Shown: piece after piece, positions 1 through 64,000 of the stretch | How the letters are laid out: each line of letters begins with the position of its first letter | Position numbering within the stretch: the stretch's first letter is position 1 | Assembly: GCF_002943425.1 (NCBI RefSeq) | Contig: NZ_PTRA01000006.1 | Location: 124,001 to 188,000 of the forward strand | From: Siphonobacter curvatus | Lineage (GTDB): Bacteria > Bacteroidota > Bacteroidia > Cytophagales > Spirosomataceae | Reading direction: 5' to 3' | Length of the DNA stretch: 64,000 nt | The notes under the pieces: model-generated | What the model saw: the letters and a program-made list of their open reading frames with translations, nothing else | Told to the model about the DNA's origin: nothing | Databases searched by the model: none | Translations under genes and position numbers: made by a program

Positions 1-363
1 GAACAAACGGAGGTGGATCACTTAAAAGTAAGTGTCATCGGCGGACCCGTTTTCCGAACGGATGATCAGGTCTTTCGCGGCGTAGCCATTCCACGTGAAT
101 TTTATAAAATTCTGGCTTATGTAGAAGCGGGCACATTGAAAGTCAGGGCATTCCTGCTTACGCAGAATCTCAATGATTTATCCTTTTTGAATTTAGATGC
201 CTTTAAAGTGTACCAGGTAAGTCTGACGGAACTTGAGCAACGAGCGGGTTTTACACTTTCGGACCTTTTGAAAAACGCCGACGATTTTGCTCTGGAGGTG
301 CGTGGGATGCTGGCTCCAGTTGAACGGCAACCCCTGTCGTCGCTTTCGGATATTCAGTGGTAG
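1..363 (+). CDS. DNA/RNA non-specific endonuclease, C-terminal part
   Basis: The frame is open to the left edge, so the start is outside the window. The first visible residues include a conserved GGPVFR motif followed by a Y/F-RG-V-IPREFYK stretch. This is the typical C-terminal half of the NUC (NucA/endonuclease G-like) family, where the strand after the active site reads V-GPVF and is followed by RG..IP..YWK. The catalytic DRGH segment would lie upstream and cannot be seen. These enzymes cut single- and double-stranded nucleic acid with a metal ion and are usually exported. The gene ends 67 bases before the amylase ATG, on the same strand. Confidence 0.75.
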   Translation, partial: EQTEVDHLKVSVIGGPVFRTDDQVFRGVAIPREFYKILAYVEAGTLKVRAFLLTQNLNDLSFLNLDAFKVYQVSLTELEQRAGFTLSDLLKNADDFALEVRGMLAPVERQPLSSLSDIQW

Positions 364-430
364 GAAAAGGAGCGGAAGCACGGCGAAAAAACGAGTAATC
401 ATTTCTTAGACCTTCGATACTGATTTGATT

Positions 431-2257
431 ATGGAACCGATTCAATCCTTTCGCGAGCTTTCGCTTCCGGCGGTCCTTCGCCCTTCGTACCATCCATCGC
501 CGCTGGCCTGGGAAGATCAGGTCCTGTATTTTCTGTTACTCGACCGGTTTTCCGATGGGCAGGAACAGGACTATTTGAACAATGAAGGCCAGCTCGTTAC
601 TACAGGACAAACACCCCGTTTCCAACCTGAAGACGCCGGTAATGCCCTGACGCCCGATGCTGAAGCCTGGCAGCAGGCAGGCGAACGTTTTGTGGGCGGA
701 ACGCTCCGTGGACTGAAAAGTAAGATCGGTTATCTGAAACGCCTAGGAATTTCAGCGATCTGGATTAGTCCGGTTTTCAAACAAGTCGCCTCGCAGGAAA
801 CGTATCACGGCTACGGAATCCAGAATTTTCTGGAAATCGAACCCCGCTTCGGAACGCAGCAGGACTTAATCGACGTCGTGGAAACGGCCCATGAGCACGG
901 CATCTACGTAATTCTGGATATTATTTTAAACCATTCTGGTGACGTATTTGCCTACGAAACCGGACAACCCGTATACGCCAGCGGTGCGGTTTTTCCGGTA
1001 CGCGGATATCGAAATGCGGAGGGGCAGCCTACATTACCCTTTGCTCCGCAAGCAGTCGGAGCTTGGCCTGATGGAGCCGTGTGGCCCTCCGAACTCCAGC
1101 AGCCCCAAACCTTTACCCGAAAAGGTAAAATTCAGTATTGGGATCACGACCCGGAATTTTTGGAAGGCGATTTCGAATCCCTGAAAGACATTCATCACGG
1201 TTACGGACCTCTGGATGCCTACCGGCCTTCCGAGGCACTCCTGCACCTCGCCGAAGCGTATAAATACTGGATTGCCCTGGCGGATCTCGATGGCTTTCGA
1301 ATCGATACCGTAAAGCACATGGACCTGGGAGCGACCCGTTTTTTCTCTTCGGTCATCCGGGAATTTACCTTAGCAATCGGCAAGGAAAATTTTTACCTGA
1401 TCGGAGAAATAACGGGCGGTCGTCAGCGGGCATTTACCACGCTGGAACTTACGGGACTCGATGCGGCACTGGGTATCGACGATATTCCCGACAAACTGGA
1501 ATACCTGGTAAAAGGCTACCGTAACCCAGCGGAATACTTCAGTTTGTTTCGCAATTCAGAATTAGTTCAGAAAGAATCGCACAGCTGGTTTCGGAATAAG
1601 GTAGTTACCCTGTTCGACGATCACGATCAGGTACGGAAGGGGCCACAAAAGGCTCGTTTTTGTGCCGATGCGATGGGCTCCCGGCAATTATTGGCGGTGA
1701 TCGGTTTCAATGTTACTTCGCTGGGTATTCCCTGTTTGTACTACGGAACGGAGCAGGCGTTTGACGGACACGGTGCCCACGACCGCTATATCCGGGAGAG
1801 TATGTTTGGGGGAGCCTTCGGAGCCTTTCGTAGCAAAGGAGTGCATTTTTTTCGGGAGGATAGCCCCTGGTTTCCTGAAATTAGCAAGCTACTGGCGGTA
1901 CGCAAACAGGAAATCGCCCTGCGACGGGGTCGGCAATACCTGCGGGAAATTTCCGGCGATGGCACCCATTTTGGTTATCCGCGTCTTTGGGGAGCGTCCA
2001 TGCAGTCGGTCGTAGCCTGGTCCCGGATTTTGCATACGCAGGAAGTACTCTGTGCTTTCAATACCGACGTCAATCAAAGCCAAACAGCCTGGGTCACCGT
2101 AGATAATGACCTCCATACCACTGGCGACGTACTTGCCTGTCTGTACACTAACCATCCAGAGGCTACTTTTACGAATGTGTCAGTCGCAGCCCGTAACGGT
2201 AAGGCAGTTCAGCTTACTCTGCCGCCGGGTGGTTTCGTCCTCTATAAAAAGCAGTAG
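431..2257 (+). CDS. GH13 alpha-amylase family glycoside hydrolase
   Basis: About 608 residues. The ATG at 431 is preferred to a TTG two codons upstream. Four GH13 regions are visible: DIILNH near residue 163 (region I), GFRID near 288-292 (nucleophile Asp292), IGEITGG near 324-330 (acid/base Glu326) and FDDHD near 395-399 (transition-state Asp399). A C-terminal beta domain follows. No clear signal peptide is present, so a cytoplasmic or non-classically located enzyme is likely. It should hydrolyse or rearrange alpha-glucans such as starch or glycogen. Subfamily and exact specificity cannot be read from motifs alone. The gene ends 16 bases from the stop of the convergent EamA fragment. Confidence 0.9.
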   Translation: MEPIQSFRELSLPAVLRPSYHPSPLAWEDQVLYFLLLDRFSDGQEQDYLNNEGQLVTTGQTPRFQPEDAGNALTPDAEAWQQAGERFVGGTLRGLKSKIGYLKRLGISAIWISPVFKQVASQETYHGYGIQNFLEIEPRFGTQQDLIDVVETAHEHGIYVILDIILNHSGDVFAYETGQPVYASGAVFPVRGYRNAEGQPTLPFAPQAVGAWPDGAVWPSELQQPQTFTRKGKIQYWDHDPEFLEGDFESLKDIHHGYGPLDAYRPSEALLHLAEAYKYWIALADLDGFRIDTVKHMDLGATRFFSSVIREFTLAIGKENFYLIGEITGGRQRAFTTLELTGLDAALGIDDIPDKLEYLVKGYRNPAEYFSLFRNSELVQKESHSWFRNKVVTLFDDHDQVRKGPQKARFCADAMGSRQLLAVIGFNVTSLGIPCLYYGTEQAFDGHGAHDRYIRESMFGGAFGAFRSKGVHFFREDSPWFPEISKLLAVRKQEIALRRGRQYLREISGDGTHFGYPRLWGASMQSVVAWSRILHTQEVLCAFNTDVNQSQTAWVTVDNDLHTTGDVLACLYTNHPEATFTNVSVAARNGKAVQLTLPPGGFVLYKKQ

Positions 2258-2273
2258 CGATCCTTTCAAAAAT

Positions 2274-2897
2274 TTACTTACGGAAAGTAATGGCGATCCC
2301 CGTCAGCAACAGGATTCCACCCAGCATCATGCAAGCAGAGAGTTGTTCGCCCAGCAGCAGCCACGCTAGGAGGGCGGTCAAAACGGCCTGGCTGAGTAAA
2401 CTAATGGACACCTGCTGAGCGGGAATATGCGTCAAGGCATAACTCACCGAAAACCAGCCCAGGAGTTGACAAACCAATGCCTGCGTCAACAACGATTCCC
2501 AAACCAGAGTGGAAAAGCCGTTTAGCTTCTCTCCCCCTAAAAGGCACAAAAACAGCAGCAAGATACTCCCAACGGTGGTCATGCAGGCCATGAAATTGAG
2601 GATGTTAACATTTCGCAGTACTTTTTTGCTGAGCATGAGGTAGGCGGCGTAACAAATCCCGGAGAGCAGGCCTAATCCAAATCCTCGATCAAAGGCCAGG
2701 TCCGCAAAAAGTTGAAACCCCATAAAAAGGACCAGCCCTGCCAGGGCGACCACCACACCCAGCCAGAAAAACCGATTAGGCTTTTGCGGCAGAAACAAAA
2801 AAGAAGTCAGCCCTACCCAAATCGGAGACAGATTCGTAAGCAAGCTGGCCTGGGTTGCTGAAGAATACTGAATGGAGAGATTCCAGGAGGCAATATC
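2274..2897 (-). pseudogene. EamA/DMT transporter, C-terminal fragment split by the island
   Basis: A start codon (TTG) can be read at 2843, giving only 189 residues against roughly 290 for the family. Reading upstream in frame gives more family-like sequence (DIASWNLSIQYSSATQASLL), which matches the conserved FALW-SL-YTSVA-ATLL segment of EamA repeats. Past about 2898 the DNA turns very AT-rich and the reading becomes non-family sequence ending at a stop at 2931. The missing N-terminus, with the first membrane helix, is found at about 11174-11263 on the same strand. The gene is therefore interrupted by the intervening island. Whether the remaining six or so membrane helices are still expressed is unknown. 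Confidence 0.8.
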
Positions 2898-2992
2898 TAA
2901 AAGAATCTTAATATATATATAATCTATTGATTATTAATGCGTTAATATAAATAATATTCATAACATGTGAAACAATGCAGAAACATAATTCG

Positions 2993-3041
2993 TTAACCTT
3001 TAATGATCTAAAAAACAAATTTCTGGATCATTAAAGGTTAA
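2993..3041 (-). repeat. 16-bp perfect inverted repeat at the left end of the island
   Basis: TTAACCTTTAATGATC at 2993-3008 is repeated as its exact reverse complement at 3026-3041, with a 17-base spacer. It lies 18 bases past the stop of the last small island gene and about 95 bases from the left island junction. It may end the operon transcript, although no T-run follows the stem, or it may be a recombination or protein-binding site at the island end. Confidence 0.75.
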
Positions 3042-3058
3042 GCTAATGAAAGCCCATG

Positions 3059-3283
3059 TTAGTGTTTCTCACGATTGACATGCATCATGTTGTTAAACAT
3101 AGTTGCTGTCAATCGTGCCATTTCATCTACAGTATTCAAATTACCTCTCTGATTAGGGGATAATCTGGCATTTTGTATACCTCTAATTGTTCTAACATTA
3201 GAATTTGAAATAGAGATTTCATCTCTTCTGAATCCTTCCTGTAATAGGAACATATTTCGTTCAAATTCCTTTCTACTATTCAT
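3059..3283 (-). CDS. Small hypothetical protein B, paralogue of the preceding gene
   Basis: This 74-residue charged protein is not recognised. It starts MNSRKEFER and aligns along most of its length with the upstream 78-residue protein with one gap. Shared features are NSRKEFE, an LL pair, R-I-G--NA, SPN-R-NL-T-DE--RL and a final N-rich tail; by hand count about 40% of aligned residues are identical. Its ATG lies inside the last codons of the upstream gene (8-base overlap), so it is translationally coupled. No signal peptide or membrane helix is seen. It is probably all-helical and cytoplasmic. As the last gene of the protease-STAND operon it is likely an accessory factor, adaptor or effector of that system (inference). 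Confidence 0.65.
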   Translation of the reverse strand: MNSRKEFERNMFLLQEGFRRDEISISNSNVRTIRGIQNARLSPNQRGNLNTVDEMARLTATMFNNMMHVNREKH

Positions 3284-3512
3284 TATTATTAAATTTGTCT
3301 TTATCGAAGGTGTTTAAAGTATTTGCTAATAGCCTAGTAGTTTCATCTATAGTTGACAAATTAATTCTCCTATTTGGCGAAAACTTAGCATTAGATAAAC
3401 CGTTGATTAGCCTAGGAATTAAAGGCATTTTTAACTTTTTAGTTCTTGCACTTTCAGCAAGTAAGTTTAAATGTTTTTCGAATTCTTTTCTACTATTGGG
3501 AATAATCATCAT
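3276..3512 (-). CDS. Small hypothetical protein A, paralogue of the following gene
   Basis: This 78-residue basic protein belongs to no family I recognise. The block NSRKEFEKHLNLL near the N-terminus and the block SPNRRINLSTIDETTRLLAN near the C-terminus recur in the next gene, so the two arose by tandem duplication and then diverged. The ATG overlaps the stop of the 1937-residue STAND gene (ATGA), and its own end overlaps the next start. This arrangement makes it a real gene despite its size. It may be a subunit or regulator of the NTPase, an antitoxin-like factor, or a small effector. No catalytic motif is visible. Confidence 0.65.
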   Translation of the reverse strand: MMIIPNSRKEFEKHLNLLAESARTKKLKMPLIPRLINGLSNAKFSPNRRINLSTIDETTRLLANTLNTFDKDKFNNNE

Positions 3513-6500
3513 TTTAATACTTTTCGGTCAAATACATTAATATACATGATATTGTAATTTCTAACGACTTTCCAAATCAACTTATAATCTGACTTAATTG
3601 AATCAAGTAAATTGAAAGGTATAGTCGTACAAAAAGCAGTTTGCTGGGCTACTCCTTTATACTTAGTGTCCCAATTTCGTCCTCGTCTCCAATACATTGA
3701 AGATATACTTTTTGAAAATTCAGGCAAAATTTCATCAATATAAAGACTTAATTCAGAAGGTACAAACTCACTTCCCGTGATAGAACCCACATGCATACTT
3801 TTAACAAACAATGGAATGATATCTTTATAATCTTCAAGAAAATGGGGATAAGAATTAGCTGGGAATGTTGGTTCTGAATAATAAATATCAATTTCTTTAT
3901 ATTTTTCAATGGGAATTAGGTAAGATGTAAGTTCTATACTTAAATGTGATTCACTATATGTGTCCACAAATCTACTATAGAATAAATTTAAGGGGAATTC
4001 TTTATTAATAGTAATTTTGTCAAAATCAATATATCTTTTATCAAAAATATTATTTAATGCAAGTATTAAGTCATCTTCTATTAGAGTGATATTGACATGA
4101 AGTTTATTTTCTGGAAATGTTGGTTGATAAAATCTTAAGATATTAGCTACATTTTCTTTATTTTCAAATAATACACAAGGGCTGATGGCAATATTGATGC
4201 AATATCTCAGAATTGTATCAAAATCAGATACTAAATCTATTTCATAGTCATCGTTGAAGCTTCTATTAATATAACCATCAATCTTCTTAGTCTCCTTAAT
4301 AGGTAGAGGGGATAATTTATCAATTAAATCTAAAAGTGTTATTGCAAATTTTTTATTTAAAATCTCAAGATCATTTAGTTCAACAAGGATGTCCATTACA
4401 GAGTCTAAGTAATCCTGATCAAAAAAAACGTCTCCGTTATTTGTATTATTTAATGCAAATAATTGCTCATATTTATTGATTAGTATATCTAAATTCGTAT
4501 CACTATTGTTTCTTAATTCATAGAGTGAATCAAGAATTGTGTTGTTAATCATAAAATGTTTAACCTTAAATAATTCTGTTTCATTATTGTCTAAAATAAT
4601 TTTAAATGATTCTGAAAAGCCAGGAGGATTCAATTTAGAAATTTGATGAATAACGGATGCAGATAATTCTTTAGATATACTATATCCATCATTGATTATT
4701 TCACTTACTAAAGCAGAAATAATTGTTTCCGACATAGTAGTTCCTAACCATGTTAATATCTCAATCGTTCTATTTTTGACAATTAATGATGGATGATTTA
4801 AAAACCATATTAGAAATTCAAGTAAAAGCTTGTCTTCCTGAGATGATAAATGAGTACCTTTGTTATTTATTAACCAGTCATATTTTTTGAACATATGATC
4901 TGGCGTTCGAACCATTAAATCTATATGTTCAAGTACAGATGACAACACTAACTGCTTTTCAGATTCATCATCACTTTTCTTTAGAAATTCTATTATTCGA
5001 TTTGCAATTATCCATTCTTCAGAATAAGGTTCATTAATAATTAAATCTTTAATATCTTTAATTAATTCAGAAGGGCTATCATAGCTTTCAGTTAAAAGAT
5101 CCCTAATTTCATTTATTTTATGAGAGTAATTGTTTGACCATATGCCATATTTTTGATCTTGTATTCTCTGCAAAGCCTCTATTATAATTATTCTAGCACC
5201 ATTTTTATTCTCAACATCAAGTTTGCCCTGAGCGGATTTTTTAGCATCAATTAATGAATTTAATGGGTCATCGTCTTCTAAAAGAGACTCTTTATCTAAT
5301 GTGCTTTCTAATTTATGCGTAGGACTCATCCCAACGGATTCTAAATAACTTTTTAATCTATCAATGTTTGATAAGCTTAGTTCGTTTATAAGGCATTGGA
5401 GGTATTCAGTTCGGAGTTCGTCATTCACTTCCGTGATTACAAACTTAGATAGTCGTTTAAATAATACATCCAAATTATCCACTACTTCATTTTCGGAATA
5501 ATTTAAAATATTAGCTTGAACTTTAGCATATCCGCTTAAATATCGATCATCACCTAGTATGAAGAGTTCACTTAATCCCCAAGCAACCATAGAGCCCTTG
5601 CAATTAATATTCAGAAGCATATTCAATATGCCACTCTGTTCTTCAATTGCCTTTGCACCTAATACGTAACCAGTACCCTTATATGGCATATCTACTTTAC
5701 CTGATTCCGCATTAGTCAGAATTGTTTCATAGTCAGGGAATAATAAATATTTAAAATAATTAATTGAATCATTGATTAATCCAACTTGTGCTAAATCTCC
5801 TACAAACTCGGCTTGTTGATCCCTAACATATCTTTGGAATGTCATTTCTCCAGAAGCGTGATGTAAATGAGCAGCGAATTTTTGTAAGTATGTAAAATCT
5901 CCTCCCTTTGGAATAATGTTTGAAACTGCAGTATTGATTATTCCTAACTGCGCTTCTTTATACCAAGAGGGACCCATAGAATAATTAATCATTTCTTTAA
6001 AGATAGAATTAGCTTTAATGTTGTTATTTATCTGAGCGTAAAGTTCTACTAGTCTTAATAAGTATTCATTTCTCTCCCATCTATTCTCTGTTGTATCTAA
6101 AATGTGTTGTTCTAATGTTTTAATTATTTTAAAAGCTGAATGTTCATGCTCAGGATTTTTAATAAGGTCTTTAGCTATAATGAAAAGGCTTTCAATGTAT
6201 CCCTCAGTATATAAGCCAAGCTGATAATATTTCTCACCAGTGATTTTATCAATAAATATCTTAACTTGCTCAGGCAAATGCTCTACAAGAAGGTTTACTA
6301 AATTGTCATATATGTATGGATATATTGTTTCAGGTATAGCATAGCTACGCTCCCAATACATTCTAATTTTTAGATCAGGAATTAAATTTTCGATTAACTG
6401 TATTATATTTGATTCAAGTGATTTAATTACGGATATATTATTATCAATTTTATAACGTTTTATTTTACCTACAATATAAAATAAATAATCAAAAGTAGAT

Positions 6501-9322
6501 TTAATATTGATTTCCCAATCGTGAAAGTCATACTTAAAATTTGGTAATGGTGGGTATGAGTTAGTGGCATCAAAAAATCCTAAACATTCTTTATGTAGTC
6601 TGTACTTGTGTATCTGCTGATAATTAAGATCTACTCCATTTTCTTCCCTTATCTCAAATAAGATTTCTGTTGAATAAAATTCTTTATAAATCTTTTCTAT
6701 AATATCAACTCGCTTAGATTTCTTTGTAAGCACATGTAAGCAAATGAAATAATAGTCAGAATGTATACCATATTTATCAATTGAATATTCTAAATCTGTA
6801 ATCCAATCCAATAAAAAACTATCGTCTACCTTATTAGGACTTTTAGCCTGAAAATTTAAAGCCTCATAAATGCATAGAGCAATATAACCACTGAATCTAG
6901 AGTCACCTTTAAGATAATCTTCTACCGTTTTGACGAATGGAGGTAAATTAAGTCTCCATATAAGATAGCCGTGATTGTAAGATCCAACATCATCTTTAAA
7001 TTTTTCGACCTCTTCTTCATGATTTTCATCGTATTTTATCATTTTAATGATGTTCCCTAAAATAGTATAAAACTCTGTATTTGCAGCTTCAAAATCATGG
7101 CTAGCAGATAGAGTAACAGCTTTAAACTTTAATCTAATAAAACGATTTAATGATTCATCATCTAATTTGCTTTCTAATATGTTCTTACAAGTTTGATTAA
7201 TTACATTTAATAAAATTTCAGCTTCATCGTAGGCTTCATATTCATAAAATTTGTATAATAAGCTCAAAGCGTCACCATCACTTACGATTAATGTATCATT
7301 ACGAATAATATATCTGATTGCTTCTGCTGGTTTATTTAATGCTAATAAAGCATTAACAAGAAAATATGCATTTTCATAAAATAGAGTATTATATCTGAAA
7401 TTTACTCGTTTAGAAAGTAGTAATAATGAAATAACTTTATGCGATAAGCCCAATCCAGCTGCAATACTTAAACAAGTTTTTATATCAGCTAAGACAACAT
7501 CAGGGTTTACGCTATTTAATGTACATTCATCTACCCACTTTTGATTACATTCATCTATCGCCATCTTTCTAAGTTTCTCATCACCATTTGCCAAATGATA
7601 AACCCGTTCAGAAATACCAAAACTTGTTTGAGGGTTTTTTATAATAAAATTAGAAATATTTTCTTGAATTATAATATTAATACTTTTACTATTTTTATTT
7701 ACATAATCAGAAAAAGAAGTATGATAGATACTTAGAGAGTCATTGTCTCTTAGTAAATGTTGTATTCTTTTAAAACTTACAATAAAACTATGTTTAGTCG
7801 ATTCTGGTAAAAGTTCTTGTAAAGTATCTATTTCAACAGGAATTCTTAATCGTGCTAAAGTAGATACCAACCAAATTTCATCAGTTTGTTCACCAAGCTG
7901 TTCCCATATCTTTATATAATAATTTTCAATATCGCCACCGATTGCTGGTATTGAATCAATCCAACTATCTATCGAATCAGATTCAGAGCTTTCTAATAAA
8001 TTTTTAGTGAGATACCGCATGTATAGCGGATGTCCCTCGGATTTGTGAGCAAGCTGACTTATTTGGGTAGTTTTAAGTTGCTTATCTTTTAATTGTTGAG
8101 ATAAGAATTTTTCAGCGCTTTGAATTGATAAAGGTGTTACTTTTATAATATTTGAACTCTTTATAGATCCTTTTAACGTTAGAGGTAATATGTCAATTGA
8201 AGTGCATGACAAGATTATTTTAAAGTTTGCAGGTAAATTTCCTGGTAGGACAGATAGGTAATCCGCTATTCTAAGTTTGTTTACATCATCTAAACCATCA
8301 ATTATCAGAAATCCTATTTCCCCTTTCTGATTATAATAACTTGATAGTTGATGTATGATTTGATGTATATTTGCTAATCTTTCATTTAAAGAAATTTCTT
8401 TTAAAGGTTTTGGTGGTAAGTTATTAAATAATGCATAGTAGCAAGCTTCTTCTATCCACTTAATGAAAAACTCCTGAGTTGCTCTTATCTGTGTTGGATA
8501 TTCTTCGTTGTCTGGTACTTTAACAAAAAAACGACCTGCAATTACATGTTTGCTATCCTCTAGTTCTAATTGTGCTGCAATAGTGGTTTTCCCTGAACCT
8601 GGATTTCCAGTGATTAAAAAATAACTAGAAGAAATATTTGCTCTAATTACATTATTTATTTCTGATATAACTTCTAGGTTTGGAGTGCTATCGGATATGT
8701 CTTTTTCTATTGAGTTTGGTATAGATTGATCTTTATTAATTAAGGTTTGAATGTCATGTTTTATTAGATACTCACTAATGCTTTTTATGCTTGTAGCACC
8801 CAGAGTACCTACATTATCATACCCTATAACACCTACAACAAAACCATCAATAATTAATGCTGAGCCAGATAGTCCATCAAATTGTTCAAGATTAGAGTAT
8901 TGACTGCATTCCAAATCCACATCCCATTTTGTTCCATGATTTATTCTTGAAACTGTACCATTATATCTTCCGCCTGAATTTACTCTTATTACTGGAAAGC
9001 CATATGATTCCCAGTTCTCATTGTAACGTAATTCTGTATTTTTTAATGGAAGAAAGCTAATTTTATCTGTTATTTTAATATTAGTATAAAGAAGAGCTAC
9101 ATCTCGACTATCTATTTTTTCAATTAATTCTGCATTTATAATTGTACCGTCCTCAAAGCGTATGCAGATAGGATTTTCTTCAGAGACGGTATGTGCAGAT
9201 GTTAATAACACCTGTCTTTCATTACTAGAAAATACAAAAAAGGCAGTACCTGTTTTCTTTCCACATGTAATTCTTACAGTAGCACTTTCGATATTTTTTG
9301 GATCGAGTATTTTTGGAATCAT
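3509..9322 (-). CDS. Trypsin-like protease / STAND NTPase fusion, Avs-like
   Basis: A 1937-residue protein. Residues 1-195 form a trypsin-like domain with a full triad: TSAHT (His44), RDVALL (Asp74) and GLSGSAL (Ser152). Residues about 215-450 form a P-loop NTPase with Walker A GNPGSGKTT (Lys245), Walker B FLIIDGLDD (Asp345/Asp346), a sensor-like LSCTS near 371-375 and the STAND-type GHPL near 430. About 1450 C-terminal residues are helical and repeat-like, as expected for the sensor arm of STAND proteins. In this class, ligand binding by the arm drives ATP-dependent oligomerisation and effector activation. Start and stop overlap both neighbours by ATGA. The closest known design I recall is AVAST type I, which combines MBL, protease and STAND parts. 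The trigger and protease substrate are unknown. Confidence 0.85.
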   Translation of the reverse strand: MIPKILDPKNIESATVRITCGKKTGTAFFVFSSNERQVLLTSAHTVSEENPICIRFEDGTIINAELIEKIDSRDVALLYTNIKITDKISFLPLKNTELRYNENWESYGFPVIRVNSGGRYNGTVSRINHGTKWDVDLECSQYSNLEQFDGLSGSALIIDGFVVGVIGYDNVGTLGATSIKSISEYLIKHDIQTLINKDQSIPNSIEKDISDSTPNLEVISEINNVIRANISSSYFLITGNPGSGKTTIAAQLELEDSKHVIAGRFFVKVPDNEEYPTQIRATQEFFIKWIEEACYYALFNNLPPKPLKEISLNERLANIHQIIHQLSSYYNQKGEIGFLIIDGLDDVNKLRIADYLSVLPGNLPANFKIILSCTSIDILPLTLKGSIKSSNIIKVTPLSIQSAEKFLSQQLKDKQLKTTQISQLAHKSEGHPLYMRYLTKNLLESSESDSIDSWIDSIPAIGGDIENYYIKIWEQLGEQTDEIWLVSTLARLRIPVEIDTLQELLPESTKHSFIVSFKRIQHLLRDNDSLSIYHTSFSDYVNKNSKSINIIIQENISNFIIKNPQTSFGISERVYHLANGDEKLRKMAIDECNQKWVDECTLNSVNPDVVLADIKTCLSIAAGLGLSHKVISLLLLSKRVNFRYNTLFYENAYFLVNALLALNKPAEAIRYIIRNDTLIVSDGDALSLLYKFYEYEAYDEAEILLNVINQTCKNILESKLDDESLNRFIRLKFKAVTLSASHDFEAANTEFYTILGNIIKMIKYDENHEEEVEKFKDDVGSYNHGYLIWRLNLPPFVKTVEDYLKGDSRFSGYIALCIYEALNFQAKSPNKVDDSFLLDWITDLEYSIDKYGIHSDYYFICLHVLTKKSKRVDIIEKIYKEFYSTEILFEIREENGVDLNYQQIHKYRLHKECLGFFDATNSYPPLPNFKYDFHDWEINIKSTFDYLFYIVGKIKRYKIDNNISVIKSLESNIIQLIENLIPDLKIRMYWERSYAIPETIYPYIYDNLVNLLVEHLPEQVKIFIDKITGEKYYQLGLYTEGYIESLFIIAKDLIKNPEHEHSAFKIIKTLEQHILDTTENRWERNEYLLRLVELYAQINNNIKANSIFKEMINYSMGPSWYKEAQLGIINTAVSNIIPKGGDFTYLQKFAAHLHHASGEMTFQRYVRDQQAEFVGDLAQVGLINDSINYFKYLLFPDYETILTNAESGKVDMPYKGTGYVLGAKAIEEQSGILNMLLNINCKGSMVAWGLSELFILGDDRYLSGYAKVQANILNYSENEVVDNLDVLFKRLSKFVITEVNDELRTEYLQCLINELSLSNIDRLKSYLESVGMSPTHKLESTLDKESLLEDDDPLNSLIDAKKSAQGKLDVENKNGARIIIIEALQRIQDQKYGIWSNNYSHKINEIRDLLTESYDSPSELIKDIKDLIINEPYSEEWIIANRIIEFLKKSDDESEKQLVLSSVLEHIDLMVRTPDHMFKKYDWLINNKGTHLSSQEDKLLLEFLIWFLNHPSLIVKNRTIEILTWLGTTMSETIISALVSEIINDGYSISKELSASVIHQISKLNPPGFSESFKIILDNNETELFKVKHFMINNTILDSLYELRNNSDTNLDILINKYEQLFALNNTNNGDVFFDQDYLDSVMDILVELNDLEILNKKFAITLLDLIDKLSPLPIKETKKIDGYINRSFNDDYEIDLVSDFDTILRYCINIAISPCVLFENKENVANILRFYQPTFPENKLHVNITLIEDDLILALNNIFDKRYIDFDKITINKEFPLNLFYSRFVDTYSESHLSIELTSYLIPIEKYKEIDIYYSEPTFPANSYPHFLEDYKDIIPLFVKSMHVGSITGSEFVPSELSLYIDEILPEFSKSISSMYWRRGRNWDTKYKGVAQQTAFCTTIPFNLLDSIKSDYKLIWKVVRNYNIMYINVFDRKVLK

Positions 9323-10515
9323 AATGTTATAGTGTAAGGTTCCTGATTTAAATAATTAATAGAGTAATTCCAATTGTTTTTCCATTCTTCATTATCAAAG
9401 TATGTGGAATTTTCGGTGATGTAATTAAAATATAGTTCTCTACATGATTTTGATGGACGACTTATTATATGGGCAATCGTTTCTCTATGTGGGTGATTAT
9501 GGTTATCTCCATTTGTAGAGAAAATATATTTAGTTGAGTCAATTTTATCTAGTAAGTCTTTATTGATGTTATGAAAACTTCCATGATGAGATACTTTGAT
9601 AAGATCAAATTTTATTAATCCTTTTTCATCATATTCCTTAAGAGATTGTACTATTATATCAGGATGTGCATCGGCAAGAAATAACAGTTTTTTTTCTTGG
9701 ATTTCTAAAATAAAAGAAATTGAGCTTCCATTTGTTATAGTTGTGTCGTCGTCGAATGGTTTTAGTAATAATTCTTCTATGGACTCTTTAGTTGAAGAAA
9801 TATGGGGTGATTTTTTTTTGAGCATGTCTTTTTCCCAAGACATATGCATCTCAAAAGCATCATCATACAATTCAGATTTAATTTCTTCATATTTGGTACC
9901 GTATTTTTCTAATTCATTTTTCCAGAGAATTTTCAATTTTCCTAATTTTTCATTATTTGGTGACAATAGAATTATTTGAGTATTTTCATCTATACTTATT
10001 TCTTTTTTATAATCTATTGATACTGCATTTCTATCAAAATCAGTATTCCAGTTATAATCACCTTGTAAAATCAGTGCTCCTACTGTTGTACCTTGTATAG
10101 CACTAATTTCTTGCTGCCCATACATGTCTCCTTTCCTTACTGCATACCCCTTCTGAGTTATCTGATTAAGTATTTTTTCTTGGCTATTATCAATATATGT
10201 TTGCTCATTATGGTGTAGATGTCTAAATGTATTATGCCATATTTCCTTAATTTCAATAAAAGCCTCAGAGTTATTATCTTTTAAAAGCCGTATAGCTCCT
10301 TGAATATGATCTTTATCTATATGGGTTATAATCAATTTCTCTATTACTTCCCCTTTCTCAGCAATTCTTATCAAATCCTTTTTCAAATATTTCTTTATGG
10401 TATCTACATATCCGCAATCAATTATCAAATGTTTTTTACTATCATTTACCCCCCCGAAGCTTATTAAGAAGCAATCGCCATTCTTAGCTGGATATGTTTT
10501 TATATTAATGTTCAT
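9319..10515 (-). CDS. MBL-fold hydrolase, ComEC-like, of the STAND operon
   Basis: A 398-residue protein. The start GDCFLI, then LIIDCG, is the usual opening of the ComEC/Rec2-type metallo-beta-lactamase branch. The metal motif reads THIDKDH (His65, Asp67, Asp69, His70). The Asp at the second position is normal for this branch. LFLADAH and the later KVSHHGSFHN supply further ligands. It has no signal peptide or membrane segments, so unlike ComEC it is a soluble enzyme, probably a nuclease or phosphodiesterase. It is the first gene of the four-gene operon and overlaps the protease-STAND gene by 4 bases. It may be the effector activated by the STAND protein, or a partner in signal generation (inference). 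Confidence 0.8.
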   Translation of the reverse strand: MNINIKTYPAKNGDCFLISFGGVNDSKKHLIIDCGYVDTIKKYLKKDLIRIAEKGEVIEKLIITHIDKDHIQGAIRLLKDNNSEAFIEIKEIWHNTFRHLHHNEQTYIDNSQEKILNQITQKGYAVRKGDMYGQQEISAIQGTTVGALILQGDYNWNTDFDRNAVSIDYKKEISIDENTQIILLSPNNEKLGKLKILWKNELEKYGTKYEEIKSELYDDAFEMHMSWEKDMLKKKSPHISSTKESIEELLLKPFDDDTTITNGSSISFILEIQEKKLLFLADAHPDIIVQSLKEYDEKGLIKFDLIKVSHHGSFHNINKDLLDKIDSTKYIFSTNGDNHNHPHRETIAHIISRPSKSCRELYFNYITENSTYFDNEEWKNNWNYSINYLNQEPYTITL

Positions 10516-10525
10516 TTTATCTCAA

Positions 10526-10549
10526 GTTAAATAATTTCTTTTATTTAAC
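10526..10549. promoter_or_regulatory. 9-bp inverted repeat upstream of the island operon
   Basis: GTTAAATAA at 10526-10534 and TTATTTAAC at 10541-10549 are perfect reverse complements around a 6-base spacer. The site lies 10 bases before the ATG of the MBL gene, in the 62-base gap behind the HTH/small-protein pair. It could be an operator for the HTH protein or for an unseen regulator, or a weak hairpin in the mRNA leader. No strong TAnnTTTG box is evident here. Confidence 0.5.
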
Positions 10550-10577
10550 GACCGTGCTTAAAGGTAGTGAAATGTAC

Positions 10578-10841
10578 TCAACTCTTACGTGTACTATGGC
10601 TCGGTGCTGGGGATGATACAGCCTTAGTTTCCATTGTATTGATAGTGGCCGAACTTACCCTCCTATAAGCGACAGCCCCCTTCATAGGCATTTTACTAGA
10701 TCCATTCTTCTTTTCCAGTAGTTCTCTAATCCAGTCAAGCTCCTTTCTCATGGAGGTAATCATCTCCATGATTTGACCGAGTTCTGGAATATGTATCTCT
10801 AAGACGGATGATCTTTTCGATAAGATAATCGGAGAGATCAA
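10578..10841 (-). CDS. Small hypothetical protein with an N-terminal helix
   Basis: Up to 87 residues from a TTG start at 10841, preceded by an AAGGGTG ribosome-binding-like stretch; an ATG 24 codons further in is an alternative. The N-terminal half (IPELGQIMEMITSMRKELDW) looks like an amphipathic or coiled-coil helix, and the C-terminus is Ser/Thr/Lys-rich and probably disordered. I do not recognise a family. It begins 9 bases after the stop of the HTH gene and is likely translated with it. Base composition is close to that of the host and unlike the AT-rich genes that follow. Function unknown; the context suggests a mobile-element accessory protein. Confidence 0.5.
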   Translation of the reverse strand: MISPIILSKRSSVLEIHIPELGQIMEMITSMRKELDWIRELLEKKNGSSKMPMKGAVAYRRVSSATINTMETKAVSSPAPSHSTRKS

Positions 10842-10850
10842 GCACCCTTA

Positions 10851-11156
10851 TCAAACAGACTTAAATTCTTCCAGATATTTCTCTAAAGCCTTCCTAGTAA
10901 TGCGTACGGTCTTGGCATCTTCTACAGATTCAAGTTTTCCTTCCCGTCTTAACCGGTCTATCGCCTGGGGATTGGGCTTCGCGTTTGCAGAATGGAGTCT
11001 AAGGAATTCGGCTGCTTCTGTTTTGGTGAAAACTTCCTGACGGGTCGGTAGGGTTTGTTGAAATTTCTGAAGAGCCTGCTCGACGGCTTGCGTGATTAAG
11101 GCCTGATGGTGGGATGGCTGTAGAGTAACAAGCGTGATAACAGGTAATAGATGCAT
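10851..11156 (-). CDS. Excisionase-like helix-turn-helix protein (HTH_17 type)
   Basis: About 101 residues from the ATG at 11156; the frame is open further upstream, but that part reads through the broken transporter gene. An N-terminal helix (ALITQAVEQALQKFQQ) is followed by FTKTEAAEFLRL, then IDRLRREGKL and a VRITRKALEKYLEEF wing/helix. This follows the usual Bacteroidota HTH_17 plan of a poorly conserved N-terminal helix and a MerR/Xis-like DNA-binding domain. Such proteins act as excisionase-like or transcriptional factors on mobile elements. It sits about 18 bases inside the right island junction and may control island transfer or the operon downstream. No recombinase is present to pair with it. 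Confidence 0.6.
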   Translation of the reverse strand: MHLLPVITLVTLQPSHHQALITQAVEQALQKFQQTLPTRQEVFTKTEAAEFLRLHSANAKPNPQAIDRLRREGKLESVEDAKTVRITRKALEKYLEEFKSV

Positions 11157-11173
11157 AAGTAGAGAATAAACTT

Positions 11174-11263
11174 CACCCGAATTAGAATCGGATAGATACT
11201 GATACAGAGAATGCCCGCAAATAACCACAGGCGGGGAGAGCCGGAAGAAGACGTCATACGCAT
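11174..11263 (-). pseudogene. EamA/DMT transporter, N-terminal fragment
   Basis: From the ATG at 11263 the frame reads MRMTSSSGSPRLWLFAGILC, then ISIYPILIRV. This is a typical first membrane helix of an EamA-type transporter, as far as about 11174. The frame then runs on as unrelated sequence to a stop at 11096. The fragment begins 7 bases after the MFS stop codon, so MFS and EamA formed an operon before the island arrived. The rest of the protein is encoded at 2274-2897. The middle 45-50 residues expected from the family are missing. Confidence 0.7.
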
Positions 11264-11270
11264 GGATAAC

Positions 11271-12596
11271 TCAATAGTGCGAAGCCAGCGTGTGATAAGC
11301 CCGGGATCGCATTGCCAGCAGGGTAACGATAAAGCCGATGATCCCCGTGAGGGTGAATAAAAGGGCTAAGCCACGGTCCGAGCCGGTACCAAACCAGGAT
11401 CCGAGCCACTGAACGCCCGCTCCGGTAGTCATGAAAGGAATAAAAATGTACTGGGCAATGGGACCGATCAGTAGGGCCGTAATCGGTGAAGCGGCCTGTT
11501 CCAGACTCTGAGAAAAGCCAAACACCCGCCCCAGTCGATCGGGCGGAATCACCTTCTGTACAATGGTCTGTTCGGCGGCTTCTACTACGGGAATCAGACA
11601 CATGTAGATTAGAAGTCCGACGCTTAGCAGTACAATCGAAGCATGCAACGTAAAGAAAATGCAGACAAACCACATGATCAGATTGGTGAGAAATAGCGTA
11701 CGTAACGGCTTGCCACCGAGGCCCTGACGAGCAACAATGAGTCCACCAATAATAAAACCCAGACTCAGGAAACCCCAGAGGATGCCCCAAACCTGTACCG
11801 ACACCAGCGACAGTCCGTAGGCATCCATCAGGGACATGAATACGCCGCCCAGAAAGTTATTAAAGCAGTTGAAAAAGATCAGCCCGAATAAACCGGGGAT
11901 TTCCTGAATGATAGCAATGGTATGACGAACGTTAAAACTGACCGGCGGAGCTTCGCTATGCACGTGGGTAAGTTCCTGAATAGAAAGGGTAGTGAGATGG
12001 AAGACCACCAGTAACGTCAGGCCAATGGCCAGTATGAGCGTCCAGAACATCCCTAGAAAGCCAATTACCAGGCCACTAAAAATGGAAGCGGCCAGGAACG
12101 ATACGCCATTGGCCGTCCCTACCATCCCATTGGCTTTGTCACGTTGAGATTCGGGAAGAAGAATGGTGACCAGGGTGGAAAGGGCAATGCTGCGGAGGTT
12201 TCCAGCAATAGCCCCAATCAAAGCCAGCGTAATAAACATCCAGAGTTGCCAGCTGCCGGGATTCCGGAACGTTGTCTCGGCGGTAGAAAGGTAAATGCCC
12301 GCGGCCACGACATACAGCAACAGCGAACTGCTACTCGAAAGGAGCATGGCTAGCTTCTTGGGGTAACGATCTACGAGTGTACCCAGGAAAAAGCCCGTAA
12401 CGGCGACTGTTCCCGAATAAACTCCTGCCATGATGGAAGTGGTTAATACGGATTTCGTTTCCAGATATACCCAGAAGGTCAGGGCAAACCAGACAAAATT
12501 ATTGGTTAATGAAGCCGCCAGAGTATTGATCAGAACGGCTAGAAAGGTCTTGTTTTGGAGGGGCTGTTCAGATTCTTTTGACTCGGAGGTATTCAT
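11271..12596 (-). CDS. MFS transporter, drug/siderophore exporter type
   Basis: 441 residues from the ATG at 12596; a longer frame upstream has no membrane-protein character. About 12 hydrophobic segments are visible. The loop GTLVDRYPKKLAM between helices 2 and 3 fits the MFS motif A (G-LaDR-g-R/K), and PPDRLGRVFGF later is typical of the MFS_3/EntS-like branch. It is an inner-membrane proton-coupled exporter of a small molecule; the substrate cannot be told. It was followed directly by an EamA transporter gene that is now interrupted. A TACCTTTG box lies 24 bases upstream of the start. Confidence 0.8.
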   Translation of the reverse strand: MNTSESKESEQPLQNKTFLAVLINTLAASLTNNFVWFALTFWVYLETKSVLTTSIMAGVYSGTVAVTGFFLGTLVDRYPKKLAMLLSSSSSLLLYVVAAGIYLSTAETTFRNPGSWQLWMFITLALIGAIAGNLRSIALSTLVTILLPESQRDKANGMVGTANGVSFLAASIFSGLVIGFLGMFWTLILAIGLTLLVVFHLTTLSIQELTHVHSEAPPVSFNVRHTIAIIQEIPGLFGLIFFNCFNNFLGGVFMSLMDAYGLSLVSVQVWGILWGFLSLGFIIGGLIVARQGLGGKPLRTLFLTNLIMWFVCIFFTLHASIVLLSVGLLIYMCLIPVVEAAEQTIVQKVIPPDRLGRVFGFSQSLEQAASPITALLIGPIAQYIFIPFMTTGAGVQWLGSWFGTGSDRGLALLFTLTGIIGFIVTLLAMRSRAYHTLASHY

Positions 12597-12619
12597 GCCG
12601 TATATGCATTTAGAGTGGG

Positions 12620-12648
12620 CAAAGGTAAAGCAATCCGGGCAAGAGCAA
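12620..12648 (-). promoter_or_regulatory. Candidate Bacteroidota promoter for the MFS gene
   Basis: Read on the minus strand, TTG (12646-12648), an 18-base spacer and TACCTTTG (12620-12627) fit the TTG/TAnnTTTG pattern. The MFS ATG follows 24 bases downstream. The rest of the gap up to the next gene at 12961 (about 310 bases) holds nothing else that I recognise. Confidence 0.45.
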
Positions 12649-12960
12649 GCGGGGATTTCCGCCAAACGGCAGGGCCGATCGCGACTATTTTTCTTACGGG
12701 AATGTCAAACGATCCGTTCCGTCAGTTGCGGAATAAAAGCATCTGGATTTAACTTGACTTTAAATTGATTAGTGAGGATAATGTAACCATTGACCAAGCA
12801 TACGGAATCTTTTATACCTTTCCTTTTAATTGAGCATTAGCTACGTCGCCTTTAATACACCATTTTTATCCGCATTACTGGCTGGCTAGTACAGTATTCG
12901 GATTAAAAAGCAACCGTTTCCGGGGACGAAACGTACACTAAAATAAAAGCACCCATTTCC

Positions 12961-13866
12961 ATGACTTCTCCATCTTCCATCACCCAACAGTTGCTTGACC
13001 GCCTCTGGGAACGGTACCAGCAACGCGTACCTTATGCCCGACGTTACGCAGCATTAGTTCTTGAAAAAGGAGGTCAGGTCGTCAATGATCACTGTGCGTT
13101 CCGGACGTTCAACACGCGTACGGGCGAACAAACACCCGGATTAGAAGCCATTGGTTTTATTCTGGAATGTTTGGGATACCAGAAAATAAGTCCGTACGCT
13201 TTTCCGACCAAACACCTGAATTCCTGGCATTACCAGCACCCCACGGAGGCTCACTTTCCCAAGTTTTTTGTCACGCAACTCGACGTAACCCAACTTTCCG
13301 GGCGGGCTCAGCAATTACTTTCGGAGGCCGTTGCTCATACGCCGGATTTGCTGGCGGGCACCCCGCGGGAATCATTACAGCGATTAAAAGATCAGCAGGA
13401 GCTTGAAGATGAATCGGCGGTAACGCTGGTATCAGCCCTGGAAAATTTCTTTACGCGACCCTGGCCGGCTCCACCTCGCGATACGGTTTTGGCTTTAAAC
13501 GAAGAATCGCAGTTTGCGGCCTGGACCCTGCTGCACGGGAATGCGGTCAATCACTTCACGGCTTACATTAACTTTCAGCAGGTTCCTGAATGGCCCGATC
13601 TGGAAACAACCATAGCGGGTTTACAAGCCGCGGGCATTCCGATGAAAAGTCAAATCGAAGGAGAGCGGGGCAGTAAATTACGCCAGTCGTCGACGCAGGC
13701 CGTCGACGAGGATTGTCCCGTAACCGAAGCCGATGGAAGTACAGGAACCCTCCGCTGGAGTTATGCCTACTACGAACTGGCCGAGCGGGGTCAGGAAAAT
13801 GGAGTCTGGTTTGAGGGTTTTCTGGGAGATCAGGCTACCAATCTTTTTGAAATGACGAAACGGTAA
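12961..13866 (+). CDS. DUF1338 family 2-oxoadipate dioxygenase/decarboxylase-like
   Basis: A 301-residue protein of the DUF1338 (YdcJ/HglS) family, a VOC-fold iron enzyme. The first metal His lies in NDHCAFRTF (His44), the second in GNAVNHFT (His198), and a C-terminal FEGFLGDQATNLFE supplies the Glu. The characterised member turns 2-oxoadipate into 2-hydroxyglutarate with O2 in lysine catabolism. The short type seen here is common in Bacteroidota, and its true substrate may be the same or a related 2-oxoacid. No signal peptide, so cytoplasmic. The neighbouring genes do not form an obvious lysine pathway. Confidence 0.8.
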   Translation: MTSPSSITQQLLDRLWERYQQRVPYARRYAALVLEKGGQVVNDHCAFRTFNTRTGEQTPGLEAIGFILECLGYQKISPYAFPTKHLNSWHYQHPTEAHFPKFFVTQLDVTQLSGRAQQLLSEAVAHTPDLLAGTPRESLQRLKDQQELEDESAVTLVSALENFFTRPWPAPPRDTVLALNEESQFAAWTLLHGNAVNHFTAYINFQQVPEWPDLETTIAGLQAAGIPMKSQIEGERGSKLRQSSTQAVDEDCPVTEADGSTGTLRWSYAYYELAERGQENGVWFEGFLGDQATNLFEMTKR

Positions 13867-14061
13867 TTTTAGGACTATTCTTCGGCCGTATTTAAAGGAC
13901 CCAACTTCGTCTGGGTAAATAACGAAGCTTTAAAAAGGACGTTTTCGTTTTGGAAGTTCGTACCCTTGCAACCTTTGGGGCAAGAAAGCGGTTACTGGGT
14001 AAGAACTTTATTCGAAGGAACGCTTAAGTTATCCTTCGATTTGCATGAACGTATACGAAGA

Positions 14062-14625
14062 ATGTTAAGTCTTATTCTGAAAGAAGATACCCGCACCTCC
14101 CATCAGCAACTTGAAAAACAGGTCGTTCAGCGGTTGAAAGCCATCACGAACAAAGCCGATTACGCTGATTTTTTGAAGCATTTCTACGCCTACTTTCACG
14201 CGGTTGAACAGGCCATCGCTCCCTATATTACGCCGCAGGTACTACCCGATTACGCACAACGTCGCCACGCCTCCTTTCTGAAGGCGGATCTGGAAACCCT
14301 GGGCAGTACGAGTGACGACTTACCCGCTGCTACGGCCCCGACCATCGCGACGACGGTAGAGGCCCTAGGAGCTTTGTACGTCATGGAAGGTTCTATCATG
14401 GGGGGTAGTATTATCGTGAAAATGCTGGAAAAAGTGGGCATTACGGAAGGAATTTCCTTTTTTTCGGGGTATGGACCCGCTACGGGAAGTATGTGGAAAA
14501 CCTTTACAGAAGTGCTCAACGCTCAGGGCCGTACCGAAGCGGATGAAGCCCAAGCCGTCGCTGCGGCAAACGAAACCTTTACGCGTTTCGGTGACGTATT
14601 TGTCGAAAATCGCGTAACCGAATAA
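14062..14625 (+). CDS. Biliverdin-producing heme oxygenase
   Basis: 187 residues from the ATG at 14062, the usual size; an upstream non-ATG extension is not family-like. His14 in TRTSHQQLE is the expected proximal heme ligand. GALYVMEGSIMGG matches the distal-helix motif YVLEGS-LGG of the BphO-type heme oxygenases. The enzyme would open heme to biliverdin, CO and iron in the cytoplasm. In this group it often supplies the bilin of a bacteriophytochrome, but no phytochrome gene lies in the window, so iron release is equally possible. Confidence 0.85.
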   Translation: MLSLILKEDTRTSHQQLEKQVVQRLKAITNKADYADFLKHFYAYFHAVEQAIAPYITPQVLPDYAQRRHASFLKADLETLGSTSDDLPAATAPTIATTVEALGALYVMEGSIMGGSIIVKMLEKVGITEGISFFSGYGPATGSMWKTFTEVLNAQGRTEADEAQAVAAANETFTRFGDVFVENRVTE

Positions 14626-14680
14626 AGTCGGTGAGTAAATAACGGGCGTATGACTCGAAACGTATCTATCCGTGTGCCGC

Positions 14681-15790
14681 ATGAAGGTCCCTTTCAGGAT
14701 TTCCAATCCGTTTACTGATTTTGGCTATTCGCTGGCTCTGTTAGCCTTGTCCTTTGCGTCATTGGCTCAATCGCAGCCGAGCGAAATTACGCTTTCGCTG
14801 AATGAAAATCCTTACGGTCCTGCTCCCGGCGTATTCTCGCGACTGGAGGCCGAAAAGGGTCGATTGAGTCGGTACACGGGCGACGAAGGTAAGGCTCTGG
14901 TAGAGGCCATTGCCAGACGGGAAGGGGTTTCTCCTGAACAGATTATTACCGGCGAAATACTTGAGCAACTGGGGATTTACCTCGGCCTGAAAGGTGGAGC
15001 GGGCGGGGAGTTTATGTATGCCGTGCCGGGCTATCCGGCTCTGGTGAATGCCGCCGCCCGGGTGGGGGGAAAAGTAGTTGCGGTGCCTTTGAATGCAAAT
15101 AAAAGCAACGATCTGGCGGCGTTCCGACAGGAACTGACGGAACGCACGCAGGCCGTATTTCTGGTCAATCCCCACAATCCTTCCGGTACGGTGACGGAGC
15201 GAAAAATGTTTCATGATTTTATTCACGAGGTATCTAGCCGTGCCCTAGTCATTGTGGATGAAGCTTACCTGGAATTTACGGATGACTTTCAGGGACGTAC
15301 AGCCGTAAATAACCTTCGTGAAGGGGACAATGTGCTGGTTTTTCGAACCTTCGCCAAGGCCTACGGTCTGACAGGACTCTCGATTGGTTATGCCGTAACC
15401 ACTCCGAGTTTAGCCGCCTATTTAAAAAATCAGGGTTTGGGCAATGTCCATGACCTGAATCGACTTTCGGTAGTGGCGGCTCTGGCCTCGCTGGAAGATC
15501 GCTCGTACTTGCCCCGCGTCACGCAGGCTATTCAAAGCGAGCGGCAGCGATGGACAAAGCTTCTGGATGAACTTAAACTGCCCCATACTGATTCGCAAGC
15601 TAATTTTGTGTATTTTGATACGGGTAAACCTTACGCGGAAGTGGAAGATGCTTTCCGAAAGGCGGGCCTCCGCATTGGCCGGGCATTTGCTCCGTATGCG
15701 ACCTGGGTACGAATTACGATTGGGTTACCGGAAGAAAATTCAAAAGCTCAGGCGGTCTTGAAACGAATCGTGGCAAAGCCCAATAGATAA
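14681..15790 (+). CDS. Exported HisC-like PLP aminotransferase (fold type I)
   Basis: 369 residues from ATG 14681 (a GTG three codons earlier is less likely). The protein is clearly a class I/II aminotransferase close to histidinol-phosphate aminotransferase: LSLNENPYGP, NPHNPSG, VDEAYLEF, the PLP lysine in FAKAYGLTGLSIGY and a substrate Arg in WVRITIG. Unusually, it begins with a hydrophobic stretch ending in ALLALSFASLAQSQ, which reads as a signal peptide. A periplasmic PLP aminotransferase is odd, and the substrate is unknown; proteins of this kind occur in Bacteroidota. It is followed by a strong terminator and is not part of a histidine operon. Confidence 0.8.
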   Translation: MKVPFRISNPFTDFGYSLALLALSFASLAQSQPSEITLSLNENPYGPAPGVFSRLEAEKGRLSRYTGDEGKALVEAIARREGVSPEQIITGEILEQLGIYLGLKGGAGGEFMYAVPGYPALVNAAARVGGKVVAVPLNANKSNDLAAFRQELTERTQAVFLVNPHNPSGTVTERKMFHDFIHEVSSRALVIVDEAYLEFTDDFQGRTAVNNLREGDNVLVFRTFAKAYGLTGLSIGYAVTTPSLAAYLKNQGLGNVHDLNRLSVVAALASLEDRSYLPRVTQAIQSERQRWTKLLDELKLPHTDSQANFVYFDTGKPYAEVEDAFRKAGLRIGRAFAPYATWVRITIGLPEENSKAQAVLKRIVAKPNR

Positions 15791-15819
15791 AAAAGCTGCG
15801 AATACGCTTCGCAGCTTTT
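15791..15819. terminator. Bidirectional intrinsic terminator
   Basis: AAAAGCTGCGAA (15791-15802) and its exact complement (15808-15819) form a 12-bp stem with a 5-base loop, flanked by A and T runs. It lies between the convergent HisC-like gene and the IscS-like gene and can serve both. Confidence 0.85.
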
Positions 15820-15870
15820 CTGTAACCGTTTGCTTCAATACAGAATCGCCCCTGACGGAGTGAGGTAAGG

Positions 15871-16992
15871 TCAGAAGACGTGGTAATGCAGGGAGGCTGA
15901 AGGTAGAACAGACTGCTCCTGATAGACTTCCCGTAGAATACGGATGACTGAATGAATTTCCTGAAATGTATTGTCTGGTCCCATAGAAAAACGAATGGTT
16001 TCCGGTGAGAAATTGGCCGTAAATTCCCGGCGTAAGTTCGCGGGTTTGCTCCAGTCAATGTGTCCATTAGCGGCAGTAATGCCTCGCTGTTGAAGCGTAC
16101 GAAGCAACGACACTCCCGAAGCAAGCGGCGGAAATGAGACGTGCAACAGGCCGGGTAAACATTGGGTTAAACTGCGACTGGGGCCCAGAAAAGGGGTGGC
16201 CGGAAAGAGTCGGGTCAGTTCGTAAATAAAATAACTTTTCAGGTCATTTAAATACTTCATGCGGCTGGCCTGCTGGGCCAGCGAAAGCTCCAGGGCTTTC
16301 GTCATCCCCACAATTCCCGCCAGATTTTCGGTGGCCAGTACATTCTCCGGAATAGCCACTCGGGTACTGCCTCTTTGGTTGGGAGCCGTCAGTAACAATC
16401 CAATTCCTTCGGGCCCACCAAATTTCGCCGCCGAGGCTGTCGCAAAATCCAGTATACCCAGTGGAACTGAAAGTTTACCGACGGTCTGGGCCGTATCGCT
16501 GTGAAAAAGTGTCCGGTACCGCTGACTAACGGAGGCAATAACGTCTAGGTCGAGTACATGTCCGGTTTCATCATTCCCGTGCATCAGGCTGAGCAGACTT
16601 TGCGGGTATATTTGTAACAGCCGGATCAGGTCGGGTAAAATTACCCGCCCCTGTTCATCCAGAGCCGTATAATGTATCCGAATAAGTCCCCGCTGTTCGA
16701 GTTGCTCCAGTGGACGCAGTACAGAGGGGTGTTCGAGTCGGGAAGTAATGACATGCCGAACCGTAGTCTCCGAGAAGCTGTACTGCAGGGCTCGTTTATT
16801 CGCTTCCGTACCGCCGGTAGTAAAGTGAACCTGAGCAGGCATTATCTGTAATAATTCGGCAATATGCTGGCGATAGATGCCAATGAGCCGATCTCGCTCC
16901 GTAGCCGACCGCTCGCTCTGGTAAAGCAATAGAGCCTCCTGAACCGCAGGCGATAACGGCGTACGGGCCGCATGGTTGAAGTAATGATTCAT
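15871..16992 (-). CDS. Class V aminotransferase, IscS/NifS-like without active-site Cys
   Basis: A 373-residue fold-type I PLP enzyme that follows the cysteine-desulfurase plan: FNHAARTPLS, FTTGGTEANKRAL, EHPSVL (His88), GNDETG, HSDTAQTVGK (Asp166, Gln169) and the PLP lysine in SAAKFGGPEGIG (Lys190; IscS has an SxHK context, so the His is replaced). The loop that carries the catalytic Cys in IscS and SufS (SGSAC-type) here reads GITAANGH, and the only Cys in the protein (Cys278) is elsewhere. Desulfurase activity is therefore doubtful; another lyase, racemase or transaminase role is possible. It starts 30 bases after the DUF4397 gene and may be cotranscribed with it. Confidence 0.75.
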   Translation of the reverse strand: MNHYFNHAARTPLSPAVQEALLLYQSERSATERDRLIGIYRQHIAELLQIMPAQVHFTTGGTEANKRALQYSFSETTVRHVITSRLEHPSVLRPLEQLEQRGLIRIHYTALDEQGRVILPDLIRLLQIYPQSLLSLMHGNDETGHVLDLDVIASVSQRYRTLFHSDTAQTVGKLSVPLGILDFATASAAKFGGPEGIGLLLTAPNQRGSTRVAIPENVLATENLAGIVGMTKALELSLAQQASRMKYLNDLKSYFIYELTRLFPATPFLGPSRSLTQCLPGLLHVSFPPLASGVSLLRTLQQRGITAANGHIDWSKPANLRREFTANFSPETIRFSMGPDNTFQEIHSVIRILREVYQEQSVLPSASLHYHVF

Positions 16993-17022
16993 GGCGTTGG
17001 TTGGGATGAAGTGTGAACGTAG

Positions 17023-17775
17023 TTAATTATGGACAATACTTACCAGCCGTAGCGGCGAGCCCTGTGTAAAGACTGTATAGATTTTACCTTCCTGTAAAGC
17101 AACGGAAGCCGCAGAGAGTAACGGTTTGCCCGCTGCATCACTCAGATTCAGGGTTTTTGTACCCGCGTTGACTTCCACGAAAGGTCCTAACGTATAAGCA
17201 CTGAGGGTTTCGCCGGAGAGGGCGGAGTTGGCGGCCCGGCCATAAGGTACGTCCCGCAGCAAGACATCGCCTCCCGTCAGTGAAAGGGCCCCCAGATCGG
17301 GTGAAAGATTGACAAAGCGTAGTTTAGCTTTACCCGCTGGCGGCGTGGCCAGATTATCGTAAAAGAGAATGAGCGAATCACCGACACTTCGATTTTTACG
17401 AACAGCAAAAACCGTATGGTAATAATCCGGAATCGGACCATTCGGACCACCTGAACCCGTAAACGCAGCACTATTGCCAAACTGCTGGGAAACTTTATAA
17501 CTGGTACCTGATCCTTCGGTCAGGTTGAACTGCACATTGCCGTACACCGTGGGCAGGTAAGCCGAAGCCTCTCCCGTCGCGAGTGGTTTGGTGGTGACTT
17601 GGTTCGTGAAAGTCCAGAAATGGACGGGGCTTGCCGAGGCACGGGCATTTACAAAACGGACATAAGCTGCCAGCGAGGGACGTTCGGAAGCATGAATATC
17701 CAGGTAATCGGCTTTCGTACAGCCGACGAGCGAAAGCAGCCCGGCCAGACCTGCCCATATAAAGATTTTTTTCAT
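17023..17775 (-). CDS. DUF4397 domain lipoprotein
   Basis: A 250-residue protein with a lipoprotein signal, MKKIFIWAGLAGLLSLVGC (lipid Cys19). The rest has two repeats of the DUF4397 type, recognisable as YVRFVNARASASPV and later KLRFVNLSPDLGAL, each leading into a beta-rich domain. Such proteins are outer-membrane or surface lipoproteins of unknown function in Bacteroidota. The gene begins 11 bases after the TonB-dependent receptor gene, so the two are one unit, and the lipoprotein may act as a surface partner of that receptor (inference). Confidence 0.75.
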   Translation of the reverse strand: MKKIFIWAGLAGLLSLVGCTKADYLDIHASERPSLAAYVRFVNARASASPVHFWTFTNQVTTKPLATGEASAYLPTVYGNVQFNLTEGSGTSYKVSQQFGNSAAFTGSGGPNGPIPDYYHTVFAVRKNRSVGDSLILFYDNLATPPAGKAKLRFVNLSPDLGALSLTGGDVLLRDVPYGRAANSALSGETLSAYTLGPFVEVNAGTKTLNLSDAAGKPLLSAASVALQEGKIYTVFTQGSPLRLVSIVHN

Positions 17776-17786
17776 AGGAAATGCGA

Positions 17787-20537
17787 TTAAAAGATGGCGG
17801 AGAGGCGGGCAAATGGTTGTATACCCGCACTACCGTTTTGAATGCCTACCACCGTAGGGTTTCGAAGACTAGGAACCTGGGTGTAATCGCCGAGTATGTC
17901 GAAGAGATTATTAACCCCCGCCGTAACCTGAATGGCTGATGTAAGGCGGTAACCAAACGACAGGTCCGTTACCCAGATCGGATTCAATTTCTGGAAAAAA
18001 TAATCAGGTTTTGGGAAGGTGGCATTCTGGGCCGCTGCCGTCGTGACGGAGCCGAAATACACCGTACGCAGCAGGTAGTTGAAGCGACCCTGGTGAAAAA
18101 ACGCCTGAATGGTTACTTTCTGACTTGGAATATTGGAAGTGACCCGGGCTTTTTCGCCTTCGTTGAAAATGATGTAGCGATACGCTTCTAGTCCTTTCGG
18201 CGTATTCACCTTCGTCACCTCGTTTGATACAAAGTTTCCTCCCACCAGAAAGGTTAGCTGGCCGCCACGAAACGGCGTTTTGTAACTGCCCGTAAACTCC
18301 AGGCCTTTGGTTCGGGTACTAAACGAGTTATAGAAAAATTTCGCCTGAGTCGTACCCGTCTGTACAAACAGGTTTCGAACTTCCAAAGGTAAGTTGGTAT
18401 CCGTGGCGGAAAAGTTTCCGGTATTTCCCACGCGATTGTCAACGTCTACCCAGTAGGCATCGGCGGTCAATTCTACCTTTCGTACTGGTTGTGAAGTAAA
18501 GCCGATGGTATAGCCTTTCGATTTTTCGGGCGTCAGGCTAGGGAAACCCAGGGCCCGGGTAGCGGCACTTTTGTTGGAAGCCGTAACCTGATCAATCGCC
18601 CGCCCCTGTTGAAAACTAGTGGAGGTTTCCGTATAATAAAACTGAGCTAAATCCGGAGCCCGAAAACCGGTATTATACGATCCACGAATATTCAGCCAGT
18701 CGGCGAATTTGTAACGGGTGGCTACTTTGTAAGTCGTCACATTTCCAAAATCCGAGAAATTCTCCACCCGGAATGCTCCCGAAAGCAGCCAGGCCGTAGT
18801 CAGGTTAGCTTCCAAATCCACGTATCCGGCAGAAATGGAACGGTTGACGTTGACTTCATTGGCCGGACGAAAACCCGCGTGAATCTGAGAACCAGGGGAG
18901 AGGCCGTTTAAGGCTACACTGCCCGCATTGTTCAGGAACGGAATTCCCGCTGTCGTGGTGTCCAGGTCGTAAATGGTTCGTAAGTCAGCCTTGCTGTAAG
19001 AAGCCTCTTCCCCGGCGATAATCTGATAGGTTTCCACCCGGTACTGAGCCCCAAAGGCTACGTTCAATCCTTTCAATACTCGGTCAAAATAGCGACTGAT
19101 GTCCAGACTAGCCGTATTCTGGCTCGCATTGTACTTTCCGGCATCAAAGCTTGTAGGGCTTTTTAAACCTAAACTGGCATTAATGGAGTTGGTAATCACG
19201 TTGCCGAAATCGTTTTTGCCGTATACGTTCGAAACATCCACGTTCCAGTTATGAATTTTGCCTTTGATGCCTAGCGTTAAGGATTTATCCGTAATGATGT
19301 TGTCCATGGCGGGCAGAAAGCCGTCGGGATACAGAAAGGAGTTGGTACGCTCCGTCCAGCCGGGCAAGCGATACACGGCCGTAAACTGCGAGTTCCGGTG
19401 ACTGATTCCACCAAAAGCATAGATTTCGGCTTCTTCTTTTAAGGGTACGGCCGCATTGAAAAAGAGCAATGCATCTTTCGCCTTATTGGAACCACCGCCC
19501 CGCTGGTCGAAAAAATGACGGTCGATTCCGCGTTTGGCCAGAAGGGCTTCATCAATTTCCTTCGTGTAAATTGCGTCATACGCTCGCGTATTGGCTCCAC
19601 CACCGTAAATAGGACCATTGTACAAACCCGCGTCATTCCGTCCGGGAGTCAGAGAAATACCCTGCGTGGCGAATTCGGCCGTAGCGTTGAAAAATCCACC
19701 CCGGTTGCCTAACGCGAAACCGTAATTGGCACTGGTCCGACTGGTTGCTCCATCGCCGCGACGGCGGGTGCTGAGGGTGGAGGTGGCCGTCAGCTCGTCC
19801 GTACTTTTTCGTAGCACAAGGTTGATCACTCCGGCAATGGCATCCGATCCATACTGGGCGGCCGCTCCGTCCCGCAGGATTTCTACCCGTTCAATTGCCC
19901 CCGTAGGAATGGAGTTAAGATCATAGCCCGTAGCCCCATTACCAAGGCCGCCCCAGTTGACATTCGAGCTTTTATGACGACGTTTGCCGTTGACCAGCAC
20001 CAGTACCTGATCGACTCCCAGGCCTCGTAATTGAGACAGGTTGAGTGCTGAACCCGCATCTCCGGCGTTGCTGCCATTTACGGAATGAAAAGAGGGCGAT
20101 ACGTATTGCAGCAACTGTGTAATACTCACCTGCGGAGCCGATTCTTTTAAAGGTTTGAGGTCGATGACGTCCACTGCAACGGGGGAATCGGTGCGGGTAC
20201 GACTGGCGTTTCTCGAACCGACGACCTCAATTTCACCCAACTGATTGGCAGCGGCTTCTAAGCGAACGTTCAACGAGTTTTGGTTACTCAGCAAAATTTC
20301 CTGACTTTGAAAACCAATGGCCGAAACGACTAGCGTAGAACCTTTACTAATGGAAAGTTTGAAATTCCCCTGTGTATCGGTTAGGGTCCCCGTATTCGTT
20401 CCTTTAACGTATACTGAAGCTCCGGAAACGGGAGCGTTTTCGGTCGCGGAAACGACATTACCGGACAAAATTCGTTGCTGAGCCCGAAGCCCAACACTTA
20501 CCAGCAAGAATAAGCTCAGGTAAAACAAATGCTTCAT
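17787..20537 (-). CDS. TonB-dependent receptor with carboxypeptidase-like domain
   Basis: A 916-residue outer-membrane receptor. A signal peptide (FLLVSVGLRAQ) is followed by a carboxypeptidase-regulatory-like domain (residues about 23-95: VSATENAPVSGASVYVKGT and so on), then a plug with LRGLGVDQVLVLVNGKRRH, VEILRDGAAAQYGSDAIAGVINL, and a beta-barrel ending in an aromatic F. The plug motifs resemble those of generic siderophore/cobalamin-type receptors rather than SusC. The ligand is unknown. A terminator separates it from the upstream peroxidase gene, so it probably has its own promoter or relies on read-through. It forms a pair with the DUF4397 lipoprotein. Confidence 0.88.
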   Translation of the reverse strand: MKHLFYLSLFLLVSVGLRAQQRILSGNVVSATENAPVSGASVYVKGTNTGTLTDTQGNFKLSISKGSTLVVSAIGFQSQEILLSNQNSLNVRLEAAANQLGEIEVVGSRNASRTRTDSPVAVDVIDLKPLKESAPQVSITQLLQYVSPSFHSVNGSNAGDAGSALNLSQLRGLGVDQVLVLVNGKRRHKSSNVNWGGLGNGATGYDLNSIPTGAIERVEILRDGAAAQYGSDAIAGVINLVLRKSTDELTATSTLSTRRRGDGATSRTSANYGFALGNRGGFFNATAEFATQGISLTPGRNDAGLYNGPIYGGGANTRAYDAIYTKEIDEALLAKRGIDRHFFDQRGGGSNKAKDALLFFNAAVPLKEEAEIYAFGGISHRNSQFTAVYRLPGWTERTNSFLYPDGFLPAMDNIITDKSLTLGIKGKIHNWNVDVSNVYGKNDFGNVITNSINASLGLKSPTSFDAGKYNASQNTASLDISRYFDRVLKGLNVAFGAQYRVETYQIIAGEEASYSKADLRTIYDLDTTTAGIPFLNNAGSVALNGLSPGSQIHAGFRPANEVNVNRSISAGYVDLEANLTTAWLLSGAFRVENFSDFGNVTTYKVATRYKFADWLNIRGSYNTGFRAPDLAQFYYTETSTSFQQGRAIDQVTASNKSAATRALGFPSLTPEKSKGYTIGFTSQPVRKVELTADAYWVDVDNRVGNTGNFSATDTNLPLEVRNLFVQTGTTQAKFFYNSFSTRTKGLEFTGSYKTPFRGGQLTFLVGGNFVSNEVTKVNTPKGLEAYRYIIFNEGEKARVTSNIPSQKVTIQAFFHQGRFNYLLRTVYFGSVTTAAAQNATFPKPDYFFQKLNPIWVTDLSFGYRLTSAIQVTAGVNNLFDILGDYTQVPSLRNPTVVGIQNGSAGIQPFARLSAIF

Positions 20538-20584
20538 ATAAATATACTTAGTATATAGATTTAATAGTTTAATTAGTTAAAGAA

Positions 20585-20610
20585 AACCCGAACCATATTC
20601 GGTTCGGGTT
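20585..20610 (-). terminator. Intrinsic terminator after the peroxidase gene
   Basis: AACCCGAACC (20585-20594) and GGTTCGGGTT (20601-20610) make a 10-bp perfect stem with a 6-base loop, followed on the minus strand by a T-rich stretch. It overlaps the stop codon of the peroxidase gene and would separate the redox operon from the TonB receptor gene. Confidence 0.75.
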
Positions 20611-21556
20611 ACTTATTGCGGGTTAGGAATTGATCGTCTGTTAAGGCGTGTAAAAACGCTTCCAGATCGTTCATCTCCGCTTCACTTAGGTTCAGGGGTG
20701 TATTGAGTGAAGGATCTCGATTAAAACCGTTTTTAATAAATTGATCGGGGTGATTGTAGTACTGGATCACTTCCCGTAAGGTTTTGAACATACCATTGTG
20801 CATATACGGAGCCGTCAACGCCACGTTGCGTAGGCCCGGTACTTTGAAATGACCGAGGTAAGTACTATCCTTTACAATTTTAAATCGGCCTTGATCAATA
20901 AGCGTCTTGCCGTCGAAGAGTCCGATGTTTTTAAAGCGATCGGCCGTAAAATCTTCGCCAGAATGACAGTTAGCACAGTTAGCCTTCCCAATAAACAGAT
21001 TTCGACCCCGAACGGCGGCAGCAGACATGGCTCCGTCATCGCCGTTGATATAGCGATCATAGGGTGTGTTGCTGGTTTCCAATGTTCGTTCGTAAGCCGC
21101 CAGTACTTCCCCCAGCTGGGCCGCTGTCACCTCTGTTTTATAGAGTTTTCGAAAAGCCTTTGCGTAAGCTTTGTCGCCATTAAGGCGGGATACGGCTTCG
21201 GCGATGGGCAAGTTCATTTCAGTTGGGTTGGCGATCGGCTCCAGAGCCTGCATTTCTAAAGACGATGCCCGCCCATCCCAAAAGAGTTGCAACCGACCTG
21301 CCAAGTTCATCGCCGAAGGCGTATTCCGTTCGCCGGGTCGCTGATGGACGCCTAGACTGAAGGACAAGGTATCGGCAAAGGCAAATTCAGGTTTGTGACA
21401 GGAAGCACAGCTGATGGTACGATCTTCGGAAAGAATAGGGTCAAAAAAGAGCTTTTTACCCAGTCCAACTTTTGTAAGGGGTTCTTCCGTATACGTAAAA
21501 CTGAAGTTTAACACGAGTAACGAAAGCCCCCCTAGTGCGAGCAATAGGGCTTTCAT
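20609..21556 (-). CDS. Di-heme cytochrome c peroxidase (CCP/MauG family)
   Basis: A 315-residue protein with an N-terminal signal or anchor (MKALLLALGGLSLLVLNFSF). Two c-type heme motifs are present, CASCH (Cys50-His54) and CANCH (Cys194-His198), together with the typical GKKLFFDPILS, WDGR and YMHNGMF-TL-EVI-YYN segments. CCP enzymes in the periplasm reduce hydrogen peroxide with electrons from small cytochromes or the respiratory chain; MauG-like members oxidise proteins instead. The start overlaps the upstream DsbD-like gene by 4 bases (ATGA), so the two are tightly coupled in the TlpA-YceI-DsbD operon. Confidence 0.9.
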   Translation of the reverse strand: MKALLLALGGLSLLVLNFSFTYTEEPLTKVGLGKKLFFDPILSEDRTISCASCHKPEFAFADTLSFSLGVHQRPGERNTPSAMNLAGRLQLFWDGRASSLEMQALEPIANPTEMNLPIAEAVSRLNGDKAYAKAFRKLYKTEVTAAQLGEVLAAYERTLETSNTPYDRYINGDDGAMSAAAVRGRNLFIGKANCANCHSGEDFTADRFKNIGLFDGKTLIDQGRFKIVKDSTYLGHFKVPGLRNVALTAPYMHNGMFKTLREVIQYYNHPDQFIKNGFNRDPSLNTPLNLSEAEMNDLEAFLHALTDDQFLTRNK

Positions 21557-22026
21557 TGGGCATTACGGGGATCAAAGTTAAACGCCTGCCGGAAAGGAAC
21601 GCATAAGCCCTTTTTTTCGTGACAAACCTGTCCGGTAATGTATCCCGTGAAAAAATAATCGAGTTTATCGATGCGGACTTTCTGCCTAAATTCCGCCCGT
21701 TTCGTAAAATAGGAAACGTCCAGATCCCAGGTTTTGTCCTTTTTTGTCAGGGGGTCTACCGGTACGACCGGACCTACGGGGGAGAAGGTACCATTCGATA
21801 CAAATTCAAAAGCCGTAGGTTGGGGCCCCACATCCGCCACAAAATCCGAAGAGTACAGCAGCCAGCCTTTTTCTACCTTAGCGGTCAGGATCAAATCCAC
21901 CTCGTCGCCGGGTTGAAGGGCCGTTTTGGAAAGGTGGTATTCCCACGTAATCTGCTTGTTTTCCTGAGCCCATAGTAAAGTCACGCTAGCCAGAAAAAGG
22001 GCTAGCCCAGTCCATACTTTTTTCAT
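21553..22026 (-). CDS. DsbD N-terminal-domain-like secreted protein
   Basis: A 157-residue exported protein (signal MKKVWTGLALFLASVTLLWAQ). The body (ITWEYHLSKTALQPGDEVDL, KGWLLYSSDF and the C-terminal GYITGQVCHEKKGLCVPF) matches the DsbC-binding alpha domain of thiol:disulfide interchange protein DsbD. The two cysteines of the pair are kept, but the membrane and thioredoxin domains are absent. A free-standing alpha domain of this kind may pass electrons between thiol partners in the periplasm, here plausibly the TlpA protein two genes upstream (inference). It begins 12 bases after the YceI gene. Confidence 0.75.
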   Translation of the reverse strand: MKKVWTGLALFLASVTLLWAQENKQITWEYHLSKTALQPGDEVDLILTAKVEKGWLLYSSDFVADVGPQPTAFEFVSNGTFSPVGPVVPVDPLTKKDKTWDLDVSYFTKRAEFRQKVRIDKLDYFFTGYITGQVCHEKKGLCVPFRQAFNFDPRNAQ

Positions 22027-22038
22027 CTTGGTAGGTGG

Positions 22039-22647
22039 TTAGCGACTGGCGGTTGCTGAACCGGTGGCGTTGGCTACCAGATTGATATCCAGCTCGAAAT
22101 CGTTGTGGATGGCTTTGTCACCCAGATTTTCGAAGAAATTGGTTGATCGGAATTTAATGTCATATTGCGTGCGGTCCACGGGAATTTTGGCTGTAGCCGT
22201 CAACTGAGCTTTGTCGGCTTTTACGGTTGCGGGGAAGCTAACTTCTTTCGTAATCCCCTTGATGGTCAGTTTGCCTTTCACCTGCACCTGATTGCCCGAC
22301 TGTGGTGTAACGGAGGTAATCACGAAAGTTGATTTGGGGTGTTTATCCACCGCAAAGAAATCATCACCTTTCAGGTGGTTTACCAGCTTTTGGTTATACT
22401 CCTGTTCCTTTAAATCCGTGACGGTCAGGGTACGCAGATCCGTTTCGAAAGTACCGCCTTTGAGTTTTCCATTTTCGGCCGTCAGGGTTCCGCTGCTGAG
22501 GCTTACGTTTCCGAAATGTTCACCGGTTACTTTTTTGCCTTTCCAGACAACCGTACTTTTTTGCGTATCGACTTTGTAAGAAACCGTAGCCTGTGGTTTT
22601 GTAAACGCCAGCGATGTTAGGGCCAGCAGAGCGAGTATTTTTTTCAT
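22039..22647 (-). CDS. YceI family periplasmic protein
   Basis: A 202-residue protein with a signal peptide and the YceI pattern: YKVDTQKSTVVWKGKKVTGEHFG, LKGGTFETDLRTL, the central LVNHLKGDDFFAVDKHPKSTFVIT and a conserved KGKLTIKGITKEVSFPA. YceI proteins are lipocalin-like barrels that bind isoprenoids or similar amphiphiles in the periplasm and are often induced by stress. It lies between the TlpA gene (100 bases upstream) and the DsbD-like gene (12 bases downstream), so it belongs to the redox operon. Confidence 0.9.
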   Translation of the reverse strand: MKKILALLALTSLAFTKPQATVSYKVDTQKSTVVWKGKKVTGEHFGNVSLSSGTLTAENGKLKGGTFETDLRTLTVTDLKEQEYNQKLVNHLKGDDFFAVDKHPKSTFVITSVTPQSGNQVQVKGKLTIKGITKEVSFPATVKADKAQLTATAKIPVDRTQYDIKFRSTNFFENLGDKAIHNDFELDINLVANATGSATASR

Positions 22648-22688
22648 GAGAAAGATGAGATGGAATGTGAAACGTTGCGTGGTGAAAG

Positions 22689-22715
22689 GAGTACCGGATA
22701 AAGTACCCGGTACTC
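22689..22715. repeat. 9-bp hairpin in the TlpA-YceI gap
   Basis: GAGTACCGG (22689-22697) is repeated as CCGGTACTC (22707-22715) around a 9-base loop. There is no T-run, so it is more likely an mRNA processing or stabilising hairpin inside the operon than a terminator. Confidence 0.5.
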
Positions 22716-22747
22716 GAAATCATGGCAAATCAACTTTGACCAAAGGA

Positions 22748-24037
22748 TTAGCGGGCCGCTACGTCACGGGTAGCGGGAGCTTCTTCGGCAATGTATTTGT
22801 CGAGGTCCTTATTCCACTTTTTGACGTAGCTTTTGTAGTATTTTCCGGTGATTTCGCCCGTGTAACCCGTATGAATTTGTTTAACGGTACCATCCCTTCC
22901 GATGATGATGGTCGTCGGGAAGGCCATCATTTTATTGAGGGCCGCAAATTTTTCCGAGGCTAGTTTCTTGTCCGCCAGACCCCCGAAAAGGATGTCATAC
23001 TCAATGCCATACTTTTCCTTGAGTTTGCCTAGGGTATATTTGGCGTAATTGAGGTCGTCTTTCTGTTCAAAACCTACAGCAATGGCTTCAACGCCGCGGT
23101 GTTTGTTCGCCTTGAACCAGGGTGATAAGAAGGCCGTCTGGTCGGTGCAGTTGGGGCACCAAGTACCGATGATTTCGACAATTACGACCTTGCCTTTGTA
23201 TTTAGGATCGCTCAGTTTAACGGTTTTCCCGTTCAGGTCCGGAAACTCGAAATCAAGCTTGTTTTGTCCTTCTTTGAGTTGCGTAAGGGCATAGGGATCA
23301 GGCAACTCGGCTTTTTTGTTTTTCGTCCACTCCAGCTTTTGGGTCACGTACAATCCCCGGTCGATTTCAGCCGACAGGGTTTTGTCTTCATTGATTTTTC
23401 CTTTGATCAATACTGGATTCGGGCCCGTGAATCCGGAAAGGACAAATTCATTGCCCTGAACGGTCCCTTCCAGTTCTCGAGAATCGCCCACCACGGTCAT
23501 GATTACGCCCGTGAGTTTGTTTCCTTTCTGCTCAAGTAGTGCTACCTGATTAGCTACGGGCTCTTTACTAATGAGTTTAATCTCCCATTTGCCGGAAAGA
23601 TTGGCCGTTGGAGCAATGTCTTTGCCTGGTTCTACGAAGCGATAGGTTTTTCCGTATTCGGCCGTGAAGGGTAGTGAATTTCCCCGCAAACTCGGTACCA
23701 GACTACGATATTCGCCCGTCAGGTGTCCGTCGGGATGTACCTTGGCCACCAGAGCAGCATCGTAGGTATTCATTTTGATGAACAATGAATCGGGAGCCGT
23801 TTGCTTGACGTGGAAGTGATCCCGGCGGGTACCGTTGATGAGCGAGAAGGTCGCATCTTCCGCTTCGTGCCCTTTTACTTCGAAATTAAAAGGTACTTTC
23901 TGTTCGTTGATGGTAAATACTCCCCGCCAAACTCCTTCTTTGGGGAAAAGCGTTTGTTGAGCCTGCGAAGTGAAACCACTGAGTACGGACAAGGTAAGGG
24001 CAGTCCCTTTCAGCAAAGAAATGGCATTCTTTTTCAT
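22748..24037 (-). CDS. TlpA-family thioredoxin-like protein, exported
   Basis: A 429-residue protein with a signal peptide (LKGTALTLSVLSGFTSQAQQ). A long N-terminal beta-rich part is followed, from about residue 260, by an AhpC/TSA-TlpA domain: FPDLNGKTVKLSDPKYKGKV, the redox site GTWCPNC and the cis-Pro region MMAFPTTIIIGRDG. It should act as a periplasmic thiol reductase or peroxiredoxin-like protein. It is the first gene of TlpA-YceI-DsbD-CCP, a periplasmic redox set. A promoter, a palindrome and two short ORFs lie in its leader of about 310 bases, which suggests regulation by cysteine supply. Confidence 0.85.
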   Translation of the reverse strand: MKKNAISLLKGTALTLSVLSGFTSQAQQTLFPKEGVWRGVFTINEQKVPFNFEVKGHEAEDATFSLINGTRRDHFHVKQTAPDSLFIKMNTYDAALVAKVHPDGHLTGEYRSLVPSLRGNSLPFTAEYGKTYRFVEPGKDIAPTANLSGKWEIKLISKEPVANQVALLEQKGNKLTGVIMTVVGDSRELEGTVQGNEFVLSGFTGPNPVLIKGKINEDKTLSAEIDRGLYVTQKLEWTKNKKAELPDPYALTQLKEGQNKLDFEFPDLNGKTVKLSDPKYKGKVVIVEIIGTWCPNCTDQTAFLSPWFKANKHRGVEAIAVGFEQKDDLNYAKYTLGKLKEKYGIEYDILFGGLADKKLASEKFAALNKMMAFPTTIIIGRDGTVKQIHTGYTGEITGKYYKSYVKKWNKDLDKYIAEEAPATRDVAAR

Positions 24038-24173
24038 GTGAGATGAAATTGGTGGTGAACAGTTGAGCAGAGTACGGCCAAAAGCCGGTACGGGAAGGAA
24101 GTACGTTTACAGCGGTGCAGGCAGGGCCGAGGTAAACAAACTTCCAAGATAGGAAGGGTTGGATGTACTTAAT

Positions 24174-24209
24174 TTAACAACAGCAGCAGGTGCTAGTAAA
24201 CGGTGTCAT
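24174..24209 (-). CDS. Poly-cysteine leader peptide upstream of the TlpA operon
   Basis: Eleven codons, MTPFTSTCCCC, then TAA. Four Cys codons (TGC TGC TGT TGT) stand directly before the stop. The ORF lies in the transcribed leader, 136 bases before the TlpA ATG, downstream of a clear promoter. Poly-Cys short ORFs act as cysteine-responsive attenuators in mycobacteria (established), where ribosome stalling at low cysteine raises expression of the genes behind. A similar short ORF precedes the SusC gene at 53.2 kb. The same role here is inference. Confidence 0.6.
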   Translation of the reverse strand: MTPFTSTCCCC

Positions 24210-24262
24210 AACGACGTTGTTGGGTTTATAGTTGGTACTGACCTGGGCCGCCTCGTCCGATT

Positions 24263-24304
24263 CTAGTTAGAAACGTAGTAGCGATAGCCCACTCCTTTCT
24301 TCAT
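24263..24304 (-). CDS. Second short leader ORF before the TlpA operon
   Basis: Thirteen codons, MKKGVGYRYYVSN, then TAG, in the same leader and upstream of the poly-Cys ORF. The frame stays open further upstream for about 16 codons, to near the promoter, but without an ATG. It may be a translated leader peptide, or chance. Its three Tyr codons and basic character are noted without an assigned role. Confidence 0.3.
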   Translation of the reverse strand: MKKGVGYRYYVSN

Positions 24305-24356
24305 TTTTCTATAAGCCGCAACTACTTTTGCAGGGAAGTAATTGATGACGACTCTG

Positions 24357-24389
24357 CAAAGATAGAGTACCCAAATTTACATATCCAAA
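24357..24389 (-). promoter_or_regulatory. Promoter of the TlpA redox operon
   Basis: On the minus strand TTTG (24386-24389), a 21-base spacer and TATCTTTG (24357-24364) match the Bacteroidota consensus well. Transcription would begin near 24350, giving a leader of about 310 bases that holds the two short ORFs. The palindrome at 24389-24415 touches the -33 element, a position suited to control by a DNA-binding protein. Confidence 0.65.
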
Positions 24390-24415
24390 TAAATCTATAG
24401 AATTTATAGACTAAT
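24389..24415 (-). promoter_or_regulatory. Palindromic operator-like site, copy 1
   Basis: The core is TCTATAGAATTTATAGA on the plus strand (24394-24410), near-palindromic with TCTATA/TATAGA arms and a 5-base centre. Read toward the TlpA gene, the stretch of about 27 bases is identical at all but about three positions to 53043-53070 upstream of the second SusC gene. It abuts the -33 box. The binding protein is unknown. Apart from this site, the promoter and the two short ORFs, the 24038-24655 gap shows nothing else. Confidence 0.6.
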
Positions 24416-24655
24416 AGGTGTTAAGTTTTTGCCTCTGATGAATAATGTGCTTATTTTTAGATACTTACCTAGAATGAAAAGGAGTGGCATAGTATATAAA
24501 TACTAAGAAACGTTTAGCCGAAATCAACTGATTTAGAAGGTGTGATCATAAACTTGATACTAAAGGCAAGGTACAGGATAGTTCAGGATAACGGTTTTTC
24601 AATGGCATTCCACAGCATTCCCTATCTTTAGTCCGTCATATGAACCTCTAACGTT

Positions 24656-25579
24656 ATGTCTTACCTCTGGAAAGTGGCCCTGCCAATGCTGGTCCTTTCG
24701 CTAGCTGCACTACTACCAACGCAGGCTCAGCAAGTCATTCCTCTGTATTCAGGGGCCATTCCGAACGCGAAAGCCTACGCCATGAAGGAAATCGTTAATG
24801 CCGAACCCGGCGGTCGGGTTCAAGGATACCGCAAAGTATCTCAACCCACGCTAACAATCTTTTTACCCAAAGAAAATCCGACGGGTACGGGCGTCGTCAT
24901 CTATCCCGGTGGCGGTTATGTGTCAGAGAGTTATAATGGCGAAGGCGTAAAAATTGCCGAAACCTTCGTGAAGCATGGTATAGCCGCCTTCGTTGTGAAG
25001 TATCGCCTGCCCAGCGATTCGATCATGGTCGATAAAAGTATTGGGCCCCTGCAGGACGCTCAGCAAGCCATTCGGCTGGTACGCGAACGGGCTAAGGAAT
25101 GGCAACTGCAATCCGATCGTATAGGCATTATGGGTTTCTCTGCGGGTGGCCACCTGGCTTCTACAGCAGGAACCAAATTTAATACGCCCGTGATTGAAAA
25201 CCCCGGTCGTGTTAGTCTGCGGCCCGATTTCATGATTCTGATTTATCCCGTTATTTCGATGAGTGAAACGCTGGCTCACCAAGGATCCCGTACGAGCTTA
25301 TTGGGCGAAAAGCCGAGCCAGGAACTCATCGAGCGATTTTCTAACGAACGGCACGTGACGGATCAGACGCCACCGACATACCTGACGCATACTGGTGACG
25401 ACAAAGTGGTGGATGTAGACAATAGTATCGTTTTTTATGAAGCTTTACGGCATCATCGCGTCCCCGCTGAAATGCACCTGTATCCGACAGGAAATCACGG
25501 TTTTGTACTCAAATTACCTACGGAAGAATGGATGCAGCCACTCTTTGGCTGGATGAAAAAGAATGGTTGGGTTCAATAA
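24656..25579 (+). CDS. Secreted alpha/beta hydrolase, BD-FAE/acetylxylan-esterase-like
   Basis: A 307-residue exported protein (signal ending LLPTQAQQ). It has the alpha/beta-hydrolase oxyanion segment VVIYPGGGY, the nucleophile elbow GFSAGG, an Asp in the GDDKVVDVDNS stretch and a C-terminal His in TGNHGF. This is the usual plan of Bacteroidota carbohydrate esterases that deacetylate or deferuloylate xylan fragments in the periplasm. A near-consensus box (TATCTTTA at 24623-24630) lies upstream. A Rossmann-type gene follows 30 bases downstream on the same strand and may be cotranscribed. Confidence 0.8.
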   Translation: MSYLWKVALPMLVLSLAALLPTQAQQVIPLYSGAIPNAKAYAMKEIVNAEPGGRVQGYRKVSQPTLTIFLPKENPTGTGVVIYPGGGYVSESYNGEGVKIAETFVKHGIAAFVVKYRLPSDSIMVDKSIGPLQDAQQAIRLVRERAKEWQLQSDRIGIMGFSAGGHLASTAGTKFNTPVIENPGRVSLRPDFMILIYPVISMSETLAHQGSRTSLLGEKPSQELIERFSNERHVTDQTPPTYLTHTGDDKVVDVDNSIVFYEALRHHRVPAEMHLYPTGNHGFVLKLPTEEWMQPLFGWMKKNGWVQ

Positions 25580-25609
25580 ACGTTTACTCCAATTTAAACC
25601 ATCACCGCG

Positions 25610-26263
25610 ATGAAAATCAAAGCAATCATTACTGGAGCTACGGGTATGGTAGGCGAAGGGGTACTGTTCGAATGCCTGAAGCATCCCGACGTTGAGCAGG
25701 TGCTGGTGATCAACCGGAAGCCAGGGGGCTTATCCCATCCTAAACTGAAAGAAATCATCCATAAGGATTTCTTCAATCTGCAACCCATTGCTTCGCAACT
25801 GGCCGGTTTCAATGCCTGTTATTTCTGTCTAGGCGTATCGTCGGTCGGTATGAGTCAGGAAGAGTACAGGCGAACTACTTACGATCTGACGCTCCATTTC
25901 GCCCAGACGGTCGCTCAATACAATTCGGATCTGACCTTTTGTTACGTTACCGGGGCGGGAACAAATGAGCAGGGTCGCATCGCCTGGGCTCGGGTGAAGG
26001 GAGCCACCGAAAGTGCCTTAATGCGTTTGTTTCCCAAAGCATATATGTTTCGTCCTGGTTTTATGAAAGCGGTGCCCGGCCAGAAAAATGTAAAAAGTTT
26101 TTATAAATGGATTGCCTGGGTCTACCCGCTGGGGCGAGCCCTGTTTCCCGGGGGCTTCTGTACGCTGGAAGAAGTAGGGCAGGCCATGATTCACGCCGCT
26201 CAAAAAGGTTATCCCAAGGCAGTACTGGAAGTGAAAGACATCGTAACACTGGCACGAACGTAA
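25610..26263 (+). CDS. NAD(P)-binding Rossmann-fold epimerase-like protein
   Basis: A 217-residue cytoplasmic protein. ITGATGMVGEGVLFECL near the N-terminus is the glycine-rich dinucleotide motif of the atypical SDR/NAD-dependent epimerase group. CYFCLGVSSVGMSQEEY and WARVKGATESALMRL further along match the small Bacteroidota-type epimerase proteins. The short length suggests an atypical SDR, possibly a redox sensor or reductase rather than a sugar epimerase. It lies 30 bases after the esterase gene. Substrate unknown. Confidence 0.75.
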   Translation: MKIKAIITGATGMVGEGVLFECLKHPDVEQVLVINRKPGGLSHPKLKEIIHKDFFNLQPIASQLAGFNACYFCLGVSSVGMSQEEYRRTTYDLTLHFAQTVAQYNSDLTFCYVTGAGTNEQGRIAWARVKGATESALMRLFPKAYMFRPGFMKAVPGQKNVKSFYKWIAWVYPLGRALFPGGFCTLEEVGQAMIHAAQKGYPKAVLEVKDIVTLART

Positions 26264-26486
26264 GTAGACATGGGAAAAGCTGAAACGTATAAAAACAAAC
26301 GGCTGGCGAGTATTTATTATAGGTTGGAGGAAGTACTGCTCTTTGAACGTTCCGTTATTCACCTAGACGGAGTTTAGCACTTCTTACTGGCAGGAAAGGT
26401 TTTCATCTTTTGATAGTAGTTAACCGTTTTAAGTTATTACAATCAAAACTCTGCACGGACGCCATACATCCAGGTCCCGGCCTATC

Positions 26487-26634
26487 GCATTCCATGCGGG
26501 GCATCCCATGCCGGAATTCCATTCTGGGACTGAAGCCGCCAACCATTCCATGGGGCCCCCTCGGCAATGCGGTGGGACTGAGCAAGAGGAGTGAGCGGCG
26601 GGCGTGCCGGCATGGGATGCCCCGCATGGAATGC
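26487..26634. repeat. 28-bp perfect inverted repeat element
   Basis: The 28 bases at 26487-26514 (starting GCATTCCATGCGGGGCATCC) occur as an exact reverse complement at 26607-26634, with 92 GC-rich bases between. Within the spacer, ATTCCATGGGG-type words recur. The unit stands alone in the 26264-26844 gap, which holds no gene. It looks like a small palindromic mobile repeat (REP/MITE type) or a large stem-loop. No transposase is nearby. Confidence 0.7.
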
Positions 26635-26844
26635 ATACGGACTACATAACCAGCTGTGCCTGTGGGACGAAGATGGATCTATCTAAAACAGAACTTTCAT
26701 TACTATAAAACAAATCATCAATTTTAAAATTTCTCACAAATAGTATACTAATTATATAGAGTAAATATATATTTGATGCGGATTTGTAACTATCCGCTGT
26801 ACAAGTTCTTTTGGTTCACTTGTACCTATCCCGTCTGCTTCCCT

Positions 26845-28554
26845 ATGAAACGCTCTTTATTTGCTCTGTGTCTACTTTCTATACCAGCCTTCAGCCAACG
26901 TGTGTACCACGATGACCATCATCACGATCCCGAAGGTCGAACGATGAATCACGATCACCTGGTCCATATTCAGGAGTACCGAAAAGAAACAGTATATATT
27001 CATAACCTGCCTGCTCCGGAAATTATGACGGGCATTGGGACTTCCGACCTGAGCATTCAAACCAAAAATCCGCTGACCCAACGGTATTTTAGTCAGGGCG
27101 TTGCTCTGCTTCACAGCTTTTGGGATTTTGAAGCGTACCGGGCCTTTAAAGAAGCTTCCCGTCAGGACTCCACCGCTATTATGCCGTACTGGGGTATTTA
27201 CAGTGCCATTGGTTCGATGGAAGGGGATGATTTTGCTGCCGACCGTATCCGGGCGGTGAGAAAACTGAAAGAACTGAAAGCCAAGGCAAATCCGCACGAA
27301 AGACGCTACGCGGAGGCCGTCCTGGCCCGCGATGTACCGGGAGCCAGCGGAAAAAAAGAATACGAGCGAATCCTGGAGTTACTCGTTCATGAATACCCGG
27401 AAGATGTAGACGCAAAACTCTTTTTAGCCCTGAGCAAAATGAGCGGCTACGATCTGAAACTCAATCCGCGGGAGGGCACGATGTACGCTGAATATCTGCT
27501 CCGGGATGTCCTTAAATCCCACCCTGATAATGCCGGAGCCCATCATTACTGGATTCACCTCAAAGAAAATTGTTGCCCGGCCGAAGCCCTCGAAAGCTGC
27601 GAAGTACTGCCCAAACTAGGACCCGCCTCGAGTCACTTGGTACACATGCCGGGCCACGTGTACTACAAGCTGGGGGAGTATCAGAAAGCCTTCGATACGT
27701 TTAAAGCTTCCGTTGCCGTCGATTCCGTTTACATGAAAAAACAGGGTATTCAGGAAGTCGATGCCTGGAATTATATCCACAATATCAATTACTTACTGGC
27801 CAACTGTGCCGAAGACGGACGTTATGCGACGGCCCTATATTACGCCGAGAAACTACAGAATATGCCCGCTTCCAAAGAGCGGAAACGCAAGTACGAAGGC
27901 CGGTTTTTCTATCAGGGTATTCTGGCTCCCGTGAAAATGGAAATCTGTTTTGGCTACTACGACCGGGCTGCCAAACGCTTGCAGGCCATTTCACCCCGCG
28001 ATAGTCTGTATTCGGTGAAAGCAATGGCTTACAAAGACGGGCTATACTACTTCGCGGCGGGTATGGACGCGATACGCCGAAACAAGGTGGAAGAGGCCCA
28101 GAAGTACGTCGATGCCCTTGATGCCACGCTGTGGCGGAATGTGAATCAATTTAATGAAGAAGACGTCATCAATACACGCCGGGTAAATGACCTCAACGTG
28201 GCTTCACTTGAATTACAGGGGCTCATCAAAAATGCCCAGGGGCATCGGGATGAAGCCATTGCCTTACTCGAAAAAGCAAAAATCAAGGAAGAGGAATTGG
28301 GCTACAGCGAACCGCCTTCCTACGCTCGTCCCGTACTGATCAGTCTGGCCGAGGTCCATTTGCAAGCCAAGCACTACGAACACGCGATTCACGCCTATGA
28401 GGAATTACTTAAAAAACACCCGCATTCGGCTAATGGCTTGTGGGGTTTGTATAAAGTGTACCAGAAAAAAGGCGACGCGGCGAAAGCCAAAGAATACGCA
28501 GCATTACTGGCCAAAACGGCTCGCTACGGTGAGAAAAGTCTGTATCCGCTTTAG
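26845..28554 (+). CDS. Secreted TPR-repeat protein with a His-rich N-terminus
   Basis: About 569 residues from the ATG at 26845, chosen because it gives a clean signal peptide (MKRSLFALCLLSIPAFSQ); a longer frame upstream does not. The mature start contains YHDDHHHD and NHDHLVH, a likely metal-binding tail. The body is made of tetratricopeptide-like helical repeats: ALLHSFWDFEAYRAFKEA, YYKLGEYQKAFDTFKASV, KHYEHAIHAYEELLKKHP and others. Proteins of this kind are periplasmic or surface-associated scaffolds. It lies ahead of the first SusC/SusD pair (156-base gap) but may be a separate unit. Function not known. Confidence 0.75.
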   Translation: MKRSLFALCLLSIPAFSQRVYHDDHHHDPEGRTMNHDHLVHIQEYRKETVYIHNLPAPEIMTGIGTSDLSIQTKNPLTQRYFSQGVALLHSFWDFEAYRAFKEASRQDSTAIMPYWGIYSAIGSMEGDDFAADRIRAVRKLKELKAKANPHERRYAEAVLARDVPGASGKKEYERILELLVHEYPEDVDAKLFLALSKMSGYDLKLNPREGTMYAEYLLRDVLKSHPDNAGAHHYWIHLKENCCPAEALESCEVLPKLGPASSHLVHMPGHVYYKLGEYQKAFDTFKASVAVDSVYMKKQGIQEVDAWNYIHNINYLLANCAEDGRYATALYYAEKLQNMPASKERKRKYEGRFFYQGILAPVKMEICFGYYDRAAKRLQAISPRDSLYSVKAMAYKDGLYYFAAGMDAIRRNKVEEAQKYVDALDATLWRNVNQFNEEDVINTRRVNDLNVASLELQGLIKNAQGHRDEAIALLEKAKIKEEELGYSEPPSYARPVLISLAEVHLQAKHYEHAIHAYEELLKKHPHSANGLWGLYKVYQKKGDAAKAKEYAALLAKTARYGEKSLYPL

Positions 28555-28710
28555 TTCTTAGTACAACCAACCCAATCCTTTATACCACCCAATCGCATGA
28601 TTTACGTGGCTAACCCGTGAAAGTTAGCCTGTGAGAAAGCTATGTCCTTGTGTGACGTATATATATAATCGTTAACTATTCTTTTTCTCTCTCATCTATC
28701 CATTTATTTC

Positions 28711-31700
28711 ATGTATTCAAGGTTAAATCAAGTGGGACCTCGCTGGTTGAAGGTAGCCAGTCTGGCGGCGGTACTGGGCCTGAGCGAAGGTATTCCGCTA
28801 CGGACCCATGCCCTTCCTTCCGTTACCTCGTTTCGTCATCGGGCGTTTCCGATTCAGGGTCGCGTAACCGATGCCAACGGCGAAGCCCTGCCGGGGGTGA
28901 GTGTTCGACAGAAAAACTCGACTATCGGTACCATAACTGATGCCAATGGGCAGTTTAAACTGGACGTGGCTCAAGCCAGTGACGTGCTGATTTTCTCCTT
29001 TGTTGGCTACAGCACCCAGGAGGTTACGGTTGGGTCTCAAAAACAGCTATCGGTACAGTTGGTATCCGCCAATCAGGAACTCAATGAAGTGGTAGTCGTA
29101 GGGTACGCTCAGGTGAAAAAAGGGGCCGAAACAAGTGCGGTCTCCATAGTCAAAGGCGTAGATCTGAAAAACCAGCACGGCGTTAGTTTCAGTGAACGGG
29201 TACAGGGTTTGACGCCGGGTTTACAGATTTCTTCCAACTCGGGCGTCGAAGGCGGGAGCGTGCTGGTTCGCCTGCGGGGGGCTACGTCGATCAATGCCGG
29301 GAATGATCCGCTCTATGTGATTGACGGGGTATTTATCAACAGCAATTCATTACAGGGCGTACGGACGGGTGGTCAGACCACCAATCCACTGGCCGATATT
29401 AATCCCAACGATATTGAAAATATTGAAGTACTTAAGGATGCTAACGCCACGGCCGTATACGGGGCCCGAGGAGCCAATGGGGTAATCATCATTACGACCA
29501 AACGGGGTTCCAAAAATGGCAAAACCAAGATCAATTTTTCTACTTCGGTAGGCGTTGCCAAAGCTCCTAAACTCTGGGACCTGACTACGGGTCCGCAGCA
29601 CGCCGAAATTCTTAACGAGCAGTGGATCAATGATGGTAATCCAGCGGCTACGCGTCCTTTCCGTCCCGTTAGTGAAGGAGGGCAGGGGAACCCACAAGAT
29701 CAGGGAACGTACGACCGACTGAGTCTGGTGTTTCGAACGGCGGTACAGCAATCCAACAATCTGTCGATTACGGGCGGGAATGAAAAAACGCAGTTCTACC
29801 TGGGCGGCGAAGTCACCAATCAGAATTCCATTCTGAAACTACAGGATTTCCAGCGATTGGGATTCCGGGTCAATGTTGACCATCAGATTAATAAGAAACT
29901 ACAGGTCGGATTAAGTACCTCCTACAGTGCAACGAAGCGGCAATTGGCCCGTACCGGTGACACGGGCGGGATTTTGAATACGGGATTACATACCCCAACG
30001 CTCACGCCCCTCTTCGCGGCGGATGGTTCCTATAACCGCGGGGAACGCTTCAACAACCCCTACGTACTCCTGGAAAATTCCAACAACTACGCGTACGGAA
30101 AACACCTGATTGCCAATGCATATCTGAAATGGAACCTTACGAAAGATCTCACCTTCAAAAGCTCCTGGAGTCTGGACGACAACTACTACAACGAAGCCGT
30201 TTACTACAACGCCAATCTGACGGAAGGAAGAGCTACCAATGGGAGTGCCACCAACGCGACCACGCTCGACCGTACCTGGATTGCCGAACAATTGCTCAAT
30301 TACATTGCTCCCCTGGGCGAAAAGCATTTCCTGACCGTTTTTCTGGGGAATACACTCCAGAGGAATGAATTTCAACGTTCCACGATTACCGGTACCAACT
30401 TTCCCAGTACGCAGTTCACCACCATCTCAGCCGCCGCCATCACGACGGGCAGTACCACCGGCATTACGCCTTCGGGCCTGATTTCGTACTTTGGCGGAGC
30501 TAATTATAGTTTCGACAGTCGGTACAGCGTGGATTTAAACGTGCGTACGGATGCTTCCTCCCGCTTCGGGGCCAACAATCGCTGGGGTACTTTTCCTTCA
30601 GCAGGGGTGTCCTGGCGGTTAGGACAGGAGCGATTCATTCGGGAGAATGTGCGATTTGTGAATGATCTGAAACTGAAAGCCAGTATTGGTTGGACGGGTA
30701 ACCAGAGCATCCCCGATTTTGCTTCGCTGGGGCTGTGGTCGGGAGGTAACAACTACCTTGATCGTCCCGGGGTGTCGCCGGCTCAGCTGGCAAACCAGAA
30801 TTTGAAGTGGGAAACGACTCGCCAGTGGAACGTGGGTTTGGAGGCCGCTTTGTTTGCGAACCGACTGAAGTTTGAATGGGATGTGTACAACAAATACACC
30901 ACGGATTTGCTGCTGCAGGTACCGATTCCGGCTAAAACGGGCTTTTCATCGTCCTTCCAGAACTTAGGCGAAATGAGTAACAAAGGCTTTGAATTCCAGA
31001 TTACGTCCGTGAACATTTCCAGTAACAAGCTCGAATGGACGACCAGCTTCAACGTAGCCCACAACGTCAATACCATTGAGAAGCTGCCCATTTCGTTCAC
31101 GCAGTACAACCGCGACTGGGTACGCCTCCAGGAAGGTCAGCCCATGTATTCGTTCTGGCTGTACAAACAATTGTACGTCGATCCGCAAACGGGCAATGCC
31201 GTATATGATGATTCCCGAACGAAGGATGGTAAAATTACTACTGATGACCGCCAGATTGTAGGCAATGCCTGGCCCGCGTACTACGGCGGCTTACGGAACA
31301 GTTTCCGTTTCAACAGCTTCGACTTCTCGTTCTTCTTTTACTTCTCGCAGGGAAATAAAGTCTTTAACATGAACCGCTACTTTCAGGAACACGCGGGTTC
31401 ACGGGGTACGTCCTGGTCCTTGCTCGCCAGCCAGATGCGACGCTGGCAGCAACCTGGTGACGTAACGGACATTCCCCGGGTGACCATTTTACCCAACGCC
31501 GACGGTAGCTACAACCATAATTTTGAAAGCAGCCGTTTTCTGGAAGATGCGTCGTTTATCCGTCTACGAAGCGTAGCTCTGGGCTATTCTCTGCCAACCG
31601 CCATTTTGTCGAAAGTACGCCTACAACAAGCTCGTCTGTACGTCAACGCTACCAACCTGCTGACCTTCACCAAATACTCGGGACCTGATCCGGAAATCAA

Positions 31701-31800
31701 TACCGCTCAGGATTACGCGAACGCTACCGTTCAGGGCCTTGATTTTTCCATGCCTCCGCACCCCCGTACGGTCGAAGTAGGTTTAAATCTCACGTTTTAA
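28711..31800 (+). CDS. SusC/RagA-type TonB-linked outer-membrane protein (first pair)
   Basis: A 1029-residue SusC-family transporter. An N-terminal carboxypeptidase-like domain (IQGRVTDANGEALPGVSV) leads to the linker LNEVVVVGYAQVKK and the SusC plug signature VLKDANATAVYGARGANGVIIITTKRG. The barrel ends in a C-terminal F. The N-terminus (SRLNQVGPRWLKVASLAAVLG) is a less typical signal. With the lipoprotein encoded one base later it forms a pedal-bin nutrient importer. The following TlpA gene and the preceding TPR gene do not reveal the ligand; no glycoside hydrolase is in the cluster, so peptides or other solutes are possible. Confidence 0.92.
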   Translation: MYSRLNQVGPRWLKVASLAAVLGLSEGIPLRTHALPSVTSFRHRAFPIQGRVTDANGEALPGVSVRQKNSTIGTITDANGQFKLDVAQASDVLIFSFVGYSTQEVTVGSQKQLSVQLVSANQELNEVVVVGYAQVKKGAETSAVSIVKGVDLKNQHGVSFSERVQGLTPGLQISSNSGVEGGSVLVRLRGATSINAGNDPLYVIDGVFINSNSLQGVRTGGQTTNPLADINPNDIENIEVLKDANATAVYGARGANGVIIITTKRGSKNGKTKINFSTSVGVAKAPKLWDLTTGPQHAEILNEQWINDGNPAATRPFRPVSEGGQGNPQDQGTYDRLSLVFRTAVQQSNNLSITGGNEKTQFYLGGEVTNQNSILKLQDFQRLGFRVNVDHQINKKLQVGLSTSYSATKRQLARTGDTGGILNTGLHTPTLTPLFAADGSYNRGERFNNPYVLLENSNNYAYGKHLIANAYLKWNLTKDLTFKSSWSLDDNYYNEAVYYNANLTEGRATNGSATNATTLDRTWIAEQLLNYIAPLGEKHFLTVFLGNTLQRNEFQRSTITGTNFPSTQFTTISAAAITTGSTTGITPSGLISYFGGANYSFDSRYSVDLNVRTDASSRFGANNRWGTFPSAGVSWRLGQERFIRENVRFVNDLKLKASIGWTGNQSIPDFASLGLWSGGNNYLDRPGVSPAQLANQNLKWETTRQWNVGLEAALFANRLKFEWDVYNKYTTDLLLQVPIPAKTGFSSSFQNLGEMSNKGFEFQITSVNISSNKLEWTTSFNVAHNVNTIEKLPISFTQYNRDWVRLQEGQPMYSFWLYKQLYVDPQTGNAVYDDSRTKDGKITTDDRQIVGNAWPAYYGGLRNSFRFNSFDFSFFFYFSQGNKVFNMNRYFQEHAGSRGTSWSLLASQMRRWQQPGDVTDIPRVTILPNADGSYNHNFESSRFLEDASFIRLRSVALGYSLPTAILSKVRLQQARLYVNATNLLTFTKYSGPDPEINTAQDYANATVQGLDFSMPPHPRTVEVGLNLTF

Positions 31801-31801
31801 C

Positions 31802-33166
31802 ATGAAAAGAAAATCCTTTTTACATACCTCAGGTTTGGTACTGGTAGCTCTGACGGGCCTGCTGACGACTGCCTGCCGATCTTATTTTCTGGACGTAGAA
31901 CCGCAGCAAAGCATTTCGGATCAGTCGGTTATTGTTGATGCAGCGACGGCGGAAGTTGCCCTGCTGGGCGTGTACGACAAGCTACAGTCGAGCAATTACT
32001 ACGGCGGCGACGGCTACCAGGCCGCCGCGTATCTGGCGGGTGGCGATAACCTGTGGGTCGGTACACTAAATTATTACAGCAACTTCATCACGCATTCGTA
32101 CCGTTCGGACAATACATTGCTCAACAACGTCTGGTCCACGATTTATACGGCGGTCAACGGAGCGAACAATGTAATCGACAAAGTAGAGAAGCTGGATAAC
32201 CGGGTCATTACCGAAGCCGTACGCAAACAGTACATTGGCGAAGCGTATGTCCTGCGTTCTCTGGCTTTGTTCGACTTGGCCCGGGCCTGGGGCAATGTAC
32301 CGATCATTTTAAAACCGACGACTTCGCCCAACGATTTCGATGGCATTAAACAAAGTACGCAAAAGGACGTATACCGGCAGGTACTGGCCGATCTGACCAC
32401 CGCCGAAAACCTTCTGCCCGCCCGCGTGGACCGCAACCGCGTGACCCTGAACACGGTTTACGCCCTGAAGGCTCGTGTGCATTTGTACAACGGTGATTTT
32501 CAGGAAGCGGAAACCTACGCATCCAAACTGATTGCGGATAGCAATTATGAACTGGTAAGCTGGGCTACGATCCTGAACGGAAAAAACACCAAAGAATCCA
32601 TTTTCGAGCTGGCGTACAGTACCGCCGACCGTAGTGCTCACTACGGTTCCTGGTCGAACGATGGGTACCGGAATCAGTTCTGCCCCGGTCCTGACATCTA
32701 CGCTTTGCTGCAAAATCCAGCGACGGGCGGGGAACGGAAACAGCTCATCAAGGATATTTCTACACCAGCTATTCGCAATTACTTCGTACAATTGCTGTAC
32801 TGGCGATCTACGTCCGACAATCCGACGTACCTGTTCCGAATCGCTGAACAGTATCTGATCCGTTCGGAAGCCCGTATCAAAAAAGCAACGCCCGACGTCG
32901 CGGGTGCTCTGGCCGATCTGAACGCGGTACGGGCTCGCTCGAAAGTGGCGGCGTTGACGGTGACTACGGCAACGGAACTGGCACTGGCTCTGGAGAACGA
33001 ACGGCGGGTAGAATTTGCCTTTGAACCGCACCGCTGGTTTGATCTGGTACGAACCAACCGGGCGGCAACAGTACTCGGTGTAACGGATGCCAATAAATGG
33101 ATTTTTCCCATTCCGTACAATGATTTAGCCGCTGATAAGGATTTAGTGCAAAATCCGGGATATTAA
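31802..33166 (+). CDS. SusD/RagB nutrient-binding lipoprotein (first pair)
   Basis: A 454-residue lipoprotein with lipobox LLTTAC (Cys25), then the SusD start FLDVEPQQSISDQ. TPR-like helices include LRSLALFDLARAWGNVPII and the C-terminal LALENERRVEFAFEPHRWFDLVRTN, both family hallmarks. It starts 1 base after the SusC stop and should cap that transporter at the cell surface. The TlpA-family gene follows 30 bases later in the same unit. Confidence 0.92.
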   Translation: MKRKSFLHTSGLVLVALTGLLTTACRSYFLDVEPQQSISDQSVIVDAATAEVALLGVYDKLQSSNYYGGDGYQAAAYLAGGDNLWVGTLNYYSNFITHSYRSDNTLLNNVWSTIYTAVNGANNVIDKVEKLDNRVITEAVRKQYIGEAYVLRSLALFDLARAWGNVPIILKPTTSPNDFDGIKQSTQKDVYRQVLADLTTAENLLPARVDRNRVTLNTVYALKARVHLYNGDFQEAETYASKLIADSNYELVSWATILNGKNTKESIFELAYSTADRSAHYGSWSNDGYRNQFCPGPDIYALLQNPATGGERKQLIKDISTPAIRNYFVQLLYWRSTSDNPTYLFRIAEQYLIRSEARIKKATPDVAGALADLNAVRARSKVAALTVTTATELALALENERRVEFAFEPHRWFDLVRTNRAATVLGVTDANKWIFPIPYNDLAADKDLVQNPGY

Positions 33167-33196
33167 ATACGATCTTTCCATCAAATCAATGCTCGC

Positions 33197-34207
33197 ATGA
33201 ATCTGCTCAAATCTTTAACACTCGCGGTAAGCCTCGGTCTGGCTACGCTCGCTCAGGCTCAAACACCTGTTACCCTCACCGGAACCGTAGCCGGCGTGAA
33301 CACGGGCAAGGTGTATTTGCAACGCTTTCACAACAAAATGTTCTTTACGGTGGAGGCCGTACCCGTCAAAGATGGGAAATTTCAGATTCAGCGAAAATTG
33401 AAGCTACCAGAAGTGTACGCACTGACGCTGGATACGACCCGGGGCAATCAATTCCTGTTTCTGGATGCCGGCGATACGCAAGTGGCGATCCAGCTGGATA
33501 GTGCTCAATATTACCGGAATACGAAAATAAACGGCTCGCAGGGACAGGATTTATTAGCCAGCTTTCGGCAGGGGAAAGAAGGTGAAATTCAGGCCTTTAT
33601 CTCGAAACACCCGACATCCATTGTTCCGACTTATATTCTTTACCGTGAATATTCCTATCGTCTGACACCGGATGAAATTGAAAAAAATGTAGCTCTATTG
33701 GACGCATCCTTACAGAAAACACCCTACGTACAAACGCTTAAACAGCTCGTTACTACGTTGCGGAGCGTGCAGGTAGGAGAAAAAGCGAAGGACTTTCAGG
33801 CGAATACGCCCGACGGTAAACCGCTGCGTTTGTCGAGCTTGTACGGTAAGAGTTACGTATTGATCGACTTTTGGGCGGCCTGGTGCGGTCCCTGCCGTCG
33901 GGAAAATCCCAATCTGGTAAAAACCTATAATCAGTACAAGGATCAGGGCTTCACGATTCTGGGCGTATCCCTCGACAAAACAAAAGAAGCCTGGCTGAAA
34001 GCTATTGAAAAAGATCAATTGACCTGGCCTCAGGTTACGGATCTGGCGTACTGGAATAGTGCTCCGGCTCAACTCTACGGGGTACGGGCAATTCCCTCGA
34101 ACGTTTTACTGGATGCGGAAGGGCGGATTGTGGCCCGTAACTTACGGGGTGAAGAACTGGCGGCCAAGCTGGAAGATTTGTATCGAAAGTCAGCGGCTAA
34201 CAAGTAA
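33197..34207 (+). CDS. TlpA-family thiol-disulfide protein with DUF4369-like N-terminus
   Basis: A 336-residue exported protein (signal ending TLAQAQ). The N-terminal half has the DUF4369-like beta domain (LTGTVAGVNTGKVYLQRF). The C-terminal half is a redoxin domain: FQANTPDGKPLRLSSLYGKS, active site FWAAWCGPCRRENPN and cis-Pro AIPSNVLLD. It should reduce or oxidise thiols in the periplasm. TlpA genes often follow SusCD pairs in Bacteroidota. A hairpin terminator closes the unit. Confidence 0.85.
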   Translation: MNLLKSLTLAVSLGLATLAQAQTPVTLTGTVAGVNTGKVYLQRFHNKMFFTVEAVPVKDGKFQIQRKLKLPEVYALTLDTTRGNQFLFLDAGDTQVAIQLDSAQYYRNTKINGSQGQDLLASFRQGKEGEIQAFISKHPTSIVPTYILYREYSYRLTPDEIEKNVALLDASLQKTPYVQTLKQLVTTLRSVQVGEKAKDFQANTPDGKPLRLSSLYGKSYVLIDFWAAWCGPCRRENPNLVKTYNQYKDQGFTILGVSLDKTKEAWLKAIEKDQLTWPQVTDLAYWNSAPAQLYGVRAIPSNVLLDAEGRIVARNLRGEELAAKLEDLYRKSAANK

Positions 34208-34222
34208 ATTAATCGATAGGCG

Positions 34223-34263
34223 AACCGGGATTTCTCAGCCTGAGGGGGTTGGGATTCCCGGTT
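34223..34263 (+). terminator. Probable terminator of the SusCD-TlpA unit
   Basis: AACCGGGA (34223-34230) pairs with TCCCGGTT (34256-34263), and a second small stem (CTCAG/CTGAG) lies within the loop. Only a short T-rich stretch follows, so strength is moderate. Confidence 0.5.
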
Positions 34264-34453
34264 TATTCATGTTAGTACTATTAGAGCACGACAGGTTTCG
34301 CATTGTCTGTATCAGTAAACATTAGGATTATACGATTACTGGCAATAAAAACAGTCTATGCATAAATGTTTTTCATAAAAAATTATATATGTAAGCATTT
34401 TTCATAAAAAATAAGTAAATTTCATACGTTTACGATACCCTTTAGTTGAACGT

Positions 34454-36013
34454 ATGACGTATCCGATTATTCCTTCTCTGGTTACCGTTTTTCTGGATCG
34501 TACTACTCCTGAACCCGGAGAACTCGCGGGCTACGCGGCCTTGCTACAGGCCTATGAGCTGGCGATTCCCTTACCGGATCGACTGACGATTATTAGTCAA
34601 AAACACCGCCAATACCAGACGGAAGAATGGCAGGTCTTTACCCCCAGATATCGACCCGAGGAAACGCTTGCGGCCCACCTGACCTTTGCCCTGAAATACG
34701 AAGGTATCGAACTGGGGCTGCTCAAAAAGCTATTCGAAACGCTGGGGCCGCAGCCGATTGTAGAATGGGTAACCCAGGAACCATTGGGGCAGTACAGTCG
34801 GAAAGTATGGTTTCTGTACGAATGGCTCCTGGAGGAACTACTCGACGTGCCGGATCTGACGACGGGAAATTACCTGGATGTGGTCGAGGAGCGGCTGCAA
34901 TACGGAAGTACGAGTGAGCGAATACCCACGAAGCGACAGCGGATTCGGAACAATCTACCGGGCGTGCGGGAATTTTGTCCGATGATTCGAAAAACGCCGG
35001 TACTAGAGAGTTACCAGCAACTAGACTTATCCCAGCACATTAAACAGATGATTGGGAAAATTCATCCGGACGTGATGGGCCGAACGGCGGCTTTTTTGCT
35101 GTTAAAGGATTCGAAAGCCTCCTACGCCATTGAGGGCGAAAAGCCGCCACAAACCCGGGCCCAGCGGTGGGGGAGGGCCTTGGGACAAGCCGGACAGAAA
35201 CTCCTGACCGCCGAAGAATTGGTGCGTTTACAGCAGATCGTCATTGACAACCCCCGCTTTACGAAAATGGGCTTTCGGGAACAGGAAGGCTTCATTGGCG
35301 AACACGACCGACGGGTAGGCACGCCCATGCCGGATCATATTTCTGCTCGCTGGAAGGATTTGCCAACGCTGATGCAGGGGCTGCTGGAAACTAGTCAAAA
35401 ATTAGAGCAGGACGTTTCCTTTGATGCTGTACTGGCGGCGGCGGTCGTGGCGTTCGGTTTTGTATTCATTCACCCTTTCGTGGATGGCAACGGGCGTATT
35501 CATCGCTACCTGATTCATCACGTGCTGGCGGCCAAAGGGTACGTGACCAAGGGCCTTATTTTTCCCGTTTCGGCCATCATTTTAGAACACATTGAAACGT
35601 ATCGGCAGGTACTGGAGGCCTTCTCCAAACCCCGGCTGGATAGGATCGAATGGAAACCAACGATCGATCACAATGTGGAAGTACTAAACGAAACCGTGGA
35701 CCTGTACCGCTACTTCGATGCGACTAAGGCGGCTGAGTTCCTGTACGAATGCGTGAAACAAACGGCCCAGCAAACGATTCCGGAAGAAGTAGCCTATTTA
35801 GAGCAGTACGACCAGTTAAAGAGTTACCTGGATGACACCTTCGAAATGCCCGACGATCTGGTAGCTCTGCTGGTACGATTCCTGGAACAGGGCAATGGAA
35901 AGCTTTCCGAACGGGCGAAGGCAAAGGAATTTAAGGCACTAACGGCCCCTGAGGTTGAAGCGATTGAACAGGTTTTCCAGGAGATTTTTCTGGATGACCA
36001 GATCGGTAGCTAA
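34454..36013 (+). CDS. Fic domain protein, class II (N-terminal inhibitory motif)
   Basis: A 519-residue cytoplasmic protein. The Fic core motif HPFVDGNGRIHR spans His340-Arg351 and is complete. An inhibitory helix with S-x-x-x-E-G (Ser223, Glu227, Gly228 in SYAIEGE) lies N-terminal to it, which marks class II Fic proteins that autoinhibit in cis. Fic enzymes transfer AMP or other nucleotides to a target Ser/Thr/Tyr or reverse this. The N-terminal 200 residues and the C-terminal 120 residues are extra helical regions that may bind the target or DNA. The gene stands alone with an AT-rich upstream region that carries repeated TTTTTCATAAAAAA words. Target unknown. Confidence 0.85.
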   Translation: MTYPIIPSLVTVFLDRTTPEPGELAGYAALLQAYELAIPLPDRLTIISQKHRQYQTEEWQVFTPRYRPEETLAAHLTFALKYEGIELGLLKKLFETLGPQPIVEWVTQEPLGQYSRKVWFLYEWLLEELLDVPDLTTGNYLDVVEERLQYGSTSERIPTKRQRIRNNLPGVREFCPMIRKTPVLESYQQLDLSQHIKQMIGKIHPDVMGRTAAFLLLKDSKASYAIEGEKPPQTRAQRWGRALGQAGQKLLTAEELVRLQQIVIDNPRFTKMGFREQEGFIGEHDRRVGTPMPDHISARWKDLPTLMQGLLETSQKLEQDVSFDAVLAAAVVAFGFVFIHPFVDGNGRIHRYLIHHVLAAKGYVTKGLIFPVSAIILEHIETYRQVLEAFSKPRLDRIEWKPTIDHNVEVLNETVDLYRYFDATKAAEFLYECVKQTAQQTIPEEVAYLEQYDQLKSYLDDTFEMPDDLVALLVRFLEQGNGKLSERAKAKEFKALTAPEVEAIEQVFQEIFLDDQIGS

Positions 36014-36064
36014 TCAAAGAAACCCGTTTATCCGAAGTACTAGGTTGCGAAAAACAGTCTGGCC

Positions 36065-37078
36065 TCAAGATCGAGAATAACTAGCGATGATGGGCAATTT
36101 TACCCGAAAAACGTCCGTATCCGATTCTACTCGAATGGTTTGCTCGACCAGATGGGTATAACGGGTGTTGATGTTCTCCAGTCCCATTTTCGTAGAAGCG
36201 ACCTGTCCGCGTTTGATCTGGATATCATTTTCCACGACCAGAAAATCGCTTTCTTCGTAAATCCGGATGTGCAGGGGCTTTTCCAGGGAGACGACGTTGT
36301 GTTTGGTACAGTTTTCGACCAGCAACTGAAGCGTAAAGGGCGGAATCAGCGAATGTTGCGTAGCTTCCGATACTTGGGTGGTCAGATCAATACCCGCATC
36401 AAAACGGGCTTTCAGCAAAAAAAGATACGACTGAATGATTTCCAGTTCGTCGGTCAAGGGAATCAGATCCAGCTTGCGACTTTCGAGGGTATAGCGATAA
36501 AAGTCGGAGAGTTTAAGAATGAATTCTACGCTATGCTCGTCTTCGCTTTCCACCATGGATTTCAGGGTGTTCAAACTATTGAACAGAAAATGCGGGTTAA
36601 CCTGCTGCCGGAGTAATTCGAATTGAGCCTCCAGGTGATCCGACTTGATGCGTTCGAGCTCAACGCCCACCTGTTGAGTCTGGTAACTTTGATACAACAA
36701 ATGCAGGAACATGTAGAACATCACGTTGATAAGTATACCCCGCGTTTCTACCATCAACATGACTGGACCAAAATGAATGTGCGATAAAATGAGTTGCTGA
36801 ACACAGGCCAGTACAAACATAACGACCAGGCCCAACAGCAGACTCATCACCAGATGCCGTACGGAAAATCCGATGGTTCGGTTCTTTTCGTCTGGGAACG
36901 AGTACAGATTGTAATACCACACAAAGAGAGCGAATACCAGGGTGATCATTGAATTGACCACGGCTTCTGCCAGCGGAAAGGGCCTCTCGGCAATTTTCGG
37001 CACGGAAGACAGCAGGCTCAGCAGTAATGAGCTGAGCCAGATCATCCGCCTGGAAACTTTAAAAATGGGTTTTTTCAT
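36065..37078 (-). CDS. LytS-type sensor histidine kinase
   Basis: A 337-residue membrane kinase with about four N-terminal hydrophobic helices, a short coiled linker and the His_kinase (LytS/YehU) domain. The phospho-acceptor is His163 in QVNPHFLFNSLNTL, followed by an N-box (QLLVENCTKHN) and a degenerate G-box (MGLENINTRY). Such kinases normally pair with a LytTR response regulator; none is encoded next to it here, so it is an orphan within this window. The start overlaps the preceding lipoprotein gene by ATGA, and it forms an operon with the heme protein. Confidence 0.88.
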   Translation of the reverse strand: MKKPIFKVSRRMIWLSSLLLSLLSSVPKIAERPFPLAEAVVNSMITLVFALFVWYYNLYSFPDEKNRTIGFSVRHLVMSLLLGLVVMFVLACVQQLILSHIHFGPVMLMVETRGILINVMFYMFLHLLYQSYQTQQVGVELERIKSDHLEAQFELLRQQVNPHFLFNSLNTLKSMVESEDEHSVEFILKLSDFYRYTLESRKLDLIPLTDELEIIQSYLFLLKARFDAGIDLTTQVSEATQHSLIPPFTLQLLVENCTKHNVVSLEKPLHIRIYEESDFLVVENDIQIKRGQVASTKMGLENINTRYTHLVEQTIRVESDTDVFRVKLPIIASYSRS

Positions 37079-37542
37079 GGAATACTAGCAAAGGAGTCCT
37101 CCGGAAAAACCGAGGGCCGTTGAGCTAAAATCATACGGATGCGAGCCTGTGTATCCGGAACGGGTTCCGGCGTTGATTGTTGCAATTGGTAATGTAAAAT
37201 CAATCCTTTGGAAGGCCGGTTTTGGTACGTCAGGGTTTCCACACGTTCCAGTTTACCATTGATAGTGCTACCAAACCAGTACGGGCTCGCCAAGGATTTC
37301 CAAGTCGCTAAGGTAAAGGTTTCGCCTCCAACGGGATGAGCATGGCCCGATAAAGCGGCGTCAAAGGCGGCTTGGTTACCGTAAAGCGTGGACATTGTAC
37401 CTGCTTTTTTGTTGAAGAAAGAAGTAATGACCCGTAAGCCTTTTGAGTCAAATACCTCACGAATAGAAGTAGATGGGGAACGGTCGGGCTGACAGGCGAT
37501 ACTACCAGCCAATAGGAAGATCAAAAGAAAATAAGTTTTCAT
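37075..37542 (-). CDS. Small lipoprotein in the heme-protein/kinase operon
   Basis: About 155 residues from the ATG at 37542, which gives a lipoprotein signal (LLIFLLAGSIAC, followed by QPDRS); another ATG at 37554 is possible. The mature part contains the stretch TMSTLYGNQAAFDAALSG, and the gene lies beside a P460-type heme protein gene. I recognise no catalytic residues. The gap to the upstream heme gene is about 15 bases, and the downstream kinase overlaps by 4 bases, so it is cotranscribed. It may deliver or sense a substrate for the heme protein (inference). Confidence 0.6.
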   Translation of the reverse strand: MKTYFLLIFLLAGSIACQPDRSPSTSIREVFDSKGLRVITSFFNKKAGTMSTLYGNQAAFDAALSGHAHPVGGETFTLATWKSLASPYWFGSTINGKLERVETLTYQNRPSKGLILHYQLQQSTPEPVPDTQARIRMILAQRPSVFPEDSFASIP

Positions 37543-37556
37543 AGCCAGCGTCATGA

Positions 37557-38510
37557 TTAGTGAAGATCAGCTTTTCGAAGGGGTATATCGAACACATAGC
37601 CATTTTTATCGGCCAGTTTATGACAGTTAAAACAGGTGGTTTGAAAAGCCAGCGACTGGCCGTAGGGCTTTAATCCCAAACCATTGAATCGGGCGAAACC
37701 CCAGCCTTCCGTATCTGGAAAACGCTGGTCATCCTTGATCATAATCTGGACGTTGTTGAATCTGCCTGTCCGTACCTCGCCACTAGCCTCTTCCAACTGA
37801 TCCCAGACGACTTTCACAATAACGGAACCCTGGGGCCAGGGCCGGATTTGATCTTTTTCAATGGCTTTTACCGCAATGTCATTGCCATAAATGACCCGCA
37901 TGGTACCGCTATCGAAACGGGTGGTCGTACTGATGGGTTTCCAGTTTTTGTAATCGTCGAAATAGGCAATTCCATTGAGGGCCACTGGCGTTTGAGGTCG
38001 TTGCGTCGCGTGCTCTTTGTACTGTTCAAATTCCAGATCAGCAGCGTGTATTTTCGCTGCATCAGCCGGTTTGGCCTGGGCCAGAGAAATTGCGTACGAA
38101 CGGAGGGCCTCGATTTCCCGCGGAGTAACCTTTGCCGAAGGATGTACGAGCGTGTACGATTGGAGAGGCATCCGGCCCGCATCGAGCATGTTGACGATTT
38201 CGTAAATTTTATTCTGCTGATCGGCGGGACTCAGGCTATCCCAGGTTGAAAAATTTAATCCCGCTCGGGCATCCCGAACGTCCTGAGCCACCAGCCAGGA
38301 CGCCGGAGCTACACGGTCGTACCAGCGTAAATTCGTTTCATTGGAATGGCAATCGTAACAGGCCCGTTCGAACAGAGCCGTTACGGGAGCCGGGCCTTTA
38401 AATTTTCCCGTTACGGGCGGATTCGGAATGGCGGGTGAAGTAACCTGTAAGCTTATTCCAATAAAAACCAGCAAGGCTACTGTCAGAAGGGTGCGTTTGG
38501 ACCGTTTCAT
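37557..38510 (-). CDS. Heme-binding-domain / cytochrome P460-like protein
   Basis: A 317-residue exported protein. The N-terminal part contains CYDCHSNETNLRWYDRVAPASWLV, the signature of the Bacteroidota haem-binding domain with one CxxCH. From about residue 175 a cytochrome P460-like domain follows (VALNGIAYFDDYKNWKPIS, MRVIYGNDIAVKAI) with its own CFNCH near the C-terminus. P460 enzymes oxidise hydroxylamine or nitric oxide; here the substrate is unknown. It heads an operon with a lipoprotein and a LytS kinase. A TAGTTTTG box at 38533-38540 may be its -7 element. Confidence 0.8.
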   Translation of the reverse strand: MKRSKRTLLTVALLVFIGISLQVTSPAIPNPPVTGKFKGPAPVTALFERACYDCHSNETNLRWYDRVAPASWLVAQDVRDARAGLNFSTWDSLSPADQQNKIYEIVNMLDAGRMPLQSYTLVHPSAKVTPREIEALRSYAISLAQAKPADAAKIHAADLEFEQYKEHATQRPQTPVALNGIAYFDDYKNWKPISTTTRFDSGTMRVIYGNDIAVKAIEKDQIRPWPQGSVIVKVVWDQLEEASGEVRTGRFNNVQIMIKDDQRFPDTEGWGFARFNGLGLKPYGQSLAFQTTCFNCHKLADKNGYVFDIPLRKADLH

Positions 38511-38698
38511 ACGTGCATTGAATTTGTAGGTCCAAAACTATTTTTGCCTTCTTCGTTGTAAAAGGTCAACAGCGTCAAGGCCGACATCTTCGGGCGTCAA
38601 GTGGACACTTTGCAGGGGCAATCGATTCTTGAGCAGGAACCTTGTTCTGCCTTTTGCTCTTATGCTGATCGTAAGTCAAATCTTTTACCGTTGAAACG

Positions 38699-39601
38699 AT
38701 GGCTGCTTTCCTGAGCGTAGAAAACCTTTACAAAAACATTCATACGGATCAGCCTGCCCCTGTTCTGGCAGTTACCGGCCATTTCGATGTATTGAAGCTG
38801 GAAGACCTGCACATTCCTCAACCACACCCCTACAACCGACGCGATTATTACAAAATCAGCCTTGTCACGGGTCATAGTTTCATTCATTACGCCCGACAAA
38901 CCTTTGAGATTCGGGAAAGTGCTTTGGTTTTCACCAATCCCATGCTACCCTACCAGTGGGAACGAAAGAGCGAAGAACAACGCGGCTATGTCTGCGTGTT
39001 TACCGAGGCCTTTTTTAATCAATTTTTACCGATCAAACAGTATCCCGTTTTTCAACAGCCCGCGTACGCAGTGTTGCCCCTAACAAGTGACGAGGCGGAT
39101 CGTTTTGAAAGCCTGTTTTTGCAATTGAAGGCGGAATTACAATCCGACTACGCGTACAAGGACGATTTTGTGCGGACTCAGGTACTGAACCTGATTCATC
39201 TCGCTCAGAAAATGCAGCCCGCGGGTAATCCTACCGGCGTAGCAACGAACGCAACCGAGCGACTGGCCACCTTGTTTACGGATTTGCTGGACCGGCAGTT
39301 TCCCATCGAAAATAACGACCAACGCCTGTCCCTACACACGGCAGCGTCTTTCGCCGAGCCGTTGGGCGTACACGTTAATTACCTCAACCGAGCCGTGAAG
39401 GAAGTAACCAACAAAACCACAAGCCAGTGGATTGCCGAAAAAATCATCCTCGAAGCCCGGTACTTGCTAACGCATACATCCTGGACCATTACTGACATTG
39501 CCTGGAGTTTAGGGTTTGAGGAAGCGAATCATTTTTCTGCCTTTTTCAAGAAGCATACCCAACAAACGCCGAATCAGTTTCGGAAACTCGCCCCGGTTTG
39601 A
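38699..39601 (+). CDS. AraC-family transcriptional regulator
   Basis: A 300-residue protein with an N-terminal cupin-like sensing half and a C-terminal AraC DNA-binding domain. The second helix-turn-helix is clear in SWTITDIAWSLGFEEANHFSAFFKKHTQQTPNQFRK. The sensing half begins with FLSVENLYKNIHTDQPAPVLAV, typical of Bacteroidota AraC proteins. It lies on the same strand directly before the SDR gene, which it may control. Confidence 0.88.
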   Translation: MAAFLSVENLYKNIHTDQPAPVLAVTGHFDVLKLEDLHIPQPHPYNRRDYYKISLVTGHSFIHYARQTFEIRESALVFTNPMLPYQWERKSEEQRGYVCVFTEAFFNQFLPIKQYPVFQQPAYAVLPLTSDEADRFESLFLQLKAELQSDYAYKDDFVRTQVLNLIHLAQKMQPAGNPTGVATNATERLATLFTDLLDRQFPIENNDQRLSLHTAASFAEPLGVHVNYLNRAVKEVTNKTTSQWIAEKIILEARYLLTHTSWTITDIAWSLGFEEANHFSAFFKKHTQQTPNQFRKLAPV

Positions 39602-39683
39602 TTTCGGTAGTTTTGCGTTTGTTTTTCGTACGATGGATGACTTCATTTGCTTCGACCTTTGCGGTATAAATCACGCAAGCGTT

Positions 39684-40583
39684 ATGTGGACGAACGAACA
39701 AATCAGTAATCAAAGCGGTAAAGTAGCTTTTATTACTGGAGCCAACAGTGGGATTGGCCTGGAAACCGCCCGGGCTCTTTATCAGGCCGGAGCAAAGGTC
39801 ATTCTGGCCAGCCGCGACGCCGCGAAAGCTCAGGCGGCTCTTCAGGAAATCGAACAATCCGGCGGGGAGGGGAGTCTGGAAATCGCTGTATTGGATTTAA
39901 CCAGTCTTGAGGCCGTACGAGTTTGTGCCGAGCAATTCCGTCAGCGACATGCTCAACTCGATATACTCATTAACAACGCTGGCGTAATGACTCCACCGGC
40001 TTCGCAAACGGCTGAGGGATACGAGCTTCAGTTTGGCGTCAATTTTCTGGGGCATTTTGCATTAACGGGCTATTTGTATCCTTTACTACAAGCCACACCC
40101 GGTAGTCGCGTGGTGACGGTAACCAGTCTGGCGTACCAGAGCGGGCACCTGGATTTCGAAAATTTACGGCTCGAAAAGCCCTATGATGCCGCTCGCGAGT
40201 ACAGTCAAAGCAAGCTGGCTGATCTATTGTTTACCCAAGCGTTGCAACAACGAATCGAAGCCAAGGGCGATGCAATCCTTTCTCTGGCCGCTCACCCCGG
40301 CGTCACGCAGTCGCAGTTGTCGCGTTACATGAGTCCAAAAGCGTATCAGCAGGCTGTTGACCGTTTCGGTGAATTAATGCCTCCGGTCCAGGGGGCCTTA
40401 CCTTCGTTGTACGCGGCGGTAGCTCCGGACGTGGTGCCGGGGGGCTTCTACGGTCCGGATCAGGACGGGGGCTTAAGGGGTTATCCGATTTTGACCGCAA
40501 TACAGGCTAATGTACGGGATCCGGAAGTAGCTAAAACCTTATGGGAAAAAGCCGAAAGCAGTACGGGTCTTGTATATCCTTAA
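39684..40583 (+). CDS. Short-chain dehydrogenase/reductase
   Basis: 299 residues from the ATG at 39684; a longer frame starts inside the AraC gene and is not used. The Rossmann motif GANSGIG, the NNAG motif (LINNAGVM) and the catalytic pair in YSQSK are all present. The layout resembles retinol dehydrogenase/WW-oxidoreductase-like SDRs that reduce aldehydes or ketones with NADPH. A TAGTTTTG box at 39608-39615 may be the promoter. A strong bidirectional terminator follows. Confidence 0.85.
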   Translation: MWTNEQISNQSGKVAFITGANSGIGLETARALYQAGAKVILASRDAAKAQAALQEIEQSGGEGSLEIAVLDLTSLEAVRVCAEQFRQRHAQLDILINNAGVMTPPASQTAEGYELQFGVNFLGHFALTGYLYPLLQATPGSRVVTVTSLAYQSGHLDFENLRLEKPYDAAREYSQSKLADLLFTQALQQRIEAKGDAILSLAAHPGVTQSQLSRYMSPKAYQQAVDRFGELMPPVQGALPSLYAAVAPDVVPGGFYGPDQDGGLRGYPILTAIQANVRDPEVAKTLWEKAESSTGLVYP

Positions 40584-40588
40584 TCAGT

Positions 40589-40636
40589 AAAACGCCGATG
40601 GGTCGTACTTGTCAAAGTACGACCCATCGGCGTTTT
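40589..40636. terminator. Strong bidirectional intrinsic terminator
   Basis: A 22-bp perfect inverted repeat (40589-40610 and 40615-40636) with a 4-base loop, beginning AAAACGCCGATGGG and ending in TTTT. It sits between the convergent SDR and thioredoxin-like genes. Confidence 0.9.
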
Positions 40637-40653
40637 AAAGCTGTCTTTTGTTT

Positions 40654-40974
40654 TCAAGAGGGAGTAGCCAATGCCGTTTCCAATTGCTCCGGATTGAGCA
40701 TACCTTCGTATCGCCATCGTTCCATTCCCTGCTCAACGAGTACAAATGCTGGAAAGATCGTCACATTGAAACTACGAACGACTTCTGGATGGTACAGGCT
40801 TTCAATGCCCAGTACATCGACGGGTCCGCGACGGATGCGTTCCATTTCTTCTTTTACCTTTTGCACCAATCCTGCCAAAGCCTTTGCCGGGGCTTCTCCA
40901 AAAAAAACAAGCAGCACGGGCCGAATGACAGATTCTAGGTTCTGTGAAGGGCCAACGATTTCAAAGGCTTTCAT
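40654..40974 (-). CDS. Thioredoxin-fold protein lacking the CxxC site
   Basis: About 106 residues from the ATG of MKAFEIVGPS at 40974; ATGs at 40992 and 41010 are alternatives. The fold is seen in VLLVFFGEAPAKALAGLVQKV, which lines up with the thioredoxin helix start FWAEWCGPCKAL, and in the cis-Pro segment NVTIFPAFVLVEQG. Both catalytic cysteines are replaced (EAPA in place of CGPC), so it cannot act as a thiol oxidoreductase. A chaperone or binding role is possible. The gene stands alone. Confidence 0.65.
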   Translation of the reverse strand: MKAFEIVGPSQNLESVIRPVLLVFFGEAPAKALAGLVQKVKEEMERIRRGPVDVLGIESLYHPEVVRSFNVTIFPAFVLVEQGMERWRYEGMLNPEQLETALATPS

Positions 40975-41126
40975 AGAGCGAATTTGGCTCATTCCGCCTT
41001 TTTGTCGCATGAGGGCTGTCAGCTTCAGCCCTGATTTTGCTCAATGTTTTTTTTGCCTGAACTGAATTTAATAACTTGCCCGCTCGGATACGGACTGTTT
41101 TTTCCGGTTAGTAACGCCGCCTATGC

Positions 41127-42677
41127 ATGAATGACGAGCTTGACTACCATATACTCAGTAACCTTCTTTTCGATGAATCGGAAGATTTAATGGCTCTTTA
41201 CGCCCTGCGTACGGAGCAGTTTATTCGAATCAATCCGGCGGGTTGCCGACTCCTCGGGTATGCCTCCGAAACGGAGGCATTGGCTCAGGCGAAAGCTCAT
41301 TTTTCCTGGGGAGCCGCCCATGCTACCGAACAGGAAATTGAATTAATGCGGGCCGATGGACAGTCTTTAAAAGGTCTGGTTCGAATCACAGCTTTCAAAG
41401 GAATTTCCGGTGAATACCAATTGATTCGGCTGAAAAACCTGGAGCTGATGCAACACATGCAGCAGCAGTTGGAGGCCAATGATCGCCGCTACGAGGCCGT
41501 ATTTACCAATGCCACCATCGGGATCATTGTATCCGACCGACAGGGAAAGATAGTCTCGTGTAATGCCCTGGGTTATCGACTGTTGGGGTACGAAGAAGGG
41601 GAATTACTGGGTCAATCCATTGAATTGCTAGTACCTGAAAGCAAGCGGGGCTCGCATGTACACGATCGAGAATCTTTTTACCGCCACCCGCAGGTACGGG
41701 CGATGGGTCATAACCGCGATCTGTACGCTCAGCGGAAGGATGGTTCGGTATTTCCGGTTGAAATCAGTTTGAGTTATTTTCAGGTGGAGGAAGAACTCTA
41801 CGCCGTAGGATATATCATCGACATTACCTTCAAAAAAGAAGCCGAACGGGCCCTACTCTTACAAAACCAACGGATTGAACGTCTCAACGAAGACCTGGAG
41901 CAGAAAGTAGCCGACCGTACGCACGCGTTGATGACGACCTTAAGCCAGCTGGAGCGTTCTAAAGACGAACTGGCCAAGGCTCTGGAGACGGAGCGGGAAT
42001 TGGGCGAACTAAAGTCACGCTTTGTCTCCATGGCTTCCCATGAGTTCCGTACCCCACTCACAACGGTACTAACTTCGGCTTCGCTGATTGAAAAATATCC
42101 GGCAACGGAACAACAGGACAAACGCCTTCGACACGTTCAACGCATCACGGCTTCGGTGAATCACCTGAATGATATTCTGGAAGAATTTCTATCCGTGGGT
42201 AAGCTCGAAGAAGGAAAAGTGGAGGCCCGCATTACGTTGGTGGCTCTGGAACCGCTGATTCAGGAAGTTCTCAGTGATATTCAGGGATTACGGAAAAACG
42301 GACAGGACTTTGAATTAGACCTGCAAACGCCGGATTTGTTTCCGACGGATGCTTCGCTGCTACGGAAAATTCTGGTCAACCTGCTTTCCAACGCCGTCAA
42401 GTATTCTGGCGAGCATACGGTCATAACCATACAGGCGACTCTGGAAGGGACAGGCCTGTGCCTGGCTATTCAGGATCAAGGGATTGGTATTTCCAAAGAA
42501 GATCAAAAGCATTTATTTGAACGATTTTTTCGAGCGAAAAACGCCATTAATTATCAGGGAACGGGCTTAGGCCTGCACATCGTGATGAAGTACCTGGAAT
42601 TACTGCGGGGGGCCATTACGCTAAAAAGTGAATTGGAAAAAGGGACGCTCGTAACCATTCATTTACCTGGTCAATAG
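41127..42677 (+). CDS. PAS-domain hybrid-type sensor histidine kinase
   Basis: A 516-residue cytoplasmic kinase with no membrane helix. An N-terminal PAS-like domain (residues about 10-105) and a second PAS domain (about 120-240; YEAVFTNATIGIIVSDRQGKIVSCN) precede a coiled linker. HisKA has its phospho-acceptor at His305 in ASHEFRTPL, and HATPase_c has the N-box NLLSNAVKYS plus DQGIGIS and GTGLGLHIV. The receiver-CRP regulator starts 10 bases later and is the obvious partner. The PAS ligand is unknown; an O2, redox or light cue is typical. Confidence 0.9.
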   Translation: MNDELDYHILSNLLFDESEDLMALYALRTEQFIRINPAGCRLLGYASETEALAQAKAHFSWGAAHATEQEIELMRADGQSLKGLVRITAFKGISGEYQLIRLKNLELMQHMQQQLEANDRRYEAVFTNATIGIIVSDRQGKIVSCNALGYRLLGYEEGELLGQSIELLVPESKRGSHVHDRESFYRHPQVRAMGHNRDLYAQRKDGSVFPVEISLSYFQVEEELYAVGYIIDITFKKEAERALLLQNQRIERLNEDLEQKVADRTHALMTTLSQLERSKDELAKALETERELGELKSRFVSMASHEFRTPLTTVLTSASLIEKYPATEQQDKRLRHVQRITASVNHLNDILEEFLSVGKLEEGKVEARITLVALEPLIQEVLSDIQGLRKNGQDFELDLQTPDLFPTDASLLRKILVNLLSNAVKYSGEHTVITIQATLEGTGLCLAIQDQGIGISKEDQKHLFERFFRAKNAINYQGTGLGLHIVMKYLELLRGAITLKSELEKGTLVTIHLPGQ

Positions 42678-42687
42678 CTCTATACCT

Positions 42688-43734
42688 ATGAAAACAATTT
42701 TGTTGATTGAAGACAACTCGGACATCCGGGAGAATACGTGTGAAATTCTGGAACTGGCTGGTTACAACGTCGTAACGGCCGAAAACGGTAAAGTGGGCGT
42801 TGAAAAAGCCCTGGCTGCCAAGCCGGATCTGGTAATTTGTGACATCATGATGCCCGTGCTGGATGGCTACGGAGTCTTGCATATTTTTTCGCGGAATACT
42901 ACGCTGGCGGGTACGCCTTTCATCTTTCTGACGGCTAAAACCGAACGGAGTGAATTCAGAAAAGGTATGGAATTGGGAGCCGATGATTACCTGACCAAAC
43001 CCTTCGACGAAAGTGAATTGCTCAGTGCCATTGAAGGCCGCCTCAAACGCTTTGAACAACTGGACCAGACGCGTACGGATTACGACCTGAAAAGCAACGG
43101 ATTGGAAGCTTTTCTGGACGATGCCCAAACGAAGCTCGAATCCCTTTCGGCGGACCGGAAGGTGCATACCATTCCCAAAAAGCAGTACATCTACGCTGAA
43201 GGTGATCAGCCGTTGCGTTTGTACTTCGTGAAAAGCGGAAAGATCAAAACGATCAAGACCAATGCCGACGGGAAAGAATTCATTACGGGCATTTACGAAG
43301 AAGGATCGTTTTTCGGGTATCTGGCCTTGCTGGAGAACCGGGAGTATACTGACTCAGCCGTAGCTCTGGAAGATAGCCAGTTGCATTACATTCCCAAGGA
43401 AGACTTTCAGCAACTGCTTTCGGCGAATCGCTCCGTGAGTCAGGAATTTATTCGCTTACTAGCCGGACACGTAGCCGAACGGGAACAGCAATTGCTGACG
43501 ATGGCCTACGGATCACTGCGGCGGCGGGTGGCGGATACGCTACTACACCTGCACACCTCCATGGGCGAACAAGTCATCAAGTACTCGCGGGACGACTTGG
43601 CATCGATGGTGGGTACGGCTACCGAGTCCCTTATTCGCACGCTGAGCGAATTCAAACAGGACGGACTCATTGAAATTGCCGGTTCTTCCATCCGGATCCT
43701 GCAACCCGAAAAATTACGGCGAGCAGGTTGGTAG
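42688..43734 (+). CDS. Receiver-CRP/FNR fusion response regulator
   Basis: A 348-residue protein that joins a CheY-like receiver (phospho-acceptor Asp52 in VICDIMMPVLDGYG, conserved Lys in FLTAKTE) to a cyclic-nucleotide-binding-like domain (YIYAEGDQPLRLYFVKSGKI, EGSFFGYLALLENRE) and a CRP-type winged HTH (YSRDDLASMVGTATESLIRTLSEFKQDG). The kinase gene ends 10 bases upstream, so the pair forms one two-component system. Control by phosphorylation of a CRP/FNR protein, possibly with a second ligand in the cNMP domain, is unusual outside Bacteroidota. Confidence 0.88.
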   Translation: MKTILLIEDNSDIRENTCEILELAGYNVVTAENGKVGVEKALAAKPDLVICDIMMPVLDGYGVLHIFSRNTTLAGTPFIFLTAKTERSEFRKGMELGADDYLTKPFDESELLSAIEGRLKRFEQLDQTRTDYDLKSNGLEAFLDDAQTKLESLSADRKVHTIPKKQYIYAEGDQPLRLYFVKSGKIKTIKTNADGKEFITGIYEEGSFFGYLALLENREYTDSAVALEDSQLHYIPKEDFQQLLSANRSVSQEFIRLLAGHVAEREQQLLTMAYGSLRRRVADTLLHLHTSMGEQVIKYSRDDLASMVGTATESLIRTLSEFKQDGLIEIAGSSIRILQPEKLRRAGW

Positions 43735-43787
43735 ACATCAGTAGGTGACCGGGGTCCGAGTCCCTTACAACTCAACCTTTGAAAAGA

Positions 43788-43819
43788 TTGCATTCGTCAG
43801 AAGTCAAGCCGTATCTTTG
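43788..43819 (+). promoter_or_regulatory. Promoter with almost no leader before the MBL gene
   Basis: TTG (43788-43790), a 21-base spacer and TATCTTTG (43812-43819) fit the consensus. The ATG of the MBL gene is at 43825, only 6 bases past the -7 box, so the mRNA should be leaderless or nearly so. Confidence 0.55.
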
Positions 43820-43824
43820 AGACT

Positions 43825-44619
43825 ATGTCTCTTTTTATTACGTCTTTAAATTCGGGTAGTAACGGCAATTGTTACTACGTAGGCAACGGGCAGGATGCGG
43901 TTTTGATCGATGTAGGGATATCCTGTCGGCAAATCGAATCCCGGTTGCGGCGGTTGAGCTTGTCGGTACATACCATCAAGGCCATTTTTATCTCGCACGA
44001 GCATACCGACCACATCAGCGGGACCACCAATTTTGCCCGTAAATATCAGCTGCCCGTCTACCTGACACCGAAGACCTTGCGATCGGCCCGATTGCTGGGC
44101 GAGGGCTTAGCTATTCGTTTTTTATCCAGTACCGATCCCGTATGGGTGGGCGATCTATGCGTGAAAGCGTTCCCTAAATTTCACGATGCCGCGGATCCCC
44201 ATAGTTTCATGGTTTCGTACGAAGGCACGCGGGTTGGGGTTTTCACGGATTTGGGACAGACCTGTACGGGCCTCATTGAACATTTCAGTCAGTGCCACGC
44301 CGCCTTTCTGGAAGCCAATTACGATGAAGCCATGCTGGAACAGGGACGTTATCCGTATTTTCTCAAACAGCGTATTCGGGGCGGTCATGGGCATTTGTCC
44401 AACCAGCAGGCACTGGATTTGCTGCGTACCCACAAGCCTGCGTACATGAGCCACGTTATTCTTTCGCACTTATCGAAGGAAAATAACTGCCCCATTCGGG
44501 CCCGAGAACTGTTCCTGCCGCACATGGATACGACTGAATTGGTGGTGGCTTCTCGTTTGCAGGAAACGCCCATTTATCACATCAAAGCTCGAGAAGTGGA
44601 GCAGCCTGTATTTTCTTAA
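43825..44619 (+). CDS. MBL-fold hydrolase, YycJ/WalJ-like
   Basis: A 264-residue cytoplasmic metallo-beta-lactamase-fold protein. The start SLNSGSNGNCYYV and the metal motif SHEHTDHISG match the YycJ/WalJ group, with further ligands in KFHDAADP (His) and FTDLGQT (Asp), and GHLSNQQALDLL near the C-terminus. Family members act on nucleic acids or coordinate DNA replication with cell-wall control. The last 38 bases overlap the end of the convergent DinB-like gene. Confidence 0.88.
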   Translation: MSLFITSLNSGSNGNCYYVGNGQDAVLIDVGISCRQIESRLRRLSLSVHTIKAIFISHEHTDHISGTTNFARKYQLPVYLTPKTLRSARLLGEGLAIRFLSSTDPVWVGDLCVKAFPKFHDAADPHSFMVSYEGTRVGVFTDLGQTCTGLIEHFSQCHAAFLEANYDEAMLEQGRYPYFLKQRIRGGHGHLSNQQALDLLRTHKPAYMSHVILSHLSKENNCPIRARELFLPHMDTTELVVASRLQETPIYHIKAREVEQPVFS

Positions 44620-45061
44620 TTAGTACAATCTGTCCTAGGTGGTAATGAGTATGCTCAATCATGCCCTGAATGTTCCGGTAATAACTGCCGTATTTTTCAT
44701 CGGCAAAGGCTTCCTCCAGCATAGAGTCGGGTAATGATTCGACCCGTTGAGCCATCGTTTCAACATCCGACCAGACTTTTGCCAACAGGTTTTCCCAATC
44801 TTCCTGCGATTGAATGGGCGGATGGTCAAAGCTGAACCGGTCACTCGCCTGCAGGGGTTGACCCTGCAATACCCGGAGCTGAGCCGCTACGTAGTAGTGA
44901 ATGTGGTAGGTAAGGGCGGCGATGGTGTTTAACGTCAAAACCTGGGCAGTAGCTTGCTGCCAGCTGAGGTTCGTAAGGTGTTCTTTCAGGCAAACCGTAG
45001 TCCAATTACCTCCGAAAAAAACATGGCGTAGATGCTGGGCGAGAGGAGTAGCTGTATTCAT
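44582..45061 (-). CDS. DinB-like four-helix-bundle protein
   Basis: A 159-residue protein with the DinB/DUF1572-type metal-site pattern: a histidine in ALTYHIHYYV, a conserved W in WSDVETMAQRV and a final HTHYHLGQIVLIKK. These histidines usually bind Ni or Zn. Members act as thiol-dependent transferases or stress proteins; the true reaction here is unknown. The 3' end overlaps the MBL gene by 38 bases tail to tail, so no terminator fits between the two. Confidence 0.75.
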   Translation of the reverse strand: MNTATPLAQHLRHVFFGGNWTTVCLKEHLTNLSWQQATAQVLTLNTIAALTYHIHYYVAAQLRVLQGQPLQASDRFSFDHPPIQSQEDWENLLAKVWSDVETMAQRVESLPDSMLEEAFADEKYGSYYRNIQGMIEHTHYHLGQIVLIKKIQAAPLLEL

Positions 45062-45199
45062 AAGGATTTAGAGATGATGTGATTTCTAAAGAGGGCCAAA
45101 AGATCAGTACTAAGCCAAAGGGTTAATCAACGGAGCGTATAGTTTAGCACGAAGTTTAAACCGATTAACTTGGAAACAATCTATTCAGCTACCGGAACC

Positions 45200-45571
45200 T
45201 ACCTACTGGAATTGAAGTCGCTTACGGCCGAGGCCTTGTGTGTACCCTCGTAATGGTCGGACTCAACTTCTTTACCTACGAAGCCGACGGAATGAGGCCC
45301 TTTGTGGCAATAGTCCTTTAGGTCATTCTTCTACGAACACTTAAAGGTTATTCGCAAAGGTCAGATCAATGATCCGAAACTGAACGTCCCTGTACAATTG
45401 TCGCAATTTATCGCCAAAAACAAAGGGAAAGCGGATGCTAAGCGGAAAGAATGATTCCTTGAAGCAGGCTTTACCGAAGCCGCCTTGATGGAATTAGTAA
45501 TCTGGATTACGGTTCGTACCTTCACCCATTATGCCTTTGCCCTAACAGTAATTTCGTTCGCCGAACCCTGA
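45200..45571 (+). pseudogene. Carboxymuconolactone-decarboxylase-like remnant
   Basis: From about 45340 to 45571 one frame reads KVIRKGQINDPKLNVPVQL and onward, an in-frame TGA, then FLEAGFTEAALMELVIWI and VRTFTHYAFALT. This fits the C-terminal part of AhpD/CMD-like proteins (FL-AGFT-AQVLEV--GVALKT-SNY-NH). The active CxxC part should be upstream but is not recognisable, and frames break. The gene is decayed. Apart from it and the hairpin after it, the 45062-45676 gap shows nothing. Confidence 0.5.
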
Positions 45572-45597
45572 ATAGTCATAGAATAGGCGTATGAGTG

Positions 45598-45628
45598 AAA
45601 GGTCCGTAGGAAGTGCCTACGGACCTTT
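45598..45628. terminator. Bidirectional intrinsic terminator
   Basis: AAAGGTCCGTAGG (45598-45610) pairs exactly with 45616-45628 around a 5-base loop and is flanked by T and A runs. It serves the minus-strand AKR gene and could also close the decayed gene on the plus strand. Confidence 0.8.
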
Positions 45629-45676
45629 TTGTAATAGTTAATGGAGGTATACCGCTAAACGTCCCAATAGCATGTC

Positions 45677-46675
45677 TTAACGTTCACCCACCCAATGCGG
45701 GTAAATCAGTGTTGGGGAGGTAAGGATAGTTAATTCTGCCAAATGTTCGTCTGATAAAGACCAGCCCACCGAATCTAGATTTTCGATCAATTGTGCTTCG
45801 TTTCTTGCCCCAATAATGATATTAGAAACGGTATCTTGCTGCAAGAGCCAATTGAGGGACACCTGTGAAATAGTTTTACCCGTTTCGGTAGCGATCCGTT
45901 CCAGCGTATCCACGACCGTATAGAGGTACTCGTCATCCACTGGCGGCGAGCCTATGGCTCCGCCCAACTGGATTCGTCCTTGGGCAATGGGTTGATTGCG
46001 TTTGATTTTTCCCGTCAGTCGGCCCCAGCCCAGTGGGCTCCATACCATCAAGCCCGTATGCTGGTCTTTGATCAAAGGCCTCAGCTCCTGCTCATAATCA
46101 CGTCCAATCAAGGAATAATATCCCTGATAGATTACATATTTTTCCAGATTGTATTTTTCCGAAACGGATAAGGATTTCATCAGTTGCCAGGCAGCGAAAT
46201 TGGAACACCCAATGTATCGGACTTTTCCACTAATCACCAGGTTATCCAAGGTCCGTAAGGTTTCTTCGAGTGGCGTTTGGCTGTCAAAACCGTGCATGAA
46301 ATACACATCAATATAGTCCGTACCTAAACGCTTTAAGCTGTCATGGACGGCATTTATGAGGTGAAAACGGGAGGAACCTTTATCGTTCAGGCCTTCACTC
46401 ATGGTGAACGAACCTTTCGTAGCCAGAATGGTTTTATGCCTTTTGCCCCGTATGGCTTGCCCTAGGATTTCTTCCGAAGCTCCCTGAGAGTACACATTGG
46501 CAGTATCAAAGAAATTTACGCCCCTTTCCATACTGATGTCAATCAATCGCGAAGCTTCTTTAACATCGGTCTGCCCCCATCGTCCGAAGAACTCATTGGT
46601 GCCGCCGAACGTCCCGGTGCCTAAACTTAAGACGGGTACGTTAAGTCCCGAATGACCTAATTTTCTGTATTCCAT
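45677..46675 (-). CDS. Aldo/keto reductase
   Basis: About 332 residues from the ATG of MEYRKLGHSGLNVPVLSLG at 46675, the usual AKR start; a longer frame upstream is not family-like. The catalytic Asp and Tyr lie in NFFDTANVYSQG, a Lys in KTILATKG and the His in VYFMHG, with a C-terminal NADPH-binding stretch NIIIGARNEAQL. It reduces aldehydes or ketones in the cytoplasm. It is divergent from the LysR gene, its likely regulator. Confidence 0.88.
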   Translation of the reverse strand: MEYRKLGHSGLNVPVLSLGTGTFGGTNEFFGRWGQTDVKEASRLIDISMERGVNFFDTANVYSQGASEEILGQAIRGKRHKTILATKGSFTMSEGLNDKGSSRFHLINAVHDSLKRLGTDYIDVYFMHGFDSQTPLEETLRTLDNLVISGKVRYIGCSNFAAWQLMKSLSVSEKYNLEKYVIYQGYYSLIGRDYEQELRPLIKDQHTGLMVWSPLGWGRLTGKIKRNQPIAQGRIQLGGAIGSPPVDDEYLYTVVDTLERIATETGKTISQVSLNWLLQQDTVSNIIIGARNEAQLIENLDSVGWSLSDEHLAELTILTSPTLIYPHWVGER

Positions 46676-46805
46676 TTTAATTGATTTTGTTGTAAATGAT
46701 GGGAACCATGACCGATTTTTCCAGTACATCTTTTCCCAGGGATACTCGTTAAAAATGGTAGCATCTTTAGGAGATCCGAGGACAAATTTCAGAAGCATTT
46801 ATGTA

Positions 46806-46834
46806 TTGATAAAATAACTTAAATGATACATTTG
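46806..46834 (+). promoter_or_regulatory. Promoter of the LysR gene with an overlapping palindrome
   Basis: TTG (46806-46808), an 18-base spacer and TACATTTG (46827-46834). The -7 box lies inside GATACA-TT-TGTATC (46825-46838), a dyad that could bind the LysR protein for autoregulation. The AKR start is 130 bases away on the other strand. Confidence 0.55.
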
Positions 46835-46853
46835 TATCAGAAATATAATAGTT

Positions 46854-47759
46854 ATGCAATGGAATTTGGAATGGCTTAGAACCTTTAGAGCCATCTACGA
46901 GAAGGGTACTTTATCGGCCGCAGCCCAAGAGTTGTTCATATCACAACCGGGGGTAAGTCTACACCTCAATTCGCTGGAAGCGTATGCGGGGTACAAACTT
47001 TTTGATCGTTCGCCGCGAAAAATGGTACCTACCGAAAAAGGTAAAATCCTGTATAATTTCATCCTTGAACCGCTACAAAAACTGGAGAGTGCCGAGCAGC
47101 ATTTTCACCGACGATCGCAGTCCGAACGGATCACTATCAGTGTAGGGATGTGTTTCGAAACGTTTCAGTATACCTTGGAAGAACATGTAGCGAGTCTACC
47201 CTTTAATCTGATTATCAAGTTCGGTTTGTACCCACAAATGCAGGCAGATTTAGACAACGGTTTACTGGACATGATCGTCACCTCTCAAAAGGGTAATCAA
47301 CAAAACCTGGTTTACGAACCGTTCTCTAAAGAAAGAATTGTACTCATTGCGGGGAGCAAAACCGATATATCTACACTCGCATGCTTATTAGAAGAAGGCA
47401 ATACGACAGAAACAAAGGAATTTTTGAAGCAACAGTTGTGGTACAGTACGGCCGGCGATATGGAACACCTGAGAAATTTCTGGTCGAAAAATTTTAGCGA
47501 ACATCCCGACTTCAGTCCTAATTATATCGTACCTAATATCAGTTCCATTATCCGTTGTTTGAGTGACAACGAGGGTTTTTCCATCGTGCCGGACTTTCTT
47601 TGTCGGGAGGCACTGGATGCGGGAAAGATTAAACTAATCTGGCAAGGAAACCAACCCTGGGAAAACACGCTCTACTTCGGTACCCGTAAGAAAACCATGC
47701 ATCAACAAGAGCTAGATCAACTCAAAAAGCTATTTGAAAAAAAGTGGGAAAGAGTATAG
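46854..47759 (+). CDS. LysR-family transcriptional regulator
   Basis: A 301-residue protein with the N-terminal LysR winged HTH (LEWLRTFRAIYEKGTLSAAAQELFISQPGVSLHLNSLE) and a C-terminal periplasmic-binding-protein-like effector domain. It is divergent from the aldo/keto reductase gene, a classic LysR layout, and probably controls it in response to an aldehyde or related metabolite. The 561-base gap after it (47760-48320) holds no gene or repeat that I can support. Confidence 0.88.
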   Translation: MQWNLEWLRTFRAIYEKGTLSAAAQELFISQPGVSLHLNSLEAYAGYKLFDRSPRKMVPTEKGKILYNFILEPLQKLESAEQHFHRRSQSERITISVGMCFETFQYTLEEHVASLPFNLIIKFGLYPQMQADLDNGLLDMIVTSQKGNQQNLVYEPFSKERIVLIAGSKTDISTLACLLEEGNTTETKEFLKQQLWYSTAGDMEHLRNFWSKNFSEHPDFSPNYIVPNISSIIRCLSDNEGFSIVPDFLCREALDAGKIKLIWQGNQPWENTLYFGTRKKTMHQQELDQLKKLFEKKWERV

Positions 47760-48320
47760 AGGTTTTCCCTGAAGTTCACAGAGGTTATTAATCTGGGGTG
47801 ACGTTTCTGGTTCAAAGGTATGCTCAGCCCTTTCTTCAATACCTTTTTGTGAAACGTTCGATCACGTTCCGAAAAGAATTTAATAGCCTCCTGTACTTAG
47901 AACTAGCACGTACAGTATGTTGACTATTTCCTGCTTGAGTAGTACTAAGAGGTTATTCCATGATACTAGCACGGACTTTCCTATACGCCTTTTGCCGGAG
48001 TACCACGGTTAAAACGAAGACAGGTCGTATCTATTCCTGTAAATAAATTACTTACTGAATGTAAGAAAAGCAAAACAATGGCGGAGTTGGGTGGTTAGTA
48101 AGATTAATAAGGGCCAATAAATCCTGAATGAACCCAAGAACAGGTCATTATAAAATCAGTGTTTTGGGGTTGCTTTGATTACCACCTAAGTCCGCCGCCT
48201 TTTCTGCTATCCGTACTTTTCTTTGATCGGTACACTCGTATTCAGTTCCATTCCGTACGCTTTCCAATTCGATAACTATATACCCTATTATTCCGCCGAA
48301 GGGTTGTTCAATTAAGCTCT

Positions 48321-49586
48321 ATGAACTTACCCAGCGATGGTCTGTCTACCGTTGTAGTCCCGCCGAGTCGATTTTACGCCTTAGATGCAAGCCGGGCTGT
48401 GGCCTTGTTGTTAGGCATCTTTTATCACGGCATTGAACCGTTTATTCAGTATAAACCGGGAAATGCCTACTTCACCCACGATAACACCAGTAGTTCGCTA
48501 CTTGATTTTGTGTTTTTTACGCTGCATGCTTTTCGAATGCACGCATTCTTTCTGATTGCGGGCTTTTTCGCTCATCAGCTCTATCACAAACGCGGAGTAG
48601 CTGGTTTTGTGGAGCATCGGTTCAAACGCGTAATCTTGCCATTGGTACTCTTTTGGCCGCCGCTACACCTCATCTTTCGGGCCTTACGCATTTGGGGCCG
48701 CCAGCGATTGAAAGATTTCTCCGAAACACCGGGGCAGCAGGCGGTTTCTCCCTGGCTTACGTCCTGGAATGAATTCTGGAGTGGACAATGGTTCAATCCC
48801 GAGGGATTACTTATGCCGCTCTACCACCTTTGGTTTCTGTATTACCTGGTTTTATTCTGCGGTACGGCCCTTTTGGTTCGTCCACTGCTGGTTACGGTGT
48901 TGAAATCAATGGGTAAGTTTCTTCCCCGATTCGATTCATTTTTCCGCCAGCTCATGTACAAACCCTGGGCCGCCTGGGTGGTTGGGCTGGTGGTGGCAGT
49001 CGCCATGCTGCGAATGAATCAGCTTTTTGGCGTGGATACGCCTAACAATAATCTGATACCCAATACCCGTCCCTTTTTGGTGTACAGCCTTTTTTTCGGA
49101 CTGGGTTGGTTGTTACGGCGACAAAGCGAAGTACTACCGCAACTCAAAACGCATCGGCACGTAACGCTGTTTTTCAGCGGGTGCTTACTGGCCGGCGTTT
49201 ACGTATATTTTTTATCGCAATCCGGCCGGGCTTGGGCTGATGCCAGCTCAGCCTTGCTTAGTGACCATGTCTACAAAGCCTGTTACGGGTTGGCCTCTAC
49301 GGGTCTGGTTTTTGCGTTTTTAGGATACATGTTGCACTTCTTCTCCCGACCTAACGCTACGTTTCGCTATTTGGCTGATGCTTCGTACTGGATGTATCTG
49401 GCCCATTTTCCGCTGGTGGTGGTGCTACAAATTCTGGTTAGTGCCCAACCCTGGCCTTGGCTGCTAAAAGTAACCGTCATTTTTGGGGTTTCGATCGTTA
49501 CCCTATTGTTGAGCTATCACTATCTGGTTCGTGATCGTTGGCTCGGTACGCTTCTTAATGGCAAAGCCGTGCGAAAGGTTAATTAA
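48321..49586 (+). CDS. Acyltransferase family membrane protein, OpgC/MdoC-like
   Basis: A 421-residue protein with about ten hydrophobic helices. The start RFYALDASRAVALLLGIFYHGI has the Arg-His pattern of the acyltransferase-3 family, followed by AFFLIAGFFAHQLYHKRG and the mid-protein MPLYHLWFLYYLVLF, which is typical of glucan succinyltransferase OpgC. Such enzymes O-acylate glucans or polysaccharides at the inner membrane. The acceptor here is unknown. It is followed by the GH127 gene after 104 bases. Confidence 0.8.
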   Translation: MNLPSDGLSTVVVPPSRFYALDASRAVALLLGIFYHGIEPFIQYKPGNAYFTHDNTSSSLLDFVFFTLHAFRMHAFFLIAGFFAHQLYHKRGVAGFVEHRFKRVILPLVLFWPPLHLIFRALRIWGRQRLKDFSETPGQQAVSPWLTSWNEFWSGQWFNPEGLLMPLYHLWFLYYLVLFCGTALLVRPLLVTVLKSMGKFLPRFDSFFRQLMYKPWAAWVVGLVVAVAMLRMNQLFGVDTPNNNLIPNTRPFLVYSLFFGLGWLLRRQSEVLPQLKTHRHVTLFFSGCLLAGVYVYFLSQSGRAWADASSALLSDHVYKACYGLASTGLVFAFLGYMLHFFSRPNATFRYLADASYWMYLAHFPLVVVLQILVSAQPWPWLLKVTVIFGVSIVTLLLSYHYLVRDRWLGTLLNGKAVRKVN

Positions 49587-49690
49587 TAACTGGTATGTAA
49601 AAGGATTAAACAAAGAAGTTTTAGTATTTTTGATAAATGTGTTAAATTGACGCAATTTTAAAACAAGACCTCTTTAATTACTTACCTGAC

Positions 49691-52057
49691 ATGAATCGGT
49701 TTCGTACAGGACTACTTATTGGTACGTTATGCACCCAGGCTTTACTCGGTTTCGCTCAGGAACCGGTAAAGTCTTTTCCACTCCGTGAGGTACGACTGCT
49801 CCCCGGAGCATTTAAAGAAGCGGAGCAAACGGATCTCCAGTACATCATGGCGATGGATCCGGACCGTTTGCTGGCTCCGTATCGGAGAGAAGCGGGCCTA
49901 CCCTCCAAAGTAGCCAGTTACGGGAATTGGGAAAATACCGGGCTGGACGGGCACATGGGTGGGCATTACCTGACGGCTTTGTCACTCATGGCCGCTTCTA
50001 CGGGTGATAAGCGAGTGCAAGACCGACTTACCTATATGGTCGCCGAGCTAAAACGTTGTCAGGATCAATTGGGAACCGGTTATGTCGGGGGCGTACCGGG
50101 CGGCGTTGCCATCTGGAAGGACATTGCCCAGGGAAAAATTGATGCAGGAACTTTTAGTCTGAATTCGAAATGGGTGCCCCTTTATAACATCCATAAAACC
50201 TTCGCTGGTTTGCGGGATGCGTATCTGGTGGCGGGCAATGAGCAGGCCAAAACGATGCTGATCCGATTGGCCGACTGGATGATTCAGCTTTCCGCAGGAT
50301 TAAGCGACGAGCAAATCCAGAATATGTTACGCTCCGAGCACGGTGGATTGAATGAGGTATTTGCGGATGTATCCTTCATTACGGGAGATAAGAAATACCT
50401 CGAACTGGCTCGCCGTTACTCGCACCGCGTTATTCTGGATCCACTGGTTGAGCAACTGGATCGGCTAAATGGTTTACACGCCAATACGCAGATTCCCAAG
50501 GTTATAGGGTTTGAACGCATTGCCGAGCTTAGTGGGGATAGTGCGTACCATCGGGCTGCCCGTTTTTTCTGGGAAACCGTTGTCAAGCAACGTACGGTAG
50601 CCATTGGGGGAAATAGTGTGAGTGAACACTTCAATCCCGCCAACAATTTCAGTTCGATGATTAGCCGCGTGGAGGGGCCAGAAACCTGTAATACGTACAA
50701 CATGCTTAAATTGACCAAGCAGTTATACGAAGCGGAGGGAAAAGCCAGCTACCTGGATTATTACGAACGTGCTTTGTACAACCACATCCTCTCGACACAA
50801 CGGCCGGGTACGGGTGGGTTTGTGTACTTCACGCCCATGCGGCCCCGTCATTATCGCGTGTACTCGCAGGTACCGCAGGGGATGTGGTGTTGCGTGGGTT
50901 CGGGATTGGAAAATCATGGGAAATACGGTGAAATGATTTATGCTCACCGGGGTAATGATCTGTACGTCAACTTATTCATTCCTTCGCAGTTGAATTGGAA
51001 AGAGCAAGGAGTGATGTTAACTCAACAAACGAAGTTTCCGGATCAGGAAAGTACCCGGCTGACGCTAACAACGACGCAACCCCGGAAATTTACGCTGAAC
51101 CTACGGTATCCGTCCTGGGTAGCGGCTGGAGCTTTGAGCCTAAAAATCAATGGAAAGAAGACGGATGTATCGGCTCAACCAGGGTCGTACATTGCTCTGG
51201 AGCGTACTTGGAAGAAAGGGGATCAAATCGAGATTACCCTTACCATGCAAACGACTACCGAAGCCTTACCGGATGGTTCAAATTACGTGGCTTTCCTGCG
51301 GGGACCAATCGTACTGGCGGCTAAAACGGATACCACCGATCTGAATGGCTTGCTGGCTGATGATAGTCGGATGGGACACATCGCAGCCGGGAAAACGTAT
51401 CCGCTTCAGCAAATGCCCCTGCTGGTGAGTACCGAATCGCGGATTGAAAAATACCTGAAACCCGTACCAGGCAAATCGCTTACCTACACGGCCTCTGAAT
51501 TACTGTATCCGGCCAAGTATCGGACGCTGGAGCTTATTCCTTTTTATCGGCTCCATGACGCCCGCTACGTAATTTACTGGCAAAAACAAAGTCCGGAAGG
51601 CTTACAGAAAATGCAGGAAGAGTTGGCCCGGCAGGAGGCAGTAGCTCAGCAGTTAGCCGCGATAACGCTGGATGTTGTCTATGCGGGCGAACAGCAACCC
51701 GAATCGGATCATTTTGTCAAGAGCGAAAAAAGCAATACGGGGCAAAATCAGGACCGTCACTGGCGGGATGCCCGAGGCTGGTTTAGTTATCAGCTCAAAA
51801 ACCCGAATCAGCAGGCGGATCGTATACAGGTGACGTATTGGGGTAAGGACCGAAACCGAAAGTTCAAAATTCTCTTAAACGATCAACCTTTGGCTACTGT
51901 TGAGCAGGATGGTCAGAAAGGCGAAGCGTTTTATACGGAAGAATACGCCATTCCGGCCTCTCAAAATGCTCAGGCAGGACCGCTAACGGTCAAGTTTCTC
52001 GCGGAGCCGGGTTCGGCGACGGGGGGAATTTATGAGGTGCGGCTGCTAAAGAAATAA
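49691..52057 (+). CDS. GH127 beta-L-arabinofuranosidase-like glycoside hydrolase
   Basis: A 788-residue exported protein (signal ending ALLGFAQ). The GH127 zinc-thiolate site is complete: EGPETC (Glu331 and Cys333) and WCCVGSG (Cys400 and Cys401), equal to the Glu-x-Cys and Cys-Cys pairs of HypBA1, where the first Cys of the pair is the nucleophile. The enzyme should release beta-L-arabinofuranose or a related sugar from plant glycans or glycoproteins. An extra C-terminal region after about residue 620 is beta-rich. A TATTTTTG box lies at 49625-49632. Confidence 0.88.
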   Translation: MNRFRTGLLIGTLCTQALLGFAQEPVKSFPLREVRLLPGAFKEAEQTDLQYIMAMDPDRLLAPYRREAGLPSKVASYGNWENTGLDGHMGGHYLTALSLMAASTGDKRVQDRLTYMVAELKRCQDQLGTGYVGGVPGGVAIWKDIAQGKIDAGTFSLNSKWVPLYNIHKTFAGLRDAYLVAGNEQAKTMLIRLADWMIQLSAGLSDEQIQNMLRSEHGGLNEVFADVSFITGDKKYLELARRYSHRVILDPLVEQLDRLNGLHANTQIPKVIGFERIAELSGDSAYHRAARFFWETVVKQRTVAIGGNSVSEHFNPANNFSSMISRVEGPETCNTYNMLKLTKQLYEAEGKASYLDYYERALYNHILSTQRPGTGGFVYFTPMRPRHYRVYSQVPQGMWCCVGSGLENHGKYGEMIYAHRGNDLYVNLFIPSQLNWKEQGVMLTQQTKFPDQESTRLTLTTTQPRKFTLNLRYPSWVAAGALSLKINGKKTDVSAQPGSYIALERTWKKGDQIEITLTMQTTTEALPDGSNYVAFLRGPIVLAAKTDTTDLNGLLADDSRMGHIAAGKTYPLQQMPLLVSTESRIEKYLKPVPGKSLTYTASELLYPAKYRTLELIPFYRLHDARYVIYWQKQSPEGLQKMQEELARQEAVAQQLAAITLDVVYAGEQQPESDHFVKSEKSNTGQNQDRHWRDARGWFSYQLKNPNQQADRIQVTYWGKDRNRKFKILLNDQPLATVEQDGQKGEAFYTEEYAIPASQNAQAGPLTVKFLAEPGSATGGIYEVRLLKK

Positions 52058-52088
52058 AACCTGGGGGTGAATGAAAACCCAAGTTAGG

Positions 52089-52148
52089 AAACTAGTCGAG
52101 CCTACGGCTTTTATACATGCGTGTAAGATCCGTAGGCTCGACTAGTTT
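52089..52148. terminator. Bidirectional intrinsic terminator
   Basis: A 19-bp perfect stem (52089-52107 and 52130-52148) with a 22-base loop, the stem beginning AAACTAGTCGAGCC and ending in TTT. It lies between the convergent GH127 and FMN-reductase genes. Confidence 0.85.
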
Positions 52149-52187
52149 TAGTAAGGTCGGATTTTAATCCTGCCCTGCTAGGAATGT

Positions 52188-52751
52188 TTAAGCCCGTAAG
52201 GTCTGCAACGCTTTCGTCCAGCGGGCCAACTCTTTGAACATCGCATCCGCCGCTCTTTCGGAGCTATCGGTAGGCTGGAAATTCATCTCATCGTCAAATA
52301 GCTTATTGAAAAACGTCAGGGCTACGCTCTCCACGAGCGGTACCATTTTCAGCGTCGTGAGTACTTGCTTAAGCACTTGAGCCGCCCGTAGTCCGCCCGA
52401 TTGACCGCCGTAACTGACAATGCCCACGGGCTTGTAGGCCCATTCGTGATAGACGTAATCCAGAGCATTTTTTAGGGGAGCCGTAATACTGAAGTTATAC
52501 TCGGCGGTAACAATTATGAAGGCATCCGCTTCATCAATCTTCGCACTCCACTGCTTGGTGTGTTCGTGTTCGTACTGACGCATGGCAGGATGGGCGGGTT
52601 CGTCCATCAAGGGAAGATGGATTTCACCCAAATCCAGTATTTCCACCGAGAAATCAGGATGGCGTTGGGCTACGGAAGCTACCCAGTCAGCAATGCTAGG
52701 TCCTTTACGACCCGGACGAGTAGTGGAGGTAATGATTTTGAGCGTATACAT
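52188..52751 (-). CDS. NADPH-dependent FMN reductase
   Basis: 187 residues from the ATG of MYTLKIITSTTRPGRKGPS at 52751; a longer upstream frame is not family-like. The flavodoxin-like fold shows the STTRPGRKG phosphate loop, the EYNFS segment (VTAEYNFSITAPLKNALDY) that contacts FMN and SYGGQSGGLRAAQ. It reduces flavins or quinones with NADPH in the cytoplasm. The region 52752-53042 upstream shows no other gene. Confidence 0.88.
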   Translation of the reverse strand: MYTLKIITSTTRPGRKGPSIADWVASVAQRHPDFSVEILDLGEIHLPLMDEPAHPAMRQYEHEHTKQWSAKIDEADAFIIVTAEYNFSITAPLKNALDYVYHEWAYKPVGIVSYGGQSGGLRAAQVLKQVLTTLKMVPLVESVALTFFNKLFDDEMNFQPTDSSERAADAMFKELARWTKALQTLRA

Positions 52752-53042
52752 CGATAATAAAAAGGGTTTACGGTGGCCAGCGGGTACTGACTCGGAAGTG
52801 AAGAAAAAGCAATCGTATGAAAAACGGAAACCCAAGCATTAAGTTTATCTAATTCCATGAAATCAATCAATACAGTTTCTCAAAGCACTAATAGAACTGT
52901 AAAAATTTATGAAATTCTGGATCAAATTAATGCATTCAGAATCAATGGATTTTGAAGATATGAGCTAATAAGGCCTCTCATTTTTTTAAGAAATCACTCG
53001 CGTATTGATCAAAGTACGAAAAGGTTTTACTTACTTGCGGCC

Positions 53043-53070
53043 ATTAATCTATAAAATCTATAGACTTAAT
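53043..53070 (+). promoter_or_regulatory. Palindromic operator-like site, copy 2
   Basis: TCTATAAAATCTATAGA (53048-53064) with flanking ATTA and CTTA. The stretch of about 27 bases matches the site upstream of the TlpA operon (24389-24415, minus strand) at all but about three positions and in the same orientation to the gene. It lies 20 bases before the Cys-rich short ORF. Confidence 0.6.
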
Positions 53071-53090
53071 AAATAGTCAAATCTTCCCTG

Positions 53091-53153
53091 ATGAACAAAT
53101 CTGATTCGCTGATGACTTCTAAATGTTGTATCTGTTGCCCAATGCTTGGGTAG
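53091..53153 (+). CDS. Cysteine-rich leader ORF upstream of the second SusC gene
   Basis: Twenty codons from the ATG at 53091, or thirteen from the ATG at 53112 (MTSKCCICCPMLG), ending in TAG. It holds four Cys codons in a cluster of five (TGT TGT ATC TGT TGC) and stops 65 bases before the SusC ATG. Together with the poly-Cys ORF at 24174-24209 it suggests cysteine-responsive attenuation (inference). No other function is visible. Confidence 0.55.
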   Translation: MNKSDSLMTSKCCICCPMLG

Positions 53154-53218
53154 GTCTTGAGCCTGTTAAGTTTTCCCTGTACTCCCCCGATTCTTTCAAA
53201 CCATCAAATTCTTCGTGT

Positions 53219-56200
53219 ATGAAAACAAGTATACCTCGTTCTTTGGTATGGCTTACGGTTTGGTTGCTGAGTCACGCAACCTTTGCTCAAACCGTATCGC
53301 TCCAAGGCAAAGTTCTTTCTACTGATCAGGAACCTCTGGTAGGAGCGACCGTACAAATCAAAGGCACGCAATCAGCGGCATTGACGCAGCCCGATGGTTC
53401 TTTTCAGTTGAGCGTTCCGGCAGGTTCAACCATCCTACGGGTAAGCTATATCGGCTTTGAATCCAAGGAAATTACGCTAAACGGTCAGACGCGTTTAACC
53501 ATCGAGCTTAAACCTGACAGCCGGCAGCTGAACGAACTGGTCATTACGGGTTATAGTACCCAAAATCGAAAAGACATTGTCGGTTCGATTGCAAAAATTT
53601 CCGGGGAAGAACTCAAAAACGTACCCGCCGCCAGTTTCAATCAACTCTTACAGGGCAAAGTGACGGGGGTGCAGGTACAGTCAAATTCTGGCGTACCCGG
53701 TGGCGGGATTACCTTTCGTATTCGGGGGAACAACTCCATTAACGCCTCCGTCGATCCTTTGTACGTCATTGATGGAGTGTTTGTAAGCACGAGTGAACCC
53801 ATCCGTACGGGCCTGGGGCAGCAGCAGCAATCCAATCCCTTAGCCGACATTAACCCGGCTGATATTGAAAGTATTCAGGTCTTGAAAGATGCCAACGCTA
53901 CTGCCATCTACGGTTCATTGGGAGCCAATGGAGTTGTGATCGTCACCACGAAGCGGGGAAGTCTGAACAGTCGGGCTAAAATCACCGCCAATGTGTCGCA
54001 CGGCTGGTCATCCGCCATTAAAAAATTTAAAGCTACCACCGGTCCCGAAACCGCCACGCTGGTCAACGAAGCCGTTCGAAATACGGCTCAGGATCGCGGT
54101 TTGGACCCTACTACCGTTGCAGTCCCTTTTCCCGATCCTAGCACCGTGCCTACGTACGACCGCATCAGCGATCTGTTTCGGGTGGCTTCTACGTCCGCGT
54201 ATGATCTTTCGGCTCAGGGTGGTACGGCCAAGAGTACCTATTTTGCCGGATTTAGCTATCTCAAGCAGGAATCAATTGTCAAACCATCTGATTTTGAACG
54301 ATATACCCTTCGTTTTAACTACGACAATTACTTAACCGACAAACTTAAGCTGGGCCATAGTATCAACGTGACGCGTTCGTTTCGCAACGTGAGTAGTAAT
54401 GATAATAACCCCACGGGTGTCATCAACTCGGCTATTTTCCCACGTTCGTACCTGCCCATTTTCAACGAAGATGGCACCTACGCCCGATCGGGTAGTTTCG
54501 ATAATCACCTGGCCCTGATCAACAATCTGAATAACCAGGCCGTCGGATGGCGGACCATTGGTAACGTATTTGCCGAATTACATATCCTGCCGGAACTGAC
54601 CTTGCGAAGCAGCTGGAGTCTGGACAACACGGACATGTACGAAAACAACTACAGCAATACGCTCATTGCCGCCGGGATTGCTACCAAGGGAGCGGCGACT
54701 TCATTTGAAACTAAAAACCTGATTTTCACTAATGAACAGGTACTTACCTACATCAAATCTTTCGGGGAAAAGCATCGGATCAATGCACTGGTAGGAAATA
54801 CGTTCAACCGGGTATTGAACGAAAGCACGAGTGCATCGGGGCAGAACTTTGCCAGTAACGATCTGACGGCGATTTCGGTAGCTGCTACCACGACGGGCTC
54901 TTCCGGTCGGAGCCGGGCTACCTTGCTTAGTTTCTTCGGAAAGGCCAGTTACACTTACAATAACCGCTTTACGTTCGATGCCAGTTTGCGGGCCGATGCC
55001 TCGTCCAAATTCGGGGCCGACCGCCGTTGGGGGTATTTCCCTTCGGGCGGGGTAGCCTGGAACGCTTCCCACGAATCATTCATTGAGGATTTAAACGTCT
55101 TTAGTGACCTGAAATTTAGAGCCAGTCTGGGTCTGAGTGGGAATCAAAACGGCATCGGGCCCTACGCCGCTCAAGGTTTGTGGTCGTCGGGAGCGAACTA
55201 CCTCGATGCAGCAGGGATTGCTCCTTCGCAGCTCGAAAACCGACAACTTACCTGGGAAACAACCCGTCAGGTCGACATTGGGACGGAGTTCAGCTTTTTC
55301 AAAAACCGACTCAGTTTTATCGTGGATTACTACAACAAGTACACCTACGATCTGCTGCTGAACGTTCCCGTACCCTCACGTTCTGGTTTTACGACGTATT
55401 TGCAGAACTACGGAGCGGTTCGTAACAAAGGCGTGGAGTTTTCGATTCATTCCGAAAATTTCGCGGGATCAAACTTCCGCTGGTCCACGGATTTCAATGT
55501 TTCCTTCAACCGGAATCGCATTGAAAAACTGGCCTCGGATATTGCTCAGGGAGCTTCGGGTCGGAATATTTCCATTCTGCGGCAGGGCTACTCCGTCAAC
55601 TCGTTTCAGTTGTACAAACAGCTTTACGTCGATCCACAAACGGGCAATGCCGTATACGAGGATGTCAATAAAGATGGACTGATTACCTCCGCGGATCGGC
55701 AAATAGTGGGCAATGCCCTGCCGCGTTTTACGGGCGGACTTACCAATACGCTCTCGTATAAACGATTCGACCTGAACTTTCTCTTTTACTTCCAGCAGGG
55801 TAATAAAATCATGAGTATGCATGATTTCTTCCTGGTACACGGAGGTACGCAGAACTTCATCGGCTTTATTCCCCGGCAACTCGAACGCTGGCAAAAACCG
55901 GGTGACGTTACGGAAATTCCCCGGATGACGACCTACAGTGGCGATCCCACCGTCAACGGCGGAGCATCTAACAATTACAGCGGAAACGTGACCAATCAGA
56001 GTACCCGGTATTTACTCGATGGCTCGTTCATTCGGCTGCGAAACGTGTCCCTGGGTTACACGCTACCGGATGCGATTACCCGCAGAGCCCGTTTGTCGGT
56101 AGTACGGGCCTACGTACAAATTGCCAACCTGCTCACCTTCACCCGCTATTCCGGACTTGATCCGGAAGTGAACTCGCAAAGTAATAACCAGAACACGTCG

Positions 56201-56266
56201 GGCTACGACTGGGCGACGGTACCCCAGCCCCGAACGGTACAGGCTGGTTTGAGTGTCACTTTATAA
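53219..56266 (+). CDS. SusC/RagA-type TonB-linked outer-membrane protein (second pair)
   Basis: About 1015 residues from the ATG at 53219, chosen because it gives a signal peptide (LVWLTVWLLSHATFAQ); the frame extends upstream and overlaps the leader ORF. The carboxypeptidase-like domain (LQGKVLSTDQEPLVGATV) is followed by LNELVITGYSTQNRKD and the plug signature VLKDANATAIYGSLGANGVVIVTTKRG, then the barrel. It imports a ligand captured by its SusD partner. An M14 peptidase gene close by suggests a peptide ligand, and the Cys-rich leader hints at a sulfur-containing one (inference). Confidence 0.92.
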   Translation: MKTSIPRSLVWLTVWLLSHATFAQTVSLQGKVLSTDQEPLVGATVQIKGTQSAALTQPDGSFQLSVPAGSTILRVSYIGFESKEITLNGQTRLTIELKPDSRQLNELVITGYSTQNRKDIVGSIAKISGEELKNVPAASFNQLLQGKVTGVQVQSNSGVPGGGITFRIRGNNSINASVDPLYVIDGVFVSTSEPIRTGLGQQQQSNPLADINPADIESIQVLKDANATAIYGSLGANGVVIVTTKRGSLNSRAKITANVSHGWSSAIKKFKATTGPETATLVNEAVRNTAQDRGLDPTTVAVPFPDPSTVPTYDRISDLFRVASTSAYDLSAQGGTAKSTYFAGFSYLKQESIVKPSDFERYTLRFNYDNYLTDKLKLGHSINVTRSFRNVSSNDNNPTGVINSAIFPRSYLPIFNEDGTYARSGSFDNHLALINNLNNQAVGWRTIGNVFAELHILPELTLRSSWSLDNTDMYENNYSNTLIAAGIATKGAATSFETKNLIFTNEQVLTYIKSFGEKHRINALVGNTFNRVLNESTSASGQNFASNDLTAISVAATTTGSSGRSRATLLSFFGKASYTYNNRFTFDASLRADASSKFGADRRWGYFPSGGVAWNASHESFIEDLNVFSDLKFRASLGLSGNQNGIGPYAAQGLWSSGANYLDAAGIAPSQLENRQLTWETTRQVDIGTEFSFFKNRLSFIVDYYNKYTYDLLLNVPVPSRSGFTTYLQNYGAVRNKGVEFSIHSENFAGSNFRWSTDFNVSFNRNRIEKLASDIAQGASGRNISILRQGYSVNSFQLYKQLYVDPQTGNAVYEDVNKDGLITSADRQIVGNALPRFTGGLTNTLSYKRFDLNFLFYFQQGNKIMSMHDFFLVHGGTQNFIGFIPRQLERWQKPGDVTEIPRMTTYSGDPTVNGGASNNYSGNVTNQSTRYLLDGSFIRLRNVSLGYTLPDAITRRARLSVVRAYVQIANLLTFTRYSGLDPEVNSQSNNQNTSGYDWATVPQPRTVQAGLSVTL

Positions 56267-56276
56267 TTTTCGATTC

Positions 56277-57602
56277 ATGAAAAGATATATCCTTGCGGCT
56301 GTGCTGACGGCCAGCCTGATTTCCTGCGACAAATACCTGGACGAAACGCCCAATAATGCCCTCCCCGCCGCTACGGCCATTCGGGATGCGGGTACGGCTC
56401 GGGCCGCCATTAATGGGGCGTATTCCCGCGTGCAGAGCTACTACGCCAGCGGTTATCCCACACTGGGCACGATTACGACGGACAATGTCATTTTTAACGG
56501 AACGCTGAGTCAGTACCTACAACTGGATCAGAATGCCGTTACACCCGATAATGCGATTACGCTGGACGTGTACCAGAGTATCTACCGGGCCATCAATACG
56601 GTGAATAGCATCATCGCTTACGTCCCGGCCATCAACGATCCGAACTTAGGCAGTACGGAAAAAAATACCATTCTGGGCGAAGCCTATTTCATTCGTGCTC
56701 TAGGCTACTTCGACCTGGGTCGGGCCTGGGGTGGGGTACAGTTACAACTGACGCCAACTACTACGCTAGACGGACTGAAGGGCATCAAACGCAGTACCCT
56801 GACGCAGACCTACGATCAGGTACTGGCCGATTTGACCAAAGCTGAAGAGTTGCTGGCCGAAGATGCCACGACCCGAAACCGGGCTCAGAAAAGTACGGCC
56901 CGTGCCTTGCGGGCTCGGGTGCATCTGTACCGGAAAGAGTGGGCGGAGGCTGAAACGTACGCTAGCCAGGTCATAGGAAATACGAAATATGCCTTAGTGA
57001 AGCCGTACAAAACCTTTTTTACGTCGCCGTTTTTGAGTCAGGAGTCGGTTTTTGAACTGAGCTTTTCTACCAATAACCGAAATAGTTACTGGAATTTATG
57101 GTACCCCAGCTCACTGGGTGGACAGTATACCTTGAAACCTTCGGCCACAATCGTAGAGAAATTGAATAACCCAGCGATTGGCGGCAGTCGCAAAGCTCTG
57201 CTGGCGGGTACGGGTAACAACGTATACGGTGTGCTCTACAATACCTCGGCGACGAGTACGGATCCTTCCTACGTCATTCGTATTGCCGAGTTATATCTGA
57301 TACGGGCCGAAGCACGGGCTCAGCAAAACAAGCTTACCGAAGCTTTAGCGGATCTGAACACGGTACGTAGTCGGGCGGATGTTGCGGCAGCTACCGCGAG
57401 TACGAAAGAGGCTTTACTGTTGGCTATTGAGGAAGAAAATAACGTCGAATTCGCTTTTGAGGCCCACCGCTGGTTCGATCTGGTACGTACGGGCCGCACC
57501 GGCGCCGTGTTGGGCCTGACCAACTCACAATACTGGGTATTTCCCTTTCCGTACCAGGATGTCTTGTCTGATCCGGATCTGGAGCAAAATCCAGGGTATT
57601 GA
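56277..57602 (+). CDS. SusD/RagB nutrient-binding lipoprotein (second pair)
   Basis: About 441 residues from the ATG at 56277, which gives a lipoprotein signal (LTASLISC, Cys17); an earlier ATG at 56253 overlaps SusC. SusD hallmarks include FIRALGYFDLGRAWGGVQ and the C-terminal EENNVEFAFEAHRWFDLVRTG. It caps the SusC barrel at the cell surface. The gap to the following peptidase gene (231 bases) holds no clear signal. Confidence 0.92.
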   Translation: MKRYILAAVLTASLISCDKYLDETPNNALPAATAIRDAGTARAAINGAYSRVQSYYASGYPTLGTITTDNVIFNGTLSQYLQLDQNAVTPDNAITLDVYQSIYRAINTVNSIIAYVPAINDPNLGSTEKNTILGEAYFIRALGYFDLGRAWGGVQLQLTPTTTLDGLKGIKRSTLTQTYDQVLADLTKAEELLAEDATTRNRAQKSTARALRARVHLYRKEWAEAETYASQVIGNTKYALVKPYKTFFTSPFLSQESVFELSFSTNNRNSYWNLWYPSSLGGQYTLKPSATIVEKLNNPAIGGSRKALLAGTGNNVYGVLYNTSATSTDPSYVIRIAELYLIRAEARAQQNKLTEALADLNTVRSRADVAAATASTKEALLLAIEEENNVEFAFEAHRWFDLVRTGRTGAVLGLTNSQYWVFPFPYQDVLSDPDLEQNPGY

Positions 57603-57833
57603 TCTGGGTGGCGTATGGTTGGCAGTTGGTCTCGTCTGTATAGTTGTTCGTTGTTTCGTGAATAGTTGCATAATCAAATTAAGCCCAGTATCAGTCATCT
57701 AAGACTGGCAGCTAAGCCAGTTGTGCGTTCTGTCTAAGGTTAGTTAATCTAGTAGTAGGCGTTTGGATACCTGATTACAAAGACGCTGAAATCAAAAGAA
57801 AAATCCTTCATTCACCTCGTATTCCTTTTCCCA

Positions 57834-60422
57834 ATGAACCAACGATTGCTACTCGTTCTCTTTCTTCTGCTAGCCAGTTCTTCACTGTGGGCTCAGCAGT
57901 CGTATTACTTCCCGAATACGGGCACGTTTGATTCACGCGTTCCCAGTCCCGAGCAATTTCTGGGCTACCCGATTGGAACGCATTATACCCGTCACGATCA
58001 GATTGTTGCGTACTTCAAAGAACTCGAACGAACCTCCAATGGCAAGGCTCACGTGCAGGTCATTGGCAAGAGTTACGAAGAACGGCCACAGATCATACTG
58101 ACGATTACGGCTCCGGAGAATTACAGTAATCTGGAAAAGATTCGCCAGAAACACCTCACCGTCACTGACCCGGCTCAACCCAATTTGACCAAGGCCGATC
58201 CGGTGATCGTGCTGCTGGGCTACAGCGTACACGGAGCCGAAACGTCCGGTGGCGAAGCAGCCCTGCTGACGGCATATTATCTGGTAGCCAACCAAAGTGC
58301 CGAAACGGCCCAGTATTTGAAAGAATCGGTCATTCTGATCGATCCTGCACAAAATCCCGATGGTCGCGACCGGGCGGCCAACTGGCATAACATGTACAAG
58401 TCGTTTCCGCCCGTATCCGACCCGGCGGATCTGGAACACCTTCAGGGTTTTCCCGGTGGTCGCGTCAACCACTATTTTACGGATTTAAATCGCGACTGGC
58501 TGAGTGCCGAGCAGATTGAAAGCAAGAACCGGGTCGATTTCTCGCATCAGTGGTATCCTAACGTGCACATCGATTTTCACGAAATGGGTACGAACAGTAC
58601 GTACTATTTCGAACCTACGCCAGCGGGTCACCAAAGTCCGCTGTTGCCACAGTCATCTTACGATTTCAATGCGACGCTGGCTAAATACCACGCCGAAGCC
58701 CTCGACAAGATTGGCTCATTGTATTTTACCAAAGAAAGCTTCGATAACCTGTCGCCCATTTACGGTTCGACGTATCCTGATTTCTACGGAGCCGTTGGTG
58801 TAACCTTTGAGCAGGGGAGTTCGCGAGGACTGGTGCAGGAAAGTACGTCCGGTCCCGTTACATTTCCGTTCACCATTCGTAATCACCTGGTAACGGGTTT
58901 GGCTACGCTCAAAGGAGCTTTGGCCGAAAAAGAAAATCTATTTAAACTGCAAAAGGACTTTTTCAAATCGGCCGTTACTCAGGGCAAGGCTAACCCAGCC
59001 AAGGCGTTTGTCTTCGGCGACAGTCGCGATGTTTCGCTGACGAATAAGCTGTTATCGCTGGTGTTACGGCACCGTCTGAAGGTGTATACTCTGAATGCCG
59101 ACGTAACCGCCGATGGCAAAAAATTCGAGAAGGGAAAAGCCTACGTGGTTCCCGCCGAGCAACCCTTTTTCCGAATCGTACACTCCTTGTTTGAAGAAAC
59201 CCCAAAACTGAAAGACAGTACGTTCTACGATAACACGTCGTGGTCGGTTGTACACGCGTATGGTATCCAACAGGCAAAACTCAACTCGGTACCTTCGCTA
59301 GGACAGGCCGTTACCGCCGTGCCGACCGTGCAGGGAGGTGTAGCGGGTGGTAAGGCTCAGTTGGCGTACTTGCTCAACTGGTCGGAATACAATGCTTCAC
59401 GGGCTTTGTATTCCCTGCTTTCACAGGGAGTACTGGTAAAGACCTCGCTGAAACCTTTCACTAGTCAGACTGCTACGGGGCCGCAGAAATTCAGTTACGG
59501 CTCGCTGGTGATTCCGGTAGCTGGTCAAAAAATCAGTTCGGACAGTCTATACCGGGCAGTAGAAGAAGCGTCGCGTCGCTCCAACCTGACCTTTGCAACT
59601 ACTTCTACGGGTTTTAGTCTGGAAGGCATTGATCTAGGTAGCAATAACATTCTGCCCGTACGCAAACCCGAAGTAGCTCTGGTCACTGGAGCCACGTCGG
59701 GACTAGCCGAAGCTGGTCAGGTCTGGTTTCTGTTGAATGAACACCTGCAATTGCCCGTCAGTAAGCTGGATCCGCAAAGTCTGGAACGCGTTTCACTGGA
59801 TCGTTATCAGGTGCTGGTATTACCCAACGGAACGTACCGCGAGTGGAGCAAGCCAACCGTCGATGCCTTGAAAGCTTGGGTAAGCCGGGGTGGTACGCTG
59901 ATCACCTTCCGTACGGCTTCGGAGTGGGCCATCAGCCAGGGTTTTGCGAAAGAACGCGTGTTTGTCGATTCTTCGGCTACGCGTCGCAATGCGTCCGTAA
60001 CCCGCGTTGATTACGCTACCCGGGCCGAAACGGAGGCTCCGCGACGTATTAACGGAGGGATTTTCCAGGCGGACATCGACATTACTAATCCCATTGCGTT
60101 CGGTCTGAACGATCGGAAAATTTTCTTCACGAAAACGGGCAATACAATCCTGTTACCCAGCAAAGACAAGTATGCAACAGTGGCCAAGTACCTGCCTTCC
60201 TCGTACATCAGTGGTTATGTTTCCCGGGAAAATGTAGCTAAAATCAACAGCACCGCTTCTATTTTGGTTGGACAACTGGGACAAGGGAAAGTCGTTCTGT
60301 TCGCCGAAGATCCGACCTATCGCCACTACTGGCACGGGACCAATCGATTGTTTCTGAATGCTCTTTTTTACGGAAATCTGATTCAGTTGCAGTCGGCTTT
60401 TCTGGGAGCTGCTGAAGAGTAA
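57834..60422 (+). CDS. Secreted M14-family zinc carboxypeptidase
   Basis: An 862-residue exported protein (signal LLLVLFLLLASSSLWAQ). The zinc motif HxxE is in SVHGAETSGGE (His133, Glu136), and a third ligand His lies in the VHIDFHEMG stretch. DPAQNPDGRDRAAN is the substrate-binding loop typical of the M14 fold. The C-terminal 250 residues resemble a glutamine-amidotransferase-like Rossmann domain often joined to Bacteroidota M14 enzymes. It should trim peptides in the periplasm or at the surface, which fits peptide import by the SusC/SusD pair ahead of it. Confidence 0.85.
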   Translation: MNQRLLLVLFLLLASSSLWAQQSYYFPNTGTFDSRVPSPEQFLGYPIGTHYTRHDQIVAYFKELERTSNGKAHVQVIGKSYEERPQIILTITAPENYSNLEKIRQKHLTVTDPAQPNLTKADPVIVLLGYSVHGAETSGGEAALLTAYYLVANQSAETAQYLKESVILIDPAQNPDGRDRAANWHNMYKSFPPVSDPADLEHLQGFPGGRVNHYFTDLNRDWLSAEQIESKNRVDFSHQWYPNVHIDFHEMGTNSTYYFEPTPAGHQSPLLPQSSYDFNATLAKYHAEALDKIGSLYFTKESFDNLSPIYGSTYPDFYGAVGVTFEQGSSRGLVQESTSGPVTFPFTIRNHLVTGLATLKGALAEKENLFKLQKDFFKSAVTQGKANPAKAFVFGDSRDVSLTNKLLSLVLRHRLKVYTLNADVTADGKKFEKGKAYVVPAEQPFFRIVHSLFEETPKLKDSTFYDNTSWSVVHAYGIQQAKLNSVPSLGQAVTAVPTVQGGVAGGKAQLAYLLNWSEYNASRALYSLLSQGVLVKTSLKPFTSQTATGPQKFSYGSLVIPVAGQKISSDSLYRAVEEASRRSNLTFATTSTGFSLEGIDLGSNNILPVRKPEVALVTGATSGLAEAGQVWFLLNEHLQLPVSKLDPQSLERVSLDRYQVLVLPNGTYREWSKPTVDALKAWVSRGGTLITFRTASEWAISQGFAKERVFVDSSATRRNASVTRVDYATRAETEAPRRINGGIFQADIDITNPIAFGLNDRKIFFTKTGNTILLPSKDKYATVAKYLPSSYISGYVSRENVAKINSTASILVGQLGQGKVVLFAEDPTYRHYWHGTNRLFLNALFYGNLIQLQSAFLGAAEE

Positions 60423-60448
60423 TTCGATCGTTTATGACTGAATAGTTT

Positions 60449-60487
60449 AAAAAGCCGTTGTCGGAACTCCGATGACGGCTTTTTTTT
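60449..60487 (+). terminator. Intrinsic terminator after the peptidase gene
   Basis: A stem of about 17 pairs (two G-T wobbles) starting AAAAAGCCG and closing with CGGC plus a run of eight T. It follows the peptidase stop by 26 bases. Confidence 0.8.
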
Positions 60488-60493
60488 ACTAAT

Positions 60494-60537
60494 ACAGGTT
60501 TCCAAACCTGTACCTGCCATCCGGCAGTTTCCAACTG
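60494..60537. repeat. Cluster of three short hairpins
   Basis: ACAGGTTT-CC-AAACCTGT (60494-60511), CTGCC-ATCC-GGCAG (60514-60527) and CAGTT-TCC-AACTG (60525-60537) lie back to back. The next 150 bases, to about 60700, carry further short inverted words (AACCC/GGGTT, CCATGG). The region 60488-60766 has no gene and looks like decayed interspersed palindromic repeats. Confidence 0.55.
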
Positions 60538-60766
60538 TCTTGGCAATTTTTCCCCGCATTGCATGCTGGGCCATGGATGTTGAACCCCTCCAGGGTTGGC
60601 AAGTCGGCGTGCAAGTTTGCATGAGAAAGGAAAGCGATAGCCATTCAACCCACAAGGGGTTCCATTCGATTAGCCATGGGTGCAGCCTATGGTCAATACC
60701 TAACGTTATATTTCAATAAACATATCCCGCCCGCCAGTCGTTATATTCAAACGGAAATAACGATTC

Positions 60767-63316
60767 ATGAAATACACTCTACTTTTTACCTTCTTCCTGA
60801 CTAGTGCAGTGCTCCAGGCACAAACCCGTCTTGATAGTCTTCGGTCGGATACGTCCCGTAATGTGCAGCTTCAGGAGCTGGTGATTACTGCCTCGCGGGT
60901 GCCCGAACGGCTGTTGCTGTCGCCGCTCAGTATTGAGTTGCTCAATGCCCGCCAGATTCGGTACTCGGCTCAACCCTCGTATTACGAAGCGATTGAAAAT
61001 CTGAAGGGGGTGCAGCTACTCACCTCCAGTTTAGGTTTTAAAGTCTATAACACCCGGGGCTTTGCCAATCCAACCAACGTACGCTTTGTGCAACTGGTGG
61101 ACGGAATGGACAATCAGGCACCGCACATCGGGTCTCCCATTGCCAGTGCTCTGGCTCCCTCAGATCTGGATATTGAACGGGTAGAAATTGTACCAGGAGC
61201 GGCTTCAGCCTTGTACGGACTCAGTGCCTTGAACGGTTTGGCCCAGCTCATTACAAAAGATCCATTCACTTCACCCGGACTAAGCATTGGCCAGAAAACG
61301 GGCGTGAATCACGTCGGAGAATCGCAGGTTTCACCCCAACTTTATACTGAAACCAGTCTGCGATACGCCCAGCCTTTGAGCAATCGGTTTGCCTTCAAGA
61401 TCAACCTTACCTACCAGCAGGGGTACGACTGGATCGCTCGCGACGCTGCCGACCTGAATCCGAATGCTAATGTCTCGCTTGGTTTGACGGGTATGAATAA
61501 TCCCGGAAGTGATCGGGTCAATCAGTACGGCGATGAATCCGCCAATCGGCGTACGCTGACGCTGGGCGGCAAGAAATACGTAGTCTCGCGAACGGGCTAT
61601 TTTGAAAACGATATTACCGATTTGCGACTTCGAAACCTACGGGGTGATATAGCTTTATACTGGCGATTGAAACCCGGCTGGACGCTTTCTTATCATTACA
61701 AAGCCGCCACGCTCAACAACGTATATCAGCGAACCAATCGTTTTCGACTGGAAAATTACCGACTCAGTCAGCAGGGACTGGTACTGCAATCACCAGCCTT
61801 GTTAGTGCGATTGTACGGCACCGCCGAGAACACGGGCGATTCCTACAACATCCGTTCGATGGCGGAAAATATGGATCGTTCGTTCAAATCCGATGATCGC
61901 TGGTTTAGTGATTTTTCCAGCCAGTTTGCCGCAGCCACGCAAGCCGGACAAAGCGTAGGACAGGCCCTGCAACAGGCTCGCACTCAGGCCGATCAGGGGC
62001 GGATTCAACCGGGTACCACCGCTTTTGATTCGGAAGTTAGTCGTTTGCGAGCTATTAATAACTGGGATATTGGGGCGGCCCTGCGGGTAAAATCCTGGCT
62101 GTATCACGGGGAAGCTCAACTGGAAGTCAGTCGCCTGCTGGGCCCTACGTTTCGGGAAAAAACAGGTCTTCATCTCTTAGCCGGAGGCGATTTTCGGGAA
62201 TATGTTGTCTTCCCCGATGGTAACTATTTTATCAATCCCGATGGTACGGATCGGAATCTTCAATATCGCAAAGCGGGCGGATTTGTGCAGGCTTCGCGGA
62301 TGTTCTGGGGCGAGCGGTTAAAGTTAACCGGCTCCCTACGTCTGGATAAAAATCAGTATTTTACGCCGCGACTAAATCCCTTGGTAACGGCCGTTTATTC
62401 GCCCGCGGCCGAACAGTATGTACGAGCTTCGTACCAGACGGGCTATCGATACCCGTCGCTGTTCGAAGCTTTTTCCAATGTTAATTCGGGCGGGGTGAAA
62501 CGGGTAGGAGGACTGAAGGTGATGTCGCAGGGCATTTTCGAACGTTCCTATTTCCGTACCTCCATCGATGCGTTTCAAACGGCAATCAATACCGACGTTA
62601 ATACCAATCAACTGACTACCGAACAGGCCATTCAGAAAAACAAGGGCTTACTACGGAAAAACACCTACACCTACCTGCAACCCGAACAGGTGAACAGTCT
62701 GGAAGTGGGGTATCGGGGCCTGTTTTTCAAAAAACGTCTATACATCGACGTTGATTTTTACTACAACGTGTATCGGAATTTCATCGCTCAGGTCGAAGCC
62801 AACATTCCAAAAAAATCCAATCCTGATTCACTGGCCTATTACCTGGCCGACCGGACCCAGCAGGACCGCTATCGGCTCTGGACCAACTCAAAAACCCGGG
62901 TGTATAATTACGGCTCCAGCGTAGGAATTCGGTATGCCCTGGTACGTGAATGGACCGTAACTGGAAATGCCTCGCTGGCTCGCCTGGACCGGACAGATCA
63001 GGGAGACGGTCTCGAAGAAGCTTTCAATACGCCCCAATGGATTACTAATGTTGGGTTGGCAAATCCAACCTTGTGGAAGTCATTCGGTTTTTCAGTGAAT
63101 TATAAATACCAAAGTGCCTTTCTCTGGCAATCGTCCCTGGCAACGGGGCAGGTGCCCGCCATTCATACGTTTGATGCTCAGGTGAGCTATGATTTCTTCT
63201 GGTTGTTGGTAAAAGTAGGAGGTACGAACGTGTTTAACCGCCCGTACACCACCTTCAAGGCTGGTCCCAGTGTGGGAGGACTGTATTACACGTCGCTCGT
63301 ACTAAAAGCCTGGTAA
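60767..63316 (+). CDS. TonB-dependent outer-membrane receptor
   Basis: An 849-residue receptor with a signal peptide (TFFLTSAVLQAQ) and no carboxypeptidase-like domain. The plug starts VQLQELVITASRVPERLLLSPLSIELL, followed by YNTRGFANPTNVRFVQLVDGMDN and VEIVPGAASALYGLSALNGLAQLITKDPF, then a 22-strand-type barrel with a C-terminal aromatic end. This is the general siderophore/cofactor receptor type rather than SusC. No partner lipoprotein is adjacent. Ligand unknown. Confidence 0.88.
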   Translation: MKYTLLFTFFLTSAVLQAQTRLDSLRSDTSRNVQLQELVITASRVPERLLLSPLSIELLNARQIRYSAQPSYYEAIENLKGVQLLTSSLGFKVYNTRGFANPTNVRFVQLVDGMDNQAPHIGSPIASALAPSDLDIERVEIVPGAASALYGLSALNGLAQLITKDPFTSPGLSIGQKTGVNHVGESQVSPQLYTETSLRYAQPLSNRFAFKINLTYQQGYDWIARDAADLNPNANVSLGLTGMNNPGSDRVNQYGDESANRRTLTLGGKKYVVSRTGYFENDITDLRLRNLRGDIALYWRLKPGWTLSYHYKAATLNNVYQRTNRFRLENYRLSQQGLVLQSPALLVRLYGTAENTGDSYNIRSMAENMDRSFKSDDRWFSDFSSQFAAATQAGQSVGQALQQARTQADQGRIQPGTTAFDSEVSRLRAINNWDIGAALRVKSWLYHGEAQLEVSRLLGPTFREKTGLHLLAGGDFREYVVFPDGNYFINPDGTDRNLQYRKAGGFVQASRMFWGERLKLTGSLRLDKNQYFTPRLNPLVTAVYSPAAEQYVRASYQTGYRYPSLFEAFSNVNSGGVKRVGGLKVMSQGIFERSYFRTSIDAFQTAINTDVNTNQLTTEQAIQKNKGLLRKNTYTYLQPEQVNSLEVGYRGLFFKKRLYIDVDFYYNVYRNFIAQVEANIPKKSNPDSLAYYLADRTQQDRYRLWTNSKTRVYNYGSSVGIRYALVREWTVTGNASLARLDRTDQGDGLEEAFNTPQWITNVGLANPTLWKSFGFSVNYKYQSAFLWQSSLATGQVPAIHTFDAQVSYDFFWLLVKVGGTNVFNRPYTTFKAGPSVGGLYYTSLVLKAW

Positions 63317-63393
63317 GAAGAAGTGCGTAAACGATGGAATAGGCATTTTCTGCAAGGCTGTACCAAGGGCGAAACTCACCAAAAGGAGGGGAT

Positions 63394-64000
63394 TCATACG
63401 GAAGGAGTCCATAGTCCCGAGGCCGCCGTTCGCTCAGCATAGGCGTCAAAAACAATAGGCGGGCGACCCAGTATTTGTGCTACGTCAGGAGTTAGCGAGG
63501 CGTTTCGACCGTCGAGTACCTCGCTGAACAGATACGCAAGTAAGGCTATCATTTCGGGCGGCGTACCTAGATCCTGCAAGGCGGACAGGTACGATTCCAG
63601 CGGAATTGTTTCGTAAGAGATTGATCGGTCGGTGTAGCGGGCAATCGTCTGAACAGCCTCGGCAAAGGTAAGCAGGCGAGGACCCGTCAATTCATAGACT
63701 CGTCCCGTATGCTGGGGCTGCGTCAGAGCGGCTACGGCCACTTCGGCAATATCATCGGCATCGATAAATGGCTCCCCAACGTCCGCTACCGGCAAGACCA
63801 GCTGGCCTTGCTGTATACTTTCCAGAAAAAAACTTTCGCTAAAATTCTGATGAAACCAGCTCGCTCGCAACACAGTCCATTCGACGCCAGCGTTCATGAC
63901 GATTTGTTCGCACCGTTCAGCGGCTTCCTCTCCCCGGCCGGAAAGGAGGACTAGTCGACGAATCCCCGCCTGCACGGCCTTTTCCACAAACGAACGAATG
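63394..64000 (-). CDS. NmrA/NAD(P)-binding protein, C-terminal part (runs off right edge)
   Basis: The frame is open to the window end, so the N-terminal dinucleotide-binding motif is outside. The visible part (IRRLVLLSGRGEEAAERCEQ, VEWTVLRASWFHQNFSESF, EPFIDADDIAEVAVAALT and GRVYELTGPRLLTFAEAV) is typical of NmrA-like/NAD(P)H-binding atypical SDRs such as YtfG/QorB types. These bind NADP and act as redox sensors or quinone reductases in the cytoplasm. Confidence 0.82.
   Translation of the reverse strand, partial: IRSFVEKAVQAGIRRLVLLSGRGEEAAERCEQIVMNAGVEWTVLRASWFHQNFSESFFLESIQQGQLVLPVADVGEPFIDADDIAEVAVAALTQPQHTGRVYELTGPRLLTFAEAVQTIARYTDRSISYETIPLESYLSALQDLGTPPEMIALLAYLFSEVLDGRNASLTPDVAQILGRPPIVFDAYAERTAASGLWTPSV

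Follow-up and report, generated by a model that had tools for sequence, protein, structure and literature searches.

Two Avs1c paralogues in a divergent AVAST type 1 operon of Siphonobacter curvatus

Introduction

A stretch of 64,000 nucleotides from Siphonobacter curvatus (contig NZ_PTRA01000006.1; hereafter the window) contains four tightly packed genes, which a preliminary description presented as a candidate new Avs-like immune system. Is this operon a new system or a catalogued one, and what could its two small genes contribute? Excerpts of PMC12931631 describe Avs1 to Avs4 as systems that recognise the large terminase, the portal or another phage protein and that kill via nuclease activity. 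We find that the operon belongs to a catalogued type of anti-virus defence, AVAST type 1, and that its departure from the catalogued plan is a second avs1c gene. The four open reading frames are present on the minus strand as described, with overlaps of 4, 4 and 8 bases (Table 1).

Table 1. Features of the operon and of the segment that carries it (positions in the window)
Feature	Position	Strand	Basis
avs1a: MBL-fold pro-nuclease (by homology), 398 aa	9319..10515	-	NCBIfam NF041809, PADLOC Avs1a
avs1b: trypsin-like protease, STAND NTPase and helical arm, 1937 aa	3509..9322	-	PADLOC Avs1b
avs1c first copy (c1), 78 aa	3276..3512	-	NCBIfam NF041811, PADLOC Avs1c, c1 clade
avs1c second copy (c2), 74 aa	3059..3283	-	NCBIfam NF041811, PADLOC Avs1c, c2 clade
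Inserted segment, 8276 bp, 30.4% GC; operon and two further small ORFs	2899..11174		Absent from congener G178
Small helix-turn-helix ORF in the insert	10851..11156	-	Pfam HTH_17 25.8 bits, cut-off 27
Inverted repeat directly downstream of c2, possible terminator	2993..3041		22-nt arms, 91% complementary, 5 nt apart

Results

Identity of the operon

All four genes match the Avs1a, Avs1b and Avs1c models of PADLOC and NCBIfam, in the gene order catalogued for AVAST type 1. Avs1a exceeds its NCBIfam cut-off (461.6 bits, cut-off 420; PADLOC 2e-100). The profile search that the preliminary description had proposed for the 1937-residue protein identifies it as Avs1b (PADLOC 1.4e-266 across residues 10–1925); it also contains a Pfam Trypsin_2 match above cut-off, and its score on NCBIfam NF041810 (897 bits) is below the naming cut-off of 1500. 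The two small proteins are under the NF041811 cut-off of 70 (c1: 68.6 bits, PADLOC 4.2e-10; c2: 63.5 bits, PADLOC 1e-08). We treated the NCBIfam cut-offs for Avs1b and Avs1c as a naming rule and did not count them as defining AVAST type 1. The locus of Erwinia piriflorinigrans CFBP 5888 (L072), one of 51 loci retrieved via the Avs1b alignment, scores 472, 2580 and 76.9 bits on the NCBIfam models of Avs1a, Avs1b and Avs1c. The Avs1b proteins of an Olivibacter locus (L028, 921 bits) and of a Priestia plasmid (1077 bits) are likewise below 1500, and the Avs1c copies of L028 score 86.1 (c1) and 81.4 bits (c2), above the cut-off, and 45.2 bits (c3), below it. On the basis of these scores, we assign the window operon to AVAST type 1, as a divergent member. 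Since both small proteins match the Avs1c models, c1 and c2 are paralogues. Full-length relatives are found in several phyla with their genes arranged in this order, so that the operon is not a chance set of open reading frames.

The proposal of a new Avs-like system is thus not borne out, as the operon corresponds to AVAST type 1 gene by gene, both in the model matches and in the comparison with Erwinia. The single chain of protease and NTPase, which had been read as a departure, is the normal layout of Avs1b; the high-scoring Erwinia protein has it as well (1943 aa as read). With regard to the two genes that had been called extra, one avs1c is a standard component and only the second is additional. 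Both short open reading frames exist, but instead of two separate unknowns they encode members of one family.

Avs1a and its putative cut positions

Our locus set comprises 57 loci: the window, one from a second genome of the same family (G130), four from plasmids and 51 from genome contigs, the last picked by the patterns SMGP[SD]WYK and [HMA]A[SGD]GEMTF, so that the conservation of these two stretches is by construction. Avs1a was aligned for 54 of them, as three loci lack avs1a because the contig ends.

The MBL motif THIDKDH begins at residue 64 of the window Avs1a, and by sequence search its only solved relatives are ComEC proteins. Other PADLOC models match the protein as well (LmuA, 8.6e-96; RTasMBL, 1e-49). 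In the excerpts of PMC12799240, the Erwinia Avs1a is a gated pro-nuclease and the system is triggered by a viral terminase. Infection with phage P1 gave a product that fits a cut next to I134; changing either I134 or I234 weakened defence, and changing both abolished it (PMC12799240, excerpts). We equated L072 with this Erwinia system because the strain name agrees and two isoleucines stand 100 residues apart, and the same spacing served to locate both sites on L072. At the first site, the alignment has Ile in 52 of the 54 proteins and Val in two; at the second, Ile in 37, Val in 11, Leu in three and other residues in three. The window Avs1a has Ile at both (I137 and I239) and may thus be cut after these residues. 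Whereas the MBL enzyme had been considered as a separate killer, it would by homology be a pro-nuclease that is activated by the protease (PMC12799240, excerpts).

A search of 222 genomes of the family with the Avs1a model gave matches in 79 at E <= 0.001. Only the window genome and G130 exceeded the cut-off, and no protein above it was found in five congeners. Within the window, a further weak match to the model (43858–44037, 5.1e-4) is part of a longer open frame that probably encodes an ordinary MBL-fold hydrolase.

Avs1b as a putative sensor and protease

The trypsin triad is intact, as had been noted: of 52 aligned Avs1b proteins, 96% keep each of His44, Asp74 and Ser152, and 98% keep the P-loop Lys245. 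Conservation of the arm in the same proteins is highest at about residues 950–1180, a region that includes the two stretches used as search patterns; five sequences of alignment A1, which were picked without the patterns, keep both stretches too. The fastest-changing segment is found at about 701–900. Few positions are conserved in the last 390 residues, partly because some relatives are shorter.

We modelled residues 195–1300 from an alignment of 41 sequences, the window protein and 40 of 46 others (mean pLDDT 86.5). A structure prediction of the arm had been suggested, and the two best fold matches of the modelled core among 350,542 PDB chains are Avs3 bound to the terminase of PhiV-1, with 8dgc as the best (E 1e-10 and 1.5e-10, TM-score 0.41 and 0.39, 11% identity). 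Sequence searches for solved relatives gave only HtrA-like and other trypsin-type proteases, both among nine weak matches in one search and among the 60 of 75 matches listed in another. The NB-ARC family had no match across the window's own genome (6.39 Mb).

Copy number and history of avs1c

Avs1b is followed by avs1c in all 56 loci that reach past avs1b; the remaining locus, L048, ends inside it. Two to three avs1c genes stand in tandem in 21 of 21 Bacteroidota loci (50 genes in total, including two fragments, one in third place in L029 and one in first place in L037). All 35 other loci, one of them from an unclassified MAG, have a single copy. The preliminary description had asked whether the two small genes always travel with the fusion; at least one avs1c does so in these 56 loci, and two or more do so only in Bacteroidota. 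We did not count the presence of exactly one avs1c as defining AVAST type 1. The window has two copies; no third copy was found in a profile search of window ORFs of at least 30 aa. When 395 genomes of the phylum were searched with the Avs1c model, at most 15 candidates were scored per genome and the window genome was the sole match, so that this search holds no data on copy number. The two fragments (L029 after position 14288; L037 at 13165–13305) illustrate that single copies can decay while others stay.

The avs1c tree was inferred from 83 of 85 sequences, without the two fragments, over 88 columns; many of its forks are unresolved and the window sequences sit on long branches. The c1 copies of the window's sub-clade form one group of nine sequences (support 99/96) and the c2 copies another group of nine (98/99). 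A third type, c3, forms a group of 17 (95/97) that is spread across Bacteroidota, and the first copies of other Bacteroidota do not group with c1. Of the nine loci in the sub-clade, three (the window, L032 and L034) are limited to c1 and c2, another five carry c3 in addition and L029 has a c3 fragment. Judging from the tree, c1 and c2 are separate old paralogues in the sub-clade. For every pair and gene where it was computable, that is where dS was not saturated, dN/dS was at most 0.26; pairs with the window give rough values, as dS is near saturation. By these ratios, c1 and c2 are under purifying selection where it is measurable.

Synonymous divergence varies along the operons of relatives. 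Between L028 and L030, pS is 0.37 for avs1a, 0.10 for avs1b, 0.08 for c1, 0.06 for c2 and 0.31 for c3, and among the avs1 operons of L028–L033, avs1a and single avs1c copies are far more or far less diverged than avs1b. Such unevenness between neighbouring genes suggests that avs1a and avs1c segments have been exchanged between operons.

Possible functions of Avs1c

The model of c1, made with 68 of the 85 sequences, consists of three helices (mean pLDDT 84.0). A fold search of the PDB gave 21 matches, the best at E 1.4. Compared with viral models, Avs1c had 72 matches, all with E > 0.5 and with TM-scores up to 0.64. Among the 50 of 72 matches listed, eight have a query TM-score of at least 0.5: three are named as terminase and one as uncharacterized, and for the other four no name was available.

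These fold matches raise the idea that Avs1c imitates the small terminase subunit of phages and thereby helps to capture the large subunit, an idea that sequence comparisons do not bear out. An hhalign comparison of the Avs1c profile with the T4-type family, the one family compared (nine small terminases), gave a probability of 0.15% and E 0.4. There is no terminase among the 25 of 35 PHROG families listed for 68 Avs1c proteins. Of two Avs1c proteins searched against phages with tblastn, one had no hit and the other seven with E of 4 or worse, none at a terminase. Given these comparisons, and with every viral fold match at E > 0.5, we consider such mimicry very unlikely.

The small proteins had also been considered as substrates of the protease. 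The sequences lend this no positive support, as a motif resembling the cut sites, [IV]|[SG][AGS], occurs in 9 of 83 Avs1c sequences; however, the motif is narrow and would miss the second Erwinia site and an I-S-I-S stretch in the window c2, so that Avs1c may still be a substrate. A mirror comparison of Avs1c with segments of Avs1b over 34 single-copy loci gave partial correlations that peak at 0.31–0.39 in residues 701–1000, which are among the fastest-changing segments of Avs1b, so that the correlation is confounded. The name Avs1c appears in no paper of the literature searched. Most likely, Avs1c is a small obligate partner of Avs1b with a structural or regulatory role. In Bacteroidota, this role might be divided among two to three specialised copies, c1 and c2 in the case of the window.

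Genomic setting

The window's genome has 68 matches to SusD_RagB, a family that among 14 control genomes is matched in Bacteroides ihuae only, and we take the genome to be that of a member of Bacteroidota. The operon is part of an AT-rich insert between flanks of 50–51% GC. The insert is missing from the congener G178, where about 150 bp separate the sequences that match the two flanks (94.5% and 93.4% identity). An EamA-type transporter ORF is cut by the insert; it comprises 189 aa in the window (2274–2843) and up to 334 aa in G178 (L090, 2458–3462). Besides the operon, the insert contains the helix-turn-helix ORF and an ORF of 87 aa; the ORFs of the other loci examined include no homologue of either. 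The inverted repeat behind c2 was not called by a terminator scan. Promoter-like sites (46 vs 50.1 expected) and terminator-like sites (2 vs 2.6 expected) show no excess.

We compared 113 ORFs of 130–1200 aa, located within 5 kb of 18 Bacteroidota loci, with PADLOC. These flanking ORFs gave matches to 120 families at E <= 1e-15; the 25 families listed include a cyclase, a NucC-type effector, type I restriction, DRT3, AbiE, AbiL, Gabija GajB, BrxH and DpdF. For 34 other window ORFs, which served as a control, only five PADLOC families were matched. Several families may be matched by a single ORF, and the control was drawn from the window's genome instead of from those of the relatives, so that this is a rough contrast, by which the avs1 flanks of the Bacteroidota relatives are rich in defence genes. 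The flanks in the window itself are no defence island and the insert stands alone. One of the 34 window ORFs (alignment A6), which is not among nine that were scanned singly, matches PADLOC PDC-S24 at 1.6e-199. At the window's edge, an ORF of 116 aa (13–363) matches the end part of Endonuclease_NS; the full gene probably begins before the window.

Discussion

We conclude, with a probability of about 0.85, that the four genes form a divergent AVAST type 1 operon of a Bacteroidota type, with two Avs1c paralogues, an Avs1a that is activated by proteolysis and Avs1c as a partner of Avs1b. The arm of Avs1b would bind a protein of the phage packaging machinery, with the large terminase as the likeliest candidate. 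The STAND NTPase would then oligomerise and bring the N-terminal trypsin-like domains together, with Avs1c acting as the small obligate partner. Next, the protease may cut Avs1a in its gating loops, behind the residues I137 and I239, which were assigned by alignment. The freed MBL nuclease would degrade DNA and, by analogy with the Erwinia system, the infected cell would die or stop growing. The fold match to Avs3, which is bound to a phage terminase in the matched structure, is the one result that bears on the trigger here. Judged by these relatives, the preliminary description appears right in its outline of an MBL, protease and STAND NTPase immune system with a sensing arm, in which oligomerisation precedes proteolysis.

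Could the four genes still be a system distinct from AVAST, with the small proteins as toxins, protease substrates or inhibitors? Such a reading could appeal to the Avs1b and Avs1c scores beneath the NCBIfam naming cut-offs and to the two small genes, where one is annotated in four plasmid loci. However, Avs1b matches its model over the full length, Avs1a is above its cut-off and both small proteins belong to the Avs1c family, whose c1 and c2 orthologues in L028 exceed the cut-off; in addition, a cut-like motif, which was narrowly defined, is not shared across Avs1c (9 of 83 sequences). We thus regard a separate system as highly improbable. It is very unlikely that the operon has decayed and no longer works: although it stands by itself and the insert around it has cut a transporter gene short, and avs1b is interrupted in some relatives (e.g. 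L041, L058 and L062), all four frames are open and overlapping here, the catalytic and cut-site residues are kept and dN/dS, a rough estimate, is well below 1.

The second avs1c might also be a redundant duplicate that contributes nothing of its own. Copies do come and go, as seen in the absence of c3 from the window, L032 and L034 and in the fragments of L029 and L037. Yet c1 and c2 are both retained in nine of nine sub-clade loci, in separate supported clades, and with low dN/dS where computable (rough for pairs with the window, where dS is near saturation), so redundancy seems unlikely to us. A more elaborate proposal, in which Bacteroidota Avs1 is a distinct subtype whose two to three Avs1c paralogues assemble into a hetero-oligomer as the partner of Avs1b, a co-receptor that faces the packaging motor and possibly mimics the small terminase subunit, the usual contact of the large one, is in our opinion very doubtful.

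If the main reading holds, the mechanism tested in Erwinia, in which a STAND sensor controls a nuclease that is activated by a protease, would extend to a Bacteroidota subtype. The multiplication of avs1c is the less expected part and is a lineage-wide variation in Bacteroidota: the gene is present in every locus that is long enough (56/56) and is divided into separately conserved copies there. The role of Avs1c thus becomes testable copy by copy. We make no claim that this multiplication is unpublished beyond the literature searched.

Comparison with known systems

To our knowledge, Avs3 has another effector and lacks Avs1a and Avs1c partners, and we know of no Avs1b or Avs1c in the protease-nuclease variants of Hachiman, Lamassu and DRT. 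Like the window Avs1b, Avs3 (8dgc) combines a STAND NTPase with a helical arm. According to excerpts of PMC12799240, the Hachiman, Lamassu and DRT variants have the same pairing of an MBL pro-nuclease with a trypsin-like protease, whereas their sensors differ from the window's. The AVAST type 1 system of Erwinia piriflorinigrans CFBP 5888 shares with the window the gene order, all three families, the fusion of protease and STAND NTPase and both isoleucines at the cut positions; it has one avs1c, whereas the window has two paralogues. In the pairs aligned, gammaproteobacterial Avs1b proteins are about 22–24% identical to that of the window, compared to 57–61% for those of Olivibacter (L028), Rufibacter (L029) and G130 (L027). 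These three loci, together with those of Sphingobacterium (L030) and Belliella (L033), have the same c1 and c2 as the window and, unlike the window, L032 and L034, carry the third copy c3 as well, as a fragment in L029.
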